Assembly (NCBI GenBank): GCA_014859645.1
Contig: JACUTV010000015.1
Span: 1-34,557, forward strand
Length of the DNA stretch: 34,557 nucleotides
Reading direction: 5' to 3'
DNA from: Campylobacterales bacterium
GTDB lineage: Bacteria; Campylobacterota; Campylobacteria; Campylobacterales; Campylobacteraceae
The notes under the pieces were generated by a model, which saw only the letters and a list, made by a program, of their open reading frames with translations, ran no database searches and had not been told where the DNA came from. Every line of letters starts with the position of its first letter. Position 1 is the stretch's first letter. Of this stretch, positions 1 to 34,557 are shown one piece after another. A program made the translations under genes and the position numbers.

Positions 1-49
1 AACCTTGCCAAGGTTGGGGTCGCGAGTTCGAACCTCGTTTCCCGCTCCA
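1..49 (+). tRNA. tRNA-Gly (anticodon GCC), 3' part, cut by the window start
   Basis: The 3' half of a tRNA is visible. The anticodon loop TTGCCAA (5-11) carries anticodon GCC at 7-9. The T arm is GCGAG-TTCGAAC-CTCGT at 22-38. The 3' acceptor strand TTCCCGC at 39-45 is followed by discriminator T and an encoded CCA at 47-49. The acceptor strand and discriminator fit bacterial tRNA-Gly. The D arm and 5' end lie outside the window. The T-rich run that follows (50-78) could aid termination, yet flgA starts within or directly after it. Confidence 0.93.
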
Positions 50-78
50 TTTTCTTCTTCTTTTTCCTCCCTTTTTTT

Positions 79-933
79 ATGCTAGCAAAGCCGTTGGAGA
101 TTGCCTCTGAATATTGCGTGGAAGGAGAGCAGTTGTTGCTTTCTCATATTTCCCCTTCTTCTGACGCGGTGCCTTTGATGCGTTTGCCAAACAGCGCTAC
201 CTTTCAAATCCCTTTTTTACGCCTCGAAGCGCTCTTGAGTGAGCACAACATCACTAGTACTGACCGCTCGGGTGGCCTTATTACCTTGCGTCGCCATTGC
301 GATATTTCCCATGATATTGATTTTTTGAAACACAAAGTACAAGAAGCCTTTGAAGATGCCTATGGGATGATTTCCATTCAAAACATCACCCTCGTGCCCC
401 AATCTGTTCTGCCTGCGGACTTTAAAGAATACACCCTCGCGCAGGTACGACTCTCTAGTGTCAATATACGAAGTTCCCAAGGGACGTTTTCTGCTGCCTT
501 TACAGATAAACAAGGATTGCGCCGCACCCTATATTTTCGATTTCACGTTGAGGCGACCTTGACAGGCTTTAAAGCAAAACATAATCTCCCAAACGGTAAA
601 ATCCTAACCCTTGGTGACATTGAGCCTGTGCGGTTTACGCTCGAATCGCTCCCCTCTTTGCCCTTGCAAGAAGTAAAACCAGATACCTTGGTGGTGAAGC
701 AATACGTGCGCGAGGAAACCTTGCTATTGGAGCGTCAATTTGACGTAAGATTGCTCGTGCAACGGCGAAGCTCTGTTGAAGCGTTGATGCAAGACGGTGG
801 ACTCGTCATTGGTGTGCGCGCGCAAGCGCTTGAGGGCGGAAACGAAGGGGATACCATTCGCATCCGCACGAACGAAGGGAAAATTTTTAATGCACGTATC
901 CTTTCTAAACATAAGGTGATAATCAAAGAATGA
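79..933 (+). CDS. flgA: FlgA, flagellar P-ring assembly chaperone (start uncertain)
   Basis: FlgA is the periplasmic chaperone for P-ring (FlgI) assembly around the flagellar rod. The C-terminal part (about residues 165-284) has the SAF/FlgA pattern: LPNGKILTLGDIEPV, then a region ending in GGNEGDTIRIRTNEGK and ARILSKHKVII. The N-terminal part begins close to where the mature domain of other FlgA proteins begins, and no signal peptide follows ATG 79. No Shine-Dalgarno precedes this ATG, only a T-rich run. The frame is open upstream through 49 (ATT, five Phe, Leu, Pro, two Phe), which would supply a hydrophobic signal sequence. A TTG at 133 or 136 has AAGGAG before it but would trim the domain. 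The gene overlaps ubiX by four bases (ATGA). The same neighbours are found in Campylobacter. The identity is fairly sure; the start is not. Confidence 0.85.
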   Translation: MLAKPLEIASEYCVEGEQLLLSHISPSSDAVPLMRLPNSATFQIPFLRLEALLSEHNITSTDRSGGLITLRRHCDISHDIDFLKHKVQEAFEDAYGMISIQNITLVPQSVLPADFKEYTLAQVRLSSVNIRSSQGTFSAAFTDKQGLRRTLYFRFHVEATLTGFKAKHNLPNGKILTLGDIEPVRFTLESLPSLPLQEVKPDTLVVKQYVREETLLLERQFDVRLLVQRRSSVEALMQDGGLVIGVRAQALEGGNEGDTIRIRTNEGKIFNARILSKHKVIIKE

Positions 934-1454
934 AACGACTCATTGTAGGGATTAGCGGTGCAAGTGGTGTAACGTTAGGAAAGCGTTTTGTAGAACTGCT
1001 TCCTAAAGATATCCACGTGTATGTGATTCTCTCTGAACATGCCAAAGTGGTGTTTGCGCGTGAAGAAGGTGTACAGTTACTGGACGATAAAGACATTGGC
1101 GCACCCACGGCTTCAGGCTCTTTTCAAACCGATGGCATGGTGATTGTGCCTTGCAGTATGAACACCCTTGCCAAAATCTCTTGTGGGATTGCCGACACCC
1201 TGCTAACCCGTACGGCTTCGGTGATGCTCAAAGAAAAACGCCCTCTTCTTTTAGCGCCAAGGGAAATGCCTTTTGGTACCATTGCCCTTGAAAATATGCA
1301 CAAACTCTCCACCCTGGGTGTTATGATTGCTCCGCCAGTACTGGGGTATTATGCCAAACCTGAGTCTTTGGAGAGGATGGAAGATTTTTTGATTGGCAAG
1401 TGGTTTGATTTGTTGGGTATTCCCCATGCACTGTACCAAAGGTGGCAAGGATGA
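930..1454 (+). CDS. ubiX: UbiX-type flavin prenyltransferase
   Basis: UbiX joins dimethylallyl phosphate to FMN to make prenyl-FMN, the cofactor of UbiD-type decarboxylases in quinone synthesis. The 174-residue length is close to the family norm (about 185-200). The FMN site GISGASG is at residues 8-14. VPCSMNTLAKISCGIADTLL and RPLLLAPREMPFGTIALENM are the family signatures, and the C-terminal part keeps PPVLGYYAKPESLERM. It starts at an ATGA overlap with flgA and ends in an ATGA overlap with coaD, so it is translated as part of the same message. Organisms of this group make menaquinone, so a partner UbiD-like enzyme is expected elsewhere. The annotation is secure at family level. Confidence 0.95.
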   Translation: MKRLIVGISGASGVTLGKRFVELLPKDIHVYVILSEHAKVVFAREEGVQLLDDKDIGAPTASGSFQTDGMVIVPCSMNTLAKISCGIADTLLTRTASVMLKEKRPLLLAPREMPFGTIALENMHKLSTLGVMIAPPVLGYYAKPESLERMEDFLIGKWFDLLGIPHALYQRWQG

Positions 1455-1948
1455 ATTTGATTACAAGAGCAGTCTATCCTGGCACCTTTGACCCCATCAC
1501 CAATGGCCATATGGACATCATCCGACGTGCCAAAAGCGTGTTTGAGGAAGTGACTGTAGCAGTGGCCATCTCCCAGGAAAAACGCCCCATGTTTGACATC
1601 GAGGCGCGCGTGGCTATGGTAAAAGCGGCCACAAGGGGAATGAAGGGTGTACATGTAATGCCCTTTGATACCCTTTTGGTGGAGTTTGCTAAAGAGATTG
1701 GGTCTCGGATGATTATCCGTGGGCTTCGGGCGGTGAGTGACTTTGAATACGAACTACAAATTGGGTACGCCAATGCTTCGCTGTGGAAAGAAGTGGAAAC
1801 CATGTACCTCATGCCAAGCCTTCACAACGCGTTTATTAGCTCTTCGATTGTGCGTTCTATCTTGAAACACAAAGGCGATGTGAGCCATTTGGTTCCCCCT
1901 GAAAATGCAGCTTTTTTAAAGGACGGTGTGTATGTATGTGATCTTTGA
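1451..1948 (+). CDS. coaD: Phosphopantetheine adenylyltransferase CoaD
   Basis: CoaD transfers AMP from ATP to 4'-phosphopantetheine, the penultimate step of coenzyme A synthesis. The protein has 165 residues, as usual. The nucleotidyltransferase motif TNGH is at about residues 17-20 after VYPGTFDPI, and the C-terminal ISSSIVRS motif is present. I chose ATG 1451 over GTG 1442 because it has AAGGTGG (1437-1444 region) at good spacing, makes an ATGA overlap with the ubiX stop and gives the normal N-terminus. One TACATGTA palindrome (1650-1657) lies inside the gene and encodes Val-His-Val. The end overlaps tmk by 17 bases. Confidence 0.96.
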   Translation: MNLITRAVYPGTFDPITNGHMDIIRRAKSVFEEVTVAVAISQEKRPMFDIEARVAMVKAATRGMKGVHVMPFDTLLVEFAKEIGSRMIIRGLRAVSDFEYELQIGYANASLWKEVETMYLMPSLHNAFISSSIVRSILKHKGDVSHLVPPENAAFLKDGVYVCDL

Positions 1949-2510
1949 AGGGGTAGACACGTCGGGAAAATCAACCCAGATTGCCCGCCTCAAAACCCGT
2001 TTGCCCCAAGCCATCATCACCAAAGAACCCGGTGGGACAAACTTAGGCATAGAGATTCGCCGCATGGTCTTGGAAAAAACCGAACCTGTGGATGAAACGG
2101 CGGAAATGTTTTTATTTTTAGCCGACCGCGCCCAACACTACCGCAATGTTGTTGCGGCACATGCGGACAAGCTTATTGTGAGTGACCGTGGGTTTGTTTC
2201 GGGGATGGCGTATGCGATGGCGAACCAAAAAAGCCTTGATTTGCCCTTGTTGTTGACCCTTAATCGCCTCGCCCTTGGAGGAAACTTCGCCGATAAGATT
2301 GTCTTTTTTAAAACCAATGAAGCCTTGATTTTAGAACGCCTAGGGCAAAAACACCACGACAGCATCGAAGCGCGCGGCATCGGGTATTTGTTACATGTAC
2401 AGCGTCTCATGGAAGAGATTTTAGTGCGCCTTGACCTTCCTGTGTGCCACGTGGACGCGGGGTGGAGCGAGGAAAAGATTGAACAAACCATTGAAGGATT
2501 TCTTGTATGA
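1932..2510 (+). CDS. tmk: Thymidylate kinase Tmk
   Basis: Tmk phosphorylates dTMP to dTDP for DNA synthesis. The P-loop GVDTSGKST lies at residues 7-15. KEPGGTNLGIEIRRMVL is the substrate-binding segment. The DRX motif reads SDRGFVSGMAYA, with Gly instead of the usual Tyr or His after DR; from memory related Campylobacterota enzymes share this. ATG 1932 is preferred over GTG 1926 because AAAGGA (1918-1923) is spaced nine bases from it and the protein then starts MYVIFEG. The 192-residue length is slightly shorter than E. coli Tmk (213). The gene overlaps coaD at its start and hisS at its end (ATGA), so expression is probably coupled. Confidence 0.94.
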   Translation: MYVIFEGVDTSGKSTQIARLKTRLPQAIITKEPGGTNLGIEIRRMVLEKTEPVDETAEMFLFLADRAQHYRNVVAAHADKLIVSDRGFVSGMAYAMANQKSLDLPLLLTLNRLALGGNFADKIVFFKTNEALILERLGQKHHDSIEARGIGYLLHVQRLMEEILVRLDLPVCHVDAGWSEEKIEQTIEGFLV

Positions 2511-3715
2511 TAAGTGCATTGCGCGGGATGAAAGACACCCTTGGCCCAGAAAACAGTGTGTACGCCTTTGTGATTAGCGAATGCGTACGGTTGGCCAAAA
2601 ATTACGGATTTGAGCTGATTGAAACACCGATTTTAGAAGAAACCGCCTTGTTTAAGCGCAGTGTCGGCGAAAGCAGCGACATCGTCGGTAAAGAAATGTA
2701 TCAATTTACCGACAAAGGCGGCAACGACGTGTGCATGCGCCCTGAAGGAACCGCTGGCGTGGTGCGTGCCTTTGTGCAACACAAAATGGACAAAGCAGGC
2801 GGCGTGAAACGCTTTTTTTACCACGGCCCCATGTACCGTTATGAACGCCCGCAAAAAGGGCGGCTTCGCCAATTTCACCAATTTGGCGTAGAATCCTTTG
2901 GGGAATCAGACGTCAAAGAAGACGCTTCGGTGATTTTGCTCTTAGCAGAAATCCTTCGCGCCCTTGGCATCAAGGCAACACTCAAACTCAACTCCCTTGG
3001 CTGTCCCGCGTGTATGCCTGTATACCGAGAAAAACTCATTGCTTTTTTGGACGCCCAAGAAGGGTTATGTGAGGATTGTTTGCGCCGTAAAACCACCAAT
3101 CCTATCCGTGTGTTAGACTGCAAAAACGAACATTGCCAAACCCTTTTAGCCCCAGCACCGCGTATTACGAATCATTTGTGCGCACCATGTAAAGAAGAAT
3201 TTAGCGCGTTGCAAGGCCTACTAAAGGGGTTTAATGTGCCATTTGAAGTGGACAGTTCTTTGGTGCGCGGGCTTGATTATTACTCCAAAACAGCCTTTGA
3301 ATTTGTCAGCGATGAAATCGGGGCGCAAAGTTCTATCGCAGGGGGCGGTCGGTACGACCGTTTGGTAGAGTTTTTGGACGGCAAGCCAACGCCTGGCATC
3401 GGGTTTGCCATGGGGATTGAGCGACTTTTAGAGCTTGTAGTAATGCCTGAATCCTCACGCGAGGGCATCTACCTTGGCGCCTTATGCGAAGAGGCTATCG
3501 GTACTGTTTACGCACTGGCCATCCAAAAGCGTGCCAGTGAAAAAGTGATGGTGGACTATCAGGCCAAAAGCCTCAAAGCCCATCTTAAACAAGCGGACAA
3601 AAAAGAGACGGCCATATTTGCGTGCATTGGCGAAGATGAGTTAAAAGAGGGCATGGTTTGGGTCAAAGATCTCATCACAAAAACGGAAACACGTATTCCA
3701 CTAAAGGACTTTTAA
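2507..3715 (+). CDS. hisS: Histidyl-tRNA synthetase HisS
   Basis: This class II synthetase charges tRNA-His. It has 402 residues, near the usual 400-430. Class II motif 2 is seen in FFYHGPMYRYERPQKGRLRQ, preceded by MRPEGTAGVVRAF. The histidine-specific motif LVRGLDYYSKTAFEF follows, then GGGRYDRL and motif 3 GIGFAMGIERL. A four-cysteine set between about residues 166 and 230 (CPAC, CEDC, CxxxxC, CAPC) could bind zinc; this is inference. The C-terminal anticodon-binding domain is short but present. The gene starts at an ATGA overlap with tmk and ends two bases before the speA start. Confidence 0.97.
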   Translation: MISALRGMKDTLGPENSVYAFVISECVRLAKNYGFELIETPILEETALFKRSVGESSDIVGKEMYQFTDKGGNDVCMRPEGTAGVVRAFVQHKMDKAGGVKRFFYHGPMYRYERPQKGRLRQFHQFGVESFGESDVKEDASVILLLAEILRALGIKATLKLNSLGCPACMPVYREKLIAFLDAQEGLCEDCLRRKTTNPIRVLDCKNEHCQTLLAPAPRITNHLCAPCKEEFSALQGLLKGFNVPFEVDSSLVRGLDYYSKTAFEFVSDEIGAQSSIAGGGRYDRLVEFLDGKPTPGIGFAMGIERLLELVVMPESSREGIYLGALCEEAIGTVYALAIQKRASEKVMVDYQAKSLKAHLKQADKKETAIFACIGEDELKEGMVWVKDLITKTETRIPLKDF

Positions 3716-3717
3716 GC

Positions 3718-5574
3718 ATGGCAATGGGAAATTACGGATTAAACATTTGGGGTAGCAATAATTTTGTCATTGAAAACGGAAAGGTGTGTATCAATAAAGG
3801 GATGAAGCCTGCCTTGTATGACATCGTGGAAGAGATTCGCAAAGGGGATATCCGTGGCCCTATTTTGCTTCGGTTCCCCCACCTAATCAAAAAACAAATC
3901 GACACGGTATACAACAGTTTTCGCAAAGCAAAAGTCGAGTTTCATTACAATGGCGAGTTTAATGCAGTGTATCCATTAAAAGTCAACCAGTATCCAGGCT
4001 TTGTTAAAAACTTGGTAGAGATTGGAAAACCGTATGGCTACGGCTTGGAAGCTGGCAGTAAAGCGGAGCTGTTGTTGGCCATGAGCTACAACAATGACGA
4101 CGCGCCCATTACGGTCAACGGCTTTAAAGACAAAGAGATGATTAACATCGGGTTTATTGCCGCGGAGATGGGCCACAACATCACCTTGACTATTGAAGGG
4201 CTTAACGAACTTGAGAGCATTATCGAAACAGCAGGAGAGCGTTTTGCACCCAAACCTAACATCGGGTTGCGGATTCGTTTGCACAGTTCTGGCATTGGTA
4301 TTTGGGCAAAAAGCGGGGGGATTAACTCCAAATTTGGTCTCACCTCCACAGAACTCATCAAAGCGGTTAGTATGCTTAAAGAAGCGGGGCTTTTAGAGTA
4401 TTTTACGATGATTCACTTTCATATTGGCTCTCAAATTACCGACATTAACCCTCTCAAAAAAGCCTTGCGTGAGGCAGGGAACATTTACGCGGAACTACGC
4501 AAGATGGGCGCGCACAGCCTTAAAGCCATCAACCTAGGTGGCGGTTTGGCCATTGAGTATTCTCAGTATAAAAACACCCTAAACCGCAACTATACCCTTG
4601 CCGAATACGCCAACGACGTGGTCTTTTTACTCAAAACCATCGCCAACCAAAAACAAGAGCCTGAGCCTGATATTTTCATCGAATCAGGGCGGTATATTGC
4701 TGCTAGTCATGCCATACTCATCGCCCCTGTGCTGGAACTCTTTTCCCAAGAATACACCGAAGGAAAACTCTTTTTAAAGGAAAAAAACCCTCCCCTTGTG
4801 GCGGAACTTTTGGACTTGTACCGTTCCATGAAGCCAGGCAATGCCCTAGAGTATTTGCACGATAGCATCGACCACATGGAGTCTTTGCTCACCCTTTTTG
4901 ACCTTGGCTACATCGACCTTCAAGACCGCTCTAACACGGAAGTGCTAGTCAACCTCGTCATTAAACGCGCCGTGGGTATGTTGGGCGATAAAAACCTCAC
5001 AGAAATCATGGACATCCAAGAACGGGTACAAGAACGCTACTTAGTGAACTTTTCCCTCTTCCAAAGCTTGCCAGATTACTGGGGGATTGGGCAAACATTC
5101 CCTGTCATGCCCTTGGATAGACTAGATGAAACTCCTACCCGCTCGGCTTCCTTGTGGGACATCACGTGCGATAGTGACGGAGAAATTGGGTTTAATCTTA
5201 ACAACCCGCTGTTTTTGCACGACGTGGACGTGACAGAGCGCAACTACTTTTTAGGCTTTTTCTTGGTGGGGGCGTATCAAGAAGTGCTAGGCATGAGCCA
5301 CAATCTTTTCACCCACCCTACTGAAGCGGTCATTCGTATTGAAGATAAAGACCCTAAGGGATATGTGGTTGAGGGATTATTAGAGTCGCAGTGTATCCAA
5401 GACATTTTAGAAGACATGGATTATGATGTGCGCGAGATTCAAGACAATTTGCACGAGCGCATTGAAAGATCGCCACTCATCGACGACAAGCAACGCAAAC
5501 ATATTTTAGGAGAGATTTATCTCTTTTTAAATGACAATGGTTACCTCAAAACCATTGGAAAAGAGGGAGAATGA
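3718..5574 (+). CDS. speA: Biosynthetic arginine decarboxylase SpeA
   Basis: This PLP enzyme converts arginine to agmatine, the entry to putrescine and spermidine-type polyamines. The PLP lysine is K88 in YPLKVNQ. HFHIGSQI, LGGGLAIEYS, FIESGRYIAASHA and the C-terminal WDITCDSDG (the Cys/Asp active-site element from the neighbouring subunit) are all visible. The 618 residues match the long SpeA type. ATG 3718 is chosen because AAAGGA (3703-3708) precedes it; ATG 3724 is a close alternative, and an in-frame ATG at 3658 lies well inside hisS. The gene ends in an ATGA overlap with cysE. Co-transcription with hisS is likely because only two bases separate them. Confidence 0.95.
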   Translation: MAMGNYGLNIWGSNNFVIENGKVCINKGMKPALYDIVEEIRKGDIRGPILLRFPHLIKKQIDTVYNSFRKAKVEFHYNGEFNAVYPLKVNQYPGFVKNLVEIGKPYGYGLEAGSKAELLLAMSYNNDDAPITVNGFKDKEMINIGFIAAEMGHNITLTIEGLNELESIIETAGERFAPKPNIGLRIRLHSSGIGIWAKSGGINSKFGLTSTELIKAVSMLKEAGLLEYFTMIHFHIGSQITDINPLKKALREAGNIYAELRKMGAHSLKAINLGGGLAIEYSQYKNTLNRNYTLAEYANDVVFLLKTIANQKQEPEPDIFIESGRYIAASHAILIAPVLELFSQEYTEGKLFLKEKNPPLVAELLDLYRSMKPGNALEYLHDSIDHMESLLTLFDLGYIDLQDRSNTEVLVNLVIKRAVGMLGDKNLTEIMDIQERVQERYLVNFSLFQSLPDYWGIGQTFPVMPLDRLDETPTRSASLWDITCDSDGEIGFNLNNPLFLHDVDVTERNYFLGFFLVGAYQEVLGMSHNLFTHPTEAVIRIEDKDPKGYVVEGLLESQCIQDILEDMDYDVREIQDNLHERIERSPLIDDKQRKHILGEIYLFLNDNGYLKTIGKEGE

Positions 5575-6287
5575 TGCAACAAACAAGCCTGTGGCAGTTA
5601 ATTAGAGAAGATTTTTCCATGCCACTCAAAAACGACCCTGCCATTCGTTCGCGCGTGGAGCTTATCTTTAACTACCCTGGTGTGTGGGCGCTGGTAAATT
5701 ACCGAGTTGCCCATGCTTTACATGTAAGGGGATTTCGACGTTTTGCGCGGGTGATTATGGGGATTACACAGATGATTACGGGGGTGGATTTACATCCTGG
5801 TGCCACGGTAGGAAGACGTGTGTTTCTTGACCACGCCGTGGGGATTGTGGTAGGCGAAACAGCGGTGATTGGTAATGATGTGCTCATTTATCAAGGGGTT
5901 ACGCTTGGAGGCGTGAGCCTTGAACGAGACACTAAGCGCCACCCGACTATCTTAGATGGCGCGGTGATTGGTTCGGGGGCAAAAGTCCTTGGCAACATTA
6001 CCGTGGGAAGAAATTGCCGTATTGGGTCAAACTCCGTCGTAGTCAGAGATGTGCCTGATGACTCCACTGCCGTGGGCATTCCTGCCCGCGTGATTGACAA
6101 AGGGCGCGACAAAAACCCTATGGCGCACAATAAAATCCCCGACATTAACAAAGAGCTTTTTGCTTACTTGGTCAAGCGCGTGGCACTCTTGGAAGAGGCA
6201 ATCGTCAAAGATAACAAAGAGCTTCTTGCTAAAGATAAAGAATTGGATGAAATTTATCAATCTTTTATAAAAACTATCAAAGATTAG
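5571..6287 (+). CDS. cysE: Serine O-acetyltransferase CysE with C-terminal helical tail
   Basis: CysE acetylates serine to O-acetylserine, the acceptor for sulfide in cysteine synthesis. The left-handed beta-helix hexapeptide region spans about residues 65-170, with GVDLHPGATVGRRVFLDHA, VVGETAVIGNDVLIYQGVTL and VGIPARVI; the catalytic His/Asp pair is in FLDHA. At 238 residues it is longer than the Campylobacter form I recall (about 212). The extra part is a charged, heptad-like tail from about residue 180 (LVKRVALLEEAIVKDNKELL). ATG 5571 overlaps the speA stop, and GAGGGAG precedes it. A TTACATGTAA palindrome (5718-5727) encodes Leu-His-Val-Arg inside the N-terminal helical domain. Confidence 0.94.
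   Translation: MMQQTSLWQLIREDFSMPLKNDPAIRSRVELIFNYPGVWALVNYRVAHALHVRGFRRFARVIMGITQMITGVDLHPGATVGRRVFLDHAVGIVVGETAVIGNDVLIYQGVTLGGVSLERDTKRHPTILDGAVIGSGAKVLGNITVGRNCRIGSNSVVVRDVPDDSTAVGIPARVIDKGRDKNPMAHNKIPDINKELFAYLVKRVALLEEAIVKDNKELLAKDKELDEIYQSFIKTIKD
5718..5727. repeat. TTACATGTAA palindrome in cysE
   Basis: A perfect 10-base palindrome lies inside the cysE frame and reads Leu-His-Val-Arg together with the next two bases. It is one of 18 TACATGTA copies in this window. Confidence 0.8.
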
Positions 6288-6299
6288 TAACTGTTTTGC

Positions 6300-6305
6300 T
6301 ATAAT
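6300..6305 (+). promoter_or_regulatory. -10 element of the aspB promoter
   Basis: TATAAT stands in the context TTTTGCTATAAT, about 30 bases before the aspB ATG. The same TTTGCTATAAT-like context precedes several other genes here, so it is probably the house sigma-70 motif. No clear -35 box is seen, which is usual for Campylobacterota promoters. Confidence 0.75.
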
Positions 6306-6314
6306 TCCAAAATT

Positions 6315-6324
6315 TTACATGTAA
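6315..6324. repeat. TTACATGTAA palindrome in the aspB leader
   Basis: This perfect palindrome sits in the presumed 5' untranslated region, just after the expected transcription start. It runs directly into the aspB ribosome site (AAAGGGA at about 6323-6329). It could affect translation or bind a protein, but copies inside genes argue against a purely regulatory role. Confidence 0.75.
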
Positions 6325-6334
6325 AGGGAAGACC

Positions 6335-7504
6335 ATGCTTTCACAACGTATTCAGGTACTATCTGAATCACTTACTATGGCCATCACCGCGCAAGCTAGA
6401 GAGCTAAAAGCGGCGGGCGAAGATGTGCTTAGTTTTTCTGCGGGTGAGCCCGATTTTGACACACCAAAAGTGTGCCAAGAAGCGGCGATTAAGGCGATTC
6501 AAAGCGGTTTTTCCAAATACACAGCAGTTCCTGGTGCTCCTGAGGTGCTTGAAGCGGTGTGTGTTAAGCTAAAGCGAGACCACGGACTTGAGTATAAACC
6601 TAACCAAATCCTTACCAACGTTGGGGCAAAACACTCTTTGTTTAACTTGTTTCAAGCCATTTTAGACGAAGGGGATGAAGTCATTATCCCTGCACCTTAT
6701 TGGGTAACGTACCCAGAAATCGTCCTTTACAGCGGTGGCAAACCTGTGATTTTAGAGACGGACGAACAAAGTGGATTTAAAATCACCCCTGCTCAGCTTC
6801 AGGGGGCTATTACATCCAAAACCAAAGCCTTGATTTTAAACACCCCTTCTAATCCTACAGGTGCCGTGTATTCACGCAGTGAACTCGAAGCACTTGGCGA
6901 AGTATTAAAAGGCACCAAGATTTTAGTAGCCTCCGACGAGATGTATGAAAAGCTAGTTTTTGGCAAACCTTTTACAGCAGTAGCCTCAGTGAGTCAAGAT
7001 TTGTTTGAACGCACTGTGACCATTAACGGTCTTAGCAAGTGTGCAGCGATGCCAGGATGGCGTTTTGGTTATACTGCATGCTCTATTAAAGAGCTTAACG
7101 ATGCCATGAAAAACCTTCAAAGCCAAAGCACTTCCAATATTTGTTCACTGGTGCAAAAAGCGGCTATCCCTGCCCTTTTGGGTCAAGCGGATGAAGATAT
7201 TGCTATGATGAAAAAGGCTTTTGAAAAACGCAGAAATATGGCAGTAGCTCTTTTTAATGCCATTCCTGGCCTTTCAGTAATGAGTCCTGATGGTGCCTTC
7301 TATCTTTACATTAACACCAAAGAAGTTGAACCTGATTCTATGAAGTTTTGTAAAGAGCTTTTGGCGGAAACAAAGGTAGCTACGGTTCCAGGAGCAGGTT
7401 TTGGCTGTGATGGGTATTTTCGTTTTTCGTTTGCGACCGATGAAGTGAGTATTGAAAAAGGGATTGCAAGAATCGCAACCTTCGTAAAGAACTACAAAAA
7501 ATAA
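6335..7504 (+). CDS. aspB: Class I aminotransferase, aspartate aminotransferase AspB
   Basis: This PLP enzyme transfers the amino group between aspartate and 2-oxoglutarate. The 389 residues and motifs match the AspC/AspB type Ib family: SAGEPDFDTP near the N-terminus, YWVTYPEIV, NTPSNPTGAVYS, SDEMYEKLVF, and the PLP lysine K235 in GLSKCAAMPGWRFGY. The second arginine motif appears in FRFSFATDEVSIEKGI. It follows cysE by 47 bases with its own -10 box and an AAAGGGA ribosome site, and it ends in a strong terminator, so it can be transcribed alone. A substrate range including prephenate or other keto acids cannot be excluded. Confidence 0.94.
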   Translation: MLSQRIQVLSESLTMAITAQARELKAAGEDVLSFSAGEPDFDTPKVCQEAAIKAIQSGFSKYTAVPGAPEVLEAVCVKLKRDHGLEYKPNQILTNVGAKHSLFNLFQAILDEGDEVIIPAPYWVTYPEIVLYSGGKPVILETDEQSGFKITPAQLQGAITSKTKALILNTPSNPTGAVYSRSELEALGEVLKGTKILVASDEMYEKLVFGKPFTAVASVSQDLFERTVTINGLSKCAAMPGWRFGYTACSIKELNDAMKNLQSQSTSNICSLVQKAAIPALLGQADEDIAMMKKAFEKRRNMAVALFNAIPGLSVMSPDGAFYLYINTKEVEPDSMKFCKELLAETKVATVPGAGFGCDGYFRFSFATDEVSIEKGIARIATFVKNYKK

Positions 7505-7510
7505 ACTCCA

Positions 7511-7539
7511 AGCAGGAGGGGTCTCCTCCTGCTCTTTTT
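7511..7539 (+). terminator. Intrinsic terminator after aspB, possibly bidirectional
   Basis: AGCAGGAGG (7511-7519) pairs perfectly with CCTCCTGCT (7525-7533) around a five-base loop, followed by CTTTTT. On the other strand the hairpin is followed by a T-rich run (complement of the A run at 7494-7505). It may therefore also stop the converging operon that ends at 7546. Confidence 0.9.
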
Positions 7540-7545
7540 AAAAAC

Positions 7546-7782
7546 CTACGCGTTAAATTTTGTTTTTGCATCCTCAAGGGCGTCGATAAGCTCTTGAAGA
7601 TTTTCGTAAGGAATGTGTGCTTTCCAATCAGGCTCTTCGGTGTTACCTTTAAGGGAAATACCAATGCTTACCACAGGGTGTGAATCTGTGCCATAGGGCT
7701 CTTCAAGGTGTGAGATAGAAACCGATCCCTTTCGTGTTCCTGCTAGGGCAAAGGATGTTAGTATTGTATTTTTTCCGCTCAT
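7546..7782 (-). CDS. Small protein of unknown function, last gene of the ilv-lpxD run
   Basis: This 78-residue protein is not one I recognise. It is soluble-looking, with no signal peptide, membrane segment or cysteine. The N-terminal half is Ser/Thr-rich and looks like beta strands ([17 protein letters not shown]). The C-terminal half has [24 protein letters not shown] as an amphipathic helix, so a small alpha/beta fold is plausible. It is a real gene on three grounds: an ATGA overlap with the lpxD stop, an AAGGAG ribosome site six bases before the ATG, and a terminator shortly after. Coupling to lpxD suggests a common message but does not show a related function. Confidence 0.8.
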
Positions 7783-8744
7783 TTGTTCTCCTTATTCGTG
7801 TTAAAAAATTTTAAAATTTTAGCTTGTAATTTAAGCCAATCTTTTTGTAAAACAAGTGGGAATCCCCCGTAGGTCTTTCCACCTTCTAAAGACTTTGTAA
7901 CCCCACCGCGCGCGGCGACGGTCGTAAAATCACCTATTTTAAGATGCCCGGCAACAGCACTTTGGCCCCCCATGATGACATTTCTCCCTAGAGTTGTTGA
8001 GCCAGAGATACCCGTCTGGGAGACAATAATACACCTTTCTCCAAGTTCACAATTATGGGCAATTTGTACCAAATTATCAATTTTGGTACCGCGCTTAATA
8101 CACGTTGCTCCAAAAACAGCACGGTCAATGGTCGTACAAGCACCAATTTCCACATCATCTTCTAGCACTACGCTGCCTGTATGGTAAATCTTAATATGCT
8201 CACCCGTTGGTGTGTGAGCATAGCCAAAACCATCCGCACCGATGACAGCATTGGGAAGAATATGGCACCGTTTTCCAAGTTGCGCTCCACCATAAATCAC
8301 GGCATTGGGGTGAATAATACACCCTTCTCCTATTCGCACACCATCTCCGATGTATGCCCCTGCCATTACAGTGACATCACGTTCAATAATAGCACCTTTT
8401 CCTAAAAAGACGTGGGGGAAAATCTGTGCACTAGCATCTACGCGTGCGGGTTCCCCTTCTAAAGAAGCAAGGGGGGTGGCAAAAGAGGCACTAGCATACG
8501 CCATGCTTAAATGGGGCGTGGGCGTGAGTAAGGCACTGCATCCCCTGGGGAGCGCGTCAAGATAGTCTTTAGAGACAAACACAGCTCCTGCCTTGGTGCT
8601 CTTAAGCGTGTCAAGATAGCGGCTATGGTCAATATAACTAAGCTCATCAGCTGAAGCTTCGGCCAGTGTATTTAAGCGAACAATCTCTTTATCTTCTCCA
8701 AAAAGTTCCAAAGAAAGGGAAGTAGCAAGAACAGAGAGTTTCAT
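7779..8744 (-). CDS. lpxD: UDP-3-O-acylglucosamine N-acyltransferase LpxD
   Basis: LpxD adds the amide-linked hydroxyacyl chain in lipid A synthesis, using acyl-ACP. The first 100 or so residues form the uridine-binding domain. Hexapeptide repeats then run from about 110 to 285 ([38 protein letters not shown]). The catalytic histidine is H230 in [10 protein letters not shown], near E. coli H239. The C-terminal helices follow YGGFPLVLQ. The 321-residue length is normal (E. coli 341). The start codon directly abuts the ilvH stop, and ilvB-ilvH-lpxD is an order I recall from Campylobacter, which links branched-chain amino acid and lipid A genes on one message. Confidence 0.96.
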
Positions 8745-9215
8745 TTATACATCCAAGGCGACAGAGCCCCCCCGCACGATTTCGGTGGGGTTGTACTTTT
8801 TGATGGCTTTGAGAAAGTTAGTAACCCTGCTTGGGTCATCCACTACCATCGCCACGATAAAATCTTCACCACTGCTGGCAATGGTTCCATTGTACGCTTT
8901 GAGCATAGCATCAAGGCCGTCAAATTTTTCACTCAACGGAATCTTTACCATAGCCATCTCTTTTTCAACAAATTCACCCGATTCGATGACTTTGTAGGTA
9001 GGGATGAGCTTGTGTAGCTGTTTTACGATCTGTTCCAAGACCTTTGCATTGCCCGAAGTGACGATGGTAAGGCGTGAAAGATTGGTATTGGGGATGGGAG
9101 CGACCGTTAAAGAGTCGATGTTATACCCTCGCCCTGCAAACAACCCTGAAATCCGTGATAAAACCCCGTGTTCATTGAGTACAATGACTGAAATTACGCG
9201 TCTGGTTTCCATCAT
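8745..9215 (-). CDS. ilvH: Acetolactate synthase small (regulatory) subunit IlvH
   Basis: The small subunit activates the IlvB catalytic subunit and confers feedback inhibition by valine. An N-terminal ACT domain is seen in VIVLNEHGVLSRISGLFAGR followed by GYNIDSLTV. The C-terminal ACT-like domain covers about residues 80-156. The 156 residues fit the family (about 160). Translation starts at ATG 9215 in a TAATG overlap with the ilvB stop, with AAGGA just upstream, so the two subunits are translationally coupled as expected for a fixed complex. Confidence 0.95.
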   Translation of the reverse strand: MMETRRVISVIVLNEHGVLSRISGLFAGRGYNIDSLTVAPIPNTNLSRLTIVTSGNAKVLEQIVKQLHKLIPTYKVIESGEFVEKEMAMVKIPLSEKFDGLDAMLKAYNGTIASSGEDFIVAMVVDDPSRVTNFLKAIKKYNPTEIVRGGSVALDV

Positions 9216-10909
9216 TAATCCTTATAATCTAACATCATATTGTATAGCGTTCCGCCCGAGGGAACCATCGGAAGAACGTTTTCTAGGCGGTGAACCTTTA
9301 CGTCAATCATCGCAACACTCTTGCTCGCAATCGCCTCTTCAAGAGCTTTGTCAAACTCTTCCTTGGTTTCTACGCGACGTCCAAATCCCCCAAAAGCTTC
9401 CACAAGTTTCACGAAGTCAGGTTGCATTTGCAAGTCAGTGGAAGAGTAGCGTTTGTCATAGAAAAAGGTTTGCCATTGGCGTACCATGCCAAGAAAATTG
9501 TTATTTAAAATGATGTTAATGACAGGGATTTTACTCTCAACCGCTGTCATAAGCTCTTGAATGTTCATCAAAATAGACCCATCACCTGTGATATTGATGG
9601 CAATCTGCTCTTTTTGCGCCCATTTTGCGCCCATAGCCGCTGGCATTCCAAAGCCCATGGTGCCAAGTCCGCCACTTGTAACCCATTGGCGCGGGTAGGT
9701 AAAGGGGTAAAATTGCGCGGCCCACATTTGATGTTGACCTACGTCCGTTACGATAACGGCCTTATCGCCCAAAAGTTCTCCGACGCGCTCAATAACCCAC
9801 TGAGGCTTGATGATTTCATTGGAATCTTCGTACCCTAAGGGGTGAATTTCATTATACCGAGAGAGCAAATCGCGCCAGTTTTGGTATTTTTCCGCTTTGA
9901 TTTCTTCTTTGGCACGCGGGAGCATGGCTTCCAAAACGTTTTTCATGTCCCCTACGATAGGATAATCCACATCCACAAGTTTTCCAATGGAACTGGGGTC
10001 AATGTCTACATGGATGACCTTGGCATGCTTGGCAAATTCACTAAGTTTTCCCGTAACGCGGTCATCAAACCGTGGCCCAAGAGCAATCATCAAGTCCGCT
10101 TCGCTCATCCCCATGTTGGCCGCGTAAGAGCCGTGCATCCCTACCATGCCCAACAGCAAAGGGTCATCGTAACGCAAGGCGCCTCTAGCCATCAAGGTTT
10201 CAACCGCAGGAATACCCGTGAGCTTTGCAAACTCACGCACCAGTTCCGAAGCGCCTGAGCTGATGATGCCTCCACCTAGATAAAGGATGGGGCGTTTGGC
10301 CTGCGCGATGGCTTCGACTGCTTTTTTGATTTGCCGTACATTGCCTTTATAGGTAGGCTTGTAGGTTTGCATGACAATTTCTTTGGGGTATTCAAAGGTG
10401 CCAAGTTGCGCGGTGACGTCTTTGGGAAGGTCTACATGCACAGGTCCTGGTCGGCCAGTACGCGCGATGTAAAAGGCTTCTTTGAGGATGCGTGGGAGTT
10501 CGCTTACGTGGCGCACGAGGTAGTTGTGCTTGACACAAGGACGTGAAATGCCCACCGCGTCAATCTCTTGAAACGCATCGGTGCCAATCATCGTAATAGG
10601 TACTTGCCCACTGATGATGACCATAGGAATGGAGTCCATGTAGGCTGTGGCAATGCCTGTGACGGCATTGGTAAAGCCAGGTCCGCTGGTGACAAAGGCG
10701 ACACCGACGTTTCCGCTTGCCCGTGCGTATCCATCGGCTGCGTGAACCGCAGCTTGTTCGTGTCGGCTAAGAATGTGCGTGAAGTACTTTTGCTTATACA
10801 CTTCATCATACACGTTCATGATTGCTCCGCCGGGGTATCCAAACACTACTTCAACGTTTTCGTTGTGTAGTGCTTCAATCACCATTTGTGAACCGGTCAT
10901 TTCCATCAT
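9215..10909 (-). CDS. ilvB: Acetolactate synthase large (catalytic) subunit IlvB
   Basis: This thiamin-diphosphate enzyme condenses two pyruvates, or pyruvate and 2-oxobutyrate, at the start of Val/Leu/Ile synthesis. GYPGGAIMNVYDE is at residues 24-36, catalytic E51 lies in SRHEQAA, and the ThDP/Mg site GDGSILMNIQE to NNNFLG lies at about 441-470. I chose the ATG at 10909 because AAGGAG precedes it (10913-10918); ATG 10906 is equally possible, and a longer frame from a TTG at 10945 lacks support. The length is 564 residues. A TATAAT at 10972-10977 gives a leader of about 55 bases in which I see no attenuator-like leader peptide. Confidence 0.96.
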   Translation of the reverse strand: MMEMTGSQMVIEALHNENVEVVFGYPGGAIMNVYDEVYKQKYFTHILSRHEQAAVHAADGYARASGNVGVAFVTSGPGFTNAVTGIATAYMDSIPMVIISGQVPITMIGTDAFQEIDAVGISRPCVKHNYLVRHVSELPRILKEAFYIARTGRPGPVHVDLPKDVTAQLGTFEYPKEIVMQTYKPTYKGNVRQIKKAVEAIAQAKRPILYLGGGIISSGASELVREFAKLTGIPAVETLMARGALRYDDPLLLGMVGMHGSYAANMGMSEADLMIALGPRFDDRVTGKLSEFAKHAKVIHVDIDPSSIGKLVDVDYPIVGDMKNVLEAMLPRAKEEIKAEKYQNWRDLLSRYNEIHPLGYEDSNEIIKPQWVIERVGELLGDKAVIVTDVGQHQMWAAQFYPFTYPRQWVTSGGLGTMGFGMPAAMGAKWAQKEQIAINITGDGSILMNIQELMTAVESKIPVINIILNNNFLGMVRQWQTFFYDKRYSSTDLQMQPDFVKLVEAFGGFGRRVETKEEFDKALEEAIASKSVAMIDVKVHRLENVLPMVPSGGTLYNMMLDYKD

Positions 10910-10971
10910 GTTCTCCTTAAAAGTTGCCCTCACCTGCTCCAACAAGTGTGTAGATAGGTAAAAAGTGCGTC

Positions 10972-10977
10972 ATTATA
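10972..10977 (-). promoter_or_regulatory. -10 element of the ilvB-ilvH-lpxD operon
   Basis: On the minus strand the sequence reads TTTTGCTATAAT, ending about 63 bases before the ilvB start. It lies in the short gap after the Ppx/GppA gene, so the ilv operon need not depend on read-through. Confidence 0.75.
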
Positions 10978-11004
10978 GCAAAAGTAAATTAAAGCAGTCT
11001 CACG

Positions 11005-11898
11005 CTAGCGGGTTATGTGCACTCTTTCACAAAGCGCTATGGCTACGCCTTCGCGAAGCCCATCATCGACCACAATCATCTCCAAAAACCCTAGGGTTTG
11101 CATCAGTTTTGTGATAATGTTAATTCCCGTAACAATCAAATCACTCCGTCGCACGCCAACCCACCTTTCACGCTCTTTTTCCTCTAAGGCTAAAAGCCGC
11201 GTTAATGCCTCTTCATAATCCTTACATGTAAGGCGTGTTCCTGTGATTTTTTCGTGTGCATACTCGCTGTAACGCATGCCGTGCAAAAAAGCACTCACTG
11301 TCGTTGGCGTTCCTGCGGTGGCGACGAGTAGCGAAGCCTTTGGCCAAGAGCGCGTGGTGTGTTTAATCTCTTCCAAAGAAGCTTCTAGCGTGCCCGAATC
11401 GCCCTCAGTAAGGGTGACAATGCCCAAGGGAAAACTGTGCGAAAAGGTGAAGTCTTGGGCTTTACATGTAAGCTCCAACGACCCGCCGCCTAAATCCATC
11501 AGCCAAAAGGATGACGCCTTTTGGTCTAAACGCGTTAGCGCGCTTTGAGCACCTAGGAGTGTCAATGCCGCCTCAGTAGTGCCATCGATGATTTCAAAGG
11601 CAAGACCTGTGTGCGCGTGAATAGCCTGAAGTACCGCCGTAGCGTTGCTCGCGCGCCTTAGAGCTTCGGTGGTTACACAACGCACGGGCAAGGTTTTAAA
11701 ATCAAACACCTGCCCCGCTTCGTCCAGTGCTTCAAGGATGCGCTTTTGGGCGCTTTCGCCGATGTAGCCGTTGCTATACAACCCTTCGGCGGTGCGTACA
11801 ATGCGCTCAAACTCCTTAACCCTTTTGCCATTTTCACAAGAGAGTTGCACGATACGCAGGGTATTGGAGCCTAAATCACACGCGATAACCTCACCCAT
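11005..11898 (-). CDS. Ppx/GppA-family phosphatase, short form
   Basis: The family hydrolyses polyphosphate or pppGpp, using an actin-like ASKHA fold. The first nucleotide/phosphate loop is DLGSNTLRIVQL (residues 8-19) and the second is LMDLGGGSLELT at about residues 132-143. E-rich catalytic segments such as TTEALRRASNA are present. With 297 residues it contains only the two core domains and lacks the C-terminal HD-like domain of E. coli Ppx or GppA, so polyphosphate versus pppGpp cannot be decided. The start has an AAAGGGA site. Two TACATGTA palindromes in the gene (11223-11230, 11463-11470) both encode Leu-Thr-Cys-Lys, the second directly after the catalytic GGGSLE motif. Confidence 0.88.
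   Translation of the reverse strand: MGEVIACDLGSNTLRIVQLSCENGKRVKEFERIVRTAEGLYSNGYIGESAQKRILEALDEAGQVFDFKTLPVRCVTTEALRRASNATAVLQAIHAHTGLAFEIIDGTTEAALTLLGAQSALTRLDQKASSFWLMDLGGGSLELTCKAQDFTFSHSFPLGIVTLTEGDSGTLEASLEEIKHTTRSWPKASLLVATAGTPTTVSAFLHGMRYSEYAHEKITGTRLTCKDYEEALTRLLALEEKERERWVGVRRSDLIVTGINIITKLMQTLGFLEMIVVDDGLREGVAIALCERVHITR
11220..11233. repeat. CCTTACATGTAAGG 14-base palindrome in the Ppx/GppA gene
   Basis: A perfect 14-base palindrome within the coding sequence, read on the minus strand as Leu-Thr-Cys-Lys. One of three perfect 14-base copies. Confidence 0.85.
11462..11471. repeat. TTACATGTAA palindrome in the Ppx/GppA gene
   Basis: A second perfect 10-base copy in the same gene, also read as Leu-Thr-Cys-Lys, next to the phosphate-binding loop. 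Confidence 0.8.
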
Positions 11899-11927
11899 AA
11901 ACGTCCCTTTGAAGGTTCAAGTTTCGC

Positions 11928-11934
11928 TATAATA
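11928..11934. promoter_or_regulatory. Overlapping divergent -10 elements, pdxJ (+) and Ppx/GppA (-)
   Basis: On the plus strand TATAAT at 11928-11933, in the context TTTCGCTATAAT, lies 31 bases before pdxJ. On the minus strand the complement reads TATTAT (11934 to 11929), 30 bases before the phosphatase start. The two -10 boxes overlap almost completely, so one site may fire in both directions. Confidence 0.6.
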
Positions 11935-11964
11935 CCCCAAATTTCTTCCCAAAGGCAAACCCCC

Positions 11965-12744
11965 ATGCTCTTAGGTGTAAACATCGATCACATCGCCGTT
12001 TTGCGTGAAGCAAGACGCATTAATGACCCCGACCCCCTAGACGCGCTTGGCATCGTCAAACGCGCAGGAGCCGACCAAATCACCATCCATTTGCGCGAAG
12101 ACAGACGACATATTCACGACGAAGATGCCAAGCGTATCGTGGCACTTTCTCCCTTGCCTGTAAACCTTGAATGCGCCATGGCACCCCAAATGCTAGAGAT
12201 TGCCACCACCCTTTTACCTCACCGCGTCACCTTGGTACCTGAAAAGCGTGAAGAAGTTACCACCGAGGGTGGCTTGGATGTTAAAGGGTATTTTGCCCCG
12301 CTTAAAGAGGCCGTAAAAGGGTTGCAAGCCCATGGGATTGAAGTGTCACTATTTATTGACCCCACTAAGGAAACAGTGAAGCTCTCTCAAGCCTTGCGCG
12401 TAGAGTGGGTAGAGCTTCACACGGGGGCGTACGCAAACTTGTATGCCATGCTTTATGGAAACCTTACTTCTTCGCATCACAGCATCAAAGCCCTAGAACT
12501 TCCTCGGCCTACTTTAAAAACCTTACTAGAAGCAAGCCTTAAAGAGCTTGAAGACGCAGCCACTTTAGCCGCTTCCTTGGGGCTAAAAGTTGCCGCAGGA
12601 CACGGGCTAAATTATCACAATGTAGAGGCTATCACGCGTATGGGTGCCATCGAAGAGCTTAACATTGGCCAAAGCATCATCGCCCGTTCGGTCTTTACGG
12701 GCCTTAAAGAGGCGGTTGTGCGTATGCGGGAGTTGGTTCGATGA
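11965..12744 (+). CDS. pdxJ: Pyridoxine 5'-phosphate synthase PdxJ
   Basis: PdxJ condenses 1-deoxyxylulose 5-phosphate with the PdxA product to form pyridoxine 5'-phosphate. The TIM-barrel N-terminus GVNIDHIAVLREAR is diagnostic, followed by ADQITIHLREDRRHI and the later phosphate-binding AAGHGLNYHN and IGQSIIARSVFTGL. The 259 residues slightly exceed the E. coli length (243). It starts after AAAGGC and overlaps pdxA by ATGA, so the two enzymes that meet at the same reaction are translationally coupled. Confidence 0.96.
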   Translation: MLLGVNIDHIAVLREARRINDPDPLDALGIVKRAGADQITIHLREDRRHIHDEDAKRIVALSPLPVNLECAMAPQMLEIATTLLPHRVTLVPEKREEVTTEGGLDVKGYFAPLKEAVKGLQAHGIEVSLFIDPTKETVKLSQALRVEWVELHTGAYANLYAMLYGNLTSSHHSIKALELPRPTLKTLLEASLKELEDAATLAASLGLKVAAGHGLNYHNVEAITRMGAIEELNIGQSIIARSVFTGLKEAVVRMRELVR

Positions 12745-13676
12745 AACTTGCCATTAGCCTTGGGGATTTAAACGGGATTGGCCTTGAGATTGCGTTGCGT
12801 TCTCACGAAGAGATTGCCCAGTGGTGTGAACCAGTCTATTGCATCGATCCTACAATGCTAGCATGGGGAGCGGCACTTTTAGGGCTAGATGTTCCCCAAA
12901 CCATGCAAGTGCACCCTTGCGGGGATGTGTTTGACATCACCCCTGGACGCGCCACAAAGGCTTCAGGCAAAGCCTCCTATCATTCGTTTTTAAAAGCCCT
13001 TGGCCTAGTGCAAGCAAACAAGGCTGACGCGTTAGTAACCTTGCCTATTCACAAAGAAGCGTGGCACAAAGCGGACGTGCTTTACAAAGGCCATACGGAC
13101 GCTCTGAGCGGACTTTTGAAAGAAGACGCCATGATGATGTTGGGGTGTGAAAAGCTTTTTGTGGGGCTGTTTACCCACCACATTCCTTTGAAAAACGTCG
13201 CTAAACAGATAAAGAAAAAACCCCTGACACACTTTTTGATACGCTTTTGGGAATCCCTACATGTAAGGCCTATTGGAGTCCTTGGACTTAACCCTCACGC
13301 GGGAGATGGCGGGGTGATTGGGCGGGAAGAGCGCGTCATTGCCAAAGCTATCGCCGCGGCTAATGCATACGCTGGAGAAGAAGTGTTTATGGGGCCGTTA
13401 GTGCCTGATACGGCTTTTACACCTCGTCAGTTGGAGCAGTTTTCCCACCTGGTGTGTTTGTATCACGACCAAGGGTTAGCGCCCCTAAAAGCCCTCTTTT
13501 TTGAAGAGAGTATCAACGTTTCTTTAGGGCTTAGCGTGGTGCGTACTTCGGTAGACCATGGCACAGCCTATGACATCGCCTACAAAAACGCGAATCCCTC
13601 GTGCAAAAGTTATCTTAATGCTATTCAAAGTGCCCTTGTGTTGGCGAGAAAAAGGGAGAATTTTACCGAAACTTAA
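12741..13676 (+). CDS. pdxA: 4-hydroxythreonine-4-phosphate dehydrogenase PdxA
   Basis: PdxA oxidises 4-phosphohydroxythreonine in the DXP-dependent vitamin B6 pathway. The N-terminus LAISLGDLNGIGLEIALR is typical. The metal-binding histidines are seen in YKGHTDAL, YHDQGLAPLKALF and SVDHGTAYDIAYK. GLNPHAGDGG is the substrate loop. The 311 residues compare with 329 in E. coli. One TACATGTA copy (13258-13265) encodes Leu-His-Val-Arg. The gene starts at the pdxJ stop (ATGA). Confidence 0.96.
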   Translation: MKLAISLGDLNGIGLEIALRSHEEIAQWCEPVYCIDPTMLAWGAALLGLDVPQTMQVHPCGDVFDITPGRATKASGKASYHSFLKALGLVQANKADALVTLPIHKEAWHKADVLYKGHTDALSGLLKEDAMMMLGCEKLFVGLFTHHIPLKNVAKQIKKKPLTHFLIRFWESLHVRPIGVLGLNPHAGDGGVIGREERVIAKAIAAANAYAGEEVFMGPLVPDTAFTPRQLEQFSHLVCLYHDQGLAPLKALFFEESINVSLGLSVVRTSVDHGTAYDIAYKNANPSCKSYLNAIQSALVLARKRENFTET

Positions 13677-13715
13677 TTACAAAACGGTTACAGTTCTTTC
13701 TTAGTAAAGATTTGG

Positions 13716-13721
13716 GATAAT
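13716..13721 (+). promoter_or_regulatory. -10 element before the phosphate transporter gene
   Basis: GATAAT in the context TTTGGGATAATATG lies about 30 bases before the chosen start. It deviates by one base from TATAAT. Confidence 0.55.
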
Positions 13722-13752
13722 ATGCGCCAAGAAAACCCCTCTAAGGATGTGC

Positions 13753-15303
13753 ATGTCCCGCGACAATCTTCTAGCGTTCTCCCTTTTTGCCGTTTCTACT
13801 GTCGGCTTTTTTGTTTGGGGGTATGATTATATCCCGTCTCACCATTTTCTCCTCTTTACTGTTGCTACCCTTTTTGGATTGTTCATGGCCTTTAATATTG
13901 GCGGGAACGATGTAGCGAACTCTTTTGGTACCAGTGTAGGAGCAAAAACCATTACCTTAAAACAAGCCCTCATCATCGCGGCTATTTTTGAGCTTAGTGG
14001 CGCTATTTTTGCGGGTGGTGAAGTGACTAAAACGATTCGCCAAGGCATCGTGCAAATGCCTTCTTCTGCGTTTGATCCCTTGCTTTTTGTACTTGTGATG
14101 CTCTCGTCCCTTTTAAGTGCAGGATTGTGGCTCATGATTGCCTCTAAACGCGGACTTCCTGTCTCTACGACCCATTCGATTGTGGGCGGGATTGTGGGCG
14201 GTAGTATCGCCCTTGGCTACGTAGTTACGGGTGGCGAGAGTTCTTTTTCGATGGTAAGCTGGGGAAAGATTGGGCAAATTGCTTCAAGTTGGGTGATTTC
14301 ACCGATACTTGGGGGCGTTTTATCGTACATCGTGTACCACTACATCAAAAAAAACATTCTTACGCCAAGTGAAAAAGCGGCCGAGGTAATGAAGCGCATG
14401 AAAAAAAGCCGCAAAGCCTACAAAGAAAAATACGCCCACTCCTTAAAAAACAAGACCGATGAAGAGCAAATCAGAGAACTAGAGCATTTGGCGATGTATG
14501 ACGACGAGGAAGAAAACAACAATCCACTTGATGAGACCGAATACCAAAAGCGCATCAAGGCCATGAAAGAGCGAGAAAAACAGGTGGACCCTTTTGCACC
14601 TCTTCGCCGTAATATTCCGATGGTTGGAGCCCTTGCGGCGGTTTCGGTCTCTTCTATGCTACTGTTCAAAGGCCTCAGTAATCTCAAAATGGAAATTAGC
14701 ACCATAGAAACCCTTTGGATTATCTTTTTGATTGGCACAGCTGCTTTTGTGGTGAGTCTTGCGATTGTTAACATTATGGCCAAAAACGATGTAACAAAAA
14801 CCACCACACGGATTTTTTCATGGCTACAAATCTTCACCGCTTCCGCCTTTGCTTTTAGCCACGGAGCCAACGACATCGCCAACGCCATCGGGCCTTTTGC
14901 GGCAGTCTTAGACGTACTAAAAACGGGAGCGATTAACGCGAGTGCGCCGGTGCCTTTTATCGCCATGGCTACCTTTGGAGTCTCACTCATCGTGGGACTT
15001 TGGTTTTTGGGTAAAGAAGTCATCGCTACTGTGGGGACACGTTTGGCGGAAATTTTGCCCGTGACGGGATTTTCAGCAGAACTTGCTGCAAGTTTGGTCA
15101 TTTTGCTGGCAACGGCTTTTGGGATTCCTGTCTCCTCCACACACATCCTTATCGGTGCTGTGTTGGGCATCGGGATACTCAACAAAGACGCCAACTGGAA
15201 GCTTATGCGCCCCATTGCATTAGCATGGATTATCACCCTGCCTGCTGCTGGTATTTCTTCTGCTTTCTTCTTTTTCGTCCTCAAGAGCGTTATGGGATTA
15301 TAG
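13753..15303 (+). CDS. Pit/Pho4-family inorganic phosphate transporter
   Basis: A cation-coupled phosphate permease of the inner membrane. The two inverted-repeat Pho4 signatures are present: GGNDVANSFGTSVGAKT near residue 50 and SHGANDIANAIGPFAAV near residue 370. Each half also has a second element (GLPVSTTHSIVGGIVGGS; GIPVSSTHILIGAVLGIG). About ten hydrophobic segments flank a long charged cytoplasmic loop at about 196-290, rich in Lys/Glu (MKKSRKAYKEKYA). I prefer ATG 13753 because TAAGG (13742-13746) directly abuts the alternative ATG 13747 and is correctly spaced only from 13753. Length is 516 residues. No PhoU-like gene adjoins it. Sulfate or other anions cannot be excluded, but phosphate is by far the likeliest substrate. 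Confidence 0.92.
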   Translation: MSRDNLLAFSLFAVSTVGFFVWGYDYIPSHHFLLFTVATLFGLFMAFNIGGNDVANSFGTSVGAKTITLKQALIIAAIFELSGAIFAGGEVTKTIRQGIVQMPSSAFDPLLFVLVMLSSLLSAGLWLMIASKRGLPVSTTHSIVGGIVGGSIALGYVVTGGESSFSMVSWGKIGQIASSWVISPILGGVLSYIVYHYIKKNILTPSEKAAEVMKRMKKSRKAYKEKYAHSLKNKTDEEQIRELEHLAMYDDEEENNNPLDETEYQKRIKAMKEREKQVDPFAPLRRNIPMVGALAAVSVSSMLLFKGLSNLKMEISTIETLWIIFLIGTAAFVVSLAIVNIMAKNDVTKTTTRIFSWLQIFTASAFAFSHGANDIANAIGPFAAVLDVLKTGAINASAPVPFIAMATFGVSLIVGLWFLGKEVIATVGTRLAEILPVTGFSAELAASLVILLATAFGIPVSSTHILIGAVLGIGILNKDANWKLMRPIALAWIITLPAAGISSAFFFFVLKSVMGL

Positions 15304-15306
15304 ACC

Positions 15307-15320
15307 CCTTACATGTAAGG
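15307..15320. repeat. CCTTACATGTAAGG 14-base palindrome after the phosphate transporter gene
   Basis: The only perfect 14-base copy found outside a gene, starting four bases after the stop codon. It is directly joined to a second hairpin (15319-15340). Confidence 0.85.
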
Positions 15321-15354
15321 CAAAAGCGCACGCTTTTGCCTCGTAGGACTTTTT
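15319..15354 (+). terminator. Hairpin after the phosphate transporter gene, weak terminator candidate
   Basis: GGCAAAAGC (15319-15327) pairs perfectly with GCTTTTGCC (15332-15340) around a four-base loop. The T run (15350-15354) comes ten bases later instead of directly after the stem, so it is not a textbook terminator. It shares two bases with the preceding palindrome. Confidence 0.5.
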
Positions 15355-15368
15355 AACCCAAGACTTGC

Positions 15369-15374
15369 TACACT
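15369..15374 (+). promoter_or_regulatory. Possible -10 element of the DEAD-box helicase gene
   Basis: TACACT in the context CTTGCTACACT resembles the TTTGCTATAAT motif before other genes here and lies 35 bases before the TTG start. Confidence 0.45.
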
Positions 15375-15409
15375 ACCACCCTGCACTAACTAATCATAAG
15401 GAAATTTTA

Positions 15410-16651
15410 TTGACAGCATTTTCACAACTCTCCCTTTGTCCTGCCCTTTTAAAAGCGGTCGAAGAGGAAGGCTATACCACCCCTACTCCCGTTCAAGCCC
15501 AAGCAATTCCGCCCATCCTAGAAGGACGCGACATGCTAGCAGGCGCCCAAACAGGTACAGGCAAAACCGCGGGCTTTACCTTGCCTATTTTAGAACGATT
15601 AACACGCCATGAATACCACAAAGGCAAACCAAAACTGCGCGTGCTTATCCTCACTCCCACCCGCGAACTTGCGGCCCAAGTGGCTGAGAGCGTCGTGACT
15701 TATGGCAAATATTTGCCTTTTAGAAGCACCGTTGTATTTGGCGGCGTAGGCATTAACCCCCAAATCAAAGCCTTGAAAACAGGCGTAGACATTTTAGTAG
15801 CCACCCCTGGACGTTTGCTAGATTTGCACGGCCAACAGTGCGTTGATTTTGCCAACATCGACACCCTTGTCCTTGACGAAGCAGACCGAATGCTTGACAT
15901 GGGCTTTGTGAAAGACATCCGTCGCATCATCTCTTTGCTCCCCAAAAAGCGCCAAAATTTGCTTTTTTCGGCGACCTATTCCAACGAAATCAAAGCCTTA
16001 TGTGAGTCCATCTTACACAATCCCGCCATTGTCGAAGTAGCCAGACGCAACACCTCCAGTGAGCTTGTGCACCAACGAGTGATTGTTTCAGATTGCGCGC
16101 GTAAAACGGCTCTTTTAGGCAAACTCATCCAAGAAGGAAAATGGAAGCAAGTACTGGTCTTTACCCGCACCAAACACCGCGCCAATAAAGTCAGCGACTA
16201 TCTCAACAAACTAGGCATTAGCGCTGCGGCGATTCATGGCAACAAAAGCCAGGGGGCACGCACCAAAGCGTTGAGTGATTTTAAAGAAAGCAAGGTAAAA
16301 ATTCTCGTGGCCACCGACATCGCCGCACGTGGGCTTGACATCGATCAACTTCCTCGCGTGGTGAACTTTGAACTGCCCAATATCGCCGAAGATTACGTGC
16401 ACCGCATTGGCCGTACGGGACGCGCTGGAAACGAAGGCGAAGCCGTCTCTTTGGTGTGTATCGATGAATTTGACTACCTCAAAGGCATTGAGCGTTTGAT
16501 TAAAAAAGTGTTTGAGCGAGAAGTTGTCGAGGGCTTTGAGCCTGACCCTTCCATCAAAGCCGAACCCATCGTCCAAGGACGTGGCGGCGGACAACGCCCA
16601 CCTTCGAGCAACAAACGTCCTGCCGCAACGGGACGCAAACCAAGACGCTAG
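15410..16651 (+). CDS. DEAD-box ATP-dependent RNA helicase, RhlE-like
   Basis: These helicases unwind RNA in ribosome assembly and mRNA turnover. The Q motif [12 protein letters not shown] lies at about residues 24-35, Walker [11 protein letters not shown] at 44-53, then [16 protein letters not shown], the DEAD box [16 protein letters not shown], and motif [12 protein letters not shown]. The C-terminal tail is basic and low complexity ([15 protein letters not shown]), which is common for RNA contact. TTG 15410 is chosen because AAGGA (15398-15402) precedes it; a TTG at 15365 has no ribosome site. Length is 413 residues. Assignment to RhlE rather than CsdA or SrmB rests on the short tail and is tentative. 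Confidence 0.92.
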
Positions 16652-16652
16652 C

Positions 16653-17102
16653 GTGAAAATTTTGGTTGACGCAGACGCGTTTCCCAATGCTCTCAAAGAA
16701 GTCCTTTTGCGCGCCGTACTAAAGCGCAAGATTCCCACTATCTTTGTGGCCAATAAACCCATCTCCACACCAAAAGAACCTTTTGTGGAGATGCGGGTGG
16801 TGGCCCAAGGGGCAGATGAAGCGGATCATTACATTGTAGAGCTGTGTGAAAGGACTGACGTGGTTATCACCGCAGATATCCCTCTAGCAGACCGCGTGAT
16901 TGCTAAAGGGGCGCTAGCCCTCGACCCGCGCGGTACGTTGTATGATGAGGAAAACATCAAGGGCTTGCTTGCTATGCGCAACCTCATGCAAGAGTTGCGT
17001 GATGGTGGACAAATCACGGGCGGCCCAAGCGCCATTGGCCCCAAAGACGTGCGGGCTTTTGCTGATGGACTAAATGGACTGTTGGGTAAAAAACGCGCTT
17101 AG
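16653..17102 (+). CDS. YaiI/YqxD-family (UPF0178, DUF188) protein
   Basis: A conserved protein of unknown activity with a PIN/NYN-like look: the acidic N-terminal LVDADAFP, then VVAQGADEADHYIVELCERTDVVITADIPLADRVI (acidic residues at AD and AD-I-PLAD). The C-terminal GGPSAIGPKDVRAFADGLN is diagnostic for the family. Length is 149 residues as usual. I use GTG 16653, one base after the helicase stop, because it starts the conserved domain directly. A frame extending upstream to 16512 lies inside the helicase gene and encodes no family sequence. The ribosome site is weak, so translation may depend on the helicase gene. Confidence 0.9.
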   Translation: MKILVDADAFPNALKEVLLRAVLKRKIPTIFVANKPISTPKEPFVEMRVVAQGADEADHYIVELCERTDVVITADIPLADRVIAKGALALDPRGTLYDEENIKGLLAMRNLMQELRDGGQITGGPSAIGPKDVRAFADGLNGLLGKKRA

Positions 17103-17110
17103 AATGCTAC

Positions 17111-17132
17111 TTTGTTGAAAAACTCCAACAAA
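17111..17132. terminator. Weak hairpin between converging genes
   Basis: TTTGTTG (17111-17117) pairs with CAACAAA (17126-17132) around an eight-base loop in the 37-base gap between converging genes. Neither side has a long T run, so the terminator role is uncertain. Confidence 0.35.
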
Positions 17133-17139
17133 ACACACA

Positions 17140-17910
17140 TCATTTTCCTTTACATGTAAGGAGTGTTTGCATTATTTGAATAGTCTCTTCGTCCAAAACC
17201 CCCTGTCTTATGCGTAAGGTTTCGATGATTTTTTCCCGTTGGCTTTGCGGTAGGTTTTGGCCAAATTTGACCTTCATGGTACGCTCGTTCGGCAAGAGGG
17301 CAAATACCGCTGTTTTTTCTAGCATCGCTTTATGCCCTTGGGAAGAAAGAGGTTCATGTTTTCCCTCGGGTTGGTGCTTTGCCATGAGCGCATTAAGGGC
17401 TGCAGCTTTTTCCGTAGCATCACTCAAAACGCGAATGGTTCCGTGAAAGATAACACTCGCAAAAAATTGGGTCGCAGGACACGCTAAGGTGGAGTGCGTT
17501 GCATAAGAAGGAACAAAAGCATAAGGCTTGACCACGTTAAAAGAAGCCTGTGGATTTGCCTCGATGAGGCGCATTTTTCGCCCCTCTTTAGCGCCATGAA
17601 ATACTATACACTCGTTCCACCATGCAAAATTAACAGGTACGCCATAAGGCGCGCCCTCCTCCGTGAGAGAAAGAGTGCCGTAGTCGCAGGTTTGCATCAA
17701 GGTTTTAAAGATGCCCTCGTCCTTACTGTCAAACTCTTGACGTCGCAAAATTGAGGGAGGAGTTGGGGCTTCTTCTAAAAGCACAATCCACACTTGACCC
17801 CCTTTTTCTACGGTTTTGAGCTCCCCGCTGTTGATGCGCTTGATGACGTTAAATTGACTCATCTTGTGCATGCGTGCGTAGCCTTGAATGGAAATAGGTG
17901 TTTCTCTCAT
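17140..17910 (-). CDS. Flavin split-barrel (pyridoxamine-phosphate-oxidase-like, NimA-like) protein with N-terminal DNA-binding-like segment
   Basis: The main domain (about residues 60-225) matches the FMN-binding split barrel of the NimA/PNPOx-like group: GAPYGVPVNFAWWNECIVFH, then GAKEGRKMRLIEANPQASFNVV and later VIFHGTIRVL. Such proteins are flavin or haem binders, some linked to nitroimidazole reduction; the substrate here is unknown. The first 50 residues (SIQGYARMHKMSQFNVIKRI, then GELKTVEKGGQVWIV) resemble an excisionase/MerR-like winged helix, an uncommon fusion. AAGGAAT precedes the ATG with good spacing. It is the last gene of the nine-gene minus-strand run. The final residues LLTCKGK are written by a TTACATGTAA palindrome. 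Confidence 0.8.
   Translation of the reverse strand: MRETPISIQGYARMHKMSQFNVIKRINSGELKTVEKGGQVWIVLLEEAPTPPSILRRQEFDSKDEGIFKTLMQTCDYGTLSLTEEGAPYGVPVNFAWWNECIVFHGAKEGRKMRLIEANPQASFNVVKPYAFVPSYATHSTLACPATQFFASVIFHGTIRVLSDATEKAAALNALMAKHQPEGKHEPLSSQGHKAMLEKTAVFALLPNERTMKVKFGQNLPQSQREKIIETLRIRQGVLDEETIQIMQTLLTCKGK
17150..17159. repeat. TTACATGTAA palindrome at the 3' end of the flavin split-barrel gene
   Basis: A perfect 10-base copy supplies Leu-Thr-Cys-Lys, three codons from the stop. Such a terminal position would tolerate an inserted or drifting element. Confidence 0.8.
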
Positions 17911-17915
17911 GGGGT

Positions 17916-18905
17916 TTATTCCTTACTGATGGCCATTAATTTTTCTTTACATGGTGCGTCGTTTACAAGGGTAATGGCTTCGTGATGGTGTTTGTAAGTT
18001 TTGTCGTAGTATTCCACAAGCAAAAGGGCGATAGTTGTGTCTAAATCACCCGCTTCAAAGGCAATGCAGAGGGCCTGTTTGGTTTCTTTGGAAATGAAGC
18101 GTGAGATTTTATCAAGGGCGTGGTAAAAAAAGGGTGCATCGATGGCTTCGTACTCTTTTTTGATACGCGCTACGCGCTCGTCTAAAGGCGCGGTGATGCG
18201 TATTTTTTTGCCTTGGTACATGGCGCGGTACAAAGAAGAAGGAAGCATGAGCTTGCCAATGCGTTTGCTCTCCCCTTCGATGAAACAAAAAGGGGCGTTT
18301 TCAACGCGTTTTAGTGCGCAAGCAAGAAGGTTTTGAAACATTTTTGTACTGGGTTGTGTCTGGGGTTGCCCGCCAAAAACCGACCCTTTGTGGCCCGCCA
18401 AGCCTTCTAAGTCAATCATCGGCGAAAGGTCATGTAACAGTTCCGTTTTGCCACATCCCGTGTTGCCAAAAAGGGTGATAAAAGGAGGAAGCACAGGAGT
18501 TTCAAGCAAGTTGACAACAACGTTTCGCACCCCTTTGTAGCCATGCTTAATGCGGTCCACACGGTAGCCAATCTGGTCTAAAATAAGACCAAAAGAAGCC
18601 GAACGCAACCCGCCTCTCGCACAATATAGAGCGATTTTTCCACCAGGGGGAACATGGGCGTGGACATAGGAAAGATGAGAAGAGACATTGGCGCAAATAT
18701 ACCCAGCTCCTAACACTTTTGCATAAAACTTTGACTCTTGTTTATACACGCACCCTACTTCGTGACGTTGGGCGTCATCTAGGGCAAACAAGTTGTGCGC
18801 TGTTGGAAAATGGGAGGTGGCAAACTCACTAGGACTGCGCGCATCGATGATTAAATCATACTGCGCGTATGTCTCAAAAAAGGCCTCAGGCTCGATGAGG
18901 CGCAT
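17916..18905 (-). CDS. mnmH: tRNA 2-selenouridine synthase MnmH (SelU)
   Basis: MnmH replaces sulfur by selenium in the wobble nucleoside mnm5s2U of tRNAs for Lys, Glu and Gln, through a geranylated intermediate, using selenophosphate. The N-terminal rhodanese domain has catalytic C95 in LYCARGGLRS, and DARSPSEF starts the domain. A P-loop GNTGCGKT lies at residues 147-154, followed by DLEGLAGHKGSVFGG and FIEGESKRIGKL. The 329 residues are slightly short for the family (about 350-365). It starts in a TAATG overlap with the HIT gene. Its presence implies a selD gene elsewhere and active selenium metabolism. Confidence 0.93.
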   Translation of the reverse strand: MRLIEPEAFFETYAQYDLIIDARSPSEFATSHFPTAHNLFALDDAQRHEVGCVYKQESKFYAKVLGAGYICANVSSHLSYVHAHVPPGGKIALYCARGGLRSASFGLILDQIGYRVDRIKHGYKGVRNVVVNLLETPVLPPFITLFGNTGCGKTELLHDLSPMIDLEGLAGHKGSVFGGQPQTQPSTKMFQNLLACALKRVENAPFCFIEGESKRIGKLMLPSSLYRAMYQGKKIRITAPLDERVARIKKEYEAIDAPFFYHALDKISRFISKETKQALCIAFEAGDLDTTIALLLVEYYDKTYKHHHEAITLVNDAPCKEKLMAISKE

Positions 18906-19405
18906 TAGTATGTGGACATTTTAAAATGTTCTAAAGAAGCTTGTTTGAGGCGCTCATAAATGCCCTCAAAGGGGACACCGTGCACACGTATCTCTCCGAT
19001 GGTGGTGATAAAGTTGGTATCTTTTTGCCACCTAGGGACGAGATGATAATGCACATGTTCAGCAATGCCAGCTCCCGCGCACTCACCCAAGTTCATCCCG
19101 ATATTGACCCCTAAAACTCCAAAGGTTTCTTTGAGCATTTTCACGCCCGTGCGCACATGGGCACTCATTTGATCCCACACCACTTCGTCCAAGGTTTCGA
19201 TGGCACTGGTATGTTCATAGGGAATAATCATAAAATGGCCCGGCGTGTAAGGATAGCGGTTCATCACCCCATAACAGTGGGTGTCGCGAAACAAAACACC
19301 CAAGGCCTCGTCGTCTTCTGGCGTGTCGGTAATGTGACAAAAGACACAGCCTTGCCCATTGCTCATAAAATATTCACTGCGCCACGGCGCGTACAATCCT
19401 TCCAT
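18905..19405 (-). CDS. HIT-family nucleotide hydrolase/transferase
   Basis: HIT proteins act on nucleoside phosphates such as adenosine 5'-phosphoramidate or diadenosine polyphosphates. The catalytic motif HVHYHLVPRW is at residues 117-126. The N-terminal CVFCHI (C20, C23) and two histidines (H24, H65) could form a zinc site as in the ApaH-like/Fhit branch. GVMNRYPYTPGHFMIIPYEH is the usual second element. Length is 166 residues. It begins in a TGATG overlap with trpC and ends in a TAATG overlap with mnmH. The exact substrate is unknown. Confidence 0.92.
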   Translation of the reverse strand: MEGLYAPWRSEYFMSNGQGCVFCHITDTPEDDEALGVLFRDTHCYGVMNRYPYTPGHFMIIPYEHTSAIETLDEVVWDQMSAHVRTGVKMLKETFGVLGVNIGMNLGECAGAGIAEHVHYHLVPRWQKDTNFITTIGEIRVHGVPFEGIYERLKQASLEHFKMSTY

Positions 19406-20193
19406 CAGTCCACCTTTTTAAACGCACGTAGCGCTTCTTCGATGTTTGCTTGACGCATAAAATGTTCTCCAATCAAAAAGGCATCCGCCCCTACCTTGCT
19501 CAAATGGGCAATGGTTTCTTTGCAGTCCACCCCACTTTCCGCCACGATGATTTTTCCATTAGGAATAAGAGGCATGAGTTTTTCGGTGAGGTTCATGTCC
19601 ATTTCAAAGGTTTCCAAGTTGCGGTGGTTGATACCGATGATGTCCGCACCTGCAAAAATAGCTTTGGTTAAATCTTCCTTGTCATGAATCTCTACGAGCG
19701 CTTCCATGCCAAGATGACGGGTGTATTCAAGCAGTTCTTTAAGCTCTTTGCGACTAAGTGCTGTGGCAATGAGTAGAACAAAATCTGCCCCATACACCAA
19801 CGCTTCGACCAGTTGGTATTTGTCGACAATAAAGTCTTTGCGCAGCAGTGGCGTTGCCACATAGCGGCGAATTTGGGTGAGGTATTCTAAGTCGCCTTGA
19901 AAAAAATGGGGTTCGGTGAGGACTGAAATAGCGTTTGCACCGCCTCTTTCGTAACTTTGGGCAATGACAAGCGGGTCAAAATCTTCCCGAATCACCCCCT
20001 TGCTAGGGCTTGCTTTTTTGACCTCCGCGATGATGCGATAAGGCTCTTCTTTGGTTGCTTTTAGGTAAGGGAAAATATCGCGCGGGGGGTAGTTATTGTA
20101 CGCCAAAGAGCGTCCTAGCCACTCTAATGGGTACTCTACTTTGCGGCGTTCTAAATCTTCTTTGGTTTGTCTTATAATCTTGTCTAAAATCAT
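19405..20193 (-). CDS. trpC: Indole-3-glycerol phosphate synthase TrpC
   Basis: TrpC closes the indole ring from CdRP in tryptophan synthesis. The TIM-barrel signature [15 protein letters not shown] contains catalytic K59 and SPSKG at 62-66. Further family motifs are [36 protein letters not shown] and ESGV. The 262 residues are a monofunctional form, not fused to TrpF. It stands apart from other trp genes in an operon of mixed function, an arrangement I recall from Campylobacter. The start overlaps the lipoprotein stop (ATGA). Confidence 0.96.
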
Positions 20194-21461
20194 TCACTCT
20201 TCCTTATGCATGCGTTGATTTTTTCATAATGCTCTTTGACTTCAGGTTCATTGATGGTATTTAGAATGGACACCATGAGGTCGTGGGCTTCTTGGCATCG
20301 TCCTAGTTTGTAATACCCCCACGCCAAAGAGTCAATGTAATAGGGAGAATCAGGCTCTTTTACCAAAGCACGCTTTACAAGCGCCACGCCTTTGGCGACA
20401 TCCACGTCGTGGTCAATGAGCAAATACCCGTAGTAGTTTAAGTACAAGGGTTCTTCAAGGGTTTTGATGACTTTTTCAAATTTTGCAGAGACAGAAGAGA
20501 GTAAGGTTTTTGTGATAGCGTCTTTGTGGTGTTCGTACTCATAAATGGCCATCCTTCCAAGGTAATTAAGCTCTCCTGAGTCCTCGTACGCGCGTTTGGC
20601 GACGTCGTGTGCTTTGCCAAACGCTTTGCGTGAGGCATGCAAATCCATGAGCATCAAAGGGTCGTGGTTGCTTTGATTTAAAAATGCAATAGCACCCGCA
20701 AAATCGCGTTTAAACAAAAGAAGTTCCACCACTTTGGCGGCGTATTGGTCTTCCTTTTGCCCTTCGTAGAGCATTTTATAGGTCGAAATAAGCCCATCAA
20801 TATTTTTTGTTTTGCCGTAAATTTGCACCAAACGGTAGCAGATGGGCTTGGTACATCCGTTCATCCTTCGGACTGTTTCAAGGTAGGAGATGGCTTCGTT
20901 GGTGCGGTCAAGATGAACATCTAGCAAATCCACAATCGCTAGCAAGGATTCTTCGCTTTGAGATTCTGCATAAATAGAATCATAGTACTTTAGCGCAAGG
21001 TCGTATTCTTTGAGGTGAAAATGAATCGAGCCTAAAATCGTCAGGTTTTGTTCGGTTTTTTCCCGCTCTATAAGCCGAAGCATTTGCATTTTTGCTTCTT
21101 CAAAGGCTTTGTTGTTGAGTAAAACCCCTACATGTACACGCACCACATCCCCATCTTCTGGCGTGTGGGCAAGGGCTTTTTCCAGTAGGCTCTCCACGGG
21201 AAGCGCGGCAGAAAAGCCTATGTTTAACGCTTCTTTGATGTATTCGAGCTTATTAGTGCGGTCAAACAGTTCTTCAAACATATACAATGCTGTTTTTGCA
21301 TCGCCTTCGTGGTACGCCACCAGTGCTTGAAGGGCCATTAAGTCTTCTCCCTCAAAACTGTAACGCGGTGGCGAAGGAAGAGGAACATCAGTTGTAGAAA
21401 CAGCGCATCCTCCCAAAAAAAGAGTAGCAATTAGCGCGATAAGCAAATAATACCGGGACAT
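20190..21461 (-). CDS. TPR-containing outer-membrane-type lipoprotein, unknown function
   Basis: The N-terminus [19 protein letters not shown] ends in a lipobox (LGGC, modified C19). Ala at +2 fits sorting to the outer membrane. The remainder is helical with tetratricopeptide-like units, for example [40 protein letters not shown] and, near the end, [21 protein letters not shown] cannot name a specific role; a scaffold in envelope assembly is plausible by analogy with other TPR lipoproteins. Length is 423 residues. GGAGAAA precedes the ATG. The first 31 bases overlap the 3' end of the upstream YkgJ-like gene. A TACATGTA copy at 21129-21136 encodes Val-His-Val. Confidence 0.87.
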
Positions 21462-21811
21462 TCTTTCTCCACTTCATCAATATGATGTTTAAAATAATTC
21501 CAAAACGGAAAGGTGCGACACTGGCTTGGTCTGACATCGTAAATACTGCACCCGCGTTTTTCAGTGTCAAAAAAGAGACAAGCCACCCCACTTTCGTGCG
21601 GAACCTCTTTGATACTAAAACGGTACGACTCTTTAAACAAATACTGTTCCACAAATGCCGCTTCTTCCATCTTTAAAAAGGCGGCAATTGCGCGGATTTC
21701 TTTTGGGCTTACCCAAATGTAACCGCTCTCCCCAATACAGCAATTGCCTTTACATGTAGCGCATGCTGTGGGGTCAAAAGCATACTCATACCCCTCTTGT
21801 TGCATCAGCAT
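21431..21811 (-). CDS. YkgJ-family cysteine-cluster protein
   Basis: The family carries a conserved set of cysteines that chelates iron (Fe-S) or zinc; its physiological role is not settled. Here C17, C20, C24 and C25 (CATCKGNCC), then C78, C88 and C98 (GCSIYDVRPSQCRTFPFW), plus C118 and C123 near the end, match the pattern. Length is 126 residues from ATG 21811; ATG 21805 is an alternative that overlaps the methyltransferase stop in TGATG. A TACATGTA copy (21751-21758) writes part of the first cysteine motif (Ala-Thr-Cys-Lys), so at least here it encodes a conserved ligand residue. Confidence 0.88.
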   Translation of the reverse strand: MLMQQEGYEYAFDPTACATCKGNCCIGESGYIWVSPKEIRAIAAFLKMEEAAFVEQYLFKESYRFSIKEVPHESGVACLFFDTEKRGCSIYDVRPSQCRTFPFWNYFKHHIDEVEKECPGIICLSR

Positions 21812-22494
21812 GAAACACTCACCGTCGCGGCTTTGCTAAAAATAGCTTGGGCTTGAGGCGTTGGGCCATCGTTGTCATTTACAACCAGTGGTGGCAAAAT
21901 CTCACACAAGCTTTTAGAGGAGCGCTTTGCTTCTAAGAGCACCAAAGAAGCGGATTTTGACGCTTTTGGGTACACGCATTGTAACGTAGTCAAGGTAAGA
22001 TGCGCGTCGTGAAGGTGCTGCATAATTGCTCCTAATTGTTTTGCATCATAGCAAAATAGCAGTTTGCCGTGGGGTTTTAGCACCCGTTTGACGTGGGCTA
22101 AAAAATCACCCAAGGGCAAATGGGTGTTGTAACGGCTTGTGTGCACATGCAGGTCTTGGCTTTTTTGGGTGCCATCATGGTAAAAGGGTGGATTGCTGAT
22201 GATAACATCCATGGCTTGATGCCACGAGAGGGAGAGAAAATCCCCCTCTTCCACGCGCAATTCAAGGGCGTTTTCTTGCGCATTTTGCGCCGTCAATGCC
22301 ACATTTTGCGCTTGAATATCGATGGCGTGCATAGTGCATTTAGGGACATCGCGCTTGATGAGCAGCCCTAACACTCCGCACCCACACCCCACATCCAACA
22401 CGTCGCCGCTACATCCTTGGCGCAAGATGAAATCGTACAGCATCAAGGTGTCGCTGTTGTAGCGGTAGCCGTTGCTAGGTTGCAGTAAACGCAC
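21805..22494 (-). CDS. N6-adenine methyltransferase, TrmN6-like
   Basis: A class I SAM-dependent methyltransferase. The SAM loop VLDVGCGCGVLGLL is at residues 32-45, the acidic strand end at AIDI (57-60), and the catalytic N6-adenine motif NPPF at 101-104. The N-terminal NGYRYNSDTLMLYDFI is typical of the tRNA1(Val) A37 methyltransferase group (YfiC/TrmN6). It starts with GTG in a TAGTG overlap with the coiled-coil gene. Length is 229 residues. The tRNA target is inferred from the family and not shown by the sequence. Confidence 0.85.
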   Translation of the reverse strand: MRLLQPSNGYRYNSDTLMLYDFILRQGCSGDVLDVGCGCGVLGLLIKRDVPKCTMHAIDIQAQNVALTAQNAQENALELRVEEGDFLSLSWHQAMDVIISNPPFYHDGTQKSQDLHVHTSRYNTHLPLGDFLAHVKRVLKPHGKLLFCYDAKQLGAIMQHLHDAHLTLTTLQCVYPKASKSASLVLLEAKRSSKSLCEILPPLVVNDNDGPTPQAQAIFSKAATVSVSC

Positions 22495-24698
22495 TAGCGG
22501 TACACTCGAATCACAAACCCGCGTTTGTTGGGCACCTCGACCAAATCCGAAGAGTAGCTCACCCTTGCAAGCCCATCAAAATAAGCTTCTATCAGTTTCC
22601 CACCCGTCGCGGCGCGCTCTTTTCCAAGCCCTAAGTTAGAAAGACGCGTGAGGCGTTTGATTTCCTCTTTAGGAATGCCCAAGCGCGTCTCTTGCTCTAC
22701 GCGTTTTAGCGTGGCAAACCCGCCATCATCGACAATGGGAAGCACTTCAAAAAAATGGGAAGCTTCATACTCTTTTAAAAATTCTTCCACGCGCCCTTTA
22801 CATGTAAGGGAGGCCTCATTGGTACCACTTTCCATGTCATCGCATGCAATTGACGCCAAAAGTTCGGGTTTTTTAAGCACAGCGTCTTTAAGGAGGGCTT
22901 GACTCTCCTTTTGTTCTTGCATCAACGCCACGTTGAGTTGCTCGATTTTAGCCTCATAAGCCCCTTCGCGTGCCTTGATTTCTTGTTGCAACACTTCAAA
23001 CTCTTCTTTGAGTGCTAAGAGTTGTTTGTCTTGTGTTTGTTTTAGGCTGCCGTTTTCTTTTTGAAGCTTTTCGTGGGTTTCTTCAAGGGTTTTGAGGGTG
23101 TTTTTTAACCCTCCCATTTGCGCTTCTAGCGCAGCAATTTGCTGACGGTGTTTGGCTTCAAGGGCATCGATATGGGTTGTGGCCTTGGTGATAATCAGGC
23201 TACGCTCTTGCTCTAGGGCGATGATTTTTTCATTGAGGGTGTGGTAATTTTTTGCATGCTTGTCTTCGTTGCTTGCGAGGGCTTGGGTGATATTTCCCCC
23301 TGTTTTTTGCAACGACGCCTCTAGTGTTGCAATCTTTACATGTAAGGTTTTTTCCACGTTTGCTGCTTCTTCTAGGGCTTTGACCTGAGTTGCGAGTTGT
23401 TGTTTTAGCTCATCAATGTACGCATTTTCTCTCTCTTCGCTGTGCAAACTTTGAGATTTGATTTCTTCAAGGGCTTTGGCATACGCTTTGTCTTTTTGGG
23501 CAACCCGCTCTTGGGCGATGCGTTCAATCTCTTTGATGTTATCCGCAAGCTCTTTTTTTTGTGTTTCGAGGGTGCTAATTTGCGTTTGCACAACTGCTAG
23601 CGCCTCTTTGTGTCCTTCTTGAAGTTTTTCGCGGGCCAAGCGTTCTTGTTGTACTTTGCCTTCAAGTTCAATGGCTTGCGTGCGCAAGGTGCTGAGGGTT
23701 TGTTCATGCGCACTCATGAGCGCATTGACTTCACTGTTTTTTTGCGTAATTTCTTGATAATGGGCTTGTTTTAGCGCGCTCATTTCTTGCAATACTTTTT
23801 GCACTGCTTCGTTGTATTTTCGCTCTTGGGCTAAAATCTCACGGGTGTGATTTGTGAGAATCACGTTTTGTTCCGCCTCTTTTTCGCGTAGCATGTTGCG
23901 CAGTTGGTCGGTGTCATTTTTGCTCTCGCGCAAGGCTTTTTCTTTTTCATCCAGCAACGCACTCATTTTATCTTGGAGCGCTTTGTGCTGCTCCAAAAGA
24001 TAACGGTTTTTTTCTGCCAAGGTGGAGTTGCTGATACGTTGTTCTTTGGTGGCGACACTGATTTCTTTATCTGTTTGCATAGACTGTTCGCGCAACTCTT
24101 TTTGCAGTTCATACAAGGTGTTTTCCAAGCCTACAATCTTGGTTTCATACTCCCGTGAAGCGCGCATAGACTCTTGTTGTAAGTCGTTGATGCGGCGTGT
24201 GAGGTCGTTGATGTTTTGGTAGTGCTGTTGCTCGGCTTGGTTCATGGTTTCTAGGTTTTGCGTTTGGAGTTTTTGACGCTCTTTATCAAGGGCTTTTTTT
24301 TCATCATTTAGCCTGATGGCAAGTTCCCAGTTTTTATTTGCCAAATCCAAATTGTCTTGAAATAAAAAGCGGTTTTTTTGGCGCAAGGTAAGCACTTGTG
24401 CTTTTAATTCCTCTGAAGTTCCTTCGATGGGCGTTTCTACTTCCACGGCAAGCTCTTTGGTTTGCGAAGGCACAACACCTAAAGAGGCAATGGCCTGAAC
24501 GTCGTTTTTATGAATGTATTCTCGCTGAATATCCCCCGGCAAATCCTCAAAGCGCGTGAGCGTTTGAGGCTTCTGCTTGGCAACCGATTCGCCAGGAGAA
24601 ATACTGTACATGTAAACCGCTCCTACTCCAAAAACAAACAACCCGCCCAATGCCATACTTAAGGCAATAACAGGCAAAGAACGCCCTTTATGCTCCAT
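22494..24698 (-). CDS. Membrane-anchored long coiled-coil protein with conserved-looking C-terminal domain, unknown
   Basis: The 734-residue protein has one membrane segment (about residues 8-32). A very long heptad-rich coiled coil follows from about 90 to 610 (for example LTRRINDLQQESMRAS, LAEKNRYLLEQHKALQDKM). A distinct globular end covers about residues 614-734. That end carries two cysteines, C619 and C633, and motifs such as FFEVLPIVDDGGF, LGLGKERAATGGKLI and KRGFVIRVY, which loosely recall an OmpA-like topology; that comparison is weak. With the anchor at the N-terminus the rod would project into the periplasm and could span toward the outer membrane. It starts three bases after the oxidoreductase stop. 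Three palindromes lie in it; one writes C633. Confidence 0.8.
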   Translation of the reverse strand: MEHKGRSLPVIALSMALGGLFVFGVGAVYMYSISPGESVAKQKPQTLTRFEDLPGDIQREYIHKNDVQAIASLGVVPSQTKELAVEVETPIEGTSEELKAQVLTLRQKNRFLFQDNLDLANKNWELAIRLNDEKKALDKERQKLQTQNLETMNQAEQQHYQNINDLTRRINDLQQESMRASREYETKIVGLENTLYELQKELREQSMQTDKEISVATKEQRISNSTLAEKNRYLLEQHKALQDKMSALLDEKEKALRESKNDTDQLRNMLREKEAEQNVILTNHTREILAQERKYNEAVQKVLQEMSALKQAHYQEITQKNSEVNALMSAHEQTLSTLRTQAIELEGKVQQERLAREKLQEGHKEALAVVQTQISTLETQKKELADNIKEIERIAQERVAQKDKAYAKALEEIKSQSLHSEERENAYIDELKQQLATQVKALEEAANVEKTLHVKIATLEASLQKTGGNITQALASNEDKHAKNYHTLNEKIIALEQERSLIITKATTHIDALEAKHRQQIAALEAQMGGLKNTLKTLEETHEKLQKENGSLKQTQDKQLLALKEEFEVLQQEIKAREGAYEAKIEQLNVALMQEQKESQALLKDAVLKKPELLASIACDDMESGTNEASLTCKGRVEEFLKEYEASHFFEVLPIVDDGGFATLKRVEQETRLGIPKEEIKRLTRLSNLGLGKERAATGGKLIEAYFDGLARVSYSSDLVEVPNKRGFVIRVYR
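22798..22807. repeat. TTACATGTAA palindrome in the coiled-coil gene (C-terminal domain)
   Basis: A perfect 10-base copy read as Leu-Thr-Cys-Lys. It encodes one of the two cysteines of the C-terminal domain. Confidence 0.8.
23336..23345. repeat. TTACATGTAA palindrome in the coiled-coil gene (rod)
   Basis: A perfect 10-base copy read as Leu-His-Val-Lys within the heptad region. A third, partial copy (TACATGTA, 24607-24614) lies in the membrane segment. Confidence 0.8.
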
Positions 24699-24701
24699 AA
24701 A

Positions 24702-25655
24702 TTACCTTTGGCCTAAAATGTGCTCGATGATGTGATAACTGTGGTTAAGCGCGATGGCAATAGACCCGCCAGAATTGACAGCAATATCGCCGCTAATATA
24801 CAGTCCAGGCACCTCAGTTTCGTAGTTGTCGTCAAAAATAGGGTGACCCGTCTCATCTAACGTAATGCCGCATTTTTTCAAAAAATCCACAGGCGTTGTG
24901 CCGCCAATAGCGTAAACAACGCGGTCATAAACCGTAAAGTTGCTATCAGTAAAATTCACACGCACCTTTCCTGAAGCGTTTTCAAGACTCTCGATGTCCA
25001 CACCAAGGCGCAAACGCAATAATTCTTGCCCGTCGTAGGCGTAGAGTTGCTGTTCGTTGATGTCATTAAGACGTGCAAAGGTAGAGCGACGGTAGTTGAG
25101 TGTAACGGTGTTGGTTTTGGAAAGTTCTAAGGCGTATTCTGCGGCAGAATTTCCCCCTCCGACAATGAGAAGTTTTTCTCCTTGAGAGCAATTGTCGAGG
25201 TTAAAATTCACCAATTGTTTAATAGAAGGAGGAATGGTGTAATCGGGTTTATTGGGTTTGCCCATTTTGCCAATGGCAACGATGACATTTTTAGCCTCAT
25301 AGCCCGCTTTAGTAGTCACGACTTGAAAGGAATTTCCTACTTTTTTGACGCTCTCCACTTCACTGTTAAAGGCGGTGTCGATTTCACCATTGTCTAGCAA
25401 TGAGTCAAAATAATCCAGTGTACTTTCCTTGGAGCCATCCGCGAATTGTACACTGCCTTTAAGCTCGATAACCTGTCCTTTGTAGTCTTTATCTACGCGT
25501 TTGTTGTCTTTGTAAAATTTGCGAATCGTTTGGGAATGATTTTCTCCTTTTTCAATAAGCAAAACACTGTGCAACCCGCGCATTTTTGCTTCTACGGTCG
25601 CACTAATCCCTCCCGGGCCTCCACCGATGACGATCATATCATACACGCAATTCAT
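24702..25655 (-). CDS. FAD/NAD(P)-dependent oxidoreductase, thioredoxin-reductase-like without CxxC (YpdA-like)
   Basis: A two-dinucleotide-fold flavoprotein: the FAD motif GGGPGGISATVEAKMRG starts at residue 11, the second Rossmann motif IVGGGNSAAEYALEL lies near residue 165, and the terminal FAD element is GLYISGDIAVNSGGSIAIAL. The paired CxxC of thioredoxin reductase is absent; the cysteines seen are isolated. This fits the YpdA/ferredoxin-NADP reductase-like subgroup, so a low-molecular-weight thiol or ferredoxin partner is possible but not shown. Length is 317 residues. AAGGAG precedes the ATG. It heads the nine-gene minus-strand operon and is divergent from proA, a pairing I recall from Campylobacter. 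Confidence 0.87.
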   Translation of the reverse strand: MNCVYDMIVIGGGPGGISATVEAKMRGLHSVLLIEKGENHSQTIRKFYKDNKRVDKDYKGQVIELKGSVQFADGSKESTLDYFDSLLDNGEIDTAFNSEVESVKKVGNSFQVVTTKAGYEAKNVIVAIGKMGKPNKPDYTIPPSIKQLVNFNLDNCSQGEKLLIVGGGNSAAEYALELSKTNTVTLNYRRSTFARLNDINEQQLYAYDGQELLRLRLGVDIESLENASGKVRVNFTDSNFTVYDRVVYAIGGTTPVDFLKKCGITLDETGHPIFDDNYETEVPGLYISGDIAVNSGGSIAIALNHSYHIIEHILGQR

Positions 25656-25668
25656 TTGGTTCTCCTTG

Positions 25669-25678
25669 GATTATAATC
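25669..25678. promoter_or_regulatory. Palindromic -10 region shared by divergent promoters (oxidoreductase operon and proA)
   Basis: GATTATAATC is a perfect palindrome that contains TATAAT on both strands (25672-25677 plus, 25675-25670 minus). On the minus side transcription would start only about eight bases before the ATG, inside or just before the AAGGAG site. On the plus side it leaves a leader of about 54 bases before proA. Confidence 0.6.
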
Positions 25679-25737
25679 GCTCCTAAAGCGTTAGAAAGAT
25701 AGAATTTACCCACTTTTACATTAAAAAGGAAGAAAAC

Positions 25738-26973
25738 GTGGATGCATTCTTGCAAAAGGCCAAATCTTTAACCTCTTTCTTGGCCACCATGGAGCCGCAA
25801 CAAAAAAATACCCTTCTTTTAGCCATGGCAGACGCCCTTGAAGCCCACCATGAAGCTATCTTGGAAGCCAATGCCAAAGACATTGATGAGGGGATAAAAA
25901 ATGCCCTCAGTGAGGCCTTGATTGACCGTCTTAAACTCACTCCCAAGCGCATCCAAGCGATGGCCCAAGCGGTGCGCGAAATTGCCGCGCTCAAAGAGCC
26001 TGTGGGGAGAGTATTGGAAGGCTGGGTGGTGCCTAGCGGGCTTCGTATCGAAAAAGTGAGTATTCCTATTGGCGTCGTGGCCATCATCTATGAAAGCCGC
26101 CCTAACGTTACGAGTGACACCGCCGCCTTGTGCTTCAAAAGTGGCAATATTTGTGTCCTCAAAGGGGGTAAAGAAGCCACCCATAGTAACCGTGCTATTG
26201 CTTTGGTACTGCAAGAGACCCTTAGGGTGCACGGCGTGGATCCAGCGTGTATTTCGTTGCTTCCTGATGAGACCCGCGAAGGGGTTGCCGCGCTCATTCG
26301 CCAAGACGCTTATGTGGACTTGATTATTCCCAGAGGCGGAGAAGGATTGATTCGTTTTGTTTCTCAAAACGCCACGGTTCCTGTGGTGAAACATGACAAG
26401 GGCGTGTGCCACACTTACGTGGATAAAGAAGCCAATCTTGACCAAGCCATGGAAATCGTCCTTAACGCCAAATGCCAGCGTCCCAGCGCGTGCAATGCTC
26501 TTGAAACCTTGCTCGTGCATAAAGAGATTGCTTCGGACTTCATACCACGTATCACCGCCGCGCTCATCCAAACAGGGGCGCAGGTACGAGGATGTGCACA
26601 GACGCAAGAATATATACATGTAGACCTTGCTACGTCTGAGGATTTTCACACCGAACACTTAAGCAACGCCCTTTCCATCAAAGTGGTCGCAGATGTTCAA
26701 GAGGCAATGAACCACATCACCACCTACGGTTCGTCCCATTCTGAAGCGATTTTGACCGAAAACTACACCACCGCAGAACGGTTTCTAAACGCCGTCGATG
26801 CCGCGTGTGTGTACGTGAACGCTTCCACGCGTTTTACCGACGGGGGCGAGTTTGGCTTTGGGGCGGAAGTGGGCATTAGCACCAATAAGCTTCACGCTAG
26901 AGGCCCCATGGGCATCAACGAGCTTACCACATACAAATACAAAGTCTACGGCAAAGGAAACGTGCGTGCGTGA
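25738..26973 (+). CDS. proA: Gamma-glutamyl phosphate reductase ProA
   Basis: ProA reduces glutamyl 5-phosphate to the semialdehyde in proline synthesis. This aldehyde-dehydrogenase-fold enzyme has 411 residues, the usual length. Catalytic C252 is in QRPSACNALETLL. IGVVAIIYESRPNVTSDTAALC and GKEATHSNRAI are diagnostic, and the end carries RGPMGINELTTYKYKVYG. GTG 25738 is preceded by AAGGAAG at good spacing. The partner ProB is not in the window. One TACATGTA copy (26615-26622) encodes Ile-His-Val-Asp. The 3' end overlaps the ABC ATPase gene by eight bases. Confidence 0.96.
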   Translation: MDAFLQKAKSLTSFLATMEPQQKNTLLLAMADALEAHHEAILEANAKDIDEGIKNALSEALIDRLKLTPKRIQAMAQAVREIAALKEPVGRVLEGWVVPSGLRIEKVSIPIGVVAIIYESRPNVTSDTAALCFKSGNICVLKGGKEATHSNRAIALVLQETLRVHGVDPACISLLPDETREGVAALIRQDAYVDLIIPRGGEGLIRFVSQNATVPVVKHDKGVCHTYVDKEANLDQAMEIVLNAKCQRPSACNALETLLVHKEIASDFIPRITAALIQTGAQVRGCAQTQEYIHVDLATSEDFHTEHLSNALSIKVVADVQEAMNHITTYGSSHSEAILTENYTTAERFLNAVDAACVYVNASTRFTDGGEFGFGAEVGISTNKLHARGPMGINELTTYKYKVYGKGNVRA

Positions 26974-27544
26974 ACCCGTGCTTAGCATCGAGGGGTTGCG
27001 CTTTGGCTACTCCCCTGAAGCCTTGCTGTATGAGGATTTTTCCCTCACCTTACATGTAGGCGAAGTCATTAGCGTTGTGGGGCCAAGTGGTTCGGGGAAA
27101 ACGACGCTGTTTGAGCTCATCACTGGCTCCTTAAAACCCCTTGGCGGAACCCTTACATGTAAGGCATTTTCCCAAATCTTTCAAGACCCCTATACCTCTT
27201 TTCACCCCACCTACACGCTCTTTGAACAAATGGCCGAAGTGGCGGATACCCAAGAACACGAACGGTTGTGCGACGCCTTGGGCCTCTCTCCTGTGCTCTT
27301 GCACCGCAAACCCCATGAGCTTAGTGGCGGGCAACTCCAGCGCGCATCGATTATTCGCGCACTGCTCATGAAGCCCAAGCTTTTGCTAGCGGATGAGCCA
27401 ACTTCGGCACTGGATAATCTCATTCAGCTTGAAGTGATGCAGCTGCTTATGGGATTGTTGGATGACATTGGGATACTTCTCATTACTCACGACGAGACGC
27501 TTGCTTCGTGGTGCAGTGATTCTATCATAAGGTTAAAATCATGA
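26966..27544 (+). CDS. Solitary ABC transporter ATP-binding protein, Opp/Nik-like
   Basis: An ABC ATPase with Walker A GPSGSGKTT, a Q-loop FQDPYTSFHP typical of oligopeptide/nickel importer ATPases, signature LSGGQLQRASIIRALL, Walker B LLLADEPTSALD and H-loop ITHDE. At 192 residues it is shorter than normal (about 220-270); the segment between Walker A and the Q-loop is compressed. GTG 26966 is chosen because AAAGGA (26953-26958) precedes it by seven bases; the frame also continues upstream inside proA. No permease or binding protein gene adjoins it. It is coupled by ATGA to the channel gene. Two TACATGTA copies (27051, 27154) lie within 110 bases. Confidence 0.87.
   Translation: MREPVLSIEGLRFGYSPEALLYEDFSLTLHVGEVISVVGPSGSGKTTLFELITGSLKPLGGTLTCKAFSQIFQDPYTSFHPTYTLFEQMAEVADTQEHERLCDALGLSPVLLHRKPHELSGGQLQRASIIRALLMKPKLLLADEPTSALDNLIQLEVMQLLMGLLDDIGILLITHDETLASWCSDSIIRLKS
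27151..27164. repeat. CCTTACATGTAAGG 14-base palindrome in the ABC ATPase gene
   Basis: A perfect 14-base copy read as Leu-Thr-Cys-Lys, in the shortened stretch between Walker A and the Q-loop. A partial copy (TACATGTA) is at 27051-27058. Confidence 0.85.
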
Positions 27545-28560
27545 AAAAATACATTGCAACTGCGCTGTGTGGCGTGCCTGTTGCGGTGATGGGTGAGGAA
27601 AATCCTCTTTTAAAACACCTTGTTACACACCCCCAAGAAGTGGAACGTGCTCTTGTGGTGGCGGGGTCTATCGGATTATTGTATGGGTTCATGGTGTTGG
27701 TGCGCCATTTGGCTTATCGGTATGCAACGCAGGTGGAAAACGAGGAGCGAAGCCAACGCTATTTTGCCATCAAAAAACTCTCCAACATCCTTTTTGTCAT
27801 CCTTTCGGTGCTCATCATTGCCCTTGTATACACTAAGAATCTTGCGCAAGGTATGGCTGTTTTTGGGGTCATTGGCGCGGGTTTGACCATTGTACTCAAA
27901 GAGTTGGTGCTGAGCATGGTTTCGTGGATGATGATGATGGCAAGTTCGTCCATTCGTCTTGGGGATCGCATTAAGATTGACAAGGATGGCAAACCCATTA
28001 TCGGGGATGTGATTGACATTTCTTTGACTAAAATCACGTTGTATGAGAATATTACGAATGATTCTATCACCGATCACAAAAAAGCGGGGCGCATTATCTT
28101 TGTTCCCAATTATTTTATGCTCACACACGATGTGTATAATTATACGCATTTGTCCATGAAAACCATCATCGACCTCGTTGAAATCAACCTTTCCTTTGAC
28201 ACCAATATCGAAAAAACAGAAGCAATTACCTTCGAAATTGTCGAATCCATCAGTGGAAGATACACCGATATGGCCAAGCGTCAGTATGATATGTTGAAAG
28301 ATAAATATACCTTACGTAATATGACAAACTATCCGAAAGTCGTTTTTTACCCAAGCTTTAAGGGTGATGGTGTCACGATGGGGATTTGGTATGTCACCCC
28401 GTATCGGGAGATTTTGCGGTTAAAAAGTGAGTTGACGAAACAAGTGATTGGACGTTTGCGCGCGGAAGAAGATATTCATCTTATGTATACGGGGGCTTCT
28501 ATGTACTTAGAAACCAGTGCCAAAAAAGAGGAACTGGTTTCTAAGCTAACGGGACACTAA
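27541..28560 (+). CDS. MscS-family mechanosensitive ion channel
   Basis: Small-conductance channels of this family open on hypo-osmotic shock. Three hydrophobic segments lie at about residues 37-55, 78-98 and 103-130. The third is the Gly/Ala-rich pore helix ([19 protein letters not shown]) followed by the beta-domain start [10 protein letters not shown], which is diagnostic. Two unusual points are the long segment after it ([19 protein letters not shown]) and [20 protein letters not shown] before the FVPN-like step. Length is 339 residues. The N-terminal stretch up to residue 18 resembles a signal sequence. It starts at an ATGA overlap with the ABC gene and its stop overlaps the stop of the converging DAHP synthase gene. 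Confidence 0.9.
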
Positions 28561-29924
28561 GCGTTTAACCCAGAGGTATCACGCGCTTCTTTGAGCGACT
28601 GGGCAATCAAAAAAGCCAGTTCTAAGGCTTGATCAGCATTAAGACGTGGGTCACACTGGGTTTCGTAGCGGGAACCCAGTCCTTCTTCGGTGATGGCTTG
28701 CGCACCGCCCACGCATTCGGTGACATCTAGCCCTGTCATTTCCAAATGCACGCCACCAGGATAGGTTCCTTCGGCTTTGTGGACGTTGAAAAAGCCCTTT
28801 ACCTCTGCCAAAATCTGGTCAAAAGCGCGGGTTTTGTAATTGGAAGAGGCTTTGACAGTGTTGCCATGCATTGGGTCGATGCTCCACAGTACATTGCGTC
28901 CTTCTTTTTTGATAGCGCGCAATAATTCAGGGAAGTTCTTTTCAATCTTATCTGCTCCCATGCGCACGATAATATTAAGCCGTCCTGCTTCATTTTCAGG
29001 GTTGAGCGCATCTGCAAGACGCAACAAATCATCTGCTTGCATGGTTGGGCCTGCTTTGATGCCGATGGGGTTTTTCACGCCACGTAAAAATTCCACGTGC
29101 GCCCCGTCCACATCGCGCGTACGGTCACCAATCCACAGCATGTGCGCCGAACAGTTGTACCAATCTCCTGTGATGCTATCTTGTCGCGTGAGGGCTTCTT
29201 CGTAGTTAAGCAACAAGGCTTCGTGGGAAGTGTAAAGTGCGGTTTGGTGCACGTTGGGCGTATTGGCCGAAGTGATGCCACACGCTTCCATAAACGCTAG
29301 CGTTTCCGTGATGCGATTAGCCAAGTGCGCATAGCGGTCTCCAAGGGCACTTTCTTTGACAAAGCCCATGTTCCAGCGGTGCACTTGGTGCAAATCGGCC
29401 AAACCGCCCCGTGAAAAAGCGCGCAACAGATTAAGCGTTGCGGCGGATTGGTTGTAAGCGCGAAGCATGCGAGAAGGGTCTGGGATGCGGGCTAGTTCTG
29501 TGAAGTCGATGTTGTTGATGATATCGCCACGGTAACTAGGGAGTTTTACGCCGTCTATCTCTTCAAAATCTGAAGAACGCGGCTTTGCAAATTGCCCTGC
29601 CATGCGCCCTACTTTTACCACAGGACAGCTTCCTGCAAAGGTCAAAACAACAGCCATTTGCATCAAGACTTTAAACATGTCTCGAATGGTATCGGCACGA
29701 AAATCTGAAAAACTCTCGGCACAATCGCCTCCTTGAAGTAAAAACGCTTTGCCTGCTTGCACATCAGCGAGTTGTTCTTTCAGGCTACGTACCTCCCCCG
29801 CAAACACAAGGGGTGGGATGGTAGAAAGTTCTGCTTCGACGGATCGTAGCGCATCCAAATCGGGGTAGGTAGGTTGTTGCTTGATCGGCATATTACGCCA
29901 TGATGAGCGGCTCCATTGGTTCAT
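28557..29924 (-). CDS. Class II 3-deoxy-7-phosphoheptulonate (DAHP) synthase
   Basis: This enzyme condenses PEP and erythrose 4-phosphate, the first step of the shikimate pathway. It belongs to the class II (plant/Helicobacter-like) family: [10 protein letters not shown] with metal ligand C68, [25 protein letters not shown], then [34 protein letters not shown] and GGVHLEMTG. The 455 residues are normal. Only one DAHP synthase is visible here, and no chorismate mutase domain is fused. GAGGATT precedes the ATG. A promoter with an inverted repeat lies upstream. The common names aroF, aroG and aroH belong to class I in E. coli, so I leave the symbol blank. Confidence 0.95.
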
Positions 29925-29954
29925 TCACAATCCTCTTTTGGTCAAAATTTGCCC

Positions 29955-29973
29955 ATTATAGTCAATCTTGACT
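29955..29973 (-). promoter_or_regulatory. -10 element of the DAHP synthase gene with adjoining inverted repeat
   Basis: On the minus strand TATAAT occupies 29960 to 29955, 31 bases before the ATG. Immediately upstream AGTCAA and TTGACT (29960-29965 and 29968-29973) form a 6+6 inverted repeat with a two-base centre. A protein bound there would touch the -10 box, so this is a candidate operator. Confidence 0.5.
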
Positions 29974-30021
29974 TAAGAGTAGAAGTCCTTAACAAAGGTA
30001 GATTATTGGTCTTTGGTAGCG

Positions 30022-30765
30022 CTAGGGCCGAGAAAAGCCAAGGGAGATAAAATACTCCTTTGTGATGGCTGTGATGTCTATTTTTTCCAACCCTTGATTG
30101 AAAATGTGTGCCAAATGGCGGCCTTTTTCGTTTTTTTGAAAACAAGCATGAAGGTCTTTTTCTTCCAGTAGTTTGGAGTGAAACTGAAGCAGGTTGCCTT
30201 GGTCGGCAAAGGTACTGTCTGTGGCTAAAAAATAGGCTAAAACATCGCGGTCTATGATGGCAGCATCAATTCTTTCGGAGAGCACTTTTTTAATATTAAG
30301 CACATCACTCACGGACGCTTCCGTGCGAAGGAGGCCTTGATTTGCCATGGTATCAAACGCGTGGGTGTTTACATATCCTTGCACCGTCCCAATCGTATAA
30401 TGACCCAAATCAGCGACACTTTCCCAAGCAAGAGGTTTGTTTTTGCGTTCAACCATGCCCAAATGGCTTTTTCCCATAGAGTGAGAGAATAAACACGCAG
30501 AGTCTAACTCTAACGCGCGGTATTCTGGCAAGTAGCCGTGGTATTCCTCTGAATTTCCTGCAAGCAACAACGCTCTTCTCCATGGGTAAAAATCCATTTC
30601 AAGGGTGTATCCCATAGCAGCAAATGCCCTTTTGGCAATCGCCACAGAAAGTCCTTGTTCAGGCAACTCTTTTCCACTATAAGGTGGCCACTCCAGTGAG
30701 GTCATTTTGATGGTTTGAGCACATACTAAAGAAACGCTCAAGAGGAATAGATTAAGGAGTTTCAT
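30022..30765 (-). CDS. Periplasmic solute-binding protein, family 3, coupled to a GGDEF-EAL gene
   Basis: The signal peptide is residues 1-16 (MKLLNLFLLSVSLVCA). The mature part starts TIKMTSLEWPPYSG and continues with GLSVAIAKRAFAAMGY and the PWRRALLLA segment, typical of SBP_3 proteins that often lack transporter partners. GTVQGYVNTHAFDTM and IDAAIIDRDVLAYFL match the second lobe. Length is 247 residues. The start overlaps the GGDEF-EAL stop by ATGA, and no ABC permease is near. A role as periplasmic ligand sensor for the upstream signalling protein is therefore more likely than import, by analogy with NspS-MbaA of Vibrio; this is inference. The ligand is unknown. Confidence 0.85.
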   Translation of the reverse strand: MKLLNLFLLSVSLVCAQTIKMTSLEWPPYSGKELPEQGLSVAIAKRAFAAMGYTLEMDFYPWRRALLLAGNSEEYHGYLPEYRALELDSACLFSHSMGKSHLGMVERKNKPLAWESVADLGHYTIGTVQGYVNTHAFDTMANQGLLRTEASVSDVLNIKKVLSERIDAAIIDRDVLAYFLATDSTFADQGNLLQFHSKLLEEKDLHACFQKNEKGRHLAHIFNQGLEKIDITAITKEYFISLGFSRP

Positions 30766-32780
30766 GGGTGCCTTTTTGAGGGAAAAGCGCCTGGTTTCCC
30801 GATGTAGTACCCTTGTGCATAATCAATCCCCATGGCTTTAACTTTGGTGTAAATAGCCTCAGAGCTGATGAATTCTGCAATGGTTTCAATTCCTAGTTTT
30901 TTAGCAAAAGAGACAATGGTTTCTACGACGATTTGGGCATTTTTATCTGTGAGAATATTTTTAATCAGCGAGCCGTCGATTTTCAAAAAATCCACTTCAA
31001 GATGGATGATATTTTCAAAATTTGAATACCCGCTTCCAAAGTCGTCTATGGCAATTTTTGCTCCCATTTTCTTGACGTTTTGTGCAAACTCGCGCACCGT
31101 TTCAAAGTTGGAAATCCCTTCTTGTTCTGTGATTTCAAACACAACCCGATGCATGACGTTGTAACGCGTTTGAAGTTCCTCTAAAAAAGCATAGATGTAT
31201 TCAGACTCAATATCCCTGGTGGAGAGGTTGATAGTTACATCGAATTCAGTGTCACAAAAGGCCTCTAGTGCTTTTTGGATGATGGTTTTTGATAAGGTAT
31301 CGTACGTGCCCGTATGTTTAGAGATGGCCAAAAAATCCAAGGGATAGTAGAGTTTTCCTTCTTCATCTTGGATGCGCATCAACGCTTCGTATTTGACCAC
31401 TTTTTCTTGACGAAGGCATTGTATGGGTTGAAAATGAGGAAAAACAAGATTGTCCGTAATGGCATGTTTGATGATTTTTGTGATTTTTAAGTTGGTGCCG
31501 TATTCTTCGATGACGGGTAAATTTTTACTAAACACAACCAATTTTTGTTTAGTCTTTTTGGCGTAACCCAGTGCTGTCATCGCGGCAACCATAGGCTCAT
31601 TGGCACTGCTATCTGCCATACCAGCACTCATAGAAAGTACAAGGTGTTCATCGCCAAAACTTAGCTCTTGGTTTTCAAAATCATCTAAAAAATGTGTAAT
31701 AGTTTGTTTAAATGCTAGGGCGTTAGCAGCGTAGTTTTTGTAGCTCAAAATAGCAAACTCATCGCCACTCAACCTATAAACGCGGTAATCAAGCGGGTCG
31801 AAAAAGCGGCTCAAAAGCTCCGCGGTTGATTTTAACACATGATCGCCCGATGAAATGCCAAGGTAGTTGTTGATTTCTTTAAAGCGGTCAATATCTACGA
31901 TAGCAAGTAAAAACTGTTGCTGTGAATCTAGGTCATACAAAAGGCGTTGACGTGAGAGCAGTTGGGTTAGTCCGTCGTAATTTGCCCGCTTATTGAGGCG
32001 GTTAATGAGCGTAGCAATGTGCTTGTGAAAATAATGCATCAACTTACCAATCTCATCTTCTTCTTTATAGTAAGCGTGGTCGATGGTGAGAATTTTTTCT
32101 TCACGGAATTGTTTCATTTCTTCAAGCATTTTGTAAATAGGAGTGATGACATTTTTATTAATCTGTGTGGCAACAAACATCAAAAGAAATGCCATAACAA
32201 AGAGCGAAAGGAAAATTTGGACCCCAATACTTGAAAGAGTGGTGGTTTTGAGTGTTTTTTTAAGCTCGCTGGTATTTTCTGTGATTAATGCTTGATTAGC
32301 ACGCATTTGCTCATGGATGGGTTCAAGGGTATAAGAAAGGTTTAAAATCCCTATTTTGTTATCTTTATAGCTAAGCTCGATTGTTTTTGTTTTACATGTA
32401 TTGTTAATGCTTTTGTCGATTCTGGCCACTTCAGTGAGCGAAACGGTGTCCAATACCGAGAGCGTACAAAGCCCTTCATGAAGCATAAACTTTTGCGCTT
32501 TTTGTAAGATTGCCTCTGTGTCCACATTGTAAAGATCGTACGTTAGGATTTGGGCAATTGTTTCGATATAAAAATCTAAACTTTGTTCATACAGCTTAAG
32601 TTGAACGCTTTGGGTGTTTTGAGAGTAGTGTTGGATGTGTTCTAGAGAACTTTGTTCTACTTTTTTTTCAAGGAATTTAGTGCCAAAAAGCTGAAGAAGG
32701 ATAAGTAACGCCATCATAGAGGCGATTGCTAGGGATATGACAAAAATAAGTTTAAATTTAATAGACTCTTTGTCAAACAC
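30762..32780 (-). CDS. Membrane GGDEF-EAL cyclic-di-GMP signalling protein
   Basis: Numbering from GTG 32780 (672 residues). TM1 is about 10-33, followed by a periplasmic sensor region of about 150 residues with two cysteines, TM2 about 184-205, a HAMP-like linker, GGDEF about 260-415 and EAL about 430-660. The GGDEF signature is SGDEF (338-342), so cyclase activity is doubtful but not excluded. The EAL domain keeps EAL (465-467), the E of FEITEQ, DDFGSGYSNF, the K of FLKIDGS and the late E and Q residues, so phosphodiesterase activity is expected. GTG 32780 has GGGAG at good spacing; ATG 32801 lies at the predicted transcription start and would be leaderless. Coupled to the solute-binding gene. 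Confidence 0.92.
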   Translation of the reverse strand: MFDKESIKFKLIFVISLAIASMMALLILLQLFGTKFLEKKVEQSSLEHIQHYSQNTQSVQLKLYEQSLDFYIETIAQILTYDLYNVDTEAILQKAQKFMLHEGLCTLSVLDTVSLTEVARIDKSINNTCKTKTIELSYKDNKIGILNLSYTLEPIHEQMRANQALITENTSELKKTLKTTTLSSIGVQIFLSLFVMAFLLMFVATQINKNVITPIYKMLEEMKQFREEKILTIDHAYYKEEDEIGKLMHYFHKHIATLINRLNKRANYDGLTQLLSRQRLLYDLDSQQQFLLAIVDIDRFKEINNYLGISSGDHVLKSTAELLSRFFDPLDYRVYRLSGDEFAILSYKNYAANALAFKQTITHFLDDFENQELSFGDEHLVLSMSAGMADSSANEPMVAAMTALGYAKKTKQKLVVFSKNLPVIEEYGTNLKITKIIKHAITDNLVFPHFQPIQCLRQEKVVKYEALMRIQDEEGKLYYPLDFLAISKHTGTYDTLSKTIIQKALEAFCDTEFDVTINLSTRDIESEYIYAFLEELQTRYNVMHRVVFEITEQEGISNFETVREFAQNVKKMGAKIAIDDFGSGYSNFENIIHLEVDFLKIDGSLIKNILTDKNAQIVVETIVSFAKKLGIETIAEFISSEAIYTKVKAMGIDYAQGYYIGKPGAFPSKRHP

Positions 32781-32806
32781 AGCTTTCTCCCAAGTAAACA
32801 TGTGCG

Positions 32807-32812
32807 ATTATA
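32807..32812 (-). promoter_or_regulatory. -10 element of the GGDEF-EAL / solute-binding protein operon
   Basis: TATAAT in the minus-strand context TTGGCTATAAT. Transcription would begin near 32800, leaving a leader of about 20 bases before GTG 32780 with its GGGAG site, or none before ATG 32801. Confidence 0.65.
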
Positions 32813-32872
32813 GCCAATTTTCATTACAAAAAAGGGACAACAAACGAAAGGATTTTGTAACGCAAATCGCGC

Positions 32873-32878
32873 TACAAT
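32873..32878 (+). promoter_or_regulatory. Possible -10 element of rarD
   Basis: TACAAT in the context TCGCGCTACAAT lies 22 bases before the TTG start. It is divergent from, and about 60 bases away from, the GGDEF-EAL promoter. Confidence 0.5.
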
Positions 32879-32899
32879 CCTCTCAAAAAAAGAGTCCCC

Positions 32900-33805
32900 T
32901 TGAACACCCTTTCTCCAACTGCCACCAAGCACGGCGTCTTGTATGCACTCAGTGCTTTTACCTTGTGGGGACTAGCACCCATCTATTTTAAGTCTCTTGC
33001 GCTTGTTCCGCCTACGGAAATCTTACTGCATCGGGTTGTGTGGTCGGTACTTTTCCTCTTTTTTATCTTAACCCTTAAGCACCAACTTCACACCATTGTG
33101 CGTTTTATTGCCAACAAAAAACTGTTGGGAATGTTAGCGCTTTCTTCCTGCCTTATCGCCACAAACTGGTTGATTTTCATCTGGGCGATTAATAATAACA
33201 TGCTCATCGAAGCCAGTCTTGGATATTACATCAACCCGCTTGTCAACATCTTGTTTGGGTTTTTGTTTTTAAAAGAAGTACCCACGCGTGCCCAAAAAGT
33301 GGCTATTGTTTTGGTGTTTGGCGCCGTTGGCTTTGAAGTCTACACCCTTGGGTCCTTACCTATTGTTTCCCTCGCCCTCGCCTTTTCCTTTGGCTCCTAC
33401 GCCCTAATACGTAAAAAAGTGGCCATCCCTTCCCTTCCAGGACTGTACATTGAGACGGTGTTGCTTTTTCCTGTGGCCCTAGGCTACCTTGCTGTGTTAA
33501 CTTACCAACACACAAGTGCCTTTTCCTTTTCATTTGACACGCCAACAACGTGGCTTTTGATGCTTGCAGGGCCCGTTACTGTGGCGCCTCTTTTGGCCTT
33601 TGCCTCGGCAGCTTCAAGGCTACGCTTAAGTACTATTGGGTATTTTCAGTACCTTGCGCCCACCATCAACCTACTCTTAGCCGTGCTTGTGTATAATGAA
33701 CCCCTTTTACAAGGAAAAATCATTACCTTTTCGCTGATTTGGACTGCCTTGCTCCTTGTGAGCCTAGAGTCATACTATCGGCGAAAACAGACAAAGGACT
33801 CTTAA
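32900..33805 (+). CDS. rarD: RarD, EamA/DMT-family transporter
   Basis: An inner-membrane drug/metabolite-type permease with ten expected membrane helices. GVLYALSAFTLWGLAPIYFK at the N-terminus, EILLHRVVWS, NWLIFIWAINN, EASLGYYINPLVNILFG and the final region GYFQYLAPTINLLLAVLVY are RarD signatures. Length is 301 residues, as in E. coli (296). The substrate is unknown; E. coli RarD was named for chloramphenicol sensitivity. The start codon is TTG 32900 after a weak AAGAG site. It is followed without any gap by the next gene. Confidence 0.92.
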   Translation: MNTLSPTATKHGVLYALSAFTLWGLAPIYFKSLALVPPTEILLHRVVWSVLFLFFILTLKHQLHTIVRFIANKKLLGMLALSSCLIATNWLIFIWAINNNMLIEASLGYYINPLVNILFGFLFLKEVPTRAQKVAIVLVFGAVGFEVYTLGSLPIVSLALAFSFGSYALIRKKVAIPSLPGLYIETVLLFPVALGYLAVLTYQHTSAFSFSFDTPTTWLLMLAGPVTVAPLLAFASAASRLRLSTIGYFQYLAPTINLLLAVLVYNEPLLQGKIITFSLIWTALLLVSLESYYRRKQTKDS

Positions 33806-34264
33806 ATGCAAGACTTTTTACCCGCTATTGTTGTCGCAATGGCTGTTGGGTTTATCATGATTAAACAAATTGGGAAAATCACCCAACGGCTTGATGCCAA
33901 AGGAGATTCTACTGGAACCCAAGTGTATGCTACCTTTGCGGGCATTGTGCAGGAGAGAATCCGTGCTATCAAAAAAGATATTGATACCTCCAAAGAAACC
34001 CTTGAGCCCCGCTATATTCTCAAAGAAGGGGAAAACGAAGAAAAAGCCCTTGAAGAGCTTTCTGACATGATTCGTAAGCTCGTCTTTTTCGAAACCATGG
34101 GCTCAAAGCGTGATTCAAGAGAAAGAGTTGAAGGGGAAATGTTTGCAGTACTTAGCGAACTTGACTCTTTTGTAAGCCAAGCAGTTGAAAATGGTGAAGC
34201 ATTGGCAGATGAACTGCGTGAAGAACTCTTCAGTGTTTATGAAAAACTGCAAAAAGAGGGGTAA
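33806..34264 (+). CDS. Small membrane-anchored helical protein, unknown
   Basis: I do not recognise this 152-residue protein. One short hydrophobic segment at residues 4-21 (FLPAIVVAMAVGFIMIKQ) is followed by a charged, helix-rich part (VQERIRAIKKDIDTSKETLE; FVSQAVENGEALADELREEL), with no cysteine and no enzyme motif. It probably faces the cytoplasm behind an N-terminal anchor. AAAGGA lies before the ATG, which directly follows the rarD stop, so it shares the rarD message. A terminator overlaps its stop codon. A role with RarD is possible but unsupported beyond position. Confidence 0.82.
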   Translation: MQDFLPAIVVAMAVGFIMIKQIGKITQRLDAKGDSTGTQVYATFAGIVQERIRAIKKDIDTSKETLEPRYILKEGENEEKALEELSDMIRKLVFFETMGSKRDSRERVEGEMFAVLSELDSFVSQAVENGEALADELREELFSVYEKLQKEG

Positions 34265-34280
34265 ATAGCCCTCTTTTAAT
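34252..34280 (+). terminator. Intrinsic terminator overlapping the stop of the small membrane protein gene
   Basis: AAAAGAGGG (34252-34260) pairs perfectly with CCCTCTTTT (34269-34277) around an eight-base loop that holds the stop codon TAA (34262-34264). The T run belongs to the stem end. The upstream A run means it could also act on the minus strand. Confidence 0.8.
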
Positions 34281-34395
34281 ACGCGTTTGAAGCAAAGCTC
34301 CAAACGCTACGCTAACACTGAGTTCTCTTCAGCAGAGGGCTCACACACTTCGGTGCTTTAGGCCTTCTCGTAAAACCTATTTTGCAAGAAGGCAT
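34281..34395. other. Intergenic stretch with several hairpins
   Basis: No reading frame is supported. Three inverted repeats follow each other. GCGTTTG/CAAACGC is at 34283-34289 and 34301-34307, with an inner AGC/GCT. A nine-pair stem including two G-T pairs is at 34320-34328 and 34334-34342. GCCTTCT/AGAAGGC is at 34362-34368 and 34387-34393. It may be an untranslated trailer of ilvA, a small RNA or a decayed repeat; the sequence does not decide. Confidence 0.45.
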
Positions 34396-34557
34396 TTAAA
34401 ACGTCTCCGTAAAATCGTACCCGCCTTTAGTGAGGTTACTGCGCACTTCTTCTTGGTGCGTTTCGCCTTTGGTTTCAAGGGTGATGGTAATGTTCGCATC
34501 CCCATAAGAAAGTGTCGTAGAGGTGCGGTCGTAGTCGATTTTGATGATGTTGGCATT
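34396..34557 (-). CDS. ilvA: Threonine dehydratase IlvA, C-terminal 53 residues (cut by window end)
   Basis: On the minus strand an open frame enters from the window edge and stops at TAA (34398-34396). The residues IIKIDYDRTSTTLSYGDANI and ITLETKGETHQEEV match the C-terminal ACT-like region of threonine dehydratases of the Campylobacterota type. The enzyme makes 2-oxobutyrate, a substrate of the IlvB/IlvH enzyme encoded at 8745-10909. The catalytic PLP domain lies outside the window, so biosynthetic versus catabolic type is open. Confidence 0.75.
   Translation of the reverse strand, partial: NANIIKIDYDRTSTTLSYGDANITITLETKGETHQEEVRSNLTKGGYDFTETF

Follow-up and report, generated by a model that had tools for sequence, protein, structure and literature searches.

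Most cyclic-di-GMP enzymes are without a known input. In some described systems, the input is linked to a periplasmic solute-binding protein (SBP). The NspS-MbaA pair of Vibrio cholerae and Sinorhizobium meliloti is encoded by overlapping SBP and GGDEF-EAL genes (PMC9993111, PMC8079147); in Vibrio parahaemolyticus, the periplasmic binding protein ScrB switches the dual GGDEF-EAL enzyme ScrC (PMC10269520); and in Salmonella, the arginine-binding periplasmic protein ArtI is needed for ligand control of the cyclic-di-GMP enzyme STM1987 (PMC8846402). Here we describe a comparable two-gene locus from a Campylobacterales bacterium, for which a sequence-only reading had proposed a candidate ligand-sensing pair of an SBP and a GGDEF-EAL protein. 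That proposal now gains support from the same adjacency in an orthologous locus and from relatives of the SBP that lie beside chemoreceptors. We consider it probable that the two genes form a unit in which the SBP docks at the receptor's periplasmic domain and thereby controls the net turnover of cyclic-di-GMP, and that the function of the pair is signalling rather than import.

The window, by which we mean the whole stretch of 34,557 nucleotides that was analysed, is an entire contig (C187) of a 2.78-Mb genome assembled in 249 contigs. Its minus strand carries the gene of the GGDEF-EAL receptor (30762-32780; 672 amino acids from a GTG start or 679 from an ATG at 32801) and that of a family-3-type SBP (30022-30765; 247 amino acids), with the receptor stop and the SBP start sharing the ATGA at 30762-30765; the positions, strand and overlap are as first read from the sequence. 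The ATG at 32801 is in frame and upstream of the GTG at 32780, but the latter is the preferable start because it is directly preceded by a Shine-Dalgarno sequence (GGGAG, 32787-32791, minus strand, 6 nucleotides upstream) and by a TATAAT (32807-32812, minus strand), a candidate -10 element of the operon promoter; given this element, the ATG would fall at about the start of transcription. This element was read from the sequence and lacks support from a promoter scan, in which it was not listed and whose signal was not clearly above that of shuffled sequences. The earlier suggestion of a single promoter common to both genes is thus something that we infer. The pair is flanked on one side by a rarD-like gene (from 32900, plus strand) and on the other by a class-II DAHP synthase gene, with no gene for a ScrA-like signal synthase among these neighbours. 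As had been noted at the outset, neither an ABC permease nor an ABC ATPase adjoins the SBP gene at the locus. The nearest ABC component is an ATPase ORF on the other strand (26852-27544), which overlaps by 4 bp with a mechanosensitive-channel gene (the two spanning 26852-28560, plus strand). Elsewhere in the window, a 734-residue ORF (22494-24698, minus strand) gave no hit in either Pfam or NCBIfam under the cut-offs applied.

In the receptor (minus strand throughout; residues of the membrane and periplasmic segments counted from the ATG at 32801), hydropathy places transmembrane (TM) helices at about residues 16-40 (32682-32756) and 188-213 (32163-32240). Between them lies a periplasmic region of about 143 residues, close to the 150 or so of the initial estimate. 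In a two-sequence AlphaFold2 model, the periplasmic domain (residues 45-187, 32241-32669; pLDDT about 75-89) runs from a long helix through a short one and four strands to a second long helix. Its Foldseek matches include WalK, the periplasmic domain of the LapD orthologue CdgS9, and CitA, and a single hit has E<0.001. With moderate confidence, we regard this modelled domain as PDC/LapD-like. The second TM helix leads into a HAMP-like linker (NKNVITPI ... EEDEIGKLMHYF; 31998-32162), recognized by its sequence motif and returning no Pfam match.

The cytoplasmic portion matches the Pfam GGDEF (5e-18) and EAL (9e-60) domains. The GGDEF match (31548-31985, minus strand) is a weak one, its 70 bits ranking 44th by score among the 59 GGDEF matches of the genome. 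Its signature is SGDEF (31755-31769, minus strand), with no RxxD inhibitory site. The sequence-only reading had called this signature degenerate; the motif is as it stated, but it is no sign of inactivity. Replacement of the first G in GGDEF motifs is, by published account, fairly common and compatible with function (PMC9993111), and since V. cholerae MbaA carries the same SGDEF motif, which is required in vivo (PMC8079147), that of the window receptor should not be taken as inactive. The domain looks weak for reasons other than SGDEF. In an alignment with RbdA it retains N311 and D320 and lacks the GRNR-type motif near the end of the domain (AKKTKQKL aligned to AKEKGRNRV of RbdA). We would expect it to act either as a GTP-binding regulatory domain or as a weak cyclase. 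The EAL phosphodiesterase domain (30792-31472, minus strand) has the full set of catalytic residues (E472, N525, E556/E559, D586, D587, K607, E643 and Q663) both in its own sequence and when aligned to RbdA and MorA, in keeping with the earlier impression that it is intact; because it is intact, phosphodiesterase activity is the likely main output of the receptor.

The SBP begins with a signal peptide, probably cleaved after VCA at residue 16 (30718-30765, minus strand). Searched alone against Pfam, it yields nothing significant (SBP_bac_3 at E=0.14), so that PF00497 by itself misses it, and there is no match to a PotD-type family. A profile of six members, on the other hand, reaches E-values down to 2e-32 against family-3 amino-acid SBPs whose structures have been solved. 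The original assignment to an amino-acid-like family 3 therefore holds for the fold but not necessarily for the ligand, in that L87 (30505-30507, minus strand) occupies the position of the Arg that binds the alpha-carboxylate in family-3 SBPs. The clade to which the SBP belongs is without this carboxylate-clamp Arg, retains the amine-binding Asp (D172 in the window protein; 30250-30252, minus strand) and has a GYVN loop in common; we take the roles of the Arg and the Asp to be those seen in LAO/GlnBP-type proteins. As the clade lacks the carboxylate-binding Arg, a standard alpha-amino acid is an improbable ligand. A two-sequence AlphaFold2 model of the SBP reached a pLDDT of 32, too low to be of use. 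Gene neighbourhoods gave two hints to the ligand. That of 2-aminoethylphosphonate, from genes near the Azospirillum lipoferum copy of the SBP, was rejected because no such genes lie near the B510 copy. That of ethanolamine, from a cluster next to a homologue on a Pseudomonas plasmid, is weak, as the SBP in question (31.5%) keeps an Arg at the site.

A full-length orthologue of the receptor occurs in only one other of 397 Campylobacterota genomes, that of Sulfurospirillum sp. UBA2217, from the same order (40% identity over 667 residues, with the periplasmic region covered). The same genome gave the only match when a profile of the receptor N-terminus was run against the genome contigs, and a single-sequence scan of these contigs with the SBP gave no match. 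In UBA2217, an SBP gene lies directly downstream of the receptor gene with a 4-bp overlap, as in the window (L017/L075). Conserved adjacency had been put forward as the check on a functional pair, and the pairing is indeed kept at the sole orthologous locus found; both genes are missing from the same-genus genome and from the other relatives searched, so that adjacency could be tested in this one case only. The window and UBA2217 SBPs are about 25% identical, which indicates that the linkage to the receptor has outlasted much divergence. The flanking genes of the two loci differ: upstream of the UBA2217 receptor are genes for a PhnD-like SBP and a diguanylate cyclase. There, the GGEEF cyclase, the PhnD-like SBP, the GGDEF-EAL receptor and the family-3 SBP form a packed cluster (L075, 5701-10777) in which one receptor is flanked by two types of SBP.

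Outside Campylobacterota, where our search covered plasmid records, the closest relatives found of the window SBP are from Salinivibrio (45%) and Azospirillum (38%), and these group with it with a clade support of 99/95; the best protein from Campylobacterota reaches 33%. That the closest relatives come from outside its own phylum suggests horizontal transfer of the SBP. In all five annotated records (three of S. kushneri and one each of S. proteolyticus and A. lipoferum), the SBP gene is immediately followed by one for a methyl-accepting chemotaxis protein; in a sixth, unannotated record (B510), a chemotaxis gene adjoins it by homology, and no permease stands next to any of these Salinivibrio and Azospirillum relatives. 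The paired chemoreceptors combine HAMP with small periplasmic domains that give weak CHASE or LapD_MoxY matches. Homology between these domains and that of the window receptor is not evident at an hhalign probability of 38%. The S. proteolyticus SBP copy is broken by stop codons in the frame read (L129, about 5953-6666), and the adjoining chemoreceptor gene is annotated as complete. An S. kushneri plasmid encodes consecutively an SBP, a chemoreceptor, a second SBP and a CHASE-GGDEF cyclase (L125, 5938-10479). We raise, as a tentative idea, the existence of a distinct clade of SBPs used only for signalling (marked by LEWPPYSG, GYFPEY and GYVN and by the lack of the carboxylate Arg), which would bind a ligand other than an amino acid, possibly an amine, and might have moved between receptors with different outputs, these being chemoreceptors in Salinivibrio and Azospirillum and a GGDEF-EAL enzyme in the window campylobacterium.

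The genome to which the window belongs has 16 SBP_bac_3 matches. Four intact polar-amino-acid ABC loci (C53, C75, C39 and C65) contain their own SBPs, two matches are orphan SBPs adjoining diguanylate cyclase genes (C24 and C133), and most others are parts of fusions with kinases or GGDEF proteins. With 59 of some 2,750 genes being GGDEF genes, 3 adjacencies to a GGDEF gene among 7 stand-alone SBPs against 0.3 expected are improbable as a chance result (P about 0.004, a rough figure that includes the preselected window pair); with that pair left out, there are 2 against 0.26 expected (P about 0.03). One of the two orphans precedes a dCache-PAS-GGDEF gene split by a frameshift into ORFs of 150 and 604 amino acids (L081 on C24, 2693-5744), and the other (316 amino acids) precedes a HAMP-GGDEF diguanylate cyclase with a GGEEF motif (L088 on C133, 7-2442). 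A gene for an SBP-PAS-GGDEF fusion on a further contig is broken by an in-frame TGA (L080 on C48, 1936-3758). Comparable arrangements recur across the phylum, with orphan SBPs beside GGDEF-EAL genes (L119, with SGDEF, and L122, with CHASE5-PAS), diguanylate cyclase genes (L120 and L121), kinase genes and SpoIIE-type genes, and, at several loci of the Sulfurospirillum family, beside genes for a kinase and an HD-GYP-type response regulator. In several genomes of that family (L018, L019, L021-L023, L025, L097 and L108), a hybrid kinase, the HD-GYP-type response regulator and the orphan SBP form an apparent operon. The locus described here is an example of this recurring placement of orphan SBPs next to genes for signalling proteins.

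In the mechanism that we propose, the exported SBP would capture a solute from outside the cell and, either with or without it, dock on the PDC/LapD-like periplasmic domain of a receptor dimer. The resulting movement would be relayed via the second TM helix and the HAMP-like linker, reach the SGDEF-EAL part and change the net turnover of cyclic-di-GMP, in the way that NspS acts on MbaA and ScrB on ScrC; the docking, the direction of the response and the nature of the ligand are inferred. The SBP could instead feed an ABC importer encoded elsewhere and sit beside the receptor for co-regulation only. Orphan SBPs can share permeases, and 33 BPD permease matches were counted in the genome. However, the four intact polar-amino-acid ABC loci each hold their own SBP, and the nearest relatives of the window SBP adjoin chemoreceptors with no permease alongside; we consider such a service to a distant importer unlikely, in line with the first judgement that import is improbable here.

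About as improbable, in our estimate, is that the PDC-like domain of the receptor itself binds the ligand, with the SBP independent or accessory. Although the modelled domain does resemble sCache/PDC domains, and direct binding of small molecules is known for many of these, against this reading stand the persistence of the pairing in the orthologue despite the low identity of the SBPs, and the recurrence in the phylum of orphan SBPs beside receptor genes. Least credible of all, and in our view very improbable, is that the genes are chance neighbours, or that one is a passenger brought in by horizontal transfer, with no functional link. The affinity of the SBP to gamma- and alphaproteobacterial proteins, the absence of both genes from nearly all relatives and the slight difference in GC content (0.39 and 0.44 for the two genes against 0.47 for the window) would fit such an origin, yet two bacterial families share the 4-bp overlap and the gene order, although the remaining flanking genes of the loci differ.

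If SBP-dependent signalling by the pair is borne out, SBP-gated control of cyclic-di-GMP would extend to Campylobacterota, a phylum in which orphan SBPs repeatedly adjoin signalling genes. With a soluble and readily purified binding protein as the input, the signal could be found by ligand screening, and the chemoreceptors adjoining other members of the SBP clade provide a second read-out. Among the systems compared, the likeness to NspS-MbaA that was initially pointed out holds for the layout, in which TM helix, periplasmic domain, TM helix, HAMP (in the window receptor by motif only), SGDEF and EAL follow one another without an RxxD site. It is that of an analogue rather than of a family member: NspS is a PotD-type polyamine SBP whereas the window SBP is of the family-3 type, and the nspS-type gene lies upstream of its receptor gene whereas the SBP gene lies downstream in both the window and UBA2217. 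ScrABC likewise joins a binding protein to a GGDEF-EAL enzyme, and ScrB is probably of the family-3 type; the window pair differs from it in having no ScrA-like signal synthase gene alongside. In comparison with ArtI-STM1987, the SBP and receptor genes of the window are paired, and its receptor is a GGDEF-EAL protein with a small PDC-like domain whereas STM1987 has a dCACHE_1 periplasmic domain. The plasmid-borne pairs of Salinivibrio and Azospirillum, known from annotation only, share with the window an SBP of the same clade (38-45%) and a receptor that carries a HAMP and whose periplasmic domain is small, but their output is chemotaxis and not cyclic-di-GMP. Because both the PotD-type SBP and the gene order of NspS-MbaA are lacking, we place the window pair, as judged from its sequence features, not with that system but as a rare SBP-controlled cyclic-di-GMP receptor of a broad kind already known.
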